From Paucibacter sp. DJ2R-2 (GTDB lineage Bacteria; Pseudomonadota; Gammaproteobacteria; Burkholderiales; Burkholderiaceae_C): 64,000 nt of DNA. The notes under the pieces were generated by a model. The model searched no databases, was not told the origin of the DNA, and saw only the letters and a program-made list of their open reading frames with translations. The stretch lies in the NCBI RefSeq assembly GCF_025717675.1, contig NZ_JAJIRT010000001.1, positions 1,426,001-1,490,000 of the forward strand, given 5' to 3'. Each line of letters opens with the position of its first letter. The first letter of the stretch is position 1. This document shows positions 1 through 64,000 of this stretch, one piece after another. The position numbers and the translations under genes are program-made.

Positions 1-1
1 T

Positions 2-238
2 TTTGCCCGTTTCCCTCTGCCACCAAGCCAGCTCTTGCTGCACTGGGAACAGGCCGTCAACTGGGCCGATATGGCGCTCTACAGCGCCAAGTCGCGCGGC
101 CGCAATCGGGCCATGGGCATCGAGACGGTCCATGCGCCCAATGCCGAAGCCCTGGCCGCCATCGCGGCCGACTTTGATGCCGCCTGCTCTTCCGAGCGGG
201 TCAACCTCAAGCAGATCCTGGGGCCGGGCAGCGCCTGA
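2..238 (+). CDS. C-terminal end of a GGDEF diguanylate cyclase (partial)
   Basis: The reading frame is open from the left edge of the window and ends at TGA 236-238, so only the last 78 codons are visible. The segment WADMALYSAKSRGRNRAMGI matches the end of a GGDEF domain, where the last helix carries an A-D-x-A-L-Y-x-A-K-x-x-G-R-N motif. GGDEF enzymes make cyclic di-GMP from two GTP. The catalytic GGDEF loop lies outside the window, so activity cannot be judged. It stops 27 bases before the SulP gene on the same strand. Confidence 0.8.
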   Translation, partial: FARFPLPPSQLLLHWEQAVNWADMALYSAKSRGRNRAMGIETVHAPNAEALAAIAADFDAACSSERVNLKQILGPGSA

Positions 239-265
239 ACCGGCAGCAGGGATACGGCTGAGACA

Positions 266-1954
266 ATGCGGACGATGAAGCCTGCCTCGAAGCCATGGAT
301 CACGCAGCGGCTGTTGACGCTGAAGGCCTACCGCCGCGATGGCATGCGCAGCGATCTGCTGGCCGGCCTGCTGGTCAGCGTGCTGCTGATTCCCCAAAGC
401 CTGGCCTATGCCATGCTGGCCGGCCTGCCGCCACAGATCGGCCTGTATGCCAGCCTGCTGCCTTTGCTGGCCTACGCGGTCTGGGGCTCCAGCCCGGTGC
501 TCGGCATCGGGCCGGTGGCGGTGCTGGCCTTGATGATTGCCCAAGCCCTGGGCGGCCTGCCGCCCGGCGTCAGCCCCTCGGAAGCAGCACTGGTGCTGGC
601 GGCCGAGGTCGGCCTGATCCTCTTGCTGGCCTCGGCTCTGCGTCTGGACGCCCTCGCCTCCTTGCTGTCGGTGCCGGTGCTCCACGGTTTCGAGACCGGC
701 GCCACCCTGACCATCGCCATGAGCCAGTTGCCGGTGCTGCTGGGCAGCCCGGCCCAAGGCTTCGAGCTGCCGGGGCTGTGGGCCTCCATGCAGGCGACCG
801 GCTTTGCCTGGCATGGATTGAGCGCGGGCTTTGGCCTGCTGGCCTGTGCCACCTTGCTGGCCGGCCGGCGCTGGCTGCCGCCCGGCAGCGCTCGCCTGGT
901 GCCCATGGCCCTGCTGCTGGCGGCCATGGGCCTGGCTTGGGCCATAGACGGTCTCTCGCGCGGGGTCGCCTTGGTGGGGACCTTGCCACCGCTGGATCTG
1001 CACCTCAGCCTGCCACGCTTGAACGGCGAGCTCTGGTGGCAGTTGGCGCCCAGCGCCCTGCTGATCGCCTTGATCGCCTATGTCTCCAGCCTGGTCGTGG
1101 CTGAGGCGCTGGCGCGCCGGCGCAGCGAAAAGGTGCAGGCCGGCGCTGAGCTGCGCGGCCTGGCAGCGGCCAATTTGTGTGCCGCCCTGAGCGGCGGCAT
1201 GCCGGTGGCGGGCAGCTTCTCGCGCAGCGTGCTGCTTCACGAGGCAGGCAGCCGCAGCCGCGCCAGTGGCGTGTTCGTCGCGCTGTTCATGGGCCTGGCC
1301 ATGCTGCTGCTGGCCGGCCCCCTGGCCTGGCTGCCCAAGTCCGTGCTGGCAGCAACGATTCTGGTGGCCGTGCTCTCAGGCCTGAAGTTCCAGCCCTTTG
1401 TCGAGGCCTGGCGCTATGCCCGGCCAGAAGCCCTGCTGATGGCCGGCGTGAGCGCCATCGTGCTGTGCTGGAGCGTGACGGCCGCGCTGGCGCTCGGGGT
1501 GCTGGGTTCCATCGCATTGCTGCTGCAACGCACGGCCCAGCCCCATGTGGCCTTGATCGGCCGGGTTCCGGGCACCGAGCATTACCGCAATGTCGGCCGC
1601 CATGCAGTCGAGTGCCAGCCCGGGGTGCTGGGCCTGCGCATCGACGAAAGCCTCTTGTTCACCAATGCCCGCAGTCTCAGCGATGTAGTGCAGGGTTTGC
1701 TGAACCAGGAGCGCCAGGAGGTACACCGGGTCGTGCTGCTCATGTCGCCGGTCAACAGCATCGACTTCAGCGGCCTGGAGGCCTTGCGCGAACTGCACGC
1801 CCACTTGAAACGTCAGGGTTTGCGCCTCGATCTCAGTGAGGTCAAGGGGCCGGTTCTGGACCGTCTGCGTGCGGCCGATTGGCAACAATGGTTCGAGGGT
1901 CAGGTCTTTCTCAGCCACCACCAGGGCATGGTGGCCGGTGAAGCACAGGCTTGA
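266..1954 (+). CDS. SulP family anion transporter with STAS domain
   Basis: A 562-residue inner-membrane protein. Residues 43-62 (PQSLAYAMLAGLPPQIGLYA) match the SulP signature around the first helices. About ten to twelve hydrophobic segments follow up to residue ~415, and a soluble C-terminal STAS domain spans ~440-550 (SPVNSIDFSGLEALRELHAH is typical of STAS). SulP proteins move sulfate, bicarbonate or other anions, usually with protons or sodium; the substrate cannot be read from sequence. There is no adjacent carbonic anhydrase or cys gene. The start is ATG 266; a second ATG at 275 is possible. The gene ends at the edge of the first origin-like block. Confidence 0.92.
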   Translation: MRTMKPASKPWITQRLLTLKAYRRDGMRSDLLAGLLVSVLLIPQSLAYAMLAGLPPQIGLYASLLPLLAYAVWGSSPVLGIGPVAVLALMIAQALGGLPPGVSPSEAALVLAAEVGLILLLASALRLDALASLLSVPVLHGFETGATLTIAMSQLPVLLGSPAQGFELPGLWASMQATGFAWHGLSAGFGLLACATLLAGRRWLPPGSARLVPMALLLAAMGLAWAIDGLSRGVALVGTLPPLDLHLSLPRLNGELWWQLAPSALLIALIAYVSSLVVAEALARRRSEKVQAGAELRGLAAANLCAALSGGMPVAGSFSRSVLLHEAGSRSRASGVFVALFMGLAMLLLAGPLAWLPKSVLAATILVAVLSGLKFQPFVEAWRYARPEALLMAGVSAIVLCWSVTAALALGVLGSIALLLQRTAQPHVALIGRVPGTEHYRNVGRHAVECQPGVLGLRIDESLLFTNARSLSDVVQGLLNQERQEVHRVVLLMSPVNSIDFSGLEALRELHAHLKRQGLRLDLSEVKGPVLDRLRAADWQQWFEGQVFLSHHQGMVAGEAQA

Positions 1955-2206
1955 GCACCAGCCTGTGGACAAGGCTGTGGACGAAACTTGAACAAGTCAG
2001 GGCTTGTCCACAGGCCGACGGCGATCCGCCAAGTTGTTATCGGTCGAGCCGAAAGTTCAGGGGCAGGCCTCCACAAGCTTTGGAAGCTGCCAAACACTTG
2101 TCAGGACTGAGAAAATTGCGCTTGTCCACAGCCAGGGTTCACCCTTACTACGACTACCATTCTTAAAGTTCTAAATCCTTATTGATATTGCAAGGCGAAG
2201 TTTTTG
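1955..2206. other. Origin-like module A: DnaA boxes, DnaA-trio tract and AT-rich stretch
   Basis: A non-coding block between sulP and the queD-like gene. DnaA-box-like 9-mers are TGTGGACAA at 1964-1972, TGTGGACGA at 1976-1984, TTGTCCACA at 2004-2012 and TTGTCCACA at 2122-2130. TTGTTATCG lies at 2034-2042. Fourteen bases after the last box comes TTACTACGACTACCA (2145-2159), whose complementary strand carries repeated 3'-GAT-5' trinucleotides, the pattern called the DnaA-trio in bacterial origins. An AT-rich stretch (2160-2195) follows immediately, as expected for an unwinding element. The same parts recur with nearly the same spacing at 5481-5695. Origin function is inferred; no dnaA gene is in view. 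Confidence 0.6.
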
Positions 2207-3313
2207 ATGAACACCGACACCCTGTACTCCGCCTCCTGTGGCTTTGAGTCGGCTTGCCAGATTCCGGCATTGCCCTCGGGCCACCGCAGCCGCGGCTTGC
2301 ATGGGCACAGCTATTTCGCCACCATTCGGGCCCAGCTGCCCGCGGGCTGGGCGCCGTTTCCTGGCGCAGAAGTTGAAGAACTGCGGCGCCGGCTGGAAGC
2401 CTGCGTGGCACCGCTGGACCATGCCCTGCTGAACCAGACCATCGAACAGCCAACCGACGAGAACATCGCCCGCTGGATCCGCCAGCGCCTGGAACATGAG
2501 TTCGGTGTGCCCGGCATTCAGCAAGTGGGCATCCAGAGTACCCAGCACAGCGGGGTCGATCTGGACGTCAACGGCATGGCCCATGTCTGGCGCCGTTACC
2601 GTTTTCAAGCGGCCCACAAGCTGCCCAATGTGCCGATGGGCCACAAATGCGGCCGCATGCATGGCCATGGCTTCGAGGTGATCGTCCATGCCAATCAGGA
2701 CCTGGGTGAGCGCGACATCAGCATCGATTACGACCATCTGGACGAAGTCTGGGCACCCTTCCATGCCGAGCTGAACTACCACTGCCTGAACGAGATCGAG
2801 GGCCTGAGCAACCCGACCAGCGAGGTGATCTCGGCGTGGTTGTGGGCGCGCATGAAGCCGCTGCTGCCCGAGCTGAGCTGGCTGACCGTCTACGAAACCG
2901 GCTCCTGCGGTGCCAATTTCGACGGCCAGAACTACCGCATCTGGAAGGAGCTGACCTTGGACAGCGCCATCCAGCTCAAGGCCGCGCCGGCCGACAGCCC
3001 GCTGCGTGCCATCCACGGCCACACCTACACCTTGCGCCTGCACCTGAGCGCCGAGCTCGATGCAGTGATGGGCTGGACCGTGGACTTTGGCGATGTGAAA
3101 ACCTTGTTCGACCCCATCTTCAAGGCCATCGACCACCGGCCGCTCTACGAGATTGCCGACCTGCCCGATGGCGACACCGCCAGCCTGGCAGCCTGGGTGC
3201 TGGGCAAGGCCCGGGTCGGCCTGCCTCAGCTGGACCGTGTGGACATGTACGAAACACGCGGCTGCGGCGCCATCGTCAGCGTGGCCACCGCGGTGGACCT
3301 GATCCCGGTTTGA
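2207..3313 (+). CDS. QueD-like protein with three fused 6-pyruvoyl-tetrahydropterin synthase domains
   Basis: A 368-residue protein, three times the length of ordinary QueD (about 120). Three PTPS-like segments are visible at ~5-118, ~126-240 and ~244-360. The middle one has the complete zinc and cysteine set (His137, Cys148, His152, His154, and Glu230), but its usual Asp-His pair is replaced (LNYHCLNEI, residues 189-197). The first and third lack the cysteine and first zinc histidine, yet keep the Asp-His pair (Asp71-His72, Asp309-His310). QueD makes 6-carboxytetrahydropterin for queuosine and other deazapurines; queE follows 34 bases downstream, which supports that role. ATG 2207 is preferred over TTG 2204. 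Confidence 0.85.
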   Translation: MNTDTLYSASCGFESACQIPALPSGHRSRGLHGHSYFATIRAQLPAGWAPFPGAEVEELRRRLEACVAPLDHALLNQTIEQPTDENIARWIRQRLEHEFGVPGIQQVGIQSTQHSGVDLDVNGMAHVWRRYRFQAAHKLPNVPMGHKCGRMHGHGFEVIVHANQDLGERDISIDYDHLDEVWAPFHAELNYHCLNEIEGLSNPTSEVISAWLWARMKPLLPELSWLTVYETGSCGANFDGQNYRIWKELTLDSAIQLKAAPADSPLRAIHGHTYTLRLHLSAELDAVMGWTVDFGDVKTLFDPIFKAIDHRPLYEIADLPDGDTASLAAWVLGKARVGLPQLDRVDMYETRGCGAIVSVATAVDLIPV

Positions 3314-3347
3314 ACGCCTGCCGACGAGAACCAACCAGCACACACGC

Positions 3348-3983
3348 ATGACTTACGCCGTCAAAGAAATTTTCTACACCTTGCAAGGCGAGGGCGCGCA
3401 AGCAGGCCGGGCCTCGGTGTTCTGCCGCTTTGCCGGCTGCAACCTCTGGAGCGGGCGCGAGGAAGACCGCGCCCGTGCTGTCTGCAACTTCTGCGACACC
3501 GATTTCGTGGGCACCGATGGCCAAGGTGGCGGCAAATTCGCCACGGCCGAGGCACTGGCCGACGCGATTGCCTCGCGCTGGCCCGCAGACCGGCCTGGAA
3601 GGCCTTATGTCGTCTGCACCGGGGGTGAGCCCCTGCTGCAGGTGGATACGCCCCTGATCGAGGCTCTGCACGCGCGCGGTTTCGAGATCGCTGTCGAGAC
3701 CAACGGCACCCAGCCGGCGCCGGAAGGCCTGGACTGGATTTGCGTCAGCCCCAAGGCCGATGCCGAACTGGTACTGACCCGCGGCCATGAGCTGAAGCTG
3801 GTCTATCCCCAGCCGCTGGCGCGGCCCGAACGTTTTGCCGGGCTGGACTTCCAGCATTTCTTCCTTCAGCCGCTGGACAGCGTGCTCAAGACCCAGCACA
3901 TCCGCGAGGTGGTGGACTACTGCATGCAACACCCGCAGTGGCGCATGTCGGTGCAGATGCACAAGGTCATCGGCATCGAGTGA
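3348..3983 (+). CDS. queE: 7-carboxy-7-deazaguanine synthase QueE
   Basis: A 211-residue radical-SAM enzyme that converts 6-carboxytetrahydropterin, the product of QueD, to 7-carboxy-7-deazaguanine in queuosine biosynthesis. The iron-sulfur cysteines are Cys31, Cys46 and Cys49, giving the C-x14-C-x2-C spacing typical of proteobacterial QueE rather than the usual C-x3-C-x2-C. The N-terminal EIFYTLQGEGAQAGRASVF and the later CTGGEPLLQ match the family well. It lies directly downstream of the queD-like gene, so the two probably form an operon. A strong terminator follows at 4007-4036. Confidence 0.95.
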   Translation: MTYAVKEIFYTLQGEGAQAGRASVFCRFAGCNLWSGREEDRARAVCNFCDTDFVGTDGQGGGKFATAEALADAIASRWPADRPGRPYVVCTGGEPLLQVDTPLIEALHARGFEIAVETNGTQPAPEGLDWICVSPKADAELVLTRGHELKLVYPQPLARPERFAGLDFQHFFLQPLDSVLKTQHIREVVDYCMQHPQWRMSVQMHKVIGIE

Positions 3984-4006
3984 TTCAGCAATGGCCTGGA
4001 AGGCAT

Positions 4007-4036
4007 GAAAAAAAGGGAGCCGAGGGCTCCCTTTTT
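4007..4036. terminator. Rho-independent terminator after queE, probably bidirectional
   Basis: A perfect 7-bp stem, GGGAGCC (4015-4021) and GGCTCCC (4025-4031), with a GAG loop. TTTTT follows at 4032-4036 and an A-run precedes the stem (about 4008-4014). The T-run serves queE on the plus strand. The A-run would give a T-run on the other strand for the GDSL lipoprotein gene that ends at 4087. Confidence 0.85.
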
Positions 4037-4086
4037 GCTGTTCAGCGATTGCAGGGCTGAAACGCCCCGCTGCTGGCTTTTCTACT

Positions 4087-5235
4087 TCACTTCCAGCCCT
4101 TGGCAGCCAGGCTGCGGCCGATCAGTTCGGCAATCAGCTGGTGACCGTAAGGCGTGGGGTGGAAACCGTCCGAGAAGGCATAGGTCTTCCACCAGTTGGC
4201 GCCACCGGTGGCACCAGCCGGGATCGTTGCCGAGAGCGCGCCTGCTGTGCAAGTCGGGAAGGTGTAGGTCGGCAAGCCATCGGCACCGGTGCCGGTCTGC
4301 GGGCAGGCCGTGTTCTTGACATTGCTCAGGCCGTACTGGGCCGGGTTGGCAGCTTGGTCGTTGAGGGCGCTGTAGAAGTCGGCCACGGCCACGCGAGCCT
4401 GACCGGCAAAACGGGTGTCCAGGCGCTTGTTGAAAGCCGAGATCCAGCTCTTGAACAGTGCCTCGGATTGGGCGCGCGCTGTGGCACCGGCCGTGCCACC
4501 GCCGCTGGCCAGAGCGATGCCGTCCAGCACGCGCTGGAAGCGCGGTGTCACTGTGATGCTGGGCACGTTCAGGATCACCACCTGCTGTGCGCCCTTGTCG
4601 AGCACATAGCTCTGGATGCCATCGGCAAACTTGTCGGCCAGGGCTTCCATATAGGTCGCACCACCGGTGGCCATGCCCGCGGCGCCGCCGCTCATGATGG
4701 TGGTGACCTGGCTGGCGCTCAGCACCGTGCCGAGCAGCGCGGCGTAGGCCGCGGCCTTGTCGGTGGGGGCTTTCAGATAGGCGCCGACCAGGTCGGCCGC
4801 GTCATTGCCACCGCCGTCGATCAAGGCCAGGTCCGAAGCCTTGTAAGGGCCGGACAGGGAGGCTGTGATCATCTGCAAAACGATGCCGCGCGGGTCCGAA
4901 CCATTGGCCTGGTTGATGACACCGCCGCCGATGGCGTAGTTGCCGCAGCCGGGCTTGCTGTTGGTGGTGAAGGTCGTGCCGGTGAAGGCGTAGAAATTGC
5001 AAAGCGTGGTACCGAAGCCGGCAGCAATTCGCTCCGGATAGATCTGCGTTTCAGCGCCTTGCACGGTGAAACGGAAACCGAAGGTGCCCGAGTCGGCCAG
5101 GCTGTCACCAAAAACCTTGACGGCCATGATCTTGGCCGGCGCCGGAGCGTCAGGGATGGAGTCGCCACTACCGCCGCAGGCTGTCAGGGCCAGGCCGACG
5201 GCCAGTGGGACGAGGAGTTTTTGAAACTGCTGCAT
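4087..5235 (-). CDS. SGNH/GDSL-family esterase-like lipoprotein
   Basis: 382 residues. It begins with a lipoprotein signal peptide whose lipobox LTAC ends at Cys20, so the mature protein is probably membrane-anchored in the envelope. Block I (GDSLADSG, from residue 43, nucleophile Ser45), block III (GGGND near residue 145) and block V (DGFHPTPYGHQ, Asp356 and His359) of the SGNH hydrolase family are all present. The substrate is unknown; members act on esters of lipids or polysaccharides. It converges on queE and starts inside the edge of the second origin-like block. Confidence 0.88.
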   Translation of the reverse strand: MQQFQKLLVPLAVGLALTACGGSGDSIPDAPAPAKIMAVKVFGDSLADSGTFGFRFTVQGAETQIYPERIAAGFGTTLCNFYAFTGTTFTTNSKPGCGNYAIGGGVINQANGSDPRGIVLQMITASLSGPYKASDLALIDGGGNDAADLVGAYLKAPTDKAAAYAALLGTVLSASQVTTIMSGGAAGMATGGATYMEALADKFADGIQSYVLDKGAQQVVILNVPSITVTPRFQRVLDGIALASGGGTAGATARAQSEALFKSWISAFNKRLDTRFAGQARVAVADFYSALNDQAANPAQYGLSNVKNTACPQTGTGADGLPTYTFPTCTAGALSATIPAGATGGANWWKTYAFSDGFHPTPYGHQLIAELIGRSLAAKGWK

Positions 5236-5768
5236 GGAACAACCTTTGTTTGAAGAGTGGCGACAGGGGCCCGACTTGGGCGGCCCATCTTGGGGCTGAG
5301 GCGAACTCTAGGCACCAAGATGGTCCCTGAGCCTGCGTGTTTGCCCCAGAACAAGGCCTGATTTGGGCCAGAAACACAGAATTTAGAGTGATTCCTCCAA
5401 GAACTTGTCACACGCGGGACATGGGAGCGGCTGACGAGAACTTGTACGCAGTCCTGCTCAGGGCTGTCAAGGTACAAGCTTGTGGATAAAAAAAGGACAA
5501 ACCATGGCTTATCCACAGCTGAGATCGCTTGGCCCGACTTGTTATCGCTTCGTGTCTGGCAAGAGCAGGGTCGTACCCACATGGTTTGAAGTGAGTTAAG
5601 TCTTTGATATCAAAAGTGAAATGTTACTTGTCCACAGAAAAGTAGCCCCTCTACTAAGACTACCAATTTGAAATATTGAAATTGCTATGAATAAGAGAGC
5701 GGCCGAGATTTCTTGGAATGTGCACAGCCGGCTCCGGGCATAGCTGGGCCATGCCACACTTGCTCCCC
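5236..5768. other. Origin-like module B: DnaA boxes, DnaA-trio tract and AT-rich stretch
   Basis: A 533-bp gap holding the promoter side of the GDSL gene (5236 to ~5460, nothing else recognised) and then an origin-like array. Perfect DnaA boxes lie at 5481-5489 (TGTGGATAA) and 5509-5517 (TTATCCACA). TTGTTATCG is at 5539-5547 and TTGTCCACA at 5628-5636. TCTACTAAGACTACCA (5650-5665) is a DnaA-trio-like tract, followed by an AT-rich stretch (5666-5695). Spacings between successive elements are 28, 30 and 89 bases; in module A they are 28, 30 and 88. A 14-base stretch of the trio tract matches module A at 13 positions. Origin activity is inferred. Confidence 0.65.
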
Positions 5769-6083
5769 ATGGACATCCCAGACCTGCAAAAGCGCTTACG
5801 CAGTTTTGCTGCCGAACGTGCTTGGCAGCCTTACCAAACCCCCAAGAACCTCGCCATGGCCATGGTGGTGGAGGCTGCTGAACTGGTCGAGATTTTTCAG
5901 TGGATGACGCCCGAGGAATCGCAGCGCATTGCTGAGGACCCGATCAAGCATCAACACCTGGGCGAGGAAATTGCGGATGTCATGCTCTACCTGCTGCAGA
6001 TCGCCGATCACACCGGTGTCGATATGGCGGTGGCCGTGGAGCGCAAGCTGGCCTTGAATGCGATCAAGCACCCTGTTGCTTGA
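5769..6083 (+). CDS. MazG-like nucleotide pyrophosphohydrolase
   Basis: A 104-residue all-helical protein of the MazG/iMazG (RS21-C6, dCTPase-like) type. It carries the metal-binding acidic motifs EAAELVEIFQW and, about 30 residues later, EEIADVMLYLL. Such enzymes hydrolyse nucleoside triphosphates to monophosphates and pyrophosphate, often cleaning non-canonical nucleotides from the pool. The frame is open from ATG 5718, but homology starts at MDIPDLQKRL, so ATG 5769 is chosen; no strong ribosome-binding site helps decide. It is the first gene right of module B. Confidence 0.85.
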   Translation: MDIPDLQKRLRSFAAERAWQPYQTPKNLAMAMVVEAAELVEIFQWMTPEESQRIAEDPIKHQHLGEEIADVMLYLLQIADHTGVDMAVAVERKLALNAIKHPVA

Positions 6084-6140
6084 GGTCTTGACCTTCTGGC
6101 TTTTCTTTTTTGTTTCCGCTGCGACGGCAGCCGCCACGCC

Positions 6141-6800
6141 ATGCAGACGATTGCCGTCATCGACTTTGAAACTTCCGGCCTGGGGCCGAGCAGCGGCGGG
6201 CGCGCGACCGAGATTGCTGCGGTGCTGGTTCGTGACGGCCGCATCGTCGACAGCTTTCAAAGCTTGATGCACAGCGGCGTCTGGGTCCCGCCCTTCATCG
6301 AGCAACTGACAGGCATCAGCAACGCCATGCTGGCCGAAGCGCCGCCGGCCGCGGAGGTCATGCAGGAGCTGGCTCGTTTCACCCATGGCTGCCCCTTGGT
6401 GGCGCATAACGCATCGTTTGATCGCGGCTTCTGGCAGGCAGAGATGGCCATGGCCGACTGCGTACCTGATCCAGCCCATGAATTCGTCTGTACCGTGCTT
6501 TTGGCCCGCCGCCTCTATCCCGAGGCGCCCAACTGCAAACTCGGCAGCTTGGTACGGCATTTCCAGCTGCCGGACACCGGGCGCGCGCACCGGGCTTTGG
6601 CCGACGCCATGAGCACGGCTCATCTGCTGCTTCGCATACAGGCCGACCTTGCCGATCGTTTTGCTGCCGATCTGGGCGCTTGCAGACCCGACCATGGCCT
6701 CCTGAGCCGCCTGCAGCGTTGCAGCAAGACGGCCTTGCAGCGAGCGGTGCAAAGCCATGCACGCGAGCATCAAGCAGCGAGTGCCCCGCTTTCAGCCTAG
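6141..6800 (+). CDS. DnaQ-like DEDDh 3'-5' exonuclease
   Basis: 219 residues with an RNase H-fold exonuclease domain covering about 1-165. The four metal-binding acids and the catalytic histidine of the DEDDh class are visible: Asp8 and Glu10 in DFET, Asp94 in HNASFD, and His150 with Asp155 in HRALADAM. The family includes the proofreading subunit of DNA polymerase III and several nucleic-acid trimming enzymes. The last 50 residues are not recognised. It lies 57 bases after the MazG-like gene on the same strand, so a nucleotide or DNA housekeeping operon is plausible. Confidence 0.88.
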   Translation: MQTIAVIDFETSGLGPSSGGRATEIAAVLVRDGRIVDSFQSLMHSGVWVPPFIEQLTGISNAMLAEAPPAAEVMQELARFTHGCPLVAHNASFDRGFWQAEMAMADCVPDPAHEFVCTVLLARRLYPEAPNCKLGSLVRHFQLPDTGRAHRALADAMSTAHLLLRIQADLADRFAADLGACRPDHGLLSRLQRCSKTALQRAVQSHAREHQAASAPLSA

Positions 6801-6976
6801 AAAAAATCGCGCTGTCAAGCGCCAGACCCGGCCGCATTGGCAAGCAAAATACCGCCCTTCCGTTTCGTGTTCCCGCGCCTGAGCACTTGTCGCCACGGCC
6901 TGTCTCAGGCTCTTGGCCATAGGTTCGGAACTTCGGGAGTGGTTCGTTCTTGGTTTCCTTTTGAGTTCTTCCTTGT

Positions 6977-7495
6977 ATGTCGAGTATTCAGGTTCGCCCC
7001 GCCACGCTGCGTGATGCCAAGGGCATTGCAGAAATCCATGTCGCGGCTTGGCAAGACGCCTACAAGGGCTTGCTGCCCGATTCCGTGTTGGATGCCTTGT
7101 CCGTGCAGAAGCGCCAGGCCTTCTGGCGCGAAGCCATCGATCTCTGCGAGCCCCAGGTGGTGGTGGCCCATATCGACAACGAGTTGATGGGCTTCGTCGG
7201 CTTCGATCGCTCGCGCGACAAGGGCACACCGTCCAGCACTGGCGAGATCTGGGCCATGTATGCCAACCCCATCCATTGGGACAAGGGTGTCGGCCTGGCA
7301 CTCTGGGACGCTGCACGCGACGGCTTGCAGGAAGAGGGCTGCACCAAGGTCACGCTGTGGAGCTATCTGCGCAATGAGCGCGCCCTGCGTTTCTTTGACC
7401 TGGCCGGTTTCAAGCGCGAGCTCGGCAGCGCCAAGACCACTGAGGTCAGCGGCGTGCGTCTGGAAGAGATTCGCCTGCACCGCTCTTTGGTCTGA
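6977..7495 (+). CDS. GNAT family N-acetyltransferase
   Basis: 172 residues with the GNAT fold: an N-terminal IQVRPATLRDAKGIAEIHVAAW, a central strand GEIWAMYANPIHWDKGVGLAL that replaces the usual R/Q-x-x-G-x-G/A acetyl-CoA loop with a related sequence, and the C-terminal ERALRFFDLAGFKR. It transfers an acetyl group from acetyl-CoA to an amine on an unknown substrate. A 176-base gap separates it from the exonuclease gene, with no other feature recognised there. A clear terminator follows. Confidence 0.88.
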   Translation: MSSIQVRPATLRDAKGIAEIHVAAWQDAYKGLLPDSVLDALSVQKRQAFWREAIDLCEPQVVVAHIDNELMGFVGFDRSRDKGTPSSTGEIWAMYANPIHWDKGVGLALWDAARDGLQEEGCTKVTLWSYLRNERALRFFDLAGFKRELGSAKTTEVSGVRLEEIRLHRSLV

Positions 7496-7535
7496 TGGTG
7501 AGCGCGCCGCAGCGGCGCGCGACAGCAGGCTCCGG

Positions 7536-7570
7536 AACAACCAGCCGCCTTCGGGTCGCTGGTTTTTTTT
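7536..7570 (+). terminator. Rho-independent terminator after the GNAT gene
   Basis: Stem AACCAGC (7539-7545) pairs with GCTGGTT (7558-7564) and runs into an eight-T tract ending at 7570. A second GC-rich hairpin without a T-tract (about 7502-7520) precedes it. Confidence 0.85.
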
Positions 7571-7714
7571 CGCATAAATAGAATTTAAGTAACTTGTTAT
7601 TAACGATGACTATCCGTTGATGAGTTCGATTCAGTTTTCTTCTTTGATCATGGATCAGATTGCGTGCAAGGACGGGGTAAAGTAATGGCCCCTTACTTTC
7701 TGAATTGACGACAA

Positions 7715-8236
7715 GTGCTGGCCAAGCTGACTTCCAAGAACCAATTGACCTTGCCAAAAAGCGTGACCGAGCCCTTGGGGCCGGTGCAGTACTTCGAAGT
7801 GCACACCCAGGCCGGACAAATCATCCTCACGCCCGTACGGATCCAACGAGGCGATGCCCTCCGGGCCAAGTTGGCCGAGCTGGAAATCGACGCCAAAACC
7901 ATTGAGACCGCCTTGAGCTGGGCCGGGAACAAGCTCGCCCCTGCGGCCAAAAAAACGGCGGTCGCGAAACCGGCGGCAAAAGAGAAAGCGGTGTCGCGAA
8001 AAAGCGCGCTTGTAAAAGCACCCGCAAAAGCACGCGCAAAGGCGCCCACGAAAACGGCCGCAAAACCATTGAGTGAAGCCAAGGCCAAGCCCGCCGCGGC
8101 GAAGAAGACCGTCAGCAAGGGGTTGGCAAAACCATCGAGTGGCCGTAAAGCACCAGCCAGCAAGGCCAGCGGCAGCGCAGCCCTGAATGCCCGCCAGGTC
8201 TTCGGCCGCAACAGTGGCAAGGCGGCTGGGCGATGA
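7715..8236 (+). CDS. AbrB/MazE-type DNA-binding protein with histone H1-like tail
   Basis: 173 residues starting at GTG 7715. Residues 1-45 (LAKLTSKNQLTLPKSV, then a second hairpin ending ILTPVRI) are a swapped-hairpin AbrB/MazE/SpoVT domain, as in antitoxins and transition-state regulators. From about residue 70 to the end the protein is low-complexity: about one residue in five is lysine and three in ten alanine, with AKP/KAP repeats like histone H1 or bacterial H1-like proteins. The stop overlaps the next start by four bases (ATGA), so it is translationally coupled to a PIN-like protein, the usual antitoxin-toxin order. It may bind DNA broadly instead of a single operator. Confidence 0.8.
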   Translation: MLAKLTSKNQLTLPKSVTEPLGPVQYFEVHTQAGQIILTPVRIQRGDALRAKLAELEIDAKTIETALSWAGNKLAPAAKKTAVAKPAAKEKAVSRKSALVKAPAKARAKAPTKTAAKPLSEAKAKPAAAKKTVSKGLAKPSSGRKAPASKASGSAALNARQVFGRNSGKAAGR

Positions 8237-16657: not shown

Positions 16658-18256
16658 TCAGTGCGTGGGCGGCGGCACGCTCCAACGCCGCGTGATGTCG
16701 CCCTTGTCATTGGCGCTCTCCAGCTGCACGCCAAAGCCCCAGAGTCGCGCCACATGCTTGAGCACCTCTTGTGCGCTGTCGTGCAGGGGCCGGTCCATAT
16801 GCTGGGTGTGGCGTAGGGTCAGGGAGCGGTCGCCGCGCAGATTGACGTTCCAGACCTGGATATTGGGCTCGCGGGTGCTGAGGTCGTACTGGCGCGACAA
16901 GGCCTCGCGCACATGCTGGTAGCCGCTTTCGTCGTGGATGGCCGAGATCTCGTACTCGGACTGCTTTTCATCGTCGAGGATGGAGAACAGCCGGAACTCG
17001 CGCATCAGATGCGGGCTCAGGTACTGGCCGATGAAGCTCTCGTCCTTGAAGTTGCGCATGGCGTGGTCCAGCGTGGGCAGCCAGTCGCTGCCGGCGATGT
17101 CGGGGAACCAGCGCCGGTCTTCTTCGGTGGGCTTTTCGCAGATGCGCTTGATGTCGGTGTACATCGCAAAGCCCAGGGCATAGGGGTTCAGATTCGCCAT
17201 GGGCTGCTGTGCCACCACATTGGTGTGCGACTTCAGCCATTCGATCATCATGCCGTCGCTCAGATAGCCGTCGTCGTACATCTGGTTCAGCAGGCGGTGG
17301 TGCCAGAAGGTGGCCCAGCCTTCGTTCATCACCTGGGTCTGGCGCTGGGGGTAGAAGTACTGGGCGATCTTGCGCACGATGCGCACGATTTCGCGTTGCC
17401 AGGGTTCCAGCAGGGGGGCGTTCTTTTCGATGAAGTAGAGGAGGTTCTCCTGCGGCTCGTCTGGAAAGCGCCGGGCTTCGGCGGCCTCATCGGCCTTGTC
17501 AGCCCGCTTGGGCAGGGTGCGCCAGAGCTCATTGATTTGCAGCTGGGCATGGGCCTCGCGGTCGGCCAGGCGGCTGCGTTCCTGGGCCAGGGACAGCTTG
17601 GCCGGGCGGCGGTAGCGGTCGACACCGTAGGACATCAGCGCATGGCAGGAGTCCAGCACCTGCTCGACCTGGGCCAGGCCGTGGCGCTGCTCGCAGTCGG
17701 CGACGAAGTTCTTGGCATAGACCAGGTAGTCGATGATGCTGGACGCATCGGTCCACATGCGGAACAGGTAATTGCCTTTGAAGAAGCTGTTGTGGCCGTA
17801 GCTGGCGTGGGCGATCACCAGGGCCTGCATGGCCATGGAGTTCTCTTCCATCAGGTAGGCGATGCAGGGGTCGGAGTTGATGACGATCTCGTAGGCCAGG
17901 CCCATCTGGCCGCGCTTGTAGTTGCGCTCGGTGGCGATGAACTCCTTGCCATAGCTCCAGTGCCGGTAATTGACCGGCATGCCCACCGAGGCATACGCGT
18001 CCATCATCTGCTCGGCGGTGATGATCTCGAGCTGGTTGGGGTAGGTGTCCAGGCCGTAACGCTCGGCGGTGGCGCGGATGACGTCGTGGTATTCGTCGAT
18101 CAGCTCGAAGGTCCAGTCGCTGGGCGAGGGCAGGGGCTGGGCCGGGCGGGGGCCGGCGGGCTTCATTTCTCGCAGGGGCGCGCGGCCGCGGCGGCCGCCG
18201 TATTCATCGGTCAAGGGTGCGATGCCGATCTGGCGGCGGTTCTCGATCTGGCTCAT
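16658..18256 (-). CDS. spoVR: SpoVR family protein (YcgB)
   Basis: 532 residues, close to E. coli YcgB (510). DWTFELIDEYHDVIRATAER, HASYGHNSFFKGNYLF and NPYALGFAMYTDIKRICEKP are strongly conserved SpoVR segments. The biochemical role is unresolved; in Bacillus it affects spore cortex, and in proteobacteria it belongs to the nitrogen-starvation and stationary-phase yeaG-yeaH-ycgB group. Its start overlaps the yeaH stop by four bases (ATGA), so it is the last gene of a three-gene operon. Confidence 0.95.
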   Translation of the reverse strand: MSQIENRRQIGIAPLTDEYGGRRGRAPLREMKPAGPRPAQPLPSPSDWTFELIDEYHDVIRATAERYGLDTYPNQLEIITAEQMMDAYASVGMPVNYRHWSYGKEFIATERNYKRGQMGLAYEIVINSDPCIAYLMEENSMAMQALVIAHASYGHNSFFKGNYLFRMWTDASSIIDYLVYAKNFVADCEQRHGLAQVEQVLDSCHALMSYGVDRYRRPAKLSLAQERSRLADREAHAQLQINELWRTLPKRADKADEAAEARRFPDEPQENLLYFIEKNAPLLEPWQREIVRIVRKIAQYFYPQRQTQVMNEGWATFWHHRLLNQMYDDGYLSDGMMIEWLKSHTNVVAQQPMANLNPYALGFAMYTDIKRICEKPTEEDRRWFPDIAGSDWLPTLDHAMRNFKDESFIGQYLSPHLMREFRLFSILDDEKQSEYEISAIHDESGYQHVREALSRQYDLSTREPNIQVWNVNLRGDRSLTLRHTQHMDRPLHDSAQEVLKHVARLWGFGVQLESANDKGDITRRWSVPPPTH

Positions 18257-19533
18257 GCCTGTGCCCCTTCCTTTTTGAAGAGCTCACGGAAGACCGGGTA
18301 GATCTGGGAGGCCTCGGTGGCTTTGCGCATGGCGAAGTGGCGCACCTCTTCGCTGAGCTTGCTGTACTCGTCCCAGAGGTTCTGTTCCTGCTCGGCCACT
18401 TGCACATAGGCGAAATAGCGGCAGAGCGGCAAGATCTGCTGCGCCAGCAGCTCGCGGCAGCGGCCGCTGTCGTGGTGCCAGTTGTCGCCATCGCTGGCCT
18501 GGGCGCCGTAGATGTTCCATTCGCTGCTGGGATAGCGCGCGCGGATGATTTCTTCCATCAGCACCAGGGCGCTGGAAACCACAGTGCCGCCGGTCTCGGT
18601 GGCGTGGAAAAAATTCTGCTCGTCCACCTCCTGGGCCTGGGTGTGGTGGCGGATGAAGACCACATCGATCTTCTCGTAATGCCGCGTCAGGAAGAGGTAG
18701 AGCAGGATGAAAAAACGCTTGGCCAGGTCCTTGCGGCTTTCGTCCATGGAGCCGGACACGTCCATCAGGCAGAACATGACGGCCCGGCTGGTCGGCACCG
18801 GCGTGCGCACGCGGTTGCGAAAGCGCAGGTCGATGGGGTCGAGAAACGGAATCGCTGCAATGCGCTGCTTGAGGAAGGCGATGCGATCCTCGGTTTCCTT
18901 GAGCATGCGTTGCACTTCCAGCTCGGCCGGGTTCTCGCGCTTGAGCAGGGCCAGGCGTTCTTCCAGCTCGTGCAGCTCGCGGCGCTTGCCCGTGCCCAGG
19001 GCGATGCGGCGGCTCAAAGCGCCGCGCATGGAGCGCACCACATGGAGGTTGGTCGGCGTGCCGTCGTTGGTGAAGCCGGCCCGGTGGCTCTTCCACTCCG
19101 GTGTTTCGGCCAGTTGGGTGCGCTCGAGATTGGGCAGGGCCAGGTCCTCGAAAAACACCTGCATGAATTCTTCGCGGCTCAGGTGGAAGACGAAGTCGTC
19201 CTCGCCCTCGCCGGAATCGCTGGCTTGGCCGCCGCCCTGGCCCTGACCGCCACCCTTGGGCTTGGCGACACGGTCACCTTTGACATGCTCGGTATTGCCC
19301 GGCCGCACCACCTCGCGCACGCCGCCCTCGCCGTGTCCAAATACCGGCTCGCTCAAGTCCTTTTTGGGGATGTGCACATCCTCGCCGCGCTCCATGTCAC
19401 GGATGCCGCGGCCGTCCACAGCGCGGCGCACCGCCTCGCGGATCTGTGTTTTGTGGCGCTGCAGGAAGCGCTCACGGTTGCCGATGGACTTGTTCTTTCC
19501 AGAGAGCCGTCGGTCGATGATCTGCTGCAGCAT
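18253..19533 (-). CDS. yeaH: YeaH/YhbH family protein (DUF444)
   Basis: 426 residues, nearly the length of E. coli YeaH (427). It has an N-terminal charged region (IIDRRLSGKNKSIGNRERFL), a Gly/Gln linker (GGGQGQGGGQASDSG), and a von Willebrand A-like domain with FCLMDVSGSMDES, a MIDAS-type metal site. It is the conserved partner of the PrkA kinase and SpoVR. The gap to prkA is 34 bases and the overlap with spoVR is four. Confidence 0.95.
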   Translation of the reverse strand: MLQQIIDRRLSGKNKSIGNRERFLQRHKTQIREAVRRAVDGRGIRDMERGEDVHIPKKDLSEPVFGHGEGGVREVVRPGNTEHVKGDRVAKPKGGGQGQGGGQASDSGEGEDDFVFHLSREEFMQVFFEDLALPNLERTQLAETPEWKSHRAGFTNDGTPTNLHVVRSMRGALSRRIALGTGKRRELHELEERLALLKRENPAELEVQRMLKETEDRIAFLKQRIAAIPFLDPIDLRFRNRVRTPVPTSRAVMFCLMDVSGSMDESRKDLAKRFFILLYLFLTRHYEKIDVVFIRHHTQAQEVDEQNFFHATETGGTVVSSALVLMEEIIRARYPSSEWNIYGAQASDGDNWHHDSGRCRELLAQQILPLCRYFAYVQVAEQEQNLWDEYSKLSEEVRHFAMRKATEASQIYPVFRELFKKEGAQA

Positions 19534-19567
19534 GGGTGCTTGCTCCTGCGTGTCGCCTTCGTTTCCT

Positions 19568-21490
19568 TCAAGAACTCTTGCGAACCCTCAAATACCACTC
19601 GCACAGCAGCCGCACCTGCTTGGCCGTGTAGCCCTTGTCCACCATGCGCTGCACAAAGTTCTCGTGCTTCTTGGCCTCGTCGGCGCTGGCTTTGGCGTTG
19701 AAGCTGATCACAGGCAGCAGCTCCTCGGTGTTGGAGAACATCTTCTTCTCGATCACCGTGCGCAGCTTCTCGTAGCTGGTCCAGGCCGGGTTCTTGCCGG
19801 CGTTGTTGGCGCGCGCGCGCAGCACGAAGTTGACGATCTCGTTGCGGAAGTCTTTCGGGTTGCTGATGCCGGCGGGTTTCTCGATCTTCTCCAGCTCGGC
19901 ATTCAGGGCCACGCGGTCGAAGACCTCGCCGGTGTCGGTGTCGCGGTACTCCTGGTCCTGGATCCAGTAGTCAGCGTAGGTGACGTAGCGGTCGAAGATG
20001 TTCTGGCCGTATTCGGAATAACTCTCCAGATAAGCGGTCTGGATCTCCTTGCCGATGAACTCGGCATAGCGCGGCGCCAGCGCTTCCTTGATGAATCCGA
20101 CGTACTTCTGCTCGACCTCGGCCGGGAACTGCTCGCGCTCGATCTGCTGCTCCAGCACATACATCAGGTGCACCGGGTTGGCCGCCACCTCGGCGCTGTC
20201 GAAATTGAAGACCTTGGACAGGATCTTGTAGGCGAAGCGGGTGGAGATGCCGCTCATGCCTTCGTCGACGCCAGCGTAGTCGCGGTATTCCTGGAAGCTC
20301 TTGGCGCGCGGGTCGGTGTCCTTGAGGCTCTCGCCGTCATAGACCTGCATCTTGGAATAGAGCGAGGAGTTCTCGGGCTCTTTCAGCCGGGTCAGCACGG
20401 CGAACTGGCTCATGATCTTGAGCGTGCCGGGCGCGCATTTGGCCTCGGCCAGGGAGGAGCCGCGGATCAGCTTCTCGTAGATCTTGACCTCTTCGCTGAC
20501 ACGCAGGCAGTAAGGCACCTTGACGATGTAAATGCGGTCCAGGAAGGCTTCGTTGTTCTTGTTGTTGCGGAAGGTCTTCCACTCGCTCTCATTGCTGTGG
20601 GCCAGCACCACGCCGTCGAAGGGGATGGCGCCGAAACCTTCCGTGCCCTTGTAATTGCCTTCCTGTGTGGCGGTCAGCAAGGGGTGCAGCACCTTGATCG
20701 GTGCCTTGAACATTTCCACAAACTCCAGCAGGCCTTGGTTGGCCAAGCAGAGGCCGCCCGAGTAGCTGTAGGCATCGGGGTCGTCCTGGGCATAGGTTTC
20801 CAGCTTGCGGATGTCGACCTTGCCGACCAGGGAGGAGATATCCTGGTTGTTCTCGTCGCCCGGCTCGGTCTTGGCCACACCCACTTGCTTGAGTACGCTG
20901 GGGTAACGCTTGACCACCTTGAAGCGGCGGATGTCGCCACCGAATTCGTCGAGGCGCTTGACCGCCCAGGGACTGAGGATGCGGTTCAGATAACGCCGAG
21001 GAATGCCGTACTCCTGCTCCAGCAGGGGGCCGTCTTCGACCACATCGAACAAGCCCAGCGGTGACTCGTTCACTGGCGAGCCGGCCAGGGCATAGAAAGG
21101 CACCTGCTCCATCAGGCTCTTGAGCCGCTCGGCGATGGAACTCTTGCCGCCGCCGACGGGGCCCAGCAGGTAGAGGATCTGCTTCTTCTCTTCCAGGCCC
21201 TGGGCGGCGTGGCGGAAGTAGCTGACCACTTGCTCGATCGCTTCCTCGAGGCCGTAGAACTCGGCGAAGGCGGGGTAGATCTTGATCGTCTTGTTGGCGA
21301 ACAGGCGGGACAGGCGCGCGTCGTGGCGCGTGTCGATCATTTCCGGCTCGCCGATGGCCTTGAGCATGCGCTCGGCCGCGGTGGCGTAGGCGAGGGGGTT
21401 GCGCTTGCATTCGTTGAGGTAATCCTCGAGCGAAAGCTCTTCGACGCGGGTGCGCTCGTAGCGCTTGGTGAAGCTGCTGATCACGTCCAT
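19568..21490 (-). CDS. prkA: PrkA-type serine protein kinase (YeaG)
   Basis: 640 residues, against 644 for E. coli YeaG. The N-terminal AAA-like PrkA domain has the Walker A motif GPVGGGKSS at 110-118; the C-terminal PrkA kinase-like domain includes the strongly conserved FAVLTRLKEPENSSLYSKMQ. In enteric bacteria this kinase is induced in nitrogen starvation and stationary phase. ATG 21490 has GGAGGT upstream; the frame continues to 21520. The promoter side, 21491-21777, holds no gene that I can see. It starts the prkA-yeaH-spoVR operon. Confidence 0.95.
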   Translation of the reverse strand: MDVISSFTKRYERTRVEELSLEDYLNECKRNPLAYATAAERMLKAIGEPEMIDTRHDARLSRLFANKTIKIYPAFAEFYGLEEAIEQVVSYFRHAAQGLEEKKQILYLLGPVGGGKSSIAERLKSLMEQVPFYALAGSPVNESPLGLFDVVEDGPLLEQEYGIPRRYLNRILSPWAVKRLDEFGGDIRRFKVVKRYPSVLKQVGVAKTEPGDENNQDISSLVGKVDIRKLETYAQDDPDAYSYSGGLCLANQGLLEFVEMFKAPIKVLHPLLTATQEGNYKGTEGFGAIPFDGVVLAHSNESEWKTFRNNKNNEAFLDRIYIVKVPYCLRVSEEVKIYEKLIRGSSLAEAKCAPGTLKIMSQFAVLTRLKEPENSSLYSKMQVYDGESLKDTDPRAKSFQEYRDYAGVDEGMSGISTRFAYKILSKVFNFDSAEVAANPVHLMYVLEQQIEREQFPAEVEQKYVGFIKEALAPRYAEFIGKEIQTAYLESYSEYGQNIFDRYVTYADYWIQDQEYRDTDTGEVFDRVALNAELEKIEKPAGISNPKDFRNEIVNFVLRARANNAGKNPAWTSYEKLRTVIEKKMFSNTEELLPVISFNAKASADEAKKHENFVQRMVDKGYTAKQVRLLCEWYLRVRKSS

Positions 21491-21777
21491 GCTGACCTCC
21501 GGTAAGGTCCCGGGCAGCACGCAGACACGGCTCGTCAGCGCATCACCTGGGAAGTTCTGATGAAGTCCTTGCGCTCACAAGCCATGGCGGTGGCTGGGGG
21601 CGTCATCAGAGCTTTCCGGGAACAGTGGCAGTGGTTCCAGCTTGGCCCGGCTGAGGCCGTTCAAAGGGTCAAAAAGCGCGGCAATCACCGCAGTTCAAAC
21701 CGCCCGCCAAAACCAAGCATGGAGCGATGCTACGCCGATCTGCCGATTTTGGTGTGACGCCGCTTTGGGCGCCCGCG

Positions 21778-22689
21778 TCAGTCGTTTTTTCGCAGCCGTT
21801 CGATCAGGCCGTTGAGCTCGTCCAGCGAGGCAAACTGGATGGACAGCTCGCCCTGTTCACCGCGTTTGGTGCGCTTCTTGACCCGCACCTCGACCACCGC
21901 GGTCAACAGGTCAGATAACTCCTCTTCCAAGCGCAGCAGGTCGCGGCTCTTGTCACCTTTGACGCGCAGCAGCGGCGTCTGGCGGCCGGCGCCTTGGCGC
22001 GACACCAGCTTTTCGGCTTCACGCACGCTGAGCTTCTTGGCGGCGATCTCGGTGGCGCAGGTGATCTGGTGCGCGCCGTCCAGCGGCAGCAAGGCGCGGG
22101 CATGGCCCATGTCGATGTCGCCGGCCATCAGCATGTTCTGCACCGGCTCGACCAGCTGCAGCAGGCGCAGCAGATTGCTGGCGGCGCTGCGCGAGCGGCC
22201 CACGGCTTGGGCGGCCTGTTCATGGGTCAGGTGGAACTCGTTGACCAGGCGCTGCAGGCCCTGGGCCTCTTCCAGCGGGTTCAGGTCCTCGCGCTGGATG
22301 TTTTCGATCAGGGCCATGGCGGCCGCGGCCTCGTCCGGTACGGCCTTGACCAGCACCGGCACCTCGCGCAGACCGGCCAGCTTGGCGGCACGGAAGCGGC
22401 GTTCGCCGGCGATGATTTCATAGCGCACATCGCTGAGCGGCGAGGGCGGGGCGATCGGGCGCACCAGGATGGGCTGCATGATGCCCTGGCCCTTGATGCT
22501 CTCGGCCAGCTCGTAGAGTGAGCCTTCGTCCATGCGCGTGCGCGGCTGGTATTTGCCGGCCTGCATCTGCTCCAGGCGCAGCTGGCTGGGGCTGCCTTCG
22601 CGGGCGGCGGCTGCTTCCGCTTCGTTGACTTTGGGGCCGAGCAGCGCTTCGAGGCCGAGGCCGAGGCCTTTGGGTTTCTTGGTGACCAT
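21778..22689 (-). CDS. parB: Chromosome-partitioning protein ParB
   Basis: 303 residues of the ParB/Spo0J family. The N-terminal KGLGLGLEALLG is a ParA-contacting motif. The CTP-binding domain includes the arginine-rich GERRFR (95-100) and ENIQREDLNPLEEA, followed by an HTH (THEQAAQAVGRSRSAASNLL) and a C-terminal dimer domain. ParB loads on parS, spreads as a CTP clamp and directs segregation with ParA. Three parS copies are in rsmG and mnmG, 3.7-5 kb to the right. parA is not adjacent: argC and other genes lie between. Confidence 0.97.
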   Translation of the reverse strand: MVTKKPKGLGLGLEALLGPKVNEAEAAAAREGSPSQLRLEQMQAGKYQPRTRMDEGSLYELAESIKGQGIMQPILVRPIAPPSPLSDVRYEIIAGERRFRAAKLAGLREVPVLVKAVPDEAAAAMALIENIQREDLNPLEEAQGLQRLVNEFHLTHEQAAQAVGRSRSAASNLLRLLQLVEPVQNMLMAGDIDMGHARALLPLDGAHQITCATEIAAKKLSVREAEKLVSRQGAGRQTPLLRVKGDKSRDLLRLEEELSDLLTAVVEVRVKKRTKRGEQGELSIQFASLDELNGLIERLRKND

Positions 22690-22703
22690 GGGGCGATTGT
22701 CCC

Positions 22704-23249
22704 TTATGACTCGGCGCGCATCAGCTGGGCCAGCAAGACCTGACCCTCGGGCCAGTCGCCGAGGCCGGAGTCGGCATTGAGATGACCGCGCGGGCCAGCC
22801 AGCACCAGGCTGGCGCCCCAGTCCGCCGCCATCTGCGCGCCGCGCTCGGGCGCACAGAAAGGGTCGTCGCTGCTGATCACGGCGATGGCCGGGAAGGGCA
22901 GGCGGCCGCGCTGGATCTGGCGCCAGTTGTGCAGCTGCGGCGGGGTTCCTGGCGCCTCGGTGTCGGGTGGTGCCACCAGCAGGGCGCCGCGAACGCGCGC
23001 CGTGTGGCGGGAATGCGAGGCCCAGCTGGCCACCAGCTGGCAGCCCAGGGAATGGGCCACCAAGACCACGGGTTCATCCTGTGCTTGCAGCACCTCGTCC
23101 AGGCGCGCCATCCAGTCGCCGCGCAGCGGCCGCTCCCAGTCGGATTGTTCAACCCGCAGGTGGCCGAATTGCGCCTCCCAGAGGCTTTGCCAATGCCCAG
23201 GGCCGGAGTTCAACCAGCCGGGCAGCAGGAGGACGGTGCTTGCTTTCAT
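22704..23249 (-). CDS. RBBP9/YdeN-type alpha/beta hydrolase
   Basis: 181 residues with the small serine-hydrolase fold of the RBBP9/YdeN family. [18 protein letters not shown] at the start, the nucleophile elbow VAHSLGC (Ser67), SSDDPFC (acid) and GHLN (base) complete the triad. The substrate is unknown. It starts 14 bases upstream of parB on the same strand and may be transcribed with it, and it is divergent from argC (51-base gap). Confidence 0.87.
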
Positions 23250-23300
23250 TCGCTTGCCTTATGCTTTCACTTCTTTGAATTTGATTGTGCTGGAGAAGTC

Positions 23301-24245
23301 ATGACGTACGCGGTTTTTGTGGATGGACAAGAGGGCACGACGGGTCTGCGCATCCATGAGTACCTGGCCGCGCGTCAGGATGTGGAAGTGCTGCGCATCG
23401 ACGCTGACAAGCGCAAGGACTCGGCCGAGCGTGCGCGCCTGCTCAACGCCGCCGATGTGGCTTTCTTGTGCCTGCCCGATGCCGCTTCACGTGAAGCCGC
23501 GGCCATGATCAGCAATCCCAAGACCTGCCTGATCGACGCCAGCACCGCGCACCGCACCGTGCCCGGCTGGGCCTTCGGCCTGCCCGAGCTGTGCAAGAGC
23601 CAGCGCGATGCCATCCGCGGCGCCAAGCGCATCGCCAACCCGGGTTGCCATGCCAGTGCCTTCATCCTGGCCTTGCGCCCCCTGGTCGATGCCGGCCTGC
23701 TGGCGCCCGAGGCCTTGGTCTCGGCCACCTCGATCACCGGTTATTCCGGTGGCGGCAAGGGCATGATTGGCGAGTACGAGGCGGGCGGCAATGCCAAGCT
23801 GCTCTCGCCCCGCCCTTATGCCCTGGGTCTGGCCCACAAGCATCTGCCCGAGATGATGGCCCACACCGGCCTCAAGAGCGCGCCGGTCTTCATGCCCATC
23901 GTCGGCAATTTCTACAAGGGCCTGGCGGTGACCGTGCCTCTGCACCTGAGCCAGCTGCGTGCCGGCACCCAGGCCGAGCATGTGCAGCAGGCCCTGGCCG
24001 CGCATTACGAAGGCGAGCGCTTCCTCCGCGTGATGCCGTTGCGCGATGCTGACACCCTGGCCGAGGGCTTCTTCGATGTGCAGGGCTGCAATGACACGAA
24101 CCGGGTGGACCTGTTCGTCTTCGGCTCCGAGACGCAGATCCTCGTCATGGCCCGCCTGGACAACCTCGGCAAGGGCGCCAGCGGCGCCGCCGTGCAAGCC
24201 ATGAATGTGCACCTGGGTCTCGAAGAAAGCCTGGGTCTGGTGTGA
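23301..24245 (+). CDS. argC: N-acetyl-gamma-glutamyl-phosphate reductase, short (type 2) ArgC
   Basis: 314 residues. It reduces N-acetylglutamyl phosphate to the semialdehyde with NADPH in arginine synthesis. The N-terminal [12 protein letters not shown] is the nucleotide-binding motif, and the catalytic cysteine is Cys116 in NPGCHASAF. The length and GQEGTTGLR fit the type 2 ArgC group, which is shorter than the E. coli enzyme. ATG 23301 has GGAG at 23292-23295. It ends with a GTGA overlap with the next gene. It sits between parB and parA. Confidence 0.95.
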
Positions 24246-24694
24246 GCCCGGCGCTGCGCGGTGAGGCCGAGCGCTGGTGGCGGGATGAGGAGGTCTCGTC
24301 GGCGGCCGTGCAGGCCTTGCGCGAGCGCGTGCGCCTGTTCGGCCGCCAGCAGACCCAGGGCAGCGATGCGCAGGACATCGCCTGCGCACGCTTCGATGAA
24401 CAGGGCGAGCTGCTCTTGGGCGCCAGCGGCCGCACCGAGTTCCAAAGGCTCTACGTCGACTATCTGTGGGTCCGGGAGGACTTACGCGGGCAGGGCTTGG
24501 GCAGTGCTTGCCTGCGCCAGATCGAGGCCCAGGCCTTGCGTCGCGGCTGTGTCGACGCCTTGATTGAAACCCAGTCCGACGAGACGGCCGCGCTCTACGA
24601 ACACCTCGGTTATGTCTGCATCAGCCACGTGCACGATTTCGTGCCGGGCTTCACCCGCCACACCCTTTTGAAGGTCTGGAAACCGCGCGATTGA
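24242..24694 (+). CDS. GNAT family acetyltransferase, coupled to argC
   Basis: 150 residues. [20 protein letters not shown] is the acetyl-CoA-binding loop (R/Q-x-x-G-x-G), and [14 protein letters not shown] is the C-terminal GNAT motif. It starts at GTG 24242 inside the argC stop codon, so it is translated from the same message. The link to arginine synthesis may be coincidental; the substrate is unknown. Confidence 0.85.
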
Positions 24695-24710
24695 TTCGCA
24701 CTGGCACCGC

Positions 24711-25499
24711 TCAAATAGACGGTTCGGGAGAGCGGTAGTGGTAGCGGTAGGCGACGGCAAAGCCCAGATGACGATAGGCGCGCTGAGCGCTTTCGTTGTC
24801 ACTGCCGACTTGCAGATAGGCTTGGGTCGCGCCCTGGGATTTGGCACGCTCCAGCAGGGCCGCGCACAAGACCCTGGCATGCCCCTGTCCGCGCCTGGCG
24901 GGCGGCGTGAAGACGTCATACAGCCCCGCCATGGCCCCTTCGCAGGCCAGCTGTCCGCAGGCCAGCAGTTCACCGTGCTCATCGCTCAAGGTATGGCCTT
25001 GGTAGACCACCGGCGAGGCGAGCAGGCGTTGGGCATGGGCCTCGATCTCGACGGCGCTGGATTCGCGCAAGGCTCCGACCAAGTTTGCGTACGAGGGCGC
25101 GTCCAAGAGCTCCAGACTTTGGCCTGGGGGCAGGGCGGCGGGCAGTTCGTCCAGATGAGCGCGGACCATCACATCGGCCGCATCGAAACGGGCCCAGCCT
25201 TTGGCTCTCAGCGTGGCATCCAGATCAGCCGGCTGGGTGAAGGGCGTGAGGCGGACGATCAAGGGCAGGCCAGCGGCCTGGAAAGCGAGCTGGCAGCGCG
25301 ACAGCAAGTCGTCGAGCGGCAGGCTGCCGGCTTCCAGCGCATTGATGCAGCGCGAACGCTTGGCCTTGCCGGGTGAGAGGCGGATCAGCCAGCCCTCGAC
25401 GCGTTGCTGTTGGGGTGGGGCGCTGGCATTGAGCCCGGCCTGCTCGGCCCGCCAAGCCAGGTCCCAGTCGCCGGTCAGCAGCGCAGCCTCTTCGCTCAT
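24711..25499 (-). CDS. GNAT family acetyltransferase next to parA
   Basis: 262 residues, longer than an average GNAT; an N-terminal half of about 130 residues looks like a degenerate GNAT copy. The C-terminal domain has DVFTPPARRGQGHARVLCAA (acetyl-CoA loop) and NESAQRAYRHLGFAVAYRYH. ATG 25499 is the first good start; the frame is open to 25640 but would overlap parA. It starts 16 bases after the parA stop on the same strand and converges on the argC-GNAT pair. Confidence 0.82.
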   Translation of the reverse strand: MSEEAALLTGDWDLAWRAEQAGLNASAPPQQQRVEGWLIRLSPGKAKRSRCINALEAGSLPLDDLLSRCQLAFQAAGLPLIVRLTPFTQPADLDATLRAKGWARFDAADVMVRAHLDELPAALPPGQSLELLDAPSYANLVGALRESSAVEIEAHAQRLLASPVVYQGHTLSDEHGELLACGQLACEGAMAGLYDVFTPPARRGQGHARVLCAALLERAKSQGATQAYLQVGSDNESAQRAYRHLGFAVAYRYHYRSPEPSI

Positions 25500-25515
25500 C
25501 GCCGGCCCATTCACT

Positions 25516-26286
25516 TCACATGCTGCCGACGCGGCGCACCATTTCACGTGCGAACTCGATGAAAGCCTGGGCACCCTTGGAGGCAGGGTCAAACACCACG
25601 CCGGGCAGGCCGTAGCTGGGCGCTTCGGCCAGGCGCACATTGCGCGGAATCACGGTGTCGAAGACCTTATCGCCAAAGTGCTGCTTGAGCTGATCGCTGA
25701 CCTGGTTCTGCAGGGTGATGCGCGGGTCGAACATCACCCGCAGCAGGCCAATGATCTGCAGGTCGGCATTGAGATTGGCATGCACCTGCTTGATGGTGTT
25801 GACCAGGTCCGAGAGGCCTTCCAGCGCGAAGTACTCGCACTGCATGGGCACGACCACGCCGTGGGCGCAGCAGAGGCCGTTCAGCGTCAGCATGGACAGC
25901 GAAGGCGGGCAGTCGATCAAGACGAAGTCGTAGTCGTCGTTGGCGGCAGCGAGGGCGCCCTTGAGGCGGCGTTCGCGGCGCTCCAAATCAACCAGCTCGA
26001 CTTCGGCGCCGGCCAGTTCACGGTTGGCGCCCAGCACGTCGTAGCCGACCTTCTCGCTGGTCTGCTTGGCTTCCTTGACCGAGGCCGATTCCAGCAGCAC
26101 GTCGTAGACGCTGAGCTCCAGCGCGCGCTTGTCGATGCCCGAGCCCATGGTGGCATTGCCCTGCGGGTCCAGGTCCACCACCAACACGCGCTGGCCGACC
26201 TTGGCCAGGCCGGCGGCGAGGTTGACGGTGGTGGTGGTCTTGCCGACCCCGCCCTTTTGGTTGGCAACGCAGAAGATCTTGGCCAT
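25516..26286 (-). CDS. parA: Chromosome-partitioning ATPase ParA
   Basis: 256 residues of the ParA/Soj family. The deviant Walker A motif KGGVGKTTT begins at residue 11; VLIDCPPSLSMLTLNGL and the DPRITLQNQVS region are conserved. ParA binds nucleoid DNA as an ATP dimer and moves the ParB-parS complex. rsmG is 92 bases upstream. The usual parB partner is 2.8 kb away instead of directly downstream. Confidence 0.97.
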   Translation of the reverse strand: MAKIFCVANQKGGVGKTTTTVNLAAGLAKVGQRVLVVDLDPQGNATMGSGIDKRALELSVYDVLLESASVKEAKQTSEKVGYDVLGANRELAGAEVELVDLERRERRLKGALAAANDDYDFVLIDCPPSLSMLTLNGLCCAHGVVVPMQCEYFALEGLSDLVNTIKQVHANLNADLQIIGLLRVMFDPRITLQNQVSDQLKQHFGDKVFDTVIPRNVRLAEAPSYGLPGVVFDPASKGAQAFIEFAREMVRRVGSM

Positions 26287-26378
26287 GGTCTCGTTTTTCT
26301 AAGCAGGCGTGATGGTAGCTGCAGAAGGGTCGTGCTTTTGTGGCGAGGCGTGTACGCGGCCGCGCGCGGCACACATTT

Positions 26379-27059
26379 TCAGGCCTTGGGGCGAATCCAA
26401 ATCAGGCAGCGCTGGGCATCGAGGCCGGGCACCTGCAGTTGTTCCACGTGAAACACATCCAAGTCGGCGGGCAAGGCGGCCAGCTCATCGCTCGGATGTT
26501 GGCCCTTCATGGCCAGCCAAATCGCCCCGGAATCGGCGCCGGGCTTGAGGTGCTGGCGGGTCAAGGTCGTGAAGTCCAGCAGAGATGCAAAGGCACGCGA
26601 GGTGATCAGGTCGAAGGGCGAGGTGTTCAGCGCTTCGACGCGTGAATGCTCGCCATGCAGATTGGGCAGACGCAGCTCGGCCGCCACCTGCTTGATGAAG
26701 CTGGCCTTCTTGGCCACGGCGTCCACACAAGTGACATCGATGTTCGGTTCGCAGATGGCCACCACCACGCCTGGCAAGCCACCGCCGCTGCCCACGTCCA
26801 TCAGTCGCAAGCTGCTTTGCCCGCTGCTCTGGCTGTGGCGCCGCAGGGCGGGCAGCAGGCTGAGGCTGTCGACCAGATGCTGGGTCAGCATGGCCTGGGG
26901 TTCGCGTACGGCGGTCAGGTTGTAGACCTTGTTCCACTTGCTGATCATGGCCAAGTAGGCCAGCAGCCTGTCGATCTGGGCGTCGCCGAGGCTGAGCTTC
27001 AAGGTGTCGGCGGCGGCGACCAGGGTAGGGCGCAAAGTGGACCAGGTGTCGTCAATCAT
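26379..27059 (-). CDS. rsmG: 16S rRNA (guanine(527)-N7)-methyltransferase RsmG
   Basis: 226 residues. It methylates N7 of G527 in 16S rRNA using S-adenosylmethionine. The cofactor motif LMDVGSGGGLPG is at 87-98, and KWNKVYNLTAVREPQAMLTQ and PFDLITSRAFASL are conserved. It follows mnmG (59-base gap) in the classical gidA-gidB order. A near-perfect parS lies inside it at 26440-26455. Confidence 0.96.
   Translation of the reverse strand: MIDDTWSTLRPTLVAAADTLKLSLGDAQIDRLLAYLAMISKWNKVYNLTAVREPQAMLTQHLVDSLSLLPALRRHSQSSGQSSLRLMDVGSGGGLPGVVVAICEPNIDVTCVDAVAKKASFIKQVAAELRLPNLHGEHSRVEALNTSPFDLITSRAFASLLDFTTLTRQHLKPGADSGAIWLAMKGQHPSDELAALPADLDVFHVEQLQVPGLDAQRCLIWIRPKA
26440..26455. other. parS site, one mismatch
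   Basis: TGTTCCACGTGAAACA differs at one position from the consensus TGTTTCACGTGAAACA. It lies within the coding sequence of rsmG. Confidence 0.8.
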
Positions 27060-27118
27060 CGAAATCGGGTTCCGGGTGAAATGGGGGGTGGTGAAGGCAG
27101 TGAAGCGCTGTGCTCGAC

Positions 27119-29104
<1,986 letters not shown>

Positions 29105-29217
29105 GGGGTTTGCTGCTCTCTCGCTGCTGTCTAGGCGGCCCCCGCAAGCGCTCGCTTTGGGCCGGTTTCCACGTCGCCAAAGCTGGCGCGGGCAAACCCG
29201 TGATTTTACGGATCGGC

Positions 29218-29226
29218 TGTGGATAA
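29218..29226 (-). promoter_or_regulatory. Isolated DnaA box upstream of mnmG
   Basis: TGTGGATAA, a perfect DnaA box (TTATCCACA on the minus strand), lies in the divergent gap between mnmG and the YkgJ-like gene. No second box, trio tract or AT-rich stretch accompanies it, so control of mnmG by DnaA is more likely than origin function. Confidence 0.45.
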
Positions 29227-29265
29227 GTCACGGCCGCCGGCCGCCTCAGCGCCGACAATATCGCG

Positions 29266-29532
29266 ATGAATTGCCGTCCCCATTGCGCCGCCTGCTGCAT
29301 AGCGCCTTCGATCAGCTCGCCCATCCCGGGCATGCCCGTCATCAACGGGGTCAGCAAGCCGGCGGGCGTGCGCTGCATCCAGCTCGATGCGCAAGACCGT
29401 TGCCAGATCTTCGGTCACCCGGATCGTCCCGCGGTCTGCAGCTCCCTGCAGCCCAGCGAGCAGATGTGCGGCGAATCGCGCGAGCAGGCCATGCGTTGGC
29501 TGGGCTGGATGGAGCAGGCGACAGCGCCTTGA
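29266..29532 (+). CDS. YkgJ-family cysteine-cluster protein
   Basis: 88 residues with cysteines in the pattern [24 protein letters not shown] and [15 protein letters not shown], which matches the YkgJ group of small metal-binding (zinc or iron) proteins. The conserved end is AMRWLGWME. Function in the cell is unknown. It is divergent from mnmG. Confidence 0.88.
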
Positions 29533-29597
29533 CAGGCCTGCGTCCTAGACTGGCTCAACAAAGTTCCCTAAAAAAATACCCACCGGAGACAAGAGCC

Positions 29598-30617
29598 ATG
29601 AGCCAGGACCTGAACGACCCTCACGCTTCCCCCGACTCGCGGGCCCGCCGCCAGTTTCTGTTGCAGACCGGCCTCGTCGGTGCGGCCGCCGGCTTGGGCT
29701 TGCCGGCCTGGGCCGAGGCGGCTTGGCCCAGCCGTTCCGTGCGCCTGGTCGTGCCTTTTGCGCCGGGGGGCAGCTCGGAGATTGTCGCCCGCGCCACCGC
29801 CTTCGAGCTGGGCAAGACCCTGGGCCAGACCGTCTACGTGGAAAACAAACCCGGCGGCAGCGGCAATATCGCCATGGCCGAGGTGGCCCGCGCCGATGAC
29901 CAACACACCCTGGTGCTGGGCCATATCGGCACCTTGGCGGTCAACCCCTTCATCTACGACAAGCTGCCCTACGACCCGGTCAAGGACTTCAAGCCCGTCA
30001 CCTTGCTGGCCAAGGTGCCCAGCCTCTACGTGGTCCACCCCGATGTGCCGGCGCGCAACCTCAAGGAGTTTGTGGCCTTGGCACGCAGCAAGCCCGGTCA
30101 GCTCAACTATGGCTCGGCCGGCAATGGCAGCGCCGGCCATTTGGCCATGGAGTATCTGAAGATGGCGGCCGAGCTCTTCATCGTCCATGTGCCTTACCGC
30201 GGCACCGGTCCGCAGCTGACCGATCTGCTGGCCGGCCGCCTCGATGCGGCCTCGGTCGGCGCACCGGCCGTGCTGCAGTTCATCAAAGCCGGCAAGTTGC
30301 GCTGCCTGGCCACCGGCTCCAAGGCCCGGCTGCCGCAGCTGCCCGATGTGCCGACCGTGGCGGAGCAGGGCTTTCCGGGCTTTGAGATGACCCAGTGGTA
30401 CGGGCTGCTGGCGCCGGCCAATCTGGCCCCGGCCCATCTCGACCGCTTGGCCACGGAATCGGCCAAGGCCATCCGCAGCAGCGCGTCGACCGAACGCCTG
30501 AGCGCCGATTCGGCCGAGGCCGTGGGCAACACCCCGGCTCAGTTCGCGGCCTTCATCGCCCAGGAACAGCAGCGCTGGAAGCCGGTGCTGAACCGGGCCA
30601 AGGTCAAGCCGGATTGA
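29598..30617 (+). CDS. Bug-family periplasmic solute-binding protein with Tat signal
   Basis: 339 residues. The N-terminus has a twin-arginine motif (RRQFLLQTG) and a hydrophobic stretch ending AWAEA, so it is probably exported folded. WPSRSVRLVVPFAPGGSSEI and NPFIYDKLPYDPVKDFKPVT are typical of the large Bug/TctC family of tripartite tricarboxylate transporters in Burkholderiales. The ligand (often a carboxylate) cannot be read, and no TctA or TctB gene is adjacent, which is common for orphan Bug proteins. ATG 29598 has GGAG at 29584-29587. Confidence 0.92.
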   Translation: MSQDLNDPHASPDSRARRQFLLQTGLVGAAAGLGLPAWAEAAWPSRSVRLVVPFAPGGSSEIVARATAFELGKTLGQTVYVENKPGGSGNIAMAEVARADDQHTLVLGHIGTLAVNPFIYDKLPYDPVKDFKPVTLLAKVPSLYVVHPDVPARNLKEFVALARSKPGQLNYGSAGNGSAGHLAMEYLKMAAELFIVHVPYRGTGPQLTDLLAGRLDAASVGAPAVLQFIKAGKLRCLATGSKARLPQLPDVPTVAEQGFPGFEMTQWYGLLAPANLAPAHLDRLATESAKAIRSSASTERLSADSAEAVGNTPAQFAAFIAQEQQRWKPVLNRAKVKPD

Positions 30618-30840
30618 TGTGGGCCGGCGTCGCCGCAGCGCCAGTGCTGCGGCGCTGGGCGAGCCAGGCTTTCAAGCGCGGGTGGCCCCAGTACTTCTCG
30701 AAGAAGTGATGCATCACCGTGTTGACTGCCGGCTCCACAAAGGTCACCGCGCCGGCCACGGCCACATTGCCGGTCAGGGCGTAGGTGACGCCGAAGGAGG
30801 TGCCCAAATGGAGGACGCCGAAGCTCGCGGTTTTGGCCAT
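30604..30840 (-). CDS. DUF2061 small membrane protein
   Basis: 78 residues. KTASFGVLHLGTSFGVTYAL and GAVTFVEPAVNTVMHHFFEK match DUF2061, a family of two-helix inner-membrane proteins of unknown function. Its end overlaps the end of the Bug gene by 14 bases (convergent). Confidence 0.88.
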   Translation of the reverse strand: MAKTASFGVLHLGTSFGVTYALTGNVAVAGAVTFVEPAVNTVMHHFFEKYWGHPRLKAWLAQRRSTGAAATPAHINPA

Positions 30841-30941
30841 GGTGTTCTCGCCTATTGATGTTTTGATTTCAATAGGCGAATGCTAAAAGCGCGGCCACTC
30901 GCCGTCCATTTGGCAATCTCGATGGCGGCAATAGCCGGTGC

Positions 30942-33122
30942 TCAACCGGCCTGGTTGCTGGCCGGCGGCACGCTGCGCAGATCCTGCGCCACGCGCCCGC
31001 CTTGCAAGGCGATGATGCGCTGGGCCGAGGCGATGGTCTCCGGCCGGTGAGCGATGACGATGCGGCTCAGGTTGAGCGTGCGCAGCGAGGCGTTGAGCTG
31101 GCGTTCTTTCTCGACATCGAGCGCGCTGGTGGCCTCGTCCAGGAACAGGTATTGCGGCCGTTTGTAGAGCGCGCGCGCCAGCAGCACGCGCTGCCGCTGC
31201 CCGCCCGAGAGGCTGCTGCCCATGTCGCCGACCAGACTTTGATAACCCATGGGCAGGGCGCTGATGTCCTCGTGCACACAGGCGATGCGCGCGCATTCCT
31301 GCACCCAGGCCGCGTCGGCCTCGGGGTCGAAGAAGCTGATGTTGTCGGCAATGCTGCCGGCGAAGAGCTGGTCGTCCTGCATGACGGTGCCGATGCGGGC
31401 GCGCCAGGCAGCCAGACCCAGCTGGGCCAGTGGCCGGCCACCAATGCGGATCTCGCCGCGCTGCGGGCTGTGGATGCCTAGCATCAGCTTGAGCAAGGTG
31501 GTCTTGCCGCAGCCCGAGGGGCCGACGATGGCCACGGCCTCACCGGGCTCGATGCGCAGGCTGCAGCCCTGGATCACCGGTGCTTCGCCTTCCGCGTAGG
31601 CAAAGCTCAGGTCCACCAGCTCAAGCGCTTCCGGAGAGCCGGCACTCACTTTGGACCCCGCGCTCAGGTCGGCCGGCTCGGCCGCGCTCAGCACGATGTC
31701 GGCCAGGCGCTCGCCCTGCAGGCGCAGCATGCTCAGCTCCACCCCCTTGTCGATCAGGCCGGCCACGCGGGTGCTGAACTGCTCTTTGTAGGCCAGGAAG
31801 GCGAACAACATGCCGACCGAGAGCTCACGGTCCAGCACCAGCAGGGCGCCCAGCCAGACGATGGCCACGCGCTCCAGGCCGAACAGCAGGCGCTGGCCCA
31901 CGGCCATGCCCAGGTCCAGCCGGCGAGTGGCGATGCTGGCGTTCATCTGCTCGACCACCAGATTGGCAAAGGCGGCGCTGCGCTCGACTTCGGCGTTGTA
32001 GAGCTTGATGGCTTGGGCGCCGCGCAGCGATTCCAGGAAATGGCTGTTCTGTTTGGCCTCGAACACCAGGGCCTCTTCGCTGGCCTCGCGCAGCGGGCCG
32101 AAGTAAGCCCAGCGCAGCAGGCCATAGCCCAGCACGGCCGTCAGCGCCACGGCGCTCAGCCGCGGCGAGTAGACGGCCATCATGGCCAAGGTCAGCAGCA
32201 CCATGGCGCCGTCCAGCAGGGCTTCGGCGAAACGGGTGGAGAGGGTGCGCTGGATCTGCTGCACGCTGGAAAAGCGCGACCAGATGTCGCCCAGATGGCG
32301 CTTCTCGAACCAGGCCAAAGGCAGGCGCAGCAGGTGGCCGAAGACCTGGGTCAGCCACTGCAGATTGAGCGAGGCCGAGAGCACCAGCACCGCCCAGGAG
32401 CGCAGGGCACTGATGGCCGTTTGCAGCAGCACCAGCAGGCCAAAGCCCAGGCCCAGGGTGACCAGCAGGTCGCGGTCGGCGCTGACCAGCACCCCGTCCA
32501 CCACCCATTGCAGCAAAAAGGGCGAGAGCAGGGCCAGCAGCTCCAGCGCCAGGGCCAGCAGCAGGATCTGGCCCAGCGAGCGCTTGAGCCCGCTGATGCG
32601 CCCAAACAGCTGCCGCCAGCGCAGGCGCGGCGCTGGAGCCTGGGGCCTGAAGTTCGGACCGGGGCGCAGCTCCAGGGCCACGCCGGTGAAGTGGCGCGAC
32701 AGCTCGGTCAGGGGGATCTGTCGCCGGCCATGGGCCGGGTCGTGGATCAGGGCCTGCTGGCCGCGCACCTCGACCAGGACCACAAAATGGTTGAAATCCC
32801 AGTGCAGGATGGCCGGCAGCTCCAGCCGCGCCAGATGTTCGGGCTCGGCGCGCAGGCCGCGCCCGGCCAGGCCCAGGGGCGCGGCCATGCGCAGCAGGTC
32901 GGCCATGGTCGCGCCCTTGAGCGAGAGCGAGAAGCGCCGGCGCAGCTCCGGCAGGTCCAGATGCAGGCCGCGCGCGCTGGCCACCATCGCCAGGCAGGCC
33001 AGGCCGCATTCGGCCGCTTCCGTCTGCAGAATCACCGGCACGCGGCCACGGCGGCGCCAGCCCAGGTGCAGGCGAGACAGCAGGCCGGGGGCGGCGTCGG
33101 TGGAGGGAGCGGGATCAGACAC
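30942..33122 (-). CDS. C39-peptidase ABC exporter for double-glycine peptides
   Basis: 726 residues in the order of CvaB/LagD-type exporters. The N-terminal C39 peptidase has LQTEAAECGLACLAMVASA with catalytic Cys39, NHFVVL with His112 and Asp128 in HDPAHG. Six membrane helices follow (about 175-450). The ATPase has Walker A GPSGCGKTTL, signature LSGGQRQRV and Walker B FLDEATSALD. It cuts leaders after a double glycine and exports the mature peptide across the inner membrane. The HlyD gene overlaps its start by eight bases, and a double-glycine peptide gene stands upstream; together they form a complete set apart from an outer-membrane TolC. Confidence 0.93.
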   Translation of the reverse strand: MSDPAPSTDAAPGLLSRLHLGWRRRGRVPVILQTEAAECGLACLAMVASARGLHLDLPELRRRFSLSLKGATMADLLRMAAPLGLAGRGLRAEPEHLARLELPAILHWDFNHFVVLVEVRGQQALIHDPAHGRRQIPLTELSRHFTGVALELRPGPNFRPQAPAPRLRWRQLFGRISGLKRSLGQILLLALALELLALLSPFLLQWVVDGVLVSADRDLLVTLGLGFGLLVLLQTAISALRSWAVLVLSASLNLQWLTQVFGHLLRLPLAWFEKRHLGDIWSRFSSVQQIQRTLSTRFAEALLDGAMVLLTLAMMAVYSPRLSAVALTAVLGYGLLRWAYFGPLREASEEALVFEAKQNSHFLESLRGAQAIKLYNAEVERSAAFANLVVEQMNASIATRRLDLGMAVGQRLLFGLERVAIVWLGALLVLDRELSVGMLFAFLAYKEQFSTRVAGLIDKGVELSMLRLQGERLADIVLSAAEPADLSAGSKVSAGSPEALELVDLSFAYAEGEAPVIQGCSLRIEPGEAVAIVGPSGCGKTTLLKLMLGIHSPQRGEIRIGGRPLAQLGLAAWRARIGTVMQDDQLFAGSIADNISFFDPEADAAWVQECARIACVHEDISALPMGYQSLVGDMGSSLSGGQRQRVLLARALYKRPQYLFLDEATSALDVEKERQLNASLRTLNLSRIVIAHRPETIASAQRIIALQGGRVAQDLRSVPPASNQAG

Positions 33123-34365
33123 GTTGGGCCAGGCTCAGCAGGGGTTCGAAAATCCACTCGATCAGGCGACGCCGTTCCAGCATGACATCGGCATCGAGCT
33201 GCATGCCGGCGGCCAGGGCTTGGGGCTGTCCGTAGGCGCTGACGGTTTGGTGGTCCAGGCTGACGGTGATGCGGTAGAGCGGCTCGCTGCCGGCGCCCTG
33301 GCTGAGCGCGGCCGGCAGGTTGAGGGTGGCCAGCTCGGCCGGGGCCAGGGGCGTGCGAGAAACCTGAAGCACGCGCCCACTTTGCTGGCCGAACTTCTGA
33401 TATGGAAAGGCCTGGTAGCGAAGCTGCACCGCTTGTTGCGCCTGCAAAAAGCCGACTGCGCTGGAAGGTGCGAACAGCTGGGCCTGCATCTGGGTTCGTG
33501 CCGGCAGCAACTGGGCCAAGGCCGCGCCGCCCTGGATGCTCTGGCCGGCCTCGGCCAGCAGGGTGGAGACGATGCCGTCGCTGGGCGCACGCAGCACCAG
33601 GCGGCGCCGGCCTTCAGTCTCCAGGCCTTTTTCCTTCAGCTCGGCCAGGTCGCGGGCGATTTCGGCCTGCAGCACCTCGCTGCGCAGCGGCAGCTCGCGC
33701 ATCTGCGCCTCGGCCGCCTGCAGATCGCGCTGCAGCGCCTCGCCTTGGCGGGCCAGGGCCTGGGTTTGCGATTGCAGGCCGAGCAGTTCCTCGCGCTTGC
33801 TCTGCAGCTGGGCGGGCGAGATGAAGTTGTTGCGGGCCAGGTTTTCCTGCCGCTCCAGCGATTCGCGCGCCAGGGCCAGGCGCTCGCCGTGCAGCTGGCG
33901 CTCGACCTGCAGCTGGGCTTGTTCGCGCAGCAGGCCGGCGCGTTTCTGCGTCAGGGTTTGCAGCTGTGTGCGCACCAGGGCCAGCTGCTGGTTGGCCGTG
34001 CCTTGCAAGCTCAGCTGACGGCTTTGCAGGGTCTGGGCGATGCCTTCGATGGTCTGGCTGGCGCTGTCCAGGGCCAGCACGAACAGCACATCGCCAGCCT
34101 TGACCGCCTGGCCTTCGCCGACCTCGCGGCTCAGCACCGTGGCAGATTGGGGGGCTTGGATGCGCAGCACGCCGCGGTCCGGCACCAGATAGCCGCTGAC
34201 CCGCGCCTTGCGTGTGTATTCCGCCGTGCACAGAAAGGAAACGACCAAAGCAACACTGCCCACGGCAACGGCCGTGAGCAGTGTGAGAGACAGCGGTGGC
34301 AGGACTTGCACCCTGCCCAAACCGCTGTGCTGCTGGCCTTGCAAGGCCTCGCGGCGAAACAGCAT
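33115..34365 (-). CDS. HlyD/CvaA-type periplasmic adaptor protein
   Basis: 416 residues. One membrane helix at about 27-47, then a lipoyl-like half (ATVLSREVGEGQAVKAGDVL), a long coiled-coil region (about 110-240, rich in Gln, Leu, Arg) and a second lipoyl half. This is the membrane-fusion protein that links an inner-membrane ABC exporter to TolC. It overlaps the C39 exporter gene by eight bases, so the two are made together. A 76-base gap with a hairpin separates it from the peptide gene. Confidence 0.9.
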   Translation of the reverse strand: MLFRREALQGQQHSGLGRVQVLPPLSLTLLTAVAVGSVALVVSFLCTAEYTRKARVSGYLVPDRGVLRIQAPQSATVLSREVGEGQAVKAGDVLFVLALDSASQTIEGIAQTLQSRQLSLQGTANQQLALVRTQLQTLTQKRAGLLREQAQLQVERQLHGERLALARESLERQENLARNNFISPAQLQSKREELLGLQSQTQALARQGEALQRDLQAAEAQMRELPLRSEVLQAEIARDLAELKEKGLETEGRRRLVLRAPSDGIVSTLLAEAGQSIQGGAALAQLLPARTQMQAQLFAPSSAVGFLQAQQAVQLRYQAFPYQKFGQQSGRVLQVSRTPLAPAELATLNLPAALSQGAGSEPLYRITVSLDHQTVSAYGQPQALAAGMQLDADVMLERRRLIEWIFEPLLSLAQRV

Positions 34366-34404
34366 GTGTTGGGTGAAGACCGGTGCTTGCCTTCTCCGTC
34401 AGAG

Positions 34405-34421
34405 CCCGCTCAGGGAGCGGG
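34405..34421 (-). other. Hairpin between peptide and exporter genes
   Basis: CCCGCTC (34405-34411), AGG loop, GAGCGGG (34415-34421): a perfect 7-bp stem just past the stop of the double-glycine peptide gene. There is no T-tract on the minus strand, so it may slow 3' decay or act as a weak attenuator that gives more peptide than exporter. This is inferred from position. Confidence 0.4.
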
Positions 34422-34441
34422 TGATGACAGTGAGCAGAGGA

Positions 34442-34633
34442 TTACCAGCCGCCCTTGGGGCTGCCGGGGACAGGGGGTTCCGACGGTGCCTCGGTGGCGT
34501 CAGGGACCTGGCCCCAGCCGCCTTTGGGGCTGCCACCGCCGGCCACCGCTTGCAGCTGCTCCAGGCTCAGTTCCACCGGGGCCGGGACGGTCGTGTTCAG
34601 TTCAGAAGAGGAGGGGTTGTTTTGCAGTTTCAT
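34442..34633 (-). CDS. Double-glycine leader peptide with two SPKGGW motifs
   Basis: 63 residues. ELSLEQLQAVAGG (21-33) fits the double-glycine leader rule (L-S-x-x-E/Q-L-x-x-V-x-G-G). Cleavage after Gly33 would release a 30-residue peptide that begins GSPKGGWG and ends GSPKGGW, Pro/Gly-rich, without cysteine and slightly acidic. The two motif copies are encoded by near-identical 21-base stretches (34444-34464 and 34513-34533). It lies directly upstream of its likely HlyD and C39-ABC exporter. It is not obviously a known bacteriocin; a signal peptide or a modified peptide is equally possible. ATG 34633 is chosen over a longer frame to 34663. Confidence 0.78.
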   Translation of the reverse strand: MKLQNNPSSSELNTTVPAPVELSLEQLQAVAGGGSPKGGWGQVPDATEAPSEPPVPGSPKGGW

Positions 34634-34706
34634 GATGGAATCCGTTCGTTGAACACACTCCAACGAGTGCTTGGTTCGGATTTGAGCAAGTTGGGAATGG
34701 CTCGGA

Positions 34707-34726
34707 CAGTGTCAACTCTTACAGTT
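34707..34726 (-). promoter_or_regulatory. lux-box-like element upstream of the peptide gene
   Basis: On the minus strand the 20-mer from 34726 to 34707 reads CTGTAAG...GACA and matches a Vibrio-type lux box at 11 of 20 positions. It contains the inverted repeat CAACT-N5-AGTTG (34713-34727). It stands 74 bases upstream of the peptide start and just downstream of the luxR-type gene. A binding site for that regulator is plausible but the match is modest. Confidence 0.35.
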
Positions 34727-34781
34727 GCGCCAAGCCCAGAGCGTATGTCAGGCTCGCAGCGCCTGGCCTGCGGGTTTTCCG

Positions 34782-35519
34782 TTAGCGAATCAAGCCCATG
34801 CGCAGCGCCTTCAACACCGCCTGGTGTTTGGTGGTGCAGCCCAGCTTGTGCATGGCGTTGTTCAGATGCAGCACCGCCGTGCGTTCAGTGATGCTCAGGA
34901 TGCCGCCGACCTCCCAGGCGGTCTTGCCGTCCATGGTCCAGCGCAGACATTCAAGCTCGCGCGGGGTCAGCCGGGTCGGGCTGCTGATCTGTTCAGGCTC
35001 GCGCGGCATCACCACGCGCCAGGCCGCGTCTTGGGCATAGACGGCAAACAGTTGCATATCCGCCACCAGACGTGTCAGTTCGCCGGGATGGTTGGGAAGC
35101 GGCTCGGCGCGGTCCATGCCCAGCATGAAATGCCGGCCTTCGGGCAGATGCAGGGCCAGGGCGATGCCGGTGCGGTAGCCAAAGCGGGCCTGCTCTTCCC
35201 ACATGCCGGCTTGGCCACAGGCCAGATAGGTGTTCTGGTTCCAGACGATGGGCACGCTCTGGCGCTTGCAATGCTGCATGACCGGATCCTGGCGCCAGCT
35301 GCTGCGGTCTGAATAGGTCGAGGCAAAGGACTCCGGCGTGTTGTCTACCGTCTCGAACTCCGACTCGCCGACGGTGTGATCCAGCACCACGGTGGCCGAC
35401 ACCGTCGCGAAACCCAGGCTTTGCGCGAAGCGGATCACCTCTTGGCGAAATTCCTCGCGGCTGCGTGCCTCCAGCACGGCCTGGTATCCCCCTTGCAGCA
35501 TTGAATTGCTCACATCCAT
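34782..35519 (-). CDS. LuxR-type regulator with autoinducer-binding domain
   Basis: 245 residues. The N-terminal domain has STYSDRSSWRQDPVM followed by VPIVWNQNTY, with the Tyr, Asp-Pro and Trp expected in acyl-homoserine-lactone binding domains. The C-terminal LTPRELECLRWTMDGKTAWE begins a LuxR helix-turn-helix that ends in KHQAVLKALRMGLI. No luxI synthase is in the window, so this may be a solo receptor. It lies 148 bases upstream of the double-glycine peptide gene on the same strand. ATG 35519 is chosen; longer frames exist up to 35618. Confidence 0.88.
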   Translation of the reverse strand: MDVSNSMLQGGYQAVLEARSREEFRQEVIRFAQSLGFATVSATVVLDHTVGESEFETVDNTPESFASTYSDRSSWRQDPVMQHCKRQSVPIVWNQNTYLACGQAGMWEEQARFGYRTGIALALHLPEGRHFMLGMDRAEPLPNHPGELTRLVADMQLFAVYAQDAAWRVVMPREPEQISSPTRLTPRELECLRWTMDGKTAWEVGGILSITERTAVLHLNNAMHKLGCTTKHQAVLKALRMGLIR

Positions 35520-35667
35520 GGCGCGCATTGCAATAAACCGCGGGCTTGCGGTCAACTCGGTTATACCCCTGACAAGGTTTACAGCTGTTCGTTTGCGGGC
35601 CTCATCTGCACACTGCACAAACAGTTACTGCGTTTCGGCCTTCGACGGTTTCAAAACCCGCCCATCT

Positions 35668-36036
35668 ATGACCCCAGCCTGGATTGTGTATGCATGGCCT
35701 CGTGTACTTTGTGATGCCCACGAGGCGCCGAGATTGCAGTTTGCGCATCTGAGCACCCAGGTTCTGATCCATGGTGAAGGTGGGGTACCGGCCATGGGAC
35801 AAACCCTGTGGCAAGGGGACGACGGTGAGGCACTCGCGGGCGTGGCCTGGGACTGGATCAGCATGTCGGCCGGGGTGGTCGCCATGGTGGACCCCATGGC
35901 CCTGGTCACCAACCTGCAATTCCTCAATGCACGTGGCGAGGTGTTAGCGCCATTGGAGTCCGCCCGCCGCCTCAACGAGATCGTGCACACCTTGCCCTGG
36001 CAGTATGAGGTTCAGCGGGCCCTTGGCTACCACTGA
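35668..36036 (+). CDS. Conserved-looking hypothetical protein divergent from luxR
   Basis: 122 residues from ATG 35668, no signal peptide. APRLQFAHLSTQVLIHGEGG and VAMVDPMALVTNLQFLNARG suggest a compact soluble beta-rich fold. It has a normal codon bias. The frame is open further upstream (to 35392) but that part is the complement of luxR. I do not recognise a family. It is divergent from luxR with 148 bases between, so it could be a target of the same regulator. Confidence 0.5.
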   Translation: MTPAWIVYAWPRVLCDAHEAPRLQFAHLSTQVLIHGEGGVPAMGQTLWQGDDGEALAGVAWDWISMSAGVVAMVDPMALVTNLQFLNARGEVLAPLESARRLNEIVHTLPWQYEVQRALGYH

Positions 36037-36060
36037 GCGACCAAGCCTAGGAAGGACAGG

Positions 36061-36230
36061 ATTCGGCACTGAGCCGTCGTTCGCGAAGAAATTTCAGCAC
36101 GCAGAGCTCGCTGAGGACCGCAGAGGACGCTGAGACTAGAAATCCTGCTCTCTTCTCCGCGACCTCTGCGGTCCTCCGCGCGCTCTGCGTCCGTATTCGA
36201 ATCTCAGCGAACGACGGCTCTGTGCCGATT
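36061..36230. repeat. About 170-bp imperfect palindrome, MITE-like
   Basis: Outer arms 36063-36083 and 36208-36228 are complementary at 20 of 21 positions. Inner arms near 36100-36125 and 36163-36187 (CCTCTGCGGTCCTC and its complement) also pair, with repeated GCAGAG/CTCTGC units. There is no coding sequence. This is like small non-autonomous palindromic elements that are often spread through a genome between genes. It fills most of the 36037-36310 gap. Confidence 0.6.
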
Positions 36231-36254
36231 GCCGACCCAAGCCCGTAGCGCCCA

Positions 36255-36281
36255 AGAAAAAGCCCAGGCGAGCCTGGGCTT
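36255..36281 (-). terminator. Rho-independent terminator of the natA-natB operon
   Basis: AAGCCCAGG (36260-36268) pairs perfectly with CCTGGGCTT (36273-36281) around a CGAG loop. On the minus strand it is followed by T's (the A-run at about 36256-36260). It lies 30 bases past the stop of the permease gene. Confidence 0.8.
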
Positions 36282-36310
36282 GATGTTGCGGGAGGGCAGG
36301 CCGCGCTAAT

Positions 36311-37522
36311 TTACTTGGAGACGGCGCCGCGCATCGAGCGGGCGACGAAGATCAGGCCGCCGACCATCAGGAGCAGGCCCACCAGAACGCTGGGCAAGAC
36401 CTTGGCCATGCTCAAGGCCTCTCCCTTGAGCACCAGCATCATCAAGGTGTTCTGCGCCAGGCCGGGCACCCACAGGTACCAGGGTGCTTCGCCGCCCGGG
36501 TTGAGCAGGGTGACCATGGGCATCAGGCTCACGGCCGTCATCACCATGGTGCTGCCGGCTTGGGCTTCCTTGAAGGTCTTGGAGCGGATGGCCAGGGCCA
36601 TCAGCACGGCGCTGATGCCTACGGCCAGCGGCAGCTGCAGCAGCAGGAAGGCGATCACCTCGTAGCTGCCGAACTGGAACATGGCTTGCAGGCTGTCGCT
36701 CTGCAGCAGCCACTGTGCCGGTACAAAGCTGACGCAGGCGATCAGCGCCACCGCCATGCCCAGCAAGGCCACCGCGCCCCATTTGCCCAGCACCAGGGCG
36801 ATGTGCTGCACCGGGTTCATCAACAGGGGCTCGAGTGAACCGCGTTCGCGCTCGCCGGCCGTGCTGTCCAAGGCGGCCGTCAGGGCGCCGTAGAGCACAG
36901 CCATGATGATGAACATGGGGATGATGCCGGTGATGCGGGCGGCGCGGGCTTGCACGCTGGCCAGGTCACGCTCCTCGATGGCCACCGGCTGGAGCAATTC
37001 GCCCGAGACGCCGCGCAGGGCCAGGCTGATGGCGGCACGCTCCTGGCTGAAAGCGTTGACCAGGCGTTCCAGCCGGCCGACGCCGGCGCTGGCGCGTTGG
37101 TTGGCGCTGTCGCTGACCAGCTCCACCGTCGGCTTGTCGCCGGCCAGCAGTTCGGCCTCGAAGTTCTTGCCGATCACTAGCACCGGCTCCAGCAAGGTGC
37201 TGGCGCGCAGGCGTGCTTCGTAGTCAGCCGGAGCCTGTTTCAGGGTGTAGGTCTGGCGCTCCAAGAAGTTGCGCAGGCTGGGCGCATGCTCGATGCCCAC
37301 CACCTGCACCTCGCGCTTGTCGGCCTGGCCTTCCAGCGAAGAGATCAAGCCCGAGAGCGCCAGCAGCAGCAGCGGGCCCATCAGCACGGCCGGGATGGCC
37401 AGGCGCAGCAGGGTGCGGCGGTCGCGCAAGGCGTCGACCACCTCCTTGCGCAAGACGATCCAGAAGTTCCTCAGCAGACTGGAGCCGCCGCTGTTGTTGT
37501 TGTTGGTGATGCTCGCGCTCAT
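36311..37522 (-). CDS. NatB-type ABC-2 family permease
   Basis: 403 residues. The N-terminal helix (about 40-60), a large periplasmic loop (about 65-205) and five helices in the C-terminal half are typical of NatB-like ABC-2 permeases; TAGERERGSLEPLLMNPVQH is a conserved cytoplasmic motif. NatAB exports sodium in Bacillus; the substrate here is not certain. The N-terminus contains NNNN. Its start overlaps the end of the ATPase gene by four bases. Confidence 0.88.
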   Translation of the reverse strand: MSASITNNNNSGGSSLLRNFWIVLRKEVVDALRDRRTLLRLAIPAVLMGPLLLLALSGLISSLEGQADKREVQVVGIEHAPSLRNFLERQTYTLKQAPADYEARLRASTLLEPVLVIGKNFEAELLAGDKPTVELVSDSANQRASAGVGRLERLVNAFSQERAAISLALRGVSGELLQPVAIEERDLASVQARAARITGIIPMFIIMAVLYGALTAALDSTAGERERGSLEPLLMNPVQHIALVLGKWGAVALLGMAVALIACVSFVPAQWLLQSDSLQAMFQFGSYEVIAFLLLQLPLAVGISAVLMALAIRSKTFKEAQAGSTMVMTAVSLMPMVTLLNPGGEAPWYLWVPGLAQNTLMMLVLKGEALSMAKVLPSVLVGLLLMVGGLIFVARSMRGAVSK

Positions 37523-38328
37523 GCCGCCACCTCTTGTTGTTGTTGCTGTTGCTGCTGCTGGGTGAAGGCCAGCTTCACAAAGGCGTCTTCGAAGTGCTTT
37601 TCGCCGGCCAGGGCCAGCAACTCAGGCACCGAGCCTTCGGCCACGCTGCGGCCTTGCGCCACCACCACCACATGCTCACAGAGCTGTTCCACCTCCGGCA
37701 TGATGTGGGTGGAAAAGACGATGCACTTGCCACCGCCCTCGGGCGAGCGCAGATGGCGCAGGGCCTCGCGCAGCGCCCGGGTGGCCAGCACATCGAGGCC
37801 GTTGGTCGGCTCGTCCAGCACGATATTGGCCGGGTCATGCACCAGGGCGCGGGCCAGTGCGGTCTTCATGCGCTCGCCCTGGCTGAAGCCATCGCTGCGG
37901 CGGTCCAGGATGTGGCGCATGTCCAGCAGGCGCGCCAGCTCCTCGGCGCGGGCGCTGGCGGCATCGGGCTCCATGCCTTGCAGGCGGCCGAAGTAGATGA
38001 TGTTCTCGCGGGCGCTCAGGCGCGGGTAGAGGCCATGTGCATCGCCCAGGATGCCCATGCGGGCCAGGGCCTGGCGCGGCGCCTGGCTGACCTGGATGCC
38101 GTCGACGCTGATCTGGCCGCGGTCGGGCTCGAACAAGCCGCCCAGCATGCGCAAGGTGGTGGTCTTGCCGGCACCGTTGGCGCCCAGCAGGCCGGTGATG
38201 CGGCCGTTCGGCGCGCTCAGGCTGACATCGCGCACCGCTTGCACGGTCTGCTTCTTGCCCTTTTTGAAGAGAGAAGAGCCGCCGCTGGCGCTGACGAAGC
38301 TCTTGCTGACGTTCTTGATTTCGATCAT
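37519..38328 (-). CDS. NatA-type ABC transporter ATPase
   Basis: 269 residues. Walker A GANGAGKTTT begins at residue 49, FSQGERMKTALARALVHDP holds the signature and NIVLDEPTNGLDVLATRALR holds Walker B. It powers the NatB-like permease that follows. The C-terminus has nine consecutive glutamines (AFTQQQQQQQQQEVAA) encoded by a CAG/CAA run. It overlaps both neighbours by four bases. Confidence 0.9.
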   Translation of the reverse strand: MIEIKNVSKSFVSASGGSSLFKKGKKQTVQAVRDVSLSAPNGRITGLLGANGAGKTTTLRMLGGLFEPDRGQISVDGIQVSQAPRQALARMGILGDAHGLYPRLSARENIIYFGRLQGMEPDAASARAEELARLLDMRHILDRRSDGFSQGERMKTALARALVHDPANIVLDEPTNGLDVLATRALREALRHLRSPEGGGKCIVFSTHIMPEVEQLCEHVVVVAQGRSVAEGSVPELLALAGEKHFEDAFVKLAFTQQQQQQQQQEVAA

Positions 38329-39848
38329 GGCTTCACCTGGGTGGTGGTGGCGCTGCTGTCTTGCACCGGCACAAAGGCCAGCGGGCGCGGGATGCGGGTG
38401 GCGCAGGCGGCGTCCTGGGGCAGGGCGGCGGCGTCGGTTTTGGCGTCGAAGAAGCGGAACATCACATCGCGCATGCAGCCGATGGTGGCCACGCCGTGGC
38501 CGGCTTCGGGCACGACGATGTGCTGGGCCTTGTCGCCCAGGGCTTTTGTCACCCGCTCGCCGTGGCGGGGCGGGGTTACGGGGTCAGCGCCACCGCTGAG
38601 CACCAGCACGGGCATGGCTGCCTTGGGCACTTGGTAGAAGGCCTCGGGCACCTCGCCGCGGGGCCAGGTCTTGCACGCGGCGCTGTAGAGCAGGGCGTCG
38701 CTGTTGCCGTAGTCGGCGCCTGGCTTGTCGGTCGCTTGCGGCAGGCGGGGCAGGTCCTCGGCGCAGACCACCGAGAAGTGCATGCCCATGGCCAGGCGGG
38801 TGCTCTTGTTGGAGCTCATGGTGCTGGTCAGGCCCATCAGGCCGTCGAAGCGGCCCTCGGCCGCGTCGCCGATGGCGGCGGGCAGGGCGGCGGCCAGGGC
38901 CGGCATGTAGAGCGGGCCACGCACGGCGCGCAGCAGCTGGCTGCGGGTCAGCGTGAACTGCTCCGGCTTGCCGGTCATGGGCTGGCGCACCGTGATCTGG
39001 CGCGGCACGCTGGCCAGCAGCGCTTGCCACTGGGCACGCAGCTGCGGGTGGCGGGCCTGGCATGCCGGCTCTTTCTCGCAGGCGCTGAAGGCGGCGTCCA
39101 GTGCGGCCTGGTTGTCGGTCGAGAAGCTGGCGGGCAGCACCATGTCCGGCGGCGCCACGCCGTCGATCAGGGATCGGCGCACCTTGCTCGGGAACTGGCG
39201 CATGTATTCCAGCGCCGCACGCGTGCCGTAAGAGGCACCGTAGAGGTTCCACTGCGGCGCGCCCAGCTGCTCACGCACGGCTTCGAAGTCCTGCATGGCG
39301 ATGGTCGTGGTGTACATGCGCAGATCGCCGTGGGGCAGGCGGCTCAGGGCCTCCTGGCAGTCGCGCAGGCGGCGCTCCTGGGCTTGCGGGTCCAGGCCTT
39401 CGGCGACCGGCAGCTTGCTGTCATCGGCGCATTGCAGCGGTGCCGATTTGCCGGTGCCGCGTTGATCGATGAAGACCAGGTCGCGGCGGTTGTTCAGACG
39501 CTTGAGCACGCTCAGCATGCGCGGCGCCAGCGAGATGGCGCTTTGGCCGGGGCCGCCGGCCAGCATCAGCACCGGTTCGGGCTGCTTGTTGCGCGCCATG
39601 GCGGGCACCACCAGGTAGTGGATCTCGATCTGCGTGCCCTGCGGCTTGGCCGGGTCCAGCGGCCGCATCACGCTGCCGCATTGCATCTCATTGGGCATGC
39701 CTTCGATGCGGCAGGCGTGGGTGGGGCCGCTGCCCGGCTTGCTCGTGCCGCCCTCGCTCGCGGCGGCTGCCGCCAGGCCGGTGCCCAGCAGCAGGGCCAG
39801 GCCGCTCAGTAGCGGGGCGGCTCCTGTTCCTTGTCTTTGTTTCCACAT
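38325..39848 (-). CDS. Secreted alpha/beta hydrolase of the TAP/proline-iminopeptidase type
   Basis: 507 residues. An N-terminal signal peptide (to about Ala30) is followed by MLAGGPGQSAISLAPRML (oxyanion loop), FIDQRGTGKSAPLQCADDSK, the nucleophile elbow YGASYGTRAALEYMR, the acid in SGGADPVTPPRHGE and the base in EAGHGVA. These mark tripartite-type hydrolases that remove N-terminal residues from peptides or cleave esters. ATG 39848 is chosen; the frame is open further left but has no signal peptide there. Its stop overlaps the natA start, so a three-gene operon is clear. Confidence 0.88.
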   Translation of the reverse strand: MWKQRQGTGAAPLLSGLALLLGTGLAAAAASEGGTSKPGSGPTHACRIEGMPNEMQCGSVMRPLDPAKPQGTQIEIHYLVVPAMARNKQPEPVLMLAGGPGQSAISLAPRMLSVLKRLNNRRDLVFIDQRGTGKSAPLQCADDSKLPVAEGLDPQAQERRLRDCQEALSRLPHGDLRMYTTTIAMQDFEAVREQLGAPQWNLYGASYGTRAALEYMRQFPSKVRRSLIDGVAPPDMVLPASFSTDNQAALDAAFSACEKEPACQARHPQLRAQWQALLASVPRQITVRQPMTGKPEQFTLTRSQLLRAVRGPLYMPALAAALPAAIGDAAEGRFDGLMGLTSTMSSNKSTRLAMGMHFSVVCAEDLPRLPQATDKPGADYGNSDALLYSAACKTWPRGEVPEAFYQVPKAAMPVLVLSGGADPVTPPRHGERVTKALGDKAQHIVVPEAGHGVATIGCMRDVMFRFFDAKTDAAALPQDAACATRIPRPLAFVPVQDSSATTTQVKP

Positions 39849-40086
39849 AAGCGTCGTCTCCAGACTTGGGTGCTTGTATGGGGGCGGATTATGGGCAGCG
39901 CCTGCAGCGCTTTGACCCCTGCCTGCGGCGAATGGCGGAACGCGGCGACAAGCTGCGGGGAATGCGGGGCGGCCGTTCAGGCACCCGCGCCTGCAGTTTG
40001 TCGCAGCGCACGGACTCAGCCCGCCAACCGCGTTAGATTGAGGGCTGGGGCAACAACAGCCCCGCCACTCAGAAGGAGGAACCCAG

Positions 40087-40422
40087 ATGTCCGTCGCCGA
40101 AGAACTCCACAAACTGGCCGAGCTGCACCAGCGCGGTGTGCTCAGTGACGCTGAATTCGCCCAGGCCAAGGCCCGGCTGCTGAGCGGCGAGGCAGCGCCA
40201 GGCGCCTTCGCCAGCGCGGGCTTTGCGCCGGCCGCCAACGGCCTGAACGAACTGCGCCGCAGCCGTGAGGACCGCTGGCTGGGTGGCGTCTGCGGTGGCC
40301 TGGCCCGGATCACCGGCCTGGATTCCTGGGTCTGGCGCCTGCTCTTCACCCTGCTGGTGCTGTGCGTGGGCACGGGCTTGTTCGTCTACCTGCTGCTCTG
40401 GATTTTCGTGCCACAGGACTGA
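40087..40422 (+). CDS. PspC-domain protein with SHOCT domain
   Basis: 111 residues. SVAEELHKLAELHQRGVLSD (residues 2-21) is a SHOCT helix pair, and ELRRSREDRWLGGVCGGLAR followed by a membrane helix (LFTLLVLCVGTGLFVYLLLW) is a PspC domain. PspC-type proteins sense inner-membrane stress. AAGGAGG stands upstream of the ATG. The 238-base gap before it (39849-40086) holds only promoter-like sequence. Confidence 0.9.
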   Translation: MSVAEELHKLAELHQRGVLSDAEFAQAKARLLSGEAAPGAFASAGFAPAANGLNELRRSREDRWLGGVCGGLARITGLDSWVWRLLFTLLVLCVGTGLFVYLLLWIFVPQD

Positions 40423-40526
40423 GACCGGCCCAGTTCAGGGCCCTCCTGCAAGACTCGGCAAAGCGGCGTATGGTTCGGGCTTTGCCGGCATGTCGACCGG
40501 CGAGTTCTTGCAAGGAACCCTGAACC

Positions 40527-41135
40527 ATGAAGCTCTATTACAGCCCCGGCGCCTGCTCCCTCTCCCCCCACATCGCCCTGCGCGAGGCGGGCCTGAGTTT
40601 TGACTTGATGCTGGCCAGCACCAAGACCAAGAAGCTGCAGGACGGCAGCGATTTCTACGCCATCAACTCTAAGGGCTCGGTGCCCGTGCTGGAGCTGGAC
40701 AACGGCGAGCGCCTGACCGAAGGCCCGGCCATCGTCCAGTACATCGCCGACCTGGCGCCCGCGTCGAACCTGGCCCCGGCCGCCGGCAGCATGGCGCGCT
40801 ACCGCCTGCAGGAATGGCTGAACTACATCACCTCCGAGCTGCACAAGGGCTTCTCGCCCTTGTTCAACCCGGCCACCCCGGAAGACTACAAGCCGCTCGC
40901 CCGCGCTGCGCTGATGGCGCGCTTCACCTGGGTCAACGCCCAGCTGGAAGGCAAGCAATACCTGATGGGTGATCAGTTCACGGTGGCTGATGCCTACCTG
41001 TTCGTGGTCAGCAACTGGGGCCAGTACGTCGGTGTGGACGTCAGCGGCTTCGAATACCTGGTGGCTTTCCGTGCCCGCGTGGCGGCCCGCCCGGCCGTGC
41101 AGGAAGCGATGAAGGCCGAAGGCTTGCTGAAGTGA
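40527..41135 (+). CDS. gstA: Glutathione S-transferase, beta class
   Basis: 202 residues. The thioredoxin-like N-terminal domain starts MKLYYSPGACSLSPHIALRE with Cys10, the residue that binds glutathione in bacterial beta-class enzymes. The helical domain includes YITSELHKGFSPLFNP and DQFTVADAYLFVV. It conjugates glutathione to electrophiles; the substrate is not known. It stands alone between pspC and a Nudix gene. Confidence 0.93.
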   Translation: MKLYYSPGACSLSPHIALREAGLSFDLMLASTKTKKLQDGSDFYAINSKGSVPVLELDNGERLTEGPAIVQYIADLAPASNLAPAAGSMARYRLQEWLNYITSELHKGFSPLFNPATPEDYKPLARAALMARFTWVNAQLEGKQYLMGDQFTVADAYLFVVSNWGQYVGVDVSGFEYLVAFRARVAARPAVQEAMKAEGLLK

Positions 41136-41193
41136 CCTGAGCCGAAGGGCGCAGCGCGGAGGAGGGGAGCCGCCGGGGCCGGACAATGGCCCC

Positions 41194-41808
41194 ATGTCGA
41201 CCTCCTGCTCCCGCGTTCACGCCCAGGCCTGCCAGATCCTGCAGGCCTATCTGAGCCAGCGCTTTCCGGAAGAAAGCGCGCGGCTGCAAGCCTTGCAGGC
41301 CCAGCTGCAAGACCCCGAAGGCGATGCCTTCAACCGCGCCCAGATGCGCGGCCACATCACCACCAGCGCCATCGTGCTGGACCCCGCCACCCGCCAGCTG
41401 CTGCTGATCCATCACAAGACGCTGCAGCGCTGGCTTCAGCCGGGCGGGCATTTCGAAACCAACGAGGCGGCCGACCCGCTGCTGACTTCGGCTCTGCGCG
41501 AGGCACGCGAGGAAACCGGCGTCGAGGCCCTGCAGCCGCACCCCGAGTACTTCGACGCCGCCAGCGGCCTGGCCCTTCCTTTGGACATCGACAGCCATGC
41601 CATCCCCGCCAACCCGCGAAAGCAGGAAGGCGCCCACTGGCACCACGACTACGCCTACCTGCTGCTGGCCGACAGCCGCGCGCCGCTGAGCCCGCAGCTG
41701 GCCGAGGTGCATGCCGCCGCCTGGCAGCCGGTGCGCGCCTGGGCCGAGGCGACCGATCTGCGTTTTCAAATGGTGGCGCGCAAGCTGGCGGCGCTGGGCC
41801 TGGCCTGA
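41194..41808 (+). CDS. Nudix hydrolase
   Basis: 204 residues with the Nudix box, GGHFETNEAADPLLTSALRE then AREETGVEAL, at about residues 85-115. This is slightly longer than the standard GX5EX7REUXEEXGU because three residues are inserted after the first glutamate. It hydrolyses a nucleoside diphosphate linked to some group X. It starts 58 bases after gstA. Confidence 0.9.
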   Translation: MSTSCSRVHAQACQILQAYLSQRFPEESARLQALQAQLQDPEGDAFNRAQMRGHITTSAIVLDPATRQLLLIHHKTLQRWLQPGGHFETNEAADPLLTSALREAREETGVEALQPHPEYFDAASGLALPLDIDSHAIPANPRKQEGAHWHHDYAYLLLADSRAPLSPQLAEVHAAAWQPVRAWAEATDLRFQMVARKLAALGLA

Positions 41809-41890
41809 GCTGCCGTGCCGCTATGGCTTTCGCCTGCGGCGGACCTGCCACCTACACTGCGCAGCTTTGCCTGCTACTCCGCTGCGCCCC

Positions 41891-43849
41891 ATGCCCGATC
41901 GCTCTTTTGCCGCTCCCGCCCTGCCTCTGACCCCGCTGGCCGCCGGCCTGTTGACGATGATGGCGGCTTTGTCTCTGGTCCCCTTGGCCGCGCGGGCCAA
42001 TGACGCCGCGGTGCAAGCCGCCAGCGATGCCTTCGGCACCAGCATCGGTCGCGAGACCATCGGGCTCTACACCAGCGGCAGCGTGCGCGGTTTCTCGCCC
42101 ACAGCGGCCGGCAATGTCCGCATCGATGGCCTCTACTTCGACCAGGTCTGGGGTTTGAGCGCTCGCCTGCGCCAGTCCAGCAATGTGCGCGTCGGCCTTT
42201 CGGCCCAGGGCTTTGTGTTCCCGGCGCCCACCGGCATCGTCGACCTCAGCCTGCGCCGGCCCGACGTCGAGCCCAGCGCGCAGCTGGTGCTGGGCCTGGA
42301 CCAGTGGCGGGGCCGCTATATCGATCTGGACTTCAGCCACCCGCTGAGTACCGACGGCCGATGGGCCGTGACCGGCGGCTTCTCCAAAGCCCATGTCGAA
42401 TATGGCAACGGCACCGACGGCGAGTTCACCACCGGCAGCCTGGCGGTCTGGTGGCGCCCCGATGTGCACACCGAGGCCATGGTCTTCGCCTCGGCCATCG
42501 ACACGCCCTACGACCGTATGGGCCCGCAGGTCTCCAGCGCCACCCCCAGCCTGCCGCCGCTGGGCGAGGCGCGGGTCTTCAAGGGCCCGGACTGGGCGGC
42601 TTACAGCGGCGTCGGCCGCAACTACGGCGCCACCTTGCGCCATGCCTTCGACCCGGCCTGGCAATTGCGCGCGGGCCTCTTCCACTCCGAAAACGACGAC
42701 CGCGCCAGCTTCAGCAATCTGCTGCTGGGCATGGACGCCCAGGGCCAGGCCCAGCGCCTGGTGATTGCCGACCCAGCCAGCCGCGTGGCTTCCAACAGCG
42801 GCGAGCTGCGCCTGAGCTGGGCCTTTGCCCCGGCGCCGTGGGCGCAGCGCCTGCATCTGCAGCTGGCCGGCCGCGCCCGCGACCGCCGCACCGGTGGTTC
42901 GCAAAGCCTGGACTACGGCACGATGAGCCAGCTCCAGCCCTTCCAGCCGCCGCAGCCCGTGTTTGCCTTCGGCGCGCAAAGCCTGGACGAGGTCAAGCAG
43001 CGTTGGCTGGGCCTGTCCTACGAGCTGCGCTGGAATCAGCAGCTGGAGTTCAATGCCGGCCTGCAGCACAGCGACTACCGCAAGCGTGTCGACCGCCCCG
43101 GCCTGCCGCTGACCGAGACCGAAGCCACGCCCTGGCTCTACAACCTCAGCGCCGCCTGGCATTTCAGCCCCGAGCTGGCGGCCTACGCCGGCCTGACCCG
43201 CGGCCTGGAGGAAAGCGGCGTGGCGCCCGGCAACGCCAGCAACCGCAACCAGGCCCTGCCGGCCATCCTGACCACGCAGATGGATGCCGGCCTGCGTTGG
43301 CAGATGAGCCCGCGGCTGAAGCTGGTGGCGGGCGTGTTCGATGTGCGCAAGCCCTATTACAACCTCGACGCCCAGCAGCTCTACACCGAGCTCGGCGATG
43401 TGCGCCACCGCGGCATCGAGCTTTCGCTGAACGGCCGGCCGGCGCCCGAGTGGCAGCTGGTGGCCGGCGCGGTGCTGATGCAGCCGCGCGTGCGCGGCGA
43501 GGGCGTGGCCCTGGGCCGGGTCGGCCCGCGCCCGGTTGGCCAGGCCGAGCGCATCCTCAAGCTCAACGCGGTCTATCGCCCAGCCGAGCTGGGCGGTTTG
43601 AGCCTGGACGCTGGTTTCTCGCACACCGGCCGCATGCCGGCCACGCGCGACAACCGGGTCGAGCTGCCCGCCCTCAGCGAGCTGGACCTGGGCCTGCGCT
43701 GGCCCCTGCAGCTGGGCGGTCAGCCAAGCACCTTGCGCCTCTTGCTCAGCAACGCCCTGAACCACCGCAGCCTGGAGCTGCGCGGCAGCGGCAGCTATGC
43801 CGAACGGCAAGGGCGATTGCTGGCCGTGAATCTCAGCAGCCGCTGGTAA
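41891..43849 (+). CDS. TonB-dependent receptor-like outer-membrane protein
   Basis: 652 residues. A signal peptide (to about Ala37) is followed by a short plug region (SVRGFSPTAAGNVRIDGLYF, about 65-85) and a barrel whose C-terminus is LLAVNLSSRW. The plug is shorter than usual and I see no clear TonB box. GYVFRAPTG-like repeats are absent, but FVFPAPTGIVDLSLRRP fits a receptor subfamily. The substrate is unknown. ATG 41891 is chosen because the signal peptide starts there; the open frame runs from 41711. Confidence 0.78.
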   Translation: MPDRSFAAPALPLTPLAAGLLTMMAALSLVPLAARANDAAVQAASDAFGTSIGRETIGLYTSGSVRGFSPTAAGNVRIDGLYFDQVWGLSARLRQSSNVRVGLSAQGFVFPAPTGIVDLSLRRPDVEPSAQLVLGLDQWRGRYIDLDFSHPLSTDGRWAVTGGFSKAHVEYGNGTDGEFTTGSLAVWWRPDVHTEAMVFASAIDTPYDRMGPQVSSATPSLPPLGEARVFKGPDWAAYSGVGRNYGATLRHAFDPAWQLRAGLFHSENDDRASFSNLLLGMDAQGQAQRLVIADPASRVASNSGELRLSWAFAPAPWAQRLHLQLAGRARDRRTGGSQSLDYGTMSQLQPFQPPQPVFAFGAQSLDEVKQRWLGLSYELRWNQQLEFNAGLQHSDYRKRVDRPGLPLTETEATPWLYNLSAAWHFSPELAAYAGLTRGLEESGVAPGNASNRNQALPAILTTQMDAGLRWQMSPRLKLVAGVFDVRKPYYNLDAQQLYTELGDVRHRGIELSLNGRPAPEWQLVAGAVLMQPRVRGEGVALGRVGPRPVGQAERILKLNAVYRPAELGGLSLDAGFSHTGRMPATRDNRVELPALSELDLGLRWPLQLGGQPSTLRLLLSNALNHRSLELRGSGSYAERQGRLLAVNLSSRW

Positions 43850-44011
43850 TTCGCTGTCGGGGTCCCGGGGTGTGGAACAATGTCCCACACCATCTTCGCG
43901 GCCCCAGGGCTGCATGGACCTTCCAAGCTTGCCCATCGCCATGCTGATTGCCTTGCATCAGGCCCATCGTCTGATTTCCACCCGCAGCATCGCCCGGCGG
44001 AGCCCTGCCCG

Positions 44012-44857
44012 ATGACTTTGTTGATGATGAAGAAGTCCGTCGCGACGCTGACCCTGGAAGCCAGCCTCAAGGTGATGCGGCCGCTGATCCGCATGTTGGT
44101 CAAGCGCGGCGTGGCCTATCCGGCGTTTGCGCAGGCGCTCAAGGCCGAGTTCCTGGCGGCCGCGCAGCGCGAGCTGCAAGAGCGCCAGATGCCGCAGACC
44201 GACAGCGCCCTGAGCCTGCTCTCCGGCGTGCACCGCCGCGATGTGCGCCACCTGACCCGCCCGGCCGAGCCCAAGGTGGACGAGGCCGAGCTGGCCCGCC
44301 CGCTGAGCTTGGCCGCCGAGGTGGTAGGTGTCTGGCTCAATCTGCCGCCTTTTGTCGATGCCCAGGGCCAGCCGCGCGTGTTGCCGCGCAGCGGCAGCGA
44401 GGACAGCTTTGACGCCCTGGTCGCGCGCGTCAGCAGCGATGTCCGCCCGCGTGCGTTGTTGGATGAACTCTTGCGCCTGGGCGGCGTTGAGGAAAGCGCC
44501 GAGGGCCTGCGCCTCAACGAAGCGGGCTTCACGCCCCACCAGGGCATGGAAGAGATGGCCTGGATGTATGCCAACAATATGAGCGACGCCCTGGCCGCCG
44601 CCAGCGCCAACCTGCAGGGCGAGGCCAAGTTCCTGGAGCAGGCGGTGTTCGTGGATGAGATCACCGCAGCCTCTGCTCAGCAGCTGCATGAGGTTGCGCG
44701 CCAAGCCTGGCCCCAGGCCTTGAAGCAAGTGCTGCGCGAGGCCCAGATCCGTTTTGATGAAGACGCCAAGACCGCGCCCAGCGGCGACAGAAACCAGCGG
44801 GCGCGTTTCGGTGTGTATTTCTATTCTGAATCGATGAACGAGGGGGAGAAGCCGTGA
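44012..44857 (+). CDS. DUF6502 family protein
   Basis: 281 residues. LKVMRPLIRMLVKRGVAYPA and SGVHRRDVRHLTRP are typical of DUF6502, helical proteins of unknown function often followed by a small lipoprotein gene in Burkholderiales. No signal peptide. Start choices at 44012, 44024 and 44027 cannot be separated; 44012 is used. Its stop overlaps the GTG of the next gene. Confidence 0.8.
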   Translation: MTLLMMKKSVATLTLEASLKVMRPLIRMLVKRGVAYPAFAQALKAEFLAAAQRELQERQMPQTDSALSLLSGVHRRDVRHLTRPAEPKVDEAELARPLSLAAEVVGVWLNLPPFVDAQGQPRVLPRSGSEDSFDALVARVSSDVRPRALLDELLRLGGVEESAEGLRLNEAGFTPHQGMEEMAWMYANNMSDALAAASANLQGEAKFLEQAVFVDEITAASAQQLHEVARQAWPQALKQVLREAQIRFDEDAKTAPSGDRNQRARFGVYFYSESMNEGEKP

Positions 44858-45414
44858 AACCCAAGCATGTGTTGGCGCTCACGATCGCGGCGCTGTTGAG
44901 TGCCTGCGGTCCGGGTGTCGGGGGGACCGGCCGCCCCGCCGAGTCGCGCGAGTTTGTAAGCCAGGCCGGGGCTCAGCCGGTGCCAGTCTGTAGCGCAAGC
45001 TGGGCCGGCATGCTCAATTGCCAGCCGCCGGTGCTCAACACCAGTGCCGTGGCCGTCGATCACCCGGGCACCACCAAGATCCAATACGCCAGCGACAGCA
45101 GTGGCAAGCCCGAATGGGTGCTCAGCTTCGAAGGCAACAAGCTGAGCCTGGAAGGCGGCTGCCCGCGCGTGAGTTACACGGCAGAGTGGGGCCAGGTGGG
45201 CAGCGCCGCGCCGCTGTATTTCGGTGGCTACCTCAACGCCAAGCTGATCCAACCGGTGCTGGCCACCGGCACGGTCAAGGTCTTGCCGCCGTCCAATCTG
45301 GACAGCGTGCCGGGCCTGCAACTGGAGCTGCGCGGCGAGGACGGCCAGCTGCTGACCTTGCTGCAGCTGCAGAAGCTGAGCGGCAATACCAGCAACCCGC
45401 GCAACTGCCCCTGA
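44854..45414 (+). CDS. Hypothetical lipoprotein coupled to DUF6502
   Basis: 186 residues from GTG 44854, overlapping the upstream stop as GTGA. The lipobox LLSAC is at about residues 14-18. The mature part includes VCSASWAGMLNCQPP and a beta-rich C-terminal half with TATGTVKVLPPS-like strands. It may be the envelope partner of the DUF6502 protein. Function unknown. Confidence 0.8.
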   Translation: MKPKHVLALTIAALLSACGPGVGGTGRPAESREFVSQAGAQPVPVCSASWAGMLNCQPPVLNTSAVAVDHPGTTKIQYASDSSGKPEWVLSFEGNKLSLEGGCPRVSYTAEWGQVGSAAPLYFGGYLNAKLIQPVLATGTVKVLPPSNLDSVPGLQLELRGEDGQLLTLLQLQKLSGNTSNPRNCP

Positions 45415-45582
45415 GCGCCTGGCGCCCCTCGGTTTCCAAACTGGGGGCGTCCGGTGCAAACCCTGAGGGCTTGGCGGCCTGCCGCCGCTGAGAATGACGC
45501 GGACACCCCGCAACTGTCGCGTTAGTTCGGGGCGACCTGTTTCAATCTGAAACATCACTCGAAGCTTGGGGACGCGCAGCGC

Positions 45583-47871
45583 ATGGTGGACGGGGCTGAC
45601 AATTTGGCGGATGCAGCCACGGCGCCTATGACGCCCCATGCGCTGCGGCCGGTGGTTCGCGTGCCCAGCAGCGGGCGCGTGGACTTTGCCCGTTACGAAT
45701 TGGGCGAGCTGCTCGGCGAGGGCGGCTACGGCTCCGTCTTTGCGGCCTGGGACAGCCGCCTGCAACGCAGCGTGGCCCTCAAACGCCTGAACCTTCAGGT
45801 CGGCGCGGGTGGTGATGCCGAAGCCTGGGTGCAGGAAGCGCGCTTGGCCGCTCGTGTCAGCCACCGCGCCTTTGTCACCGTCTACGACGTCTTCGTCGAC
45901 CAGGGCGCTGGCCATATCGTCATGGAGCGGGTCCAGGGCCGCAGCCTGAGCCGGGTGCTGGCCGCCGGCCCGCTGCCGGTCGAGCAGGCTGTGCAATGGG
46001 CGCTGCAGGCCAGCGAGGCCCTGGCCGAGGCCCACCAGTTGAACATCGCCCACGGCGACATCAAGCCCGGCAATCTGATGGTGGATGAAGGCGGCCAGCT
46101 TCGCATCCTCGACTTCGGCGTCGCCCGCCTGATCGACCGCATGGCCACCCTGGGGCCGGGCAGCATTGCCAACAACCCTACAGGCCAGCCCCAGGTGTCC
46201 GGCACCCTGGCTTATATGGCGCCCGAGCAAATGCTGGGCCGGCCGGCCAGCGTGGCCAGCGACATCTATGCCCTGGGCCTGGTGCTGGGCGAGATGCTCA
46301 GCGGCCAGCGCGCCTTCATGGAGCCTGACCCCCTGGCCCTGGCCCACCACAAGCTGCATGGCAGCGAGCTGATCCTGGCCCTGCCCGAGCTGCCGGCCGG
46401 CTTGGCGCCACTGGCCGCCCTGGTGCAGCGCATGGTCAGCCGCCAGCCCGCGCTGCGGCCGGCCAGCATGCTCGAAGTCAGCCAGGCGCTGAAGGCGCTT
46501 GTGGCCCAGAGTCAGGGCAGGGCCTTGCTGCCGGTGCAGCGCGCTGCGGCCAAGCGCTGGCTGAGCTTGCCGGGTTCCTTGCAGCCAGCGCGAGCCACCC
46601 GCCTGCGCATGCTGCTGGCCACCGGCCTCTTGCTGAGCTTGCTCGGCCTGGCGGCTTGGCGCTGGCAGGGCGAAGCGCTGAGCCAGCCGCCCTGGCCGGT
46701 GCGTCTGGCGCAGGCCGAGCAGCTGTACCGCAACCTGGAGGAAGAGGGCGTGGCGCTCGACCGCATCGCCGCCCAGCTCGAATCGGTGGCGAGCGATCAG
46801 CCGAAGAACGCCCGCACCCAGGCCCTGCTGGCCCTGGTCTACGCCAGCAAGTACAGCCAGGAGTCCCGTGATGAAGCCTGGCTGCAGCGGGCCGATGCCA
46901 GCGCCCAGCAAGCGCTGGCTTTTGAAGACCAGCTGGCGCTGTCGCACATCGCGCAAGCCCAAGTCTTGCGCCTGCAAGGCAAGCCCGAGGCTTCGGCGCA
47001 GGCTTTCGAGCAGGCCTTGCAGCTGGACGGGCAGTCCGACCTGGCCTTGCACGGCTACGCCATGCTGGAGCTGGCGCGCGGGCGGGCGGGGCCTGCGCGG
47101 GCCTTGCTCGAACGCGGGCTGTCTTTCCATCCCGACCAGGCCCTGCTCTTGAACGGCATGGGTCAGCTGCTCTATGAACAGAATGCCTTGGCCGAGGCCG
47201 AGGCCGTGTTCCGGCGTGTGATCGCGGCCGTGCCCCATGCCGTGTCCGGCTATGCCAATCTGAGTGCCGTCTTGGTCCGCTCCAACCGTCTGGAAGAGGC
47301 TCAGACGGTCTTGCAGCAAGGCTTGGGTCTACGGCCCAGCAGCCAGCTTTACACCAATCTGGGCAATGTGCTCTTTGGCCGCGCGCGCTATGCGGAAGCG
47401 GCCGTGGCCTTTGAGCGGGCCCTGTCGGCCGAGAAGGGCCGGCCCAACGACTACCGCATGTGGGCCAATCTGGCCGACACCTTGCGTGTGCTGCCGGGGC
47501 GCGGCGAGGACGCCAAACGCGCCTACCGCCATGCCTTGGAGCAGCTGCTGCCCTTGCTGGAACGCCATGCCCAGGACAGCGTGCCATTCAGCCGGGCTGC
47601 TTTGTATGCCGCCCGCATCAATGACCCGGGGCGCGCGCGCCTCTGGTCGCAGAAAGCCCTGGCTCTGGCGCCGCAAGCGCCGGATGTCTTGTTCCGCACG
47701 GCCGTCGCGGCCGAACTCAGCGGCGACCGTGAGCAGGCCTTGATCCGCCTGCTGCAAGCGCGAACCCAGGGTTACCCGGCGCATTTCATCGAGCAGGAGG
47801 CCGATCTGGCCGCGCTGCGACGTGATTCGCGCTACCACCAGTGGAGCCCCAAGGAGAAGCAATCATCATGA
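45583..47871 (+). CDS. Ser/Thr protein kinase with C-terminal TPR repeats
   Basis: 762 residues. Hanks-type kinase domain at about 38-310: glycine loop LGEGGYGSVF (44-53), Lys67 in VALKRL, catalytic HGDIKPGNLM (His157-Asp159, Asn164) and DFG at 177-179. The usual HRD arginine is glycine, so it belongs to the non-RD type. A membrane helix at about 341-362 precedes a periplasmic part with at least five TPR-like repeats (about 400-740). The protein resembles PknD-like signalling kinases. The 168-base gap upstream holds no gene. Confidence 0.88.
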   Translation: MVDGADNLADAATAPMTPHALRPVVRVPSSGRVDFARYELGELLGEGGYGSVFAAWDSRLQRSVALKRLNLQVGAGGDAEAWVQEARLAARVSHRAFVTVYDVFVDQGAGHIVMERVQGRSLSRVLAAGPLPVEQAVQWALQASEALAEAHQLNIAHGDIKPGNLMVDEGGQLRILDFGVARLIDRMATLGPGSIANNPTGQPQVSGTLAYMAPEQMLGRPASVASDIYALGLVLGEMLSGQRAFMEPDPLALAHHKLHGSELILALPELPAGLAPLAALVQRMVSRQPALRPASMLEVSQALKALVAQSQGRALLPVQRAAAKRWLSLPGSLQPARATRLRMLLATGLLLSLLGLAAWRWQGEALSQPPWPVRLAQAEQLYRNLEEEGVALDRIAAQLESVASDQPKNARTQALLALVYASKYSQESRDEAWLQRADASAQQALAFEDQLALSHIAQAQVLRLQGKPEASAQAFEQALQLDGQSDLALHGYAMLELARGRAGPARALLERGLSFHPDQALLLNGMGQLLYEQNALAEAEAVFRRVIAAVPHAVSGYANLSAVLVRSNRLEEAQTVLQQGLGLRPSSQLYTNLGNVLFGRARYAEAAVAFERALSAEKGRPNDYRMWANLADTLRVLPGRGEDAKRAYRHALEQLLPLLERHAQDSVPFSRAALYAARINDPGRARLWSQKALALAPQAPDVLFRTAVAAELSGDREQALIRLLQARTQGYPAHFIEQEADLAALRRDSRYHQWSPKEKQSS

Positions 47872-48407
47872 GCCCGATCGAGAACGTCCCCGCAGCCCAA
47901 GCCGCAGCACGCCTGAAGCTGAACTTCCATGTCGAACAGCAAGGGCGCGAGCTGTGGTTTGACTTGAGCAACGAGAGCAGCCTGCAAAGCCTGTTCTGCA
48001 ATTCCGGCGCGCGTGCGGGCGCCTATGTCATGCAGTCCGCCCAGAACTTGAATGTGCAGGTCCTGGCCAATAGCAATGGCAGTACCGCCGAATACCAGGT
48101 CGAGCTGATCTCGGCCGTGGTGCAGGCCGCGCTGCTGCGCGGCACGCCGCCTGCCGCTTTTCCCTTCACCACATCCACGGTGAAAGACGGCGAGAACAGC
48201 GTCACGCCTATCGTCTTCGCCGGCACGCAGTTCCTTACCTCCAATGAAGACGGAGCGATCCAGTTTCTGAGCAGCCAGCCGCTGATCACCTCGGTGTCAA
48301 ACACCGAGTGCGCGTACGAGGTCAGTGTGGTGCTGACGGTCAAGATCGGCGCACGCCAGGCCACCTTCACGCTCGACCCGGAAGTCATCGTCGAGCAACC
48401 GCGCTGA
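47868..48407 (+). CDS. Hypothetical protein coupled to the kinase
   Basis: 179 residues. Its ATG lies in the kinase stop (ATGA). The sequence is beta-rich with no signal peptide or membrane segment: KLNFHVEQQGRELWFDLSNE and later TNNEDGAIQFL-like strands. No family is recognised. It may be a substrate or regulator of the kinase; this is inferred only from coupling. Confidence 0.7.
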   Translation: MSPIENVPAAQAAARLKLNFHVEQQGRELWFDLSNESSLQSLFCNSGARAGAYVMQSAQNLNVQVLANSNGSTAEYQVELISAVVQAALLRGTPPAAFPFTTSTVKDGENSVTPIVFAGTQFLTSNEDGAIQFLSSQPLITSVSNTECAYEVSVVLTVKIGARQATFTLDPEVIVEQPR

Positions 48408-48413
48408 TCGCTA

Positions 48414-48431
48414 GGCCCCGCGGTCGGGGCC
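48414..48431. other. GC-rich hairpin between convergent genes
   Basis: GGCCCCG (48414-48420), CGGT loop, CGGGGCC (48425-48431). A perfect 7-bp stem without a T-tract between two convergent genes; a weak or Rho-assisted terminator is possible. Confidence 0.3.
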
Positions 48432-48449
48432 GCCCAGCCGACCTGCCGC

Positions 48450-48833
48450 TCAGGCAGTCGCCACGCGCAGGCTCAAGGCCGTCATGCCCAGCAGCACCGG
48501 CAGCCAGATCTTGCGTTCGCGCGGGCTGGGCGTGGCGGCATTGGCGACGCAGCCGAGCGCGCAATAGCCCACCACGCCCCAGGCCCAGCCGGGGCCGAGC
48601 TCAGGAGCCAGGCCCGGCAGCAGGCCGGCGCGCGCCAGCATGATGGCGATGAAGCCCAGCAGCAGCAGCAGGGAGAAGGCCGGGATCAGCCGCACCCGTG
48701 CTGGCAGGCGGCCGCGCCAGCGCCCGCCCAGCGTGAACTCGCCCCAGGGTGCGCCCAGGATCAGCGCCACCTGAAAGGCGCAGACGCCGGCGCACACCAG
48801 GGCAAACAGCCCGGCGGCCTGCTCTGCGCTCAT
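48450..48833 (-). CDS. Hypothetical membrane protein
   Basis: 127 residues with about four membrane helices (AAGLFALVCAGVCAFQVALI, LIPAFSLLLLLGFIAIMLAR, and two more near the C-terminus). No family is recognised with confidence. Its ATG overlaps the stop of the thioredoxin-like gene by one base (TGATG), so they are coupled. Confidence 0.75.
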   Translation of the reverse strand: MSAEQAAGLFALVCAGVCAFQVALILGAPWGEFTLGGRWRGRLPARVRLIPAFSLLLLLGFIAIMLARAGLLPGLAPELGPGWAWGVVGYCALGCVANAATPSPRERKIWLPVLLGMTALSLRVATA

Positions 48834-50455
48834 CAGGCCTTTTTGCCCGGCGCCTTCACCAAGGCTTCGCAGGTCTCGCGCTGCTTGTCGGCCGTGTCCA
48901 CCTTGGCGCAGATGCCGTCCAGCTGGGTCTTCAGGCGGCCCAGCACGGCGTCATGCTGGCCCTTGTCGTTCCATTTGGCCAGCGAGCTGCCCACCTTCTG
49001 TAGCGAGCGGGCGCTGCGCTCGTAGAAGCTGCCCTTGTCCTGCGCGGCTTCGCTGAAGAGCTGGGCGGCGGTTTTTTCGATGCGGGCCGCGTCCTGCGGC
49101 GCCAGCTCGGTCAGGGCGGCGAAATAGCCCGAACCCCACTGCAGGCGCGTGGCCGGGCCTTCGCTCTTGTTGAAGGCCTCCTCAAACCACTTCAGGGCCT
49201 CGTCCTTGCGGCCTTGCTTCTTGGCGTTGCCGCCCAGCGAGCTCATCAGGTAGTAGGGCGAGTGGCTCTTGCTCAGGCTGGCCTTGAGCAGATCGTCGCT
49301 GTCCTTCCACTGGCCGGCCTGGCCCAACAGATAGGCGGCCGAGGTGATCACGGCCTGGCGCTCGTAGCCATCGGTGATCTCGCGGTCGGCACGGGCGGCG
49401 TGGTCTTTCACTTCCTTGAGCAGGGCCGGGCTCAGCTTGGGGTGCAGTTCGGTCGGCGCCACATCGAGGCGGGCCAGTTGCACGCGCGCCAGCAGGGACT
49501 GCAGGCGGTCGCCGCGCGACAGGCTGGCGTCGCCCTCCAGGCGCTTGAGCACCGTGTCGAACTGGGCCAGCAAGGCCGTGCGCTCCGGGCCGGCGGCCGG
49601 CGCCAGGGTCTTGACGATGTCGGGCGCGCCGTTGGTGATCACGTCCATCAAGGCGCGGCTTTGCTCGGGGCTCTCCAGCACCTTGCTCACGCGCTCGCGC
49701 AGGGCGGCGTCCACCTTCAGCGCCTTGCCGCTGTCGTTGGCCGAGACGGCCTTGAGCCACAGGCGCGTGCCGGCCTCGCCGTCCACGCCTTGGGCGGCAC
49801 CGGCCAGCTGGGCCAGCAAGCCCGGCAGCTCGGCCGGCGGCACCAGCTGTTGTTCGTCGGTTTCCCAGGAGTAGAAGCTCAGCAGGCGCCATTCGTTGGC
49901 GTTCAGCTTCTTGCCGGCCTTCGCATCGGCCAGCACGCTCTTGACCGGGCGGCCACCGGCCAGGCCCAGCTGCAGCACCTTGATCACCTGGGGCGCATCG
50001 ATCTCGCCCGGCAGGCGGGTCAGCTCCTGGCCCTCGGGGTTGAACAGAATCATGGTCGGGTAGCCGCGCACCTTGAAGCGCGTGCCCAGCTTCTGCGCGC
50101 CAGGCAGGTCGCCGTCGATGTGCACCGGCACGATGGCGCGCGTCTGCTCGATGAAATCCACGCGGTTGAACAGGGTGGCCTTCAGCTGGTTGCAAGGCGG
50201 GCACCATTTGGCGCCCCAGTACAGCAGCACCGGCTTCTTCTCGGCGCGCGCCTGGGCAAAGGCGCGTTCGATGTCGGCATCACCGGCCGCCGGCTGCCAG
50301 GCCACGCTGGCCGTGGCGCTGGCGGCTGCCTGGGCCGTGGGCAGCCAGGTGCTCGCGCCACCGGCGCTCATCAGGGCCAGGCTCAGCGCCGCGGCGCGGG
50401 CCAGGGTGGTCGGGCGCAGCAGGGCGGCGTGGTGGGCGGAAAAAGGCTGGTTCAT
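48833..50455 (-). CDS. Thioredoxin-fold periplasmic protein with large C-terminal extension
   Basis: 540 residues. A signal peptide (to about Ala45) is followed by a thioredoxin domain (about 60-170) with the redox motif WGAKWCPPCNQLK. The rest, about 350 residues, is helical and TPR-like (LLGQAGQWKDSDDLLKASLS) and not assigned. It could handle disulphide exchange in the periplasm. Coupled to the small membrane protein that follows. Confidence 0.85.
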   Translation of the reverse strand: MNQPFSAHHAALLRPTTLARAAALSLALMSAGGASTWLPTAQAAASATASVAWQPAAGDADIERAFAQARAEKKPVLLYWGAKWCPPCNQLKATLFNRVDFIEQTRAIVPVHIDGDLPGAQKLGTRFKVRGYPTMILFNPEGQELTRLPGEIDAPQVIKVLQLGLAGGRPVKSVLADAKAGKKLNANEWRLLSFYSWETDEQQLVPPAELPGLLAQLAGAAQGVDGEAGTRLWLKAVSANDSGKALKVDAALRERVSKVLESPEQSRALMDVITNGAPDIVKTLAPAAGPERTALLAQFDTVLKRLEGDASLSRGDRLQSLLARVQLARLDVAPTELHPKLSPALLKEVKDHAARADREITDGYERQAVITSAAYLLGQAGQWKDSDDLLKASLSKSHSPYYLMSSLGGNAKKQGRKDEALKWFEEAFNKSEGPATRLQWGSGYFAALTELAPQDAARIEKTAAQLFSEAAQDKGSFYERSARSLQKVGSSLAKWNDKGQHDAVLGRLKTQLDGICAKVDTADKQRETCEALVKAPGKKA

Positions 50456-50674
50456 GGTCTCGCTCGGTGCGCCGCCTCGGCCCGGCGGGGTCCAAGGCAG
50501 CGGAAATGAAGATGGGGGATTGTGGGGCGATTGGCCAAGTCTTGCCTATGCGGGGCGCTCCTGAGCTTAGGCGCTTTGTGGTGGATGCCATGCGCCTATC
50601 GCACCGAAAGCCGCCAAGCCGGGTTTGCTGGCGACCCGCAGCGCCAGCCGGGCCAGCGGTTATCCTGCCGCCCC

Positions 50675-52363
50675 ATGTACGCGTCCTATTTCGGCCTGAA
50701 GCAAGCACCGTTTTCGATCGCGCCGGATCCCCATTACCTGTTCATGAGCGAGCGCCACCGCGAGGCCCTGGCCCATCTGCTCTATGGCTTGGACGGCGGC
50801 GGCGGCTTCGTGCTGCTCACCGGCGAAATCGGCGCCGGCAAGACCACGGTCTGCCGCTGCTTTCTGGAGCAGATCCCCAAGAACTGCAACGTCGCCTACA
50901 TCTTCAACCCCAAGCTCACCGTCAGCGAGCTGCTGCAGGCCATTTGCGACGAGTTCCATGTGCCGGTGCCCGCGGGCGCGCAGACGGTCAAGGACTACCT
51001 CGACCCGCTCAATGCCTTCTTGCTGGCCCAGCATGCGGCCGGCCGCAACAACGTTTTGATCATCGACGAGGCGCAGAACCTCTCGGCCGATGTGCTGGAG
51101 CAGCTGCGCCTGCTGACCAATCTCGAAACCGCCACGCGCAAGCTGCTGCAGGTGGTGCTGATCGGCCAACCCGAGCTGCGCGGCATGCTGGCTCGGCCGG
51201 AGCTGGAGCAGCTGGCCCAGCGTGTGATTGCGCGCTTCCATCTGGGCGCCCTGTCCGAGGCCGAAACGGCCCAATACATCCAGCACCGCATGAAGGTGGC
51301 CGGCCTCACGGGCCCGCTGCCCCTGGACCGCGCCGCCCTGCGCTGGGTCCACCGCCTGACCCGCGGTGTGCCGCGTCGCATCAACCTGCTCTGCGATCGC
51401 GCGCTGCTGGGCGCTTACGCGGGCAGCCAGGCCACGGTCACGCCGGCCATCGTGCGTCAGGCCGCGGCCGAGGTGTTCGATGCGCCACCGGCGGCCCCGG
51501 GGCGCGGGCTGCGCCGGGTGGGTAGTGGCCTGGCCCTGCTGACGGCGGTGGCGGTGGTCGGCGCAGGGCTGAGCTGGGCGCTGCAGATGCAGTCGCAGGC
51601 GGGCCGCGGAAAGCCCGGCGCCGTCGCCGCTGCGGTGGCCGCGGCGACCCCTGCTGCCTCCAGCGCCGCAACGGCAGCGAGTTCAGCGGCTGTGCCCGCC
51701 GTGCCGCCAGCCTCAGCCGCCAGCAGCGTGCAGCCGCCCGCGATACCCGCTGCCGAGCCGCTGCAGCTGGCCGACTGGACCGCTTCGGACGCCGCCGCTT
51801 GGGCCGCACTGGCCCAGCGCTGGGGCCTGCAGCTGGCGCCGAACGAGGTAAAGCCTTGCGACGCGGCCTTGCTGCAGGGCCTGCAGTGCTACCGCAGCGT
51901 GAGCGGCAGCCTGTCCCTGATCCGCTTGATGGACCGGCCGGTGCTCATGACCTTGCAACGCCGCGGCCAGCCGCCGGCCTTGGCCGCGCTGGTGGGGCTG
52001 GACGGGCAGGATGTGACGCTGTGGGTGGAGGGCCGGCCGCGTCGGCTGGCGCTGGCGGAGTTGGCCACCGTCTGGCGCGGTGAGTTCAGCACCCTCTGGC
52101 GTGCACCGCCGGGCTATGTCGAACGCGCCGTCAATGCCGGGCCGCTGCGCGAGTGGCTGGCTGGCCATCTGGACCCTTTGGCCGGTAGCGCCGTGCCGGC
52201 CAGCTCCGCTGCGTCGCCCAGCTGGGCCGAGCTGAGCCCACGCATCCAGGCTTTCCAGGCCAGCCAAGGCCTGCAGCCGGACGGCCGCATCGGCCCGATC
52301 ACGCTGATGCAGCTCAACCGGGCCGCCGGCGTGAGTGAACCGCGCCTGGACCCGGCGCGCTGA
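50675..52363 (+). CDS. gspA: ExeA/GspA-type AAA ATPase with peptidoglycan-binding domain
   Basis: 562 residues. The AAA domain at the N-terminus has Walker A GEIGAGKTT (50-58) and Walker B NVLIIDEAQNLSADVLEQLR. A membrane helix (about 283-302) and an Ala/Pro-rich periplasmic linker (about 305-365) lead to a peptidoglycan-binding domain near the C-terminus (FQASQGLQPDGRIGPITLMQ). ExeA with ExeB helps place the type II secretion secretin through the peptidoglycan. ATG 50675 is chosen from homology (MYASYFGLKQAPFSIAPDPH); the frame is open from 50522. gspB follows 51 bases downstream. Confidence 0.93.
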   Translation: MYASYFGLKQAPFSIAPDPHYLFMSERHREALAHLLYGLDGGGGFVLLTGEIGAGKTTVCRCFLEQIPKNCNVAYIFNPKLTVSELLQAICDEFHVPVPAGAQTVKDYLDPLNAFLLAQHAAGRNNVLIIDEAQNLSADVLEQLRLLTNLETATRKLLQVVLIGQPELRGMLARPELEQLAQRVIARFHLGALSEAETAQYIQHRMKVAGLTGPLPLDRAALRWVHRLTRGVPRRINLLCDRALLGAYAGSQATVTPAIVRQAAAEVFDAPPAAPGRGLRRVGSGLALLTAVAVVGAGLSWALQMQSQAGRGKPGAVAAAVAAATPAASSAATAASSAAVPAVPPASAASSVQPPAIPAAEPLQLADWTASDAAAWAALAQRWGLQLAPNEVKPCDAALLQGLQCYRSVSGSLSLIRLMDRPVLMTLQRRGQPPALAALVGLDGQDVTLWVEGRPRRLALAELATVWRGEFSTLWRAPPGYVERAVNAGPLREWLAGHLDPLAGSAVPASSAASPSWAELSPRIQAFQASQGLQPDGRIGPITLMQLNRAAGVSEPRLDPAR

Positions 52364-52414
52364 ACGAAGCTGGCGACAGACCGACCTACAAACAGACCGA
52401 TCAACCGAGCCGCC

Positions 52415-53116
52415 ATGTCCTACATCCTCGACGCCCTGCGCCGTGCCGAAGCCGACCGCGAACGTGAGCGCGGCCACGTGCCTGGCCTGCACGCCCAGCC
52501 ATCCGCGGGCGGTGCTGCAGCGGCTGGTGCTGCTGTCAGCCCACACCGCTGGTGGCCCTGGGCCGGTGGCGGCGTCTTGTTGCTGTTGGCTGGCGTGGGC
52601 GTGGGCGCGGGCAGCTGGTGGGCCAGCAGCCCGGCGGAGCTGCCCCTTGCGCCACCGTTGCGACAAGCCGAGTCCGCGGCGCCGCAGGGCCGTGCCGAAG
52701 CGATGCCAAGGCCGCTGCCTCAAGTGCCGCATCAAGCTGCGATCTCTGCCGCACCCGCAGCGTTGGCGTCGTCGCCCGCTCCAGCGGCAGTGTCTACAGT
52801 GCCGCTCATCGCGCCGCCGCCTATCGTTCCGGCCAAGCCGCCTGCCGCTGCTGCTGCTCCCGCGGTCACGGCCGCAGTGGAGGCGGCGCCCATCCCGCGC
52901 CTGGCCGAGCTGCCCGAGAGCATCCGCCGCGAACTGCCCAAGCTGGCGATCAGCGGTTCCGTCTACTCCGAAGACCCGGCCAGCCGTTTCGTGATCGCCA
53001 ACGGCGAGGTCCTGCGCGAAGGCGCCAAGCTCGGCCCTGATCATGTGCTTGAACAGATTGGCGTGCGTGAGCTGGTGCTGCGCTTCAAAGGGCAGCGCTA
53101 CCGGCAGGCGCTTTAG
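52415..53116 (+). CDS. gspB: GspB/ExeB-type general secretion pathway protein
   Basis: 233 residues. It begins SYILDALRRAEADRERERG, the typical GspB start, then has one membrane helix (about 46-66), an Ala/Pro-rich linker, and a C-terminal domain with ELPKLAISGSVYSEDPASRF and VLRFKGQRYRQAL. It works with ExeA in secretin assembly. It is downstream of gspA on the same strand, and its end overlaps the next convergent gene by four bases. The other type II secretion genes are not in the window. Confidence 0.93.
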   Translation: MSYILDALRRAEADRERERGHVPGLHAQPSAGGAAAAGAAVSPHRWWPWAGGGVLLLLAGVGVGAGSWWASSPAELPLAPPLRQAESAAPQGRAEAMPRPLPQVPHQAAISAAPAALASSPAPAAVSTVPLIAPPPIVPAKPPAAAAAPAVTAAVEAAPIPRLAELPESIRRELPKLAISGSVYSEDPASRFVIANGEVLREGAKLGPDHVLEQIGVRELVLRFKGQRYRQAL

Positions 53117-53859
53117 CAGCCACGCGAATGGAACCAGACCTGCGGCCGCCCGCTGGCATCACGCAAAGGCAACCAAAGCTCGAACACCTCCTGCGGTGAC
53201 GGACTGCGTTCGCAGTCATTGCCCCAGCTCGCTTCCAAGTGCAGCCAGGTGTGACCACCGACGGTTTTGTGGCCCAGCAAGCGGGCCGACAGAGGCTGCT
53301 GGCCGTGGTTGCGAGCGCTGGCTTGCAGGCCCGAAGGCATGGCACCTGAGCCGCCTGGCTGGCTGCGGGCCTGATCGATGGCGCCCTCCAGCAGGTAGAG
53401 CGGCTTGTCGGCCAAGAGCGCTTCGATCGAGATGAAGCCCGCTTCGCATTCCTCGTGGATCCAGGCCGTGCCCGAGTGCAGAAGCAGCTGGCACCACGGG
53501 CCTGATTTGGCGAGGGCGATGGCGGCAGGCAGCTCGTATTCGATCTCGATCGTCGCCAATGTTGCGGCCACCTTGCCGTCACGCATTCGCAGACCCAGGT
53601 CCCGGCTGCTGCACCCCCCGTCCTGTTCAAGCTGCGCCGGGCGGGTCACCTCTATCGTGCCGATGGGCGCCCTTGCCCGAGGCGCGGAATACAGGGGGAC
53701 GGCCTTGGACTGAGAACGCTCGCAGGGGCCCTCGCCGAAGATGCCGGGCAAACGCACCACGCCCACCATGCCCGCCGGCGGCCGGCGTTCAGGCTCCTGG
53801 GCGTGCGCGAGGGCAACAAATTCGAACAGGGCCAAAGCGATCAGTGCGATGCTTTTCAT
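53113..53859 (-). CDS. Hypothetical exported protein
   Basis: 248 residues with a signal peptide (cleavage after about AHA, residue 20). The mature part is beta-rich, with four or more cysteines (GPCERS, GGCSSRD, PWCQLLL, GNDCERS). It is related to SH3-like exported proteins but not assigned. It converges on gspB. Confidence 0.75.
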   Translation of the reverse strand: MKSIALIALALFEFVALAHAQEPERRPPAGMVGVVRLPGIFGEGPCERSQSKAVPLYSAPRARAPIGTIEVTRPAQLEQDGGCSSRDLGLRMRDGKVAATLATIEIEYELPAAIALAKSGPWCQLLLHSGTAWIHEECEAGFISIEALLADKPLYLLEGAIDQARSQPGGSGAMPSGLQASARNHGQQPLSARLLGHKTVGGHTWLHLEASWGNDCERSPSPQEVFELWLPLRDASGRPQVWFHSRGC

Positions 53860-53941
53860 GCGGGGTGTCAGGGAATTGGTCGGCGCTCATTGGCCGGCGA
53901 ACGCTAAGACATGCGGGCCGGTAAGGGCCCACGATTGATGC

Positions 53942-54358
53942 CTACTCGCTGGCGACTTTGCCCTTCACATGGCACGCAAAGTTGTCCAGGATCGCCTGCC
54001 AGCCCGAGCGCTGTTGTTCTTCCGAGTGGGTGGCTTCGCCGTCAAAAGTGACCGTTACGTGGATGCCCGCGGCGCTCTCGGTGAATTCGACCAAGCCGGT
54101 GCGATCTCCAAACACATACTCGATCCGCTGTTGCGGAATGACTTGCGTGTACTCGCCCGCGAAATCAAAGCCGAAGGAGCCGTCCTTGGCCTCCATGCGC
54201 GAGGAGAACTTGCCGCCCGGCCGCAGGTCCACCGTGGCCGCCGTCGTGTGCCAATCCGGCGAGGCCGTATTCCAGACCTTGATGTCCTCCGGCGTGGTGT
54301 AGGCGAGCCAGACCTCGGGCAAGGGGGCGGGGACGAGGGTGGAGACGGTGATTTTCAT
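53942..54358 (-). CDS. SRPBCC/AHSA1-family protein
   Basis: 138 residues. MKITVSTLVPAPLPEVWLAY and PEDIKVWNTASPDWHTTAAT are a typical START-like SRPBCC opening, and TEEQQRSGWQAILDNF-like C-terminus is typical of the AHSA1 subgroup. These proteins bind hydrophobic ligands; the role here is unknown. ATG 54358 is chosen; the frame extends to 54409. It is the first of several short minus-strand genes of lower GC. Confidence 0.88.
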   Translation of the reverse strand: MKITVSTLVPAPLPEVWLAYTTPEDIKVWNTASPDWHTTAATVDLRPGGKFSSRMEAKDGSFGFDFAGEYTQVIPQQRIEYVFGDRTGLVEFTESAAGIHVTVTFDGEATHSEEQQRSGWQAILDNFACHVKGKVASE

Positions 54359-54436
54359 GGGTGGCTCCGGTGGATGGGAGGGTGAGACCGAGGTCAGGGG
54401 GCTGATCAATCAATGGAACGGAAAAATCCAGGGGCG

Positions 54437-54733
54437 TCACTGGTCGATGATGACCAGCGTTCCTTGGCTTCCTGCGGCGACGGCGTGTGGCGTTCCAGCG
54501 GGAACCATGAAAACCTCGCCGGCCTGAACGCAAACAGTCTTGCCGGCTATCTCCAACTTCATCTGGCCTTCGACCACGAGCAGGGCTTCGACAAAGTCAT
54601 GCACTTCATTTGGATACGCGGAGGCATCCATGCGCAAGACCTTGATGTTGGATCCAGCCACATGGCCGAGCACCTTGGATCTCCACGGAAGAGGAAGGGC
54701 ATGGGCTTCTTGTGACAGCTTGATGGTGCTCAT
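54437..54733 (-). CDS. Cupin-domain protein
   Basis: 98 residues. NEVHDFVEALLVVEGQMKLE and AGEVFMVPAGTPHAV are the two conserved cupin motifs, with the H-x-x-x-x-x-E-x-x-x-x-x-x-G pattern and the final H of the second motif. The small size fits a one-domain cupin, probably metal-binding. It stands 78 bases upstream of the SRPBCC gene. Confidence 0.88.
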   Translation of the reverse strand: MSTIKLSQEAHALPLPWRSKVLGHVAGSNIKVLRMDASAYPNEVHDFVEALLVVEGQMKLEIAGKTVCVQAGEVFMVPAGTPHAVAAGSQGTLVIIDQ

Positions 54734-54848
54734 GGGCGAGACGGTGTGAGGAGTGAGACCTCGAAGGGTCAGGTCTTGCTATTGGAGCTTGAAACGGCGG
54801 GAATTCTCTGCAGGGTCCTTGGGGACGTTCTCGGATAGGCCTCGCGGT

Positions 54849-55211
54849 TCACGAAGCAGTGACCTTGAAAAAGGCATAGAGGATCAGCAGCATCGCCACC
54901 CCCACGAAAGCAAGGGCCAGGCCCGTGGCGACAAAGTTTGATGCTGTGCGAAGCGATGGATAGCGCGACAGCATGCGAATGGCCTGCGGCAGTGCAAAGA
55001 GCAGCGAAATCAGCCCAATGACCAGGGCTGCGGAGAAAACAAGAATGAGCGCAATGAGGTTGCCGTGCACATTCCAAGCATGTCCGGCACCCTCCGCAGC
55101 CAAGGCAAAAGCAAGGACAGAAACAGGCGCCACCCAGGGCCAAAGCAGCTTGGTCCTGGGAAACTCACTCGGCTTGGGTTTCACTTTGCAGCGGCGCCCC
55201 GTTGGGCGCAT
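54849..55211 (-). CDS. Hypothetical membrane protein
   Basis: 120 residues with three membrane helices (about LLWPWVAPVSVLAFALAAEG, LIALILVFSAALVIGLISLL, FVATGLALAFVGVAMLLILY). No family is recognised. ATG 55211 is used; GTG 55220 is an alternative. Its start overlaps the previous gene. The local GC is lower than in the flanks. Confidence 0.65.
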   Translation of the reverse strand: MRPTGRRCKVKPKPSEFPRTKLLWPWVAPVSVLAFALAAEGAGHAWNVHGNLIALILVFSAALVIGLISLLFALPQAIRMLSRYPSLRTASNFVATGLALAFVGVAMLLILYAFFKVTAS

Positions 55212-55723
55212 CGGGTCCACGCCGGTGCCTTGGCATGAATGACAGCAGCCTCGTCGTCATCGGGCGGGACGGGCTCGAGCTTCACTCTCTGAATCAACTT
55301 GCCATCGCTCAGCCGGCGCATTTCGAAGCCAATGGGTGTGGATCCATGGGGAAACTGGTAGCGATAGACCACGGCATCACTTCGCGGGCTGAAGCACCAT
55401 TGGTACACCATGCCGAAGTGTCCGGCGAAGCGCCGAATCTTGTTTGAAGCACCCAACACGACCAATTCGATGGGCTGGGAGTACGAGGCTCCTTGATCCG
55501 GATACAACGCGAGCCACCCGACATGACGCCAGTCTGCAGAGATGGCTGGTTTCTCGAATCCGTCTTGGTTGTCGAACTTGGGAGCCGACAAGGCACGGCC
55601 GTCAGTTCGCAGCACCTTCAGCTTGGAACCATCGGACTCAAGCTGAATCGCGCTGAAGCCCGCCGCTTGGACGGATAGAGATGCCAAGGCAGTAGCGGCG
55701 AGAATGAGGAACTGAGGGATGTT
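55181..55723 (-). CDS. Hypothetical exported protein
   Basis: 180 residues with a signal peptide (MNIPQFLILAATALASLSVQ, then AAG). The mature part is beta-rich with WRHVGWLALYPDQGASYSQP. There is no recognised family. It overlaps the membrane-protein gene by 31 bases. Confidence 0.65.
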   Translation of the reverse strand, partial: NIPQFLILAATALASLSVQAAGFSAIQLESDGSKLKVLRTDGRALSAPKFDNQDGFEKPAISADWRHVGWLALYPDQGASYSQPIELVVLGASNKIRRFAGHFGMVYQWCFSPRSDAVVYRYQFPHGSTPIGFEMRRLSDGKLIQRVKLEPVPPDDDEAAVIHAKAPAWTRCAQRGAAAK

Positions 55724-55775
55724 CATGTGATGCGTACCGTTGAATTTCAGCGGCAACAGATGGCATTCGTTTGAA

Positions 55776-56399
55776 TCAAGTGTCAGTGCTTACAAAGTCC
55801 CAATCATCACCGCTATCACCTGCCAGCCAGTTAAGCCCATGGTGGCGCTCTTGGATGATTCCAGCGTCAAGGTCGGGGGGCGTCGGGCGGCCGTGGATGC
55901 GGGCATCTCTGGCCCTCCAGTTGGCCTCTTGCGCATCCTGGCGGGCATCGAGCAAGGCATCCCGGCTGCGAAGTTTGGCCGACGTAACAAAAGCAGCCGG
56001 CGATGACCAAATGCCGCTGGAATTGACGACGCCAGCCATGTCCATCTGAGTATTCGGCGGTGGCATCTTGTCGATTTGATGCAGCGCCCACAGCAGGGGA
56101 ACGAGCGCCTCAGAGCGCCAGCTGAACGCGATTCGCTCCTGCCTGGGTGGCTTGACGCTCTTGAGAAAGGCTGCTTCGCTCCTCGACAAATAGGCCGTGA
56201 CTTGATGGGCTTTGACCCAGGCAGAAACACCTGGGTGCGCCAGCGCATGCCGCACAACGGCAAGCAAGGCCAAGCTTCTGAAGGCCACTTGTTCAGGCGT
56301 TCTGATCTTCACAGTGGTCTGCGGGACGGTTTCAGTCCCAGCCATGGCAGCAAGCGGTGATGTGGCAATCAGAGTGACAACAGCACGGCGGGAAAGCAT
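55776..56399 (-). CDS. DUF4272-like protein
   Basis: 207 residues. A possible signal peptide (MLSRRAVVTLIATSPLAAMA) is followed by AFRSLALLAVVRHALAHPGV, FSWRSEALVPLLWALHQIDK, and a final NWLAGDSGDDWDFVSTDT, as in DUF4272 proteins. Function unknown. ATG 56399 is chosen because the signal peptide starts there. An attC-like half-site lies just upstream. Confidence 0.68.
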   Translation of the reverse strand: MLSRRAVVTLIATSPLAAMAGTETVPQTTVKIRTPEQVAFRSLALLAVVRHALAHPGVSAWVKAHQVTAYLSRSEAAFLKSVKPPRQERIAFSWRSEALVPLLWALHQIDKMPPPNTQMDMAGVVNSSGIWSSPAAFVTSAKLRSRDALLDARQDAQEANWRARDARIHGRPTPPDLDAGIIQERHHGLNWLAGDSGDDWDFVSTDT

Positions 56400-56433
56400 C
56401 AGACACTCAGAATTTGTCCCCTTGATGGGGTGG

Positions 56434-56937
56434 TTAGCTCGCATTGCCGCCACCAGAATGCAAGCTGCGCAGGCCGACGACCGCGACACCAAGCGCCGCC
56501 AACACCAGCAGTGCAAGGTGCAAAGTGCCGAGCGGAATCACGCCAAGCAAGGGATTCGCTGAGCTGAAAGGGGAAAACGGCTGAATGTCGGCGTGCATGA
56601 CGCTGTCCAGCACCACGTGCGAGTACGCGCCGAGAGCTGCACCCAGCGCAACAGGCGGAACCAACAGCGATTGCCAGCCGAAGGGATTTGGCAGCCAGAA
56701 CTTGGATGCGAACGACCGCAAGACCAAGAAAAGCGCGACGGTCGCCACAACCATGAGCGTAGCGCCGACGAATGTATGCATAAACGCGTGAACTGGGTGC
56801 TGGCCTAAGACAAGGTTGTATAGCGATTCGACATCAATGAGCACATTCGCCGCGCAGAACGAAAGAAAACTCACACGCTTTGGCGCTGCGGAATGCAGCG
56901 CTGCGCCGAGACCAAAGTGGAAGGGAGTGACTGGCAT
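56434..56937 (-). CDS. YdjM-like membrane-associated metal-dependent hydrolase
   Basis: 167 residues. PVTPFHFGLGAALHSAAPKR begins the family's conserved N-terminus, with HAFMHTFVGA and YSHVVLDSVMHADIQPF as metal-binding histidine and aspartate stretches, and four membrane helices. Family members are LexA-controlled in some bacteria. The role is not known here. ATG 56937 is chosen; the frame runs to 57261 but the upstream part does not match. Confidence 0.75.
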   Translation of the reverse strand: MPVTPFHFGLGAALHSAAPKRVSFLSFCAANVLIDVESLYNLVLGQHPVHAFMHTFVGATLMVVATVALFLVLRSFASKFWLPNPFGWQSLLVPPVALGAALGAYSHVVLDSVMHADIQPFSPFSSANPLLGVIPLGTLHLALLVLAALGVAVVGLRSLHSGGGNAS

Positions 56938-57176
56938 GTCTTGATTCGGGCTAACTTGGCTACGTGGCCCAATCGGCGCTGCATAGTGCCGTGAGCGCGC
57001 CATAACGCCGGATGGCCTCGGAAGTCTAAGCGAATGATTTGACTCGGAATTGGTGCTGAAGGTCCTGCCGGGCGCATTCCTTGTTGCATGGCAACACCGC
57101 CAGCCTGGCCGGCTCGCAGGCGCCTCATGTTTCCGCACCCAGGCTCGGCAGATACGCAGCCACCGTGTTCGAATGC

Positions 57177-57953
57177 ATGATTGAGCTCCAGCCAGCCAGC
57201 GAACCCCAACCCGCCATGCCGCCCGCCAAGCCACAGCTTCGCCTCGTTCCTTCCTCACCATCCCGCCCCACGCTCGCTCAGCGCCTGCAATCCACCTTGT
57301 CCCGCTTGCAAGCCGAGGCGCGCCCCGAGCAGCTGGCCGGCATGGCGCGGTTTGGGCTGACGGGGGTTGGCCGCCTGGGTCTGGCCGTGCCCACCTTGCG
57401 CGCGCTTGGCAAGGAGCTGGGTTGCGACCATGAGCTGGCGCTGGCGCTCTGGGACAGCGGCATTCCGGATGCGCAGATCCTCGCTTCCTTGCTCGCCGAT
57501 CCGGAGCGCCTGAGCGCGGTCGAGATGGACCACTGGGCCCAGGGCATGCAGGCCTGGGATGTCTGCGACCAGGCCTGCCTCAATGCCTTTCGGCGCACGC
57601 CGCTGGCCTGGGGGCGCATCGAGGCCTGGGCAGTGGCCGAGCCGGAGTTCGTCAAGCGGGCGGCGTTTTCGCTGCTGGCGGTGCTGGCCGTGCATGGCAA
57701 GGTCTACGCGGATGCTGCCTTTGCCGCCCAGTTCCCCCTGATCGAAGCCGCCGCGGCCGACCCGCGCAACTTCGTCAAGAAGTCGGTCAGCTGGGCGCTT
57801 CGCCAGATCGGCAAGCGCGACCCGGTGCTGCGAGCACAGGCCCTGACTGTGGCCAATCGACTGCGCGAGCGCCCCGAGCCCAGCGCGCGCTGGATCGGCT
57901 CCGACGCCTGGCGCGAGCTGAACCCCGACCGCAAGAACACCCCCACCGCCTGA
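57177..57953 (+). CDS. DNA alkylation-repair (AlkD-like) protein
   Basis: 258 residues with HEAT-like helices: GVGRLGLAVPTLRALGKELG, AWDVCDQACLNAFRRTPLAW, and FVKKSVSWALRQIGKRDPVL. These match the AlkD family, which excises N3- and N7-alkylated purines without base flipping. ATG 57177 is used; the true start may be ATG 57216. Confidence 0.85.
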   Translation: MIELQPASEPQPAMPPAKPQLRLVPSSPSRPTLAQRLQSTLSRLQAEARPEQLAGMARFGLTGVGRLGLAVPTLRALGKELGCDHELALALWDSGIPDAQILASLLADPERLSAVEMDHWAQGMQAWDVCDQACLNAFRRTPLAWGRIEAWAVAEPEFVKRAAFSLLAVLAVHGKVYADAAFAAQFPLIEAAAADPRNFVKKSVSWALRQIGKRDPVLRAQALTVANRLRERPEPSARWIGSDAWRELNPDRKNTPTA

Positions 57954-57962
57954 ACCCGCCCC

Positions 57963-57991
57963 TTCACCTGTTCACCTGTTCACCTGTTCAC
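57963..57991. repeat. 8-bp tandem repeat (TTCACCTG), 3.6 copies
   Basis: TTCACCTG is repeated three times plus five bases between the AlkD-like and ridA genes, upstream of the ridA start at 58017. It is a simple repeat and may vary in length. Confidence 0.75.
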
Positions 57992-58016
57992 TCCCCCTAC
58001 ACCCAAGATCAAACCC

Positions 58017-58499
58017 ATGACCGCCGAACAACGTCTCGCCCAGCTGGGCTTGGTCTTGCCGCCTTGCAGCGCGCCCGTCGGCAGCTATGCCGCCGCCTTG
58101 CGCAGTGGCTCCCTGCTGTTCCTGTCGGGCAAGGCGCCGTCGCCGGTCGACGGGGTTTTGCCCCGGGGCAAGTTGGGGCGCGAGTTCAGCGCCGAGCAGG
58201 GCTATGCCTTCGCGCGCTCGGCCGCGCTGGAGCTGATCGCGGCGCTGCGTGCCGAGCTGGACTCGCTCGACGAGGTGGCCCAGTTCGTCGAGCTGCAGGG
58301 TTCGCTCAACACCGTGCCCGAGTTCGAGGCCCATGCGGAGGTGCTCGACGGGGCGTCCGATCTGTTGCTGGCGCTGTTCGGCCCGGCTTGTGGCCGCCAT
58401 GTGCGCTCGGTGGTGGGCGTGTGTTCCTTGCGCAAGGGCGTGCCGCTGACGCTCAAGGCCACCGTCGAGCTTCGCCCAAACCTGGGTGGCAAGACCTGA
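58017..58499 (+). CDS. RidA family protein
   Basis: 160 residues. APVGSYAAALRSGSLLFLSG and VVELQGSLNTVPEFEAHAEV-like segments, then GRHVRSVVGVCSLRKGVPLT, are typical of the atypical RidA (YjgF) subgroup. RidA proteins hydrolyse reactive enamine/imine intermediates. The member here is longer than canonical (about 130). Confidence 0.85.
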   Translation: MTAEQRLAQLGLVLPPCSAPVGSYAAALRSGSLLFLSGKAPSPVDGVLPRGKLGREFSAEQGYAFARSAALELIAALRAELDSLDEVAQFVELQGSLNTVPEFEAHAEVLDGASDLLLALFGPACGRHVRSVVGVCSLRKGVPLTLKATVELRPNLGGKT

Positions 58500-58684
58500 C
58501 CCCGCGGCGCGCCACGGGGCAGAGGTGCGATCCGCGGTGAATTGGCCGGGGTTTTCCCATGTCCTAGGGGGGACAAGCTCGGCCCGAGGCGATACCCTCG
58601 CAGCAGACCTGTCGTCGCAGTGCCTTGCCCTTTAGGCGTGGTCTTCAATGCTGTTTTTTGACGAAATAAAGTGGAGTGCCCCCG

Positions 58685-59554
58685 ATGAAGAACATGTTTG
58701 CCGCTGCTGCCTTTATGCCCAGCCGCCTTGCCATCACCGCCCTGGCCGCCGCCAGTGTGTTCTTGGGCAGCGCCGGCAGTGCCTTGGCCACGCCCACGCT
58801 GCTGGTGGACCGCGGCCTGCCCACGGCCAACCTGAACAGCCCGGTCGGCAGCCCGCGCAGCAACACCGCCGTCAATGTCGGCGCGCCGCGCGAATTCGCG
58901 GGCGACGACTTTCAGCTGGGCGACAACCTGCTCGGTTGGAACATCAACAAGCTCAGCACCTGGGTGGTGGGCGGCGCCACCGACAGCTTTCTCGGTGACC
59001 TCTACAGTTCTTTGGCTTTCTACATCGGCGATGCCGATGGCGACGGCATGCAGCGCCTGGCCTTCTCCAACCTGAGCGCCGGCAGCGACGCCACCCCGGG
59101 CAGCGGCCCCAGCATCAGCGCCACCCGCGTGGCCTATGTCGATGGCAGCACCTTCGACAGCCCCGAAGGCCCGCGCGCGCTCTACCGTGTGGACTTCGAC
59201 AACCTGGGCCTGCACTACGCATCCAACACCCTGGTGCAGTTCGGCATCGACCTCGAGGGCGGCCTGGGCACGGTGGCCCATGCCAGCAACGCGGCCCTGA
59301 GCGGCTTGCCGCAGGCCGGCGCCGACGGTCAGTACCGCCAGTTCAAGCTCAGCGACAGCATTCCCGGCACGGCCGATTTCACCGGCTTTGCCTGCACCGG
59401 CCAGGACGCCGGCTGCGTCGGCGGCGCTTTCCGCAGCGATGTCAACGTCCAGGTCTTCGGCAACCGAGTGCCCGAGCCGGCCAGCTGGGCACTCAGCGGC
59501 ATGGCCTTGCTGGCCCTGGCCGCCACTCGCCGCCGCAGCCGCCCGAGCGTCTAA
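58685..59554 (+). CDS. PEP-CTERM-anchored exported protein
   Basis: 289 residues. A signal peptide (to about Ala37) precedes a beta-rich body with DADGDGMQRLAFSNLSAG. The C-terminus has VPEPASWAL followed by a membrane helix and a basic RRRSR tail, the PEP-CTERM signal sorted by exosortase. ATG 58685 is chosen over GTG 58676. A TGTCC-N6-GGACA inverted repeat lies upstream (58560-58575). Confidence 0.85.
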   Translation: MKNMFAAAAFMPSRLAITALAAASVFLGSAGSALATPTLLVDRGLPTANLNSPVGSPRSNTAVNVGAPREFAGDDFQLGDNLLGWNINKLSTWVVGGATDSFLGDLYSSLAFYIGDADGDGMQRLAFSNLSAGSDATPGSGPSISATRVAYVDGSTFDSPEGPRALYRVDFDNLGLHYASNTLVQFGIDLEGGLGTVAHASNAALSGLPQAGADGQYRQFKLSDSIPGTADFTGFACTGQDAGCVGGAFRSDVNVQVFGNRVPEPASWALSGMALLALAATRRRSRPSV

Positions 59555-59563
59555 GCGCAAGGA

Positions 59564-59581
59564 CGCCGGCCCGTGCCGGCG
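59564..59581. other. Hairpin between convergent genes
   Basis: CGCCGGC (59564-59570), CCGT loop, GCCGGCG (59575-59581). A perfect 7-bp stem without a T-tract, just past the PEP-CTERM gene and before the end of the histidine kinase gene. Possibly a weak terminator. Confidence 0.3.
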
Positions 59582-59591
59582 CCATGCTTGA

Positions 59592-61007
59592 TCAGCCCGG
59601 CGGCGCCCAGCTGACGCGCACTTCCAGCCCGCCCAGCGCGGCGCTGCGGCCGACGCTGATGCGGGCTCGGTGCGCTTCGGCAATGCGGCGCACGATGGAC
59701 CAGCCCAGGCCGCTGCCTGGCTGCGGGCTGCCCAGGGCGCGGAAAAAACGTTCTCCCAAACGCGCGAGCTGGGCCTCGTCCAGGCCGGCGCCGCTGTCGG
59801 CCAGCTGCAGCTCGACCTGGCCCGCTACGCCGCGCAGCTGCAGCTCGATGCGGGCGCCGTCGGGGCTGTAGCGAAGGGCGTTGTCGAGCAGATTGCGGAT
59901 CAGCACGGCCAGCAGGGCGGGGTTGCCCGGCACCGTGCAAGGGCCGCTGCAGTCCAGGCTCAGGTCCTGGCCGCGCTGCAGCGCCGTCGGCGCGAGCTCG
60001 GCCGCCACCTCGCGGGCCAGCAGGGCCAGGTCGACCGGCTGGCCTGGCAGCAGGCACTGCCCTTCATGTTCCAGCCGGGCCAGGGTGAGCAGCTGCTCGA
60101 CCAGGCGGCTGGCGCGCTCGCAGCCTTGCAGCGTGGCTTGCAGGGCGGCCGTTTGGCCCGCGCTGTCCTGCTGGCGCAGGGCGCCTTGGGCCACTTGCGC
60201 CTGGGCGCGGATGGCGGCAATCGGGGTGCGCAGCTCATGGGCGGCGTCGGCGGTGAAGCGGCGCTCGGCCGCCATCATGGCCTGGCTGCGCTGCAGCAGC
60301 TGGTTCAGGGCCAGCAGCAAGCCTTCCATCTCGCTGGGCGTGTCGCGCAGCTGCACCGGTTCCAGCGCGTCCGGCGCGCGCTGCGCCAGCGTGCGGCTGA
60401 GTTCGCGCAGCGGCCGGGTGCCGCGGCGCACCGCCCACCAGACCGTGGCCGCCAGCAAGGGCAGGGCCAGCAGCAGGGCGCCGAAAGCCCCGCGCAGCAA
60501 GGCCATCAGGATCTCGCCACGCGAGCGCTGCTGCTCCGCCACATAGACCTGCACATCGCGTTCGGCCCCGTGGCTGGCGAACACCCGCCAGGTCTCCCCG
60601 GCGATCTGCACCGAGCGCAGGCCGGTGCGAAAGCCTTGCTCCTCGCCCACCATGGGCTGCAGCGGCGCGTTGCGCGAGCGCAGGCTCAGCCGGCCTTCGT
60701 GGAAGACCTGGAAGGCCACGCGCGGCGCGTAGCGGTGCAGCTCGGGCGCGGCCTCTTCCAGCGCGGCCTCGCCCTCGCCATCGCTCTCGTCATCTTCGCT
60801 CTCATGCCCCAGCAGCCGCGGTTGCTGCGCCACCAGCAGGGCCGCCGCCTGGGCCAGGTGGGCGTCCAGCAGCTCGTCGAGTTCATGGCGCGCGTCGAAC
60901 CAGACGGTGGCGCTGACGGCCGCCCAGATCAGCAGCACCAGGCTCAGCACCAAGGCCAGCAGGCGGGCTTGCAGCGAGCGCGGCGGCAGCCAGTGCAGCG
61001 TCTTCAT
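59592..61007 (-). CDS. QseC-like sensor histidine kinase
   Basis: 471 residues. Two membrane helices (about 13-33 and 170-190) flank a periplasmic domain; the HAMP-like region, HisKA (HELRTPIAAIRAQAQVAQGA) and the HATPase domain (VLIRNLLDNALRYSPDGARI and GSGLGWSIVRRIAEAH) follow. It is overlapped by four bases by the upstream regulator gene, so they form a pair. It probably controls the SHP cytochrome genes upstream. Confidence 0.9.
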   Translation of the reverse strand: MKTLHWLPPRSLQARLLALVLSLVLLIWAAVSATVWFDARHELDELLDAHLAQAAALLVAQQPRLLGHESEDDESDGEGEAALEEAAPELHRYAPRVAFQVFHEGRLSLRSRNAPLQPMVGEEQGFRTGLRSVQIAGETWRVFASHGAERDVQVYVAEQQRSRGEILMALLRGAFGALLLALPLLAATVWWAVRRGTRPLRELSRTLAQRAPDALEPVQLRDTPSEMEGLLLALNQLLQRSQAMMAAERRFTADAAHELRTPIAAIRAQAQVAQGALRQQDSAGQTAALQATLQGCERASRLVEQLLTLARLEHEGQCLLPGQPVDLALLAREVAAELAPTALQRGQDLSLDCSGPCTVPGNPALLAVLIRNLLDNALRYSPDGARIELQLRGVAGQVELQLADSGAGLDEAQLARLGERFFRALGSPQPGSGLGWSIVRRIAEAHRARISVGRSAALGGLEVRVSWAPPG

Positions 61008-61675
61008 GCGCCGGGCCCGGTTCGCATCAACACATAACCGACACCGCGCACGGTTTGAATCAGGCCAGCGCCGAGCTTCTTGCGCAGGTGGTGGACATGC
61101 ACCTCGACGGCATTGCTCTCCACCTCCTGGCCCCAGCCGTAGAGCTGCTGCTCCAGCTGCTCGCGCGAGAGCACGCGGCCGGCGCTCAGCATCAGGGCAT
61201 GCAGCAGGTCGAATTCGCGGGTCGACAGCGGCACCGGCTCGCCGGCGCGGCTGACCGTGCGCGCGCCCGGGTCCAGGCAGACGTCCTGCGCCTGCAGCAG
61301 CTCCTGGGCCTGGCCATGGGCGCGCCGCACCAGGGCGCGCAGGCGAGCGCCGAGCTCGAACAGGTCAACCGGCTTGAGCACATAGTCGTCCGCGCCCAGG
61401 TCCAGGCCGCGGATGCGCTCGGGCACGGCATCGCGGGCCGTCAGCACCAGCACCGGCACCTTGACGCCGGCTGCGCGCAGCTCGCTCAGCACCTCGAAAC
61501 CATCGCGCAGCGGCAGGCCCAGGTCGAGCACGGCGGCGGCGTAGGCCTCGCTGCGCAGTTCGCGGCTGGCGGCCAGGCCGTCGCGCACCCAGTCGACCTG
61601 AAAGCCCTGCTGGCCCAGGCCGGCGCGCAGGCCGTCGCCAAGCAGGGGATCGTCTTCGGCAAGAAGGATGCGCAT
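61004..61675 (-). CDS. OmpR/QseB-type response regulator
   Basis: 223 residues. The receiver domain has phospho-acceptor Asp51 (VLDLGLPLRDG), and the winged-helix DNA-binding domain ends with VEVHVHHLRKKLGAGLIQTV. It partners the histidine kinase and lies at the end of the cytochrome operon, as in other SHP clusters with QseBC regulation. Confidence 0.92.
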   Translation of the reverse strand: MRILLAEDDPLLGDGLRAGLGQQGFQVDWVRDGLAASRELRSEAYAAAVLDLGLPLRDGFEVLSELRAAGVKVPVLVLTARDAVPERIRGLDLGADDYVLKPVDLFELGARLRALVRRAHGQAQELLQAQDVCLDPGARTVSRAGEPVPLSTREFDLLHALMLSAGRVLSREQLEQQLYGWGQEVESNAVEVHVHHLRKKLGAGLIQTVRGVGYVLMRTGPGA

Positions 61676-61707
61676 GGGGCTATTTTGCGGCCGTGTGGCG
61701 GGCGGCT

Positions 61708-62460
61708 TCAGTCATCGTCCGAATCGTGGCCGGCGCGTTCTTTGCGCAGGCTGCTGCTCTGCGTGCTGCCGTCCGGGCTGGCGGCGGGCGCTTGCTGCCA
61801 CTGCCAGGCCCAGAAGGCCAGCACCAGAGCGACGATGGCCAAGCCCAGGGGCAGCAGATTGCGCTGCACCAGGTCTGGGCCGCGCCCGGGGGTCTTGCCG
61901 CTGATCATGGGCAGGGCCAGGTTCTGGCGCCGCAGCAGGCTGACCCCTAGTACCAGGCCCAGGTGGGCCAGCACCAGCAGCAGCACAAGATTGCCCGTCA
62001 GCTCATGGGCTTCTTCCATCACATCTTCCAGCAGCGTGCCCCACCATTCCTGCTCCAGCACCACGCCGCTGAAAGCACTCAGCAGCACGGTGGCCAGCAT
62101 GGCGACGATCAGCAAGGCATTGAGGGCCTGGAAGCTGGCCTGCACCTGGCCCTTGCCCTCCAGCCAGGCGCGGGCCTGCTGGGGCAGGGCGCGCAGCTTG
62201 CCCGTCCAGACCGAGGCGCGCACGCGCCGCGGGCCGACGAGGGCCCAGAGCAAGCGGGCCAGCACCACGCCCAGGGCGGTATAGCCGAGGGTGATGTGAA
62301 CCAGATGCCAGCGCTCGCTCTCGGCCGTCAGGTAGGCGCCGCTGAAGCTCAGGGCCAGCAACCAGTGCAGCACGCGGGTCGGCGCGTCGATGACACGGCG
62401 CTGCGGAGCCGGCGTGCCAGCCGGTGTGCTCTCACTTGGGAATGCGGATGCGGTGTTCAT
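61708..62460 (-). CDS. Cytochrome b561-like membrane protein
   Basis: 250 residues. Four membrane helices with heme-binding histidines in RVLHWLLALSFSGAYLTAES, LVHITLGYTALGVVLARLLW and EAHELTGNLVLLLVLAHLGL. It would pass electrons from quinol to the small c-type cytochromes coded upstream. ATG 62460 has GGAGA upstream and overlaps the diheme cytochrome gene by 29 bases. Confidence 0.88.
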   Translation of the reverse strand: MNTASAFPSESTPAGTPAPQRRVIDAPTRVLHWLLALSFSGAYLTAESERWHLVHITLGYTALGVVLARLLWALVGPRRVRASVWTGKLRALPQQARAWLEGKGQVQASFQALNALLIVAMLATVLLSAFSGVVLEQEWWGTLLEDVMEEAHELTGNLVLLLVLAHLGLVLGVSLLRRQNLALPMISGKTPGRGPDLVQRNLLPLGLAIVALVLAFWAWQWQQAPAASPDGSTQSSSLRKERAGHDSDDD

Positions 62461-62893
62461 TGAAGTCTCCTTGCTCGGCGCCGCCATGGCAGGCGGCACA
62501 GTTGGCGGCGCTCTTGATGGAGGCGCGCTTCCAGGTGGCGGCGGGCACCTCGTCGTGTTCGCGGATGAACCAGGCGCTGCGGGTGATGCGGTCTTCCGGC
62601 GGTGCTTCGCGGGCGCGCTTTCCGCCGCTGCCGGCATGGGCCGTCAGCCACTGGCTCAGCTGGGCCACCGTGGCCGGGTCCAGCGAGGCGTCGCTGCCGT
62701 AGTGTTTGGCCAAGTTCTGACTGATGCGCTGCCAGGACGCCGCCGGCAACAGGCCCGGCGGGTAGGCAATGTGGCAGGCCGCGCATTCCTGCTGGTAGGC
62801 CGGCAGCAGCGGCACGCTCAGGCGCCGGCCTTCGTCGGCCGGGCTCAGCACTGGCGCCAGGGCCAGGCAAAGAAAAAGAAAGCGGGTCTTCAT
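62432..62893 (-). CDS. Diheme cytochrome c (DHC)
   Basis: 153 residues with a signal peptide and two heme c motifs, CAACH at 37-41 and CAACH at 132-136. The arrangement matches DHC, the diheme partner of SHP. It is coupled to the cytochrome b gene by overlap and lies 16 bases after the SHP gene. Confidence 0.9.
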   Translation of the reverse strand: MKTRFLFLCLALAPVLSPADEGRRLSVPLLPAYQQECAACHIAYPPGLLPAASWQRISQNLAKHYGSDASLDPATVAQLSQWLTAHAGSGGKRAREAPPEDRITRSAWFIREHDEVPAATWKRASIKSAANCAACHGGAEQGDFNEHRIRIPK

Positions 62894-62909
62894 GGGTGGG
62901 CCTCCGGGC

Positions 62910-63344
62910 TCAGGGCTTCAGCGTCATCAGCCAGGCCAGCACATCGGCCTTCTCGCCGGCGCTGCACTCGCGTTCCAACACGTCTTTGCAATTGCGGCGG
63001 AACCACTTCTCCACCTTGGCCGGCTCGCTGAAGCGGCGTGGGTTGAAGGCCGGGGCCAGGGCGCCGATCTCCTTGCCGGTGCCGGCATGCTTGCCCGCCT
63101 GGGTGGGCAGAGCCTGGTGGCAGGAAGCGCAGCTCCACTCGCCGCCATGGCGCTGGGTGAAAAAGGCCTGGCCGCGGCGGGCATCGGCCGGCGCGCGGGC
63201 GGCGGCCACATAGCCGTCCAGCAATTCGGCCGGTGTGGCGGCCCGGGTGGGCACAGGCAGGCTCAGCGCCAAGGCCAGTGCCGGCAGGCTGAAAAATGCG
63301 GCGGGCCAGAGGCGGCTTGCTTGGGGATTCGGAGCGTGGGACAT
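62910..63344 (-). CDS. Sphaeroides heme protein (SHP, DUF1924)
   Basis: 144 residues with a signal peptide and one heme c motif, CASCH (72-76). WFRRNCKDVLERECSAGEKA is characteristic of SHP, an oxygen-binding cytochrome with an Asn axial ligand. GAGG stands upstream of ATG 63344. SHP, DHC and cytochrome b with a QseBC pair form a known gene set in many proteobacteria. The operon reads shp-dhc-cytb-regulator-kinase on the minus strand. Confidence 0.9.
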   Translation of the reverse strand: MSHAPNPQASRLWPAAFFSLPALALALSLPVPTRAATPAELLDGYVAAARAPADARRGQAFFTQRHGGEWSCASCHQALPTQAGKHAGTGKEIGALAPAFNPRRFSEPAKVEKWFRRNCKDVLERECSAGEKADVLAWLMTLKP

Positions 63345-63472
63345 GGTGCATTCCTCGTTCAATGCATCCATGCTGCTCGCCCAGGCTTAGCGCTTTCTTA
63401 AGCGGCGCGGTAAAGCCGAGCGCGGCGCTCTCCTACATGCCTGTGTCACGGCTCTGGCCATACTCTGTAACC

Positions 63473-64000
63473 ATGAATGCACCCCAAGCAGCCGCAACGG
63501 ACGACCTGGAAAAAACCGACAGCCAGGACGCCGGTCTGAGCCCGGCCGAGGCTGCCCGCCTGCTGGCGCAAGATGGGCCCAATGAGCTGAGCCCGCCCAA
63601 GCACCGCACGGTCTGGCACATCCTGGCCGAGCTGATCCGCGAGCCCATGCTGCAGCTCTTGCTGGCGGCCGGCGCCATCTACCTGCTGCTGGGCAACCGC
63701 GGCGAGGCGCTGATGCTGCTGGCTTTTGTGTTGCTGACGGTGATCATCAGCGTCAGCCAGGAGCAACGCACGGCCAAGGTGCTGGAAGCCCTGCGCGACC
63801 TGACCAGCCCGCGCGCCCTGGTGCGGCGAGGCGGGCAGACCCTGCGCATCGCCGGCCGCGAGGTGGTCTGCGGTGACCTGCTGCTGCTGGAAGAAGGCGA
63901 TCGGGTGGCGGCCGATGGGCAGCTGTTGAGCAGCCATGACCTGCAGACCGACGAGTCCCTGCTCAGCGGCGAATCGGCGGCGGTGGAGAAGCGGCTGGGC
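63473..64000 (+). CDS. Cation-transporting P-type ATPase (partial)
   Basis: The first 176 codons of a P-type ATPase, cut by the window end. LSPAEAARLLAQDGPNELSP is the N-terminal cation-ATPase domain; LLLAFVLLTVIISVSQEQRT and LQTDESLLSGESAAVEK (the TGES-like loop) follow. The phosphorylation site DKTGT lies outside the window. It is probably of the Ca2+/P2A type. It diverges from the SHP operon. Confidence 0.85.
   Translation, partial: MNAPQAAATDDLEKTDSQDAGLSPAEAARLLAQDGPNELSPPKHRTVWHILAELIREPMLQLLLAAGAIYLLLGNRGEALMLLAFVLLTVIISVSQEQRTAKVLEALRDLTSPRALVRRGGQTLRIAGREVVCGDLLLLEEGDRVAADGQLLSSHDLQTDESLLSGESAAVEKRLG

What the first reader, a model, noticed from the sequence alone, without database searches (positions are those of the whole stretch)
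1964..5695. Two origin-like modules with the same geometry, 3.5 kb apart
Seen in sequence: module A (1964-2195) and module B (5481-5695) each have an inverted DnaA box, a direct DnaA box 28 bases on, TTGTTATCG 30 bases further, another DnaA box 88 or 89 bases further, and then after about 13-14 bases a CTACTA-type DnaA-trio tract and an AT-rich stretch. TACTACGACTACCA (2146-2159) and TACTAAGACTACCA (5652-5665) differ at one position. The rest of the sequence has diverged, so spacing and motifs appear to be under selection. Known: DnaA boxes, a GC-rich spacer and DnaA-trios form the basal unwinding system of bacterial origins, and bipartite origins usually flank dnaA. Inference: this is a twin origin that flanks queuosine genes instead, or an origin plus a DnaA-titrating or regulatory decoy.
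Basis: partly seen in the sequence, partly recalled or inferred. Interest (0 to 1): 0.85.

Follow-up and report, generated by a model that had tools for sequence, protein, structure and literature searches.

The report
Two complete replication origins, far from dnaA
A bacterium related to Roseateles and Paucibacter seems to start copying its chromosome at a site that holds two full copies of the starting signal 3.5 kb apart, about 62 kb from the initiator gene where such signals often sit, and relatives have kept both copies or either one alone.

Summary
Both blocks carry one array: inverted DnaA box, direct box at +28, TTGTTATCG, direct box at +118/119, period-3 CTACTA tract, AT-rich stretch. 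A model of 40 such blocks gives two strong matches in the 5.8-Mb genome (115.7 and 113.2 bits; next 15.3) and matches 285 of 299 family genomes drawn. Of 40 few-contig genomes chosen among those, 15 have the module directly behind dnaA and 23 have it 16-459 kb away. Here dnaA is 62 kb off.

The GC-skew switch falls between A and B, and the genome's only three parS sites lie 21-26 kb away. Skew is weak in several relatives.

A stays upstream of queD, B mostly upstream of a mazG-like gene. Nearest orthologs resemble each other more than A resembles B. Relatives have both, only B, or only A, so each probably suffices. Known bipartite origins have one unwinding element; here both halves have one.

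Best reading: twin complete oriC cores. A decoy role is less likely, not excluded. The tract fails the published strict trio rule. Nothing was tested at the bench.

The parts
1964..1972 (-). extra inverted DnaA box of module A (TTGTCCACA)
1971..2200 (+). Origin module A, whole (boxes, trio-like tract, AT-rich candidate DUE), in the SulP-queD gap
   Evidence: R1 match 115.7 bits, E 3.7e-33 (R1 was built from modules that include this one); leave-out profile E 7.9e-31; upstream of queD in relatives
1976..1984 (-). inverted DnaA box in the conserved register (weak: TCGTCCACA)
2004..2012 (+). direct DnaA box (TTGTCCACA)
2034..2042 (+). conserved TTGTTATCG element (TTGTT nearly invariant); candidate low-affinity DnaA site (inference)
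2072..2100 (+). conserved CACA..CTT and CAAGT..TTG elements; candidate low-affinity sites (inference)
   Evidence: invariant columns 2072-2075, 2079-2080, 2092-2093, 2100
2122..2130 (+). direct DnaA box next to the unwinding region (TTGTCCACA)
2145..2159 (+). DnaA-trio-like period-3 tract (TTACTACGACTACCA) after a 14-base spacer
   Evidence: interrupted trio, see membership test
2160..2200 (+). AT-rich candidate DUE of A (68% AT; window mean 34%)
2207..3313 (+). QueD-like protein (PTPS family, three matched stretches); neighbour of module A
3348..3983 (+). radical-SAM protein, probably QueE (name inferred)
5476..5696 (+). Origin module B, whole, in the gap before the MazG-like gene
   Evidence: R1 match 113.2 bits, E 2.3e-32; leave-out E 2.6e-28; upstream of mazG in most relatives
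5481..5489 (-). inverted DnaA box (TTATCCACA)
5509..5517 (+). direct DnaA box (TTATCCACA)
5539..5547 (+). TTGTTATCG element
5578..5606 (+). conserved CACA..TT and AAGT..TTG elements
5628..5636 (+). direct DnaA box next to the unwinding region (TTGTCCACA)
5651..5665 (+). DnaA-trio-like tract (CTACTAAGACTACCA) after a 14-base spacer
5666..5696 (+). AT-rich candidate DUE of B (81% AT)
5718..6083 (+). MazG-like nucleotide pyrophosphohydrolase; neighbour of module B
26440..27674 (.). three parS sites (26440, 27470, 27659), the only ones in the genome at up to 1 mismatch
   Evidence: the pattern read backwards, as control, gave 1 match
21778..29104 (-). parB (21778-22689), parA (25516-26286), rsmG/gidB (26379-27059), mnmG/gidA (27119-29104): partition cluster

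Best explanation
Window 1964-5696 is the chromosome's replication origin (oriC). It holds two complete, homologous origin cores in the same orientation, about 3.5 kb apart. In each core, DnaA is proposed to bind the inverted/direct box pair, spread over the weaker conserved elements to the box beside the spacer, then step onto the period-3 tract and open the adjacent AT-rich stretch for helicase loading. Either core can probably serve as the origin; with both present, initiation may occur at either. Shown: sequence, geometry, conservation, uniqueness in the genome, skew switch and parS position, presence of the same module behind dnaA in relatives, and presence of only one or the other in some relatives. 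Inferred: DnaA binding, unwinding, long separate descent of A and B, sufficiency of each core, and which core fires.
For: Two strong matches in 5.8 Mb; next best 15.3 bits. The module is found in 285 of 299 family genomes drawn. In 40 few-contig genomes chosen among the matching ones, it lies directly behind dnaA in 15; in 5 of 29 fetched loci it lies between DnaA and DnaN matches. The GC-skew minimum over 400 kb is at 1,429,904, between A (1,427,971) and B (1,431,476). The step fit puts the switch at 1,430,001, permutation p 0.001, and dnaA fits worse by 7.3 ln units. In three other genomes with displaced modules the fitted switch lies near the modules and 86-460 kb from dnaA: G007 1,610,001 (modules 1,604,605/1,608,071), G072 388,001 (394,659/398,844), G058 1,786,001 (1,785,696), p 0.001-0.016. 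In the stretches held, parS lies 21-31 kb from a module in G000, G007, G072, G075 and G015. In 26 two-module genomes the nearest A ortholog is more alike than the own B in 25, and the nearest B ortholog more alike than the own A in 26. Single-module genomes: A only in G111 and G206; B only in G030, G156, G238, G067 and G084.
Against: No wet evidence. GC skew is weak here: the bootstrap interval for this genome is 1,366,901-1,473,001 and cannot separate A from B. In G007 the plain cumulative minimum over the 200 kb held lies at 1,543,668, nearer dnaA (20 kb) than the modules (61 kb), although the step fit over more sequence points to the modules. G075 and G004 have p 0.139 and 0.153, G015 shows no step (p 0.789), and the canonical control G164 is inconclusive (p 0.068; switch 25 kb off). 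KOPS-like skew has its minimum 21 kb from A. The trio tract fails the published three-in-a-row rule in both window modules. Over all pairs, A-A identity (mean 0.559) is no higher than A-B in the same genome (0.561). The nine lowest of 73 strong R1 matches in the loci are all A, so A may be under weaker constraint. 'A only' rests on two genomes of one genus.
Confidence: 0.72

Rival explanations
1. A classical bipartite origin: DnaA bound to A and B joins them by looping out the 3.5 kb between them; both are needed and unwinding occurs at one of them.
For: Two DnaA-box clusters flanking genes, in one orientation. 88 of 93 multi-module genomes have two on one contig, median spacing 3.2 kb, 81 of 91 neighbouring pairs in the same orientation. 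In C. difficile both parts are needed in vitro (passages of PMC7561715).
Against: In known bipartite origins one subregion carries the DUE (passages of PMC4285127 and PMC7561715); here both carry tract and AT-rich stretch. Relatives with only A or only B exist. Spacing varies from 0.3 to over 20 kb.
Confidence: 0.17
2. One module is the origin; the other is a DnaA-titrating or DnaA-reactivating site (datA- or DARS-like, names recalled) or a DnaA-controlled promoter of queD or mazG.
For: Each module ends just upstream of a gene. The nine lowest of 73 strong R1 matches in the loci are A modules, so A may be the less constrained one.
Against: Both keep the tract and AT-rich stretch, which a titration site would not need; A-only and B-only genomes exist; the same module lies behind dnaA in other genera.
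Confidence: 0.1
3. The origin is the dnaA-linked region (dnaA-rpmH or dnaA-dnaN gap) and the modules are regulatory.
For: A perfect DnaA box and near matches lie in the dnaA-rpmH gap and in the next gene. In G007 the plain cumulative skew minimum is nearer dnaA than the modules.
Against: No module near dnaA; the step fit at dnaA is worse by 7.3 ln units in this genome, 8.1 in G007, 11.1 in G072 and 6.8 in G058; the three parS sites are 88-90 kb from dnaA.
Confidence: 0.03
4. Chance or a recent duplication without function.
For: None found.
Against: 0 of 200 Markov windows; the same conserved columns in 78 modules; A and B only 53% identical in this genome while nearest orthologs reach 62% and 65%.
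Confidence: 0.01

Closest known systems
Bacterial oriC with a basal unwinding system (Bacillus subtilis type; PMC8287927, passages seen)
   Same: DnaA box, short spacer, CTA-type period-3 tract, AT-rich stretch, same order. In 15 of 40 few-contig relatives examined the module sits directly behind dnaA.
   Different: 62 kb from dnaA here; two full copies; the tract is interrupted at the third triplet (CGA/AGA) and fails the rule of at least 3 consecutive trios; the spacer is 67% GC in A but only 53% in B.
Bipartite origins of Helicobacter pylori, Bacillus subtilis and Clostridioides difficile (PMC4285127, PMC7561715, passages seen)
   Same: Two DnaA-box clusters with genes between them.
   Different: The known ones usually flank dnaA, have the DUE in one subregion and reach about 2 kb. 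Here both modules have tract and AT-rich stretch, they flank queDE and an esterase gene, span 3.7 kb, and each occurs alone in some relatives.
Escherichia coli oriC, separated from dnaA (noted in PMC8287927, passage seen)
   Same: Origin core away from dnaA.
   Different: Single core; gidA is recalled as its neighbour in E. coli, whereas here mnmG/gidA lies 21-27 kb away beside parS.
Synechococcus lividus PCC 6715 oriC far from dnaA and dnaN (PMC6323995, passage seen)
   Same: Displaced origin.
   Different: A single case in another phylum; here displacement is seen in 23 of 40 few-contig genomes of one family.

Membership tests
Chromosomal origin (oriC) | Cluster of DnaA boxes in intergenic DNA next to an AT-rich stretch | tested here: met
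Chromosomal origin (oriC) | Lies at the GC-skew switch | tested here: met
   Between A and B, permutation p 0.001, wide interval
Chromosomal origin (oriC) | Close to parS | tested here: met
   21-26 kb from the only three sites in the genome
Chromosomal origin (oriC) | Replication actually starts there | not testable with these tools
   Needs marker frequency or an autonomous-replication assay
Basal unwinding system (BUS, PMC8287927) | Spacer of at most 16 bp between DnaA box and trios | tested here: met
   14 bases in both modules
Basal unwinding system (BUS, PMC8287927) | At least three consecutive trios with middle A on the 3'-GAT-5' strand (NTN on the + strand) | tested here: not met
   Longest run is 2 in both window modules; at least 3 in 10 of 32 A and 0 of 46 B modules. 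73 of 78 keep at least 5 consecutive NNA triplets in register
Bipartite origin | Two DnaA-box clusters separated by a gene | tested here: met
Bipartite origin | Only one subregion carries the DUE | tested here: not met
   Both have tract and AT-rich stretch; physical unwinding not tested
Bipartite origin | Both subregions needed for function | tested here: inconclusive
   A-only and B-only relatives argue against it; not tested in this species
datA/DARS-like DnaA-control site (definition recalled) | DnaA boxes without unwinding element, separate from oriC | tested here: not met
   Both modules carry the unwinding elements

The most novel reading that the evidence does not exclude
A natural bacterial chromosome that carries two independently competent, complete oriC cores a few kilobases apart, both kept by selection over the age of a large clade (Roseateles, Paucibacter, Mitsuaria), with initiation possible at either. 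The surrounding family has repeatedly moved and multiplied one standard origin module away from dnaA.
Probability: 0.45. Interest if true: 0.82.

Novelty: new variant of a known kind. Interest (0 to 1): 0.66.

Why it matters
The usual rules are one oriC per bacterial chromosome, often near dnaA, and, where an origin is split, a single unwinding element. Here an aligned, easily recognised module lets one count origin cores genome by genome across a family. By my count 93 of 285 matching genomes have two or more matches, and in 23 of 40 few-contig genomes the module has left dnaA. Related A-only, B-only and A+B species form a natural experiment on why a second origin core is kept, how once-per-cycle firing is held with two candidate DUEs, and what ties oriC to dnaA. 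The model also gives a direct way to place oriC in this family, where placing it at dnaA would be wrong in many genomes and could distort growth-rate estimates from read coverage (inference).

Tried and rejected
Promoter or regulatory role alone: rejected as the main reading because the module also sits behind dnaA in other genera and carries the unwinding elements.

KOPS-like octamer skew (GGGNAGGG) was tried as a second marker; counts were low (61 forward copies in 400 kb) and the minimum lay 21 kb from module A, so it was not used.

The first scan for the full geometry returned no hit because my tract search slice was too short; corrected.

In one search the log-likelihood drops printed for G075 at dnaA and for G015 at the module come from the masked wrong-sign step and are not used. 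G058 and the outer parts of G000, G007 and G164 were sampled, not continuous.

Model reach: of 185 genomes drawn from the class, 39 match at E <= 0.01; apart from this genome and one family member (G114) these are 37 of 183, best 45.8 bits. The strong module is thus confined to the family in this sample; weak matches may be the ordinary oriC or chance.

Literature. No paper holds both 'Roseateles' and 'oriC'; 'oriC' plus 'queuosine' gave two papers, judged unrelated from title and abstract start. No paper listed was, by title and abstract start, on displaced or doubled origins in this family; several listings were capped (15 of 40, 15 of 154, 20 of 29). I saw listings, and passages of PMC8287927, PMC6323995, PMC7561715 and PMC4285127 only. 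DoriC itself could not be queried, so a record of this origin may exist there.
Full report
WHAT IS THERE. The window is G000:C1:1426001-1490000 of a 5.8-Mb genome in 47 contigs. The nearest named relatives by the QueD protein are a 'Rubrivivax sp.' MAG and Burkholderiales bacterium PBB2 at 99% identity, then Paucibacter and Roseateles at 88% and below. Module A lies between a SulP-type sulfate permease gene (266-1954) and a PTPS/QueD-like gene (2207-3313). Module B lies between a GDSL lipase gene (4087-5235, minus strand) and a MazG-like gene (5718-6083). The described elements and spacings are present. One detail differs: A has a strong inverted box at 1964 and a weak one at 1976, and the weak one stands in the conserved 28-base register.

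NOT CHANCE. The full geometry occurs only at these two places in the window; 200 Markov copies give none even in the weakest form. I aligned 40 of the 78 modules found and built a sequence-only model, R1. In the own genome it finds A (115.7 bits) and B (113.2 bits); the next best is 15.3 bits. Because R1 includes the window's own modules, I also built a profile from 36 modules of loci L050-L103. It finds A and B and nothing else in the 800 kb given.

CONSERVATION. Over 78 modules (2 in the window, 76 in the 80 loci) the conserved columns are the inverted box, ACAA, the direct box, TTGTT..C, CACA..CTT, CAAGT..TTG, the second direct box, CTACTA.gAC.ACcA and an A-rich tail; the sequence between them varies. 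Of the 80 loci, 26 have both modules, 5 A without B, 19 B without A and 30 neither; some contigs end before the site. All loci were fetched through QueD, so the link of A to queD is partly built in; it holds in 31 of 31 loci with A. B is directly upstream of the mazG-like gene in 42 of 45; in L038 and L039 the esterase gene lies between, and L043 gives no MazG match. A and B lie about 2.0 to 7.3 kb apart.

TWO LINEAGES. Over 26 two-module genomes (window plus 25 loci; near-copies L024 and L025 left out), A and B of the same genome share 56% identity on average (48-63%). The best A in another genome is closer than the own B in 25 of 26 (exception L026), and the best B is closer than the own A in 26 of 26. 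Over all pairs the means hardly differ (A-A 0.559, B-B 0.589, A-B same genome 0.561, A-B different genome 0.535), so the case rests on near relatives. I infer that the pair predates these species and has not been homogenised. On a quick QueD tree of 76 rows with many open forks (L024, L025, L046, L089 and L101 left out), parsimony needs 5 changes for A presence and 5 for B presence; some rows labelled 'none' merely end before the B site.

EACH ALONE. Whole-genome searches give a single module in G111 and G206 (beside queD, hence A; both of genus g111) and in G030, G156, G238 (genus g30), G067 and G084 (beside mazG or its neighbours, hence B). G067 and G084 are 94% and 86% complete; the other five are given as 99-100%. 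L037 is the same contig as the G111 module by length and position; there mazG follows queE with no module between. This is the main argument that neither module is merely a helper of the other.

FAMILY PICTURE. R1 matches 285 of 299 family genomes drawn; 93 by my count have two or more matches, a few of them weak or partial. I chose 58 of the matching genomes for having few contigs and located dnaA in all 58; R1 was rerun on 40 of them, which match by selection. From these tables, 15 have the module within 0.2 kb behind dnaA, 23 have the nearest module 16-459 kb away, and 2 are undetermined: G073, and G121, where one module is 13 kb off and another lies near the far end of a record that begins at dnaA. 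So the module is the ordinary oriC of the family and has often left dnaA. In the 93 multi-module genomes there are 195 matches; 81 of 91 neighbouring pairs on one contig point the same way, and the median spacing is 3.2 kb (the G038 'pair' is a weak overlapping match and the G121 pair spans the record). In genus g52 all three genomes have three modules, two of them about 100 kb apart.

ORIGIN POSITION. The GC-skew minimum over 400 kb is at 1,429,904, between A and B. A step fit on 400 two-kilobase bins gives 1,430,001, permutation p 0.001, interval 1,366,901-1,473,001, with dnaA worse by 7.3 ln units. Of seven other genomes fitted, three with displaced modules put the switch near the modules with p 0.001-0.016 (G007, G058, G072), two agree without significance (G075, G004), G015 shows no step, and the canonical control G164 is inconclusive. 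Against this, the plain cumulative minimum of G007 over 200 kb is at 1,543,668, nearer dnaA than the modules. The genome's only three parS sites (up to 1 mismatch) lie 21-26 kb from the modules, in an mnmG-rsmG-parA-parB cluster. In the stretches held of G007, G072, G075 and G015, parS lies 21-31 kb from a module, and in G072 about 284 kb from dnaA; in G004 it is 14-48 kb from the three modules, and 80 kb of G164 show none.

MECHANISM. Proposed: DnaA loads on the inverted/direct pair, spreads over the weaker conserved elements, reaches the last box, crosses a 14-base spacer and engages the period-3 tract, opening the AT-rich stretch. This is the published basal unwinding scheme (PMC8287927, passages). 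The tract is a variant: the third triplet is CGA or AGA, so the rule of three consecutive trios is not met in either module, whereas five consecutive NNA triplets are kept in 73 of 78. The same paper suspects that deviant trio motifs exist. DnaA binding and unwinding were not tested.

HOW IT DIFFERS. In known bipartite origins one subregion holds the DUE and the spacer gene is usually dnaA (PMC4285127, PMC7561715, passages). Here both modules have the unwinding elements, the genes between them vary, and either module occurs alone. I file it as a new variant: twin complete origin cores. Whether one or both fire is open.

LIMITS. Everything is computed. The names rpmH, rnpA, dnaN and gyrB near dnaA are by eye or recall (and the script). 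Skew cannot separate A from B. Absence of a second module in draft genomes could reflect gaps or decay below threshold.

Noticed in passing
window 21778-29104: parB, parA, rsmG and mnmG with three parS sites (26440, 27470, 27659), the only parS sites in the genome at up to 1 mismatch; a GNAT gene overlaps the end of parA, and a semialdehyde-dehydrogenase-like gene lies between it and parB.
   Followed up: yes
window 29218-29226 (-): A perfect DnaA box (TTATCCACA) about 114 bases upstream of mnmG/gidA, without the rest of the module.
   Followed up: partly
window 7545-7767: The most AT-rich 40-base windows of the first 8 kb (up to 83% AT), in the gap after a GNAT gene, with no origin module.
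   Followed up: no
genomes G052, G168, G246 (genus g52) and G167, G245 (genus g51): Three modules per genome; in g52 two of them lie about 100 kb apart on one contig in all three genomes sampled. The third g51 genome, G051, has two.
   Followed up: no
G174 and G062 (L128, L122): Two modules about 0.31 kb apart in tandem inside the dnaA-dnaN gap: twin cores at the canonical place.
   Followed up: partly
G159 (L130): Two modules in opposite orientation 0.28 kb apart in the dnaA-dnaN gap, an exception to the same-orientation rule.
   Followed up: no
G058: A single module 459 kb from dnaA, with the fitted GC-skew switch at the module (sampled sequence, p 0.016).
   Followed up: partly
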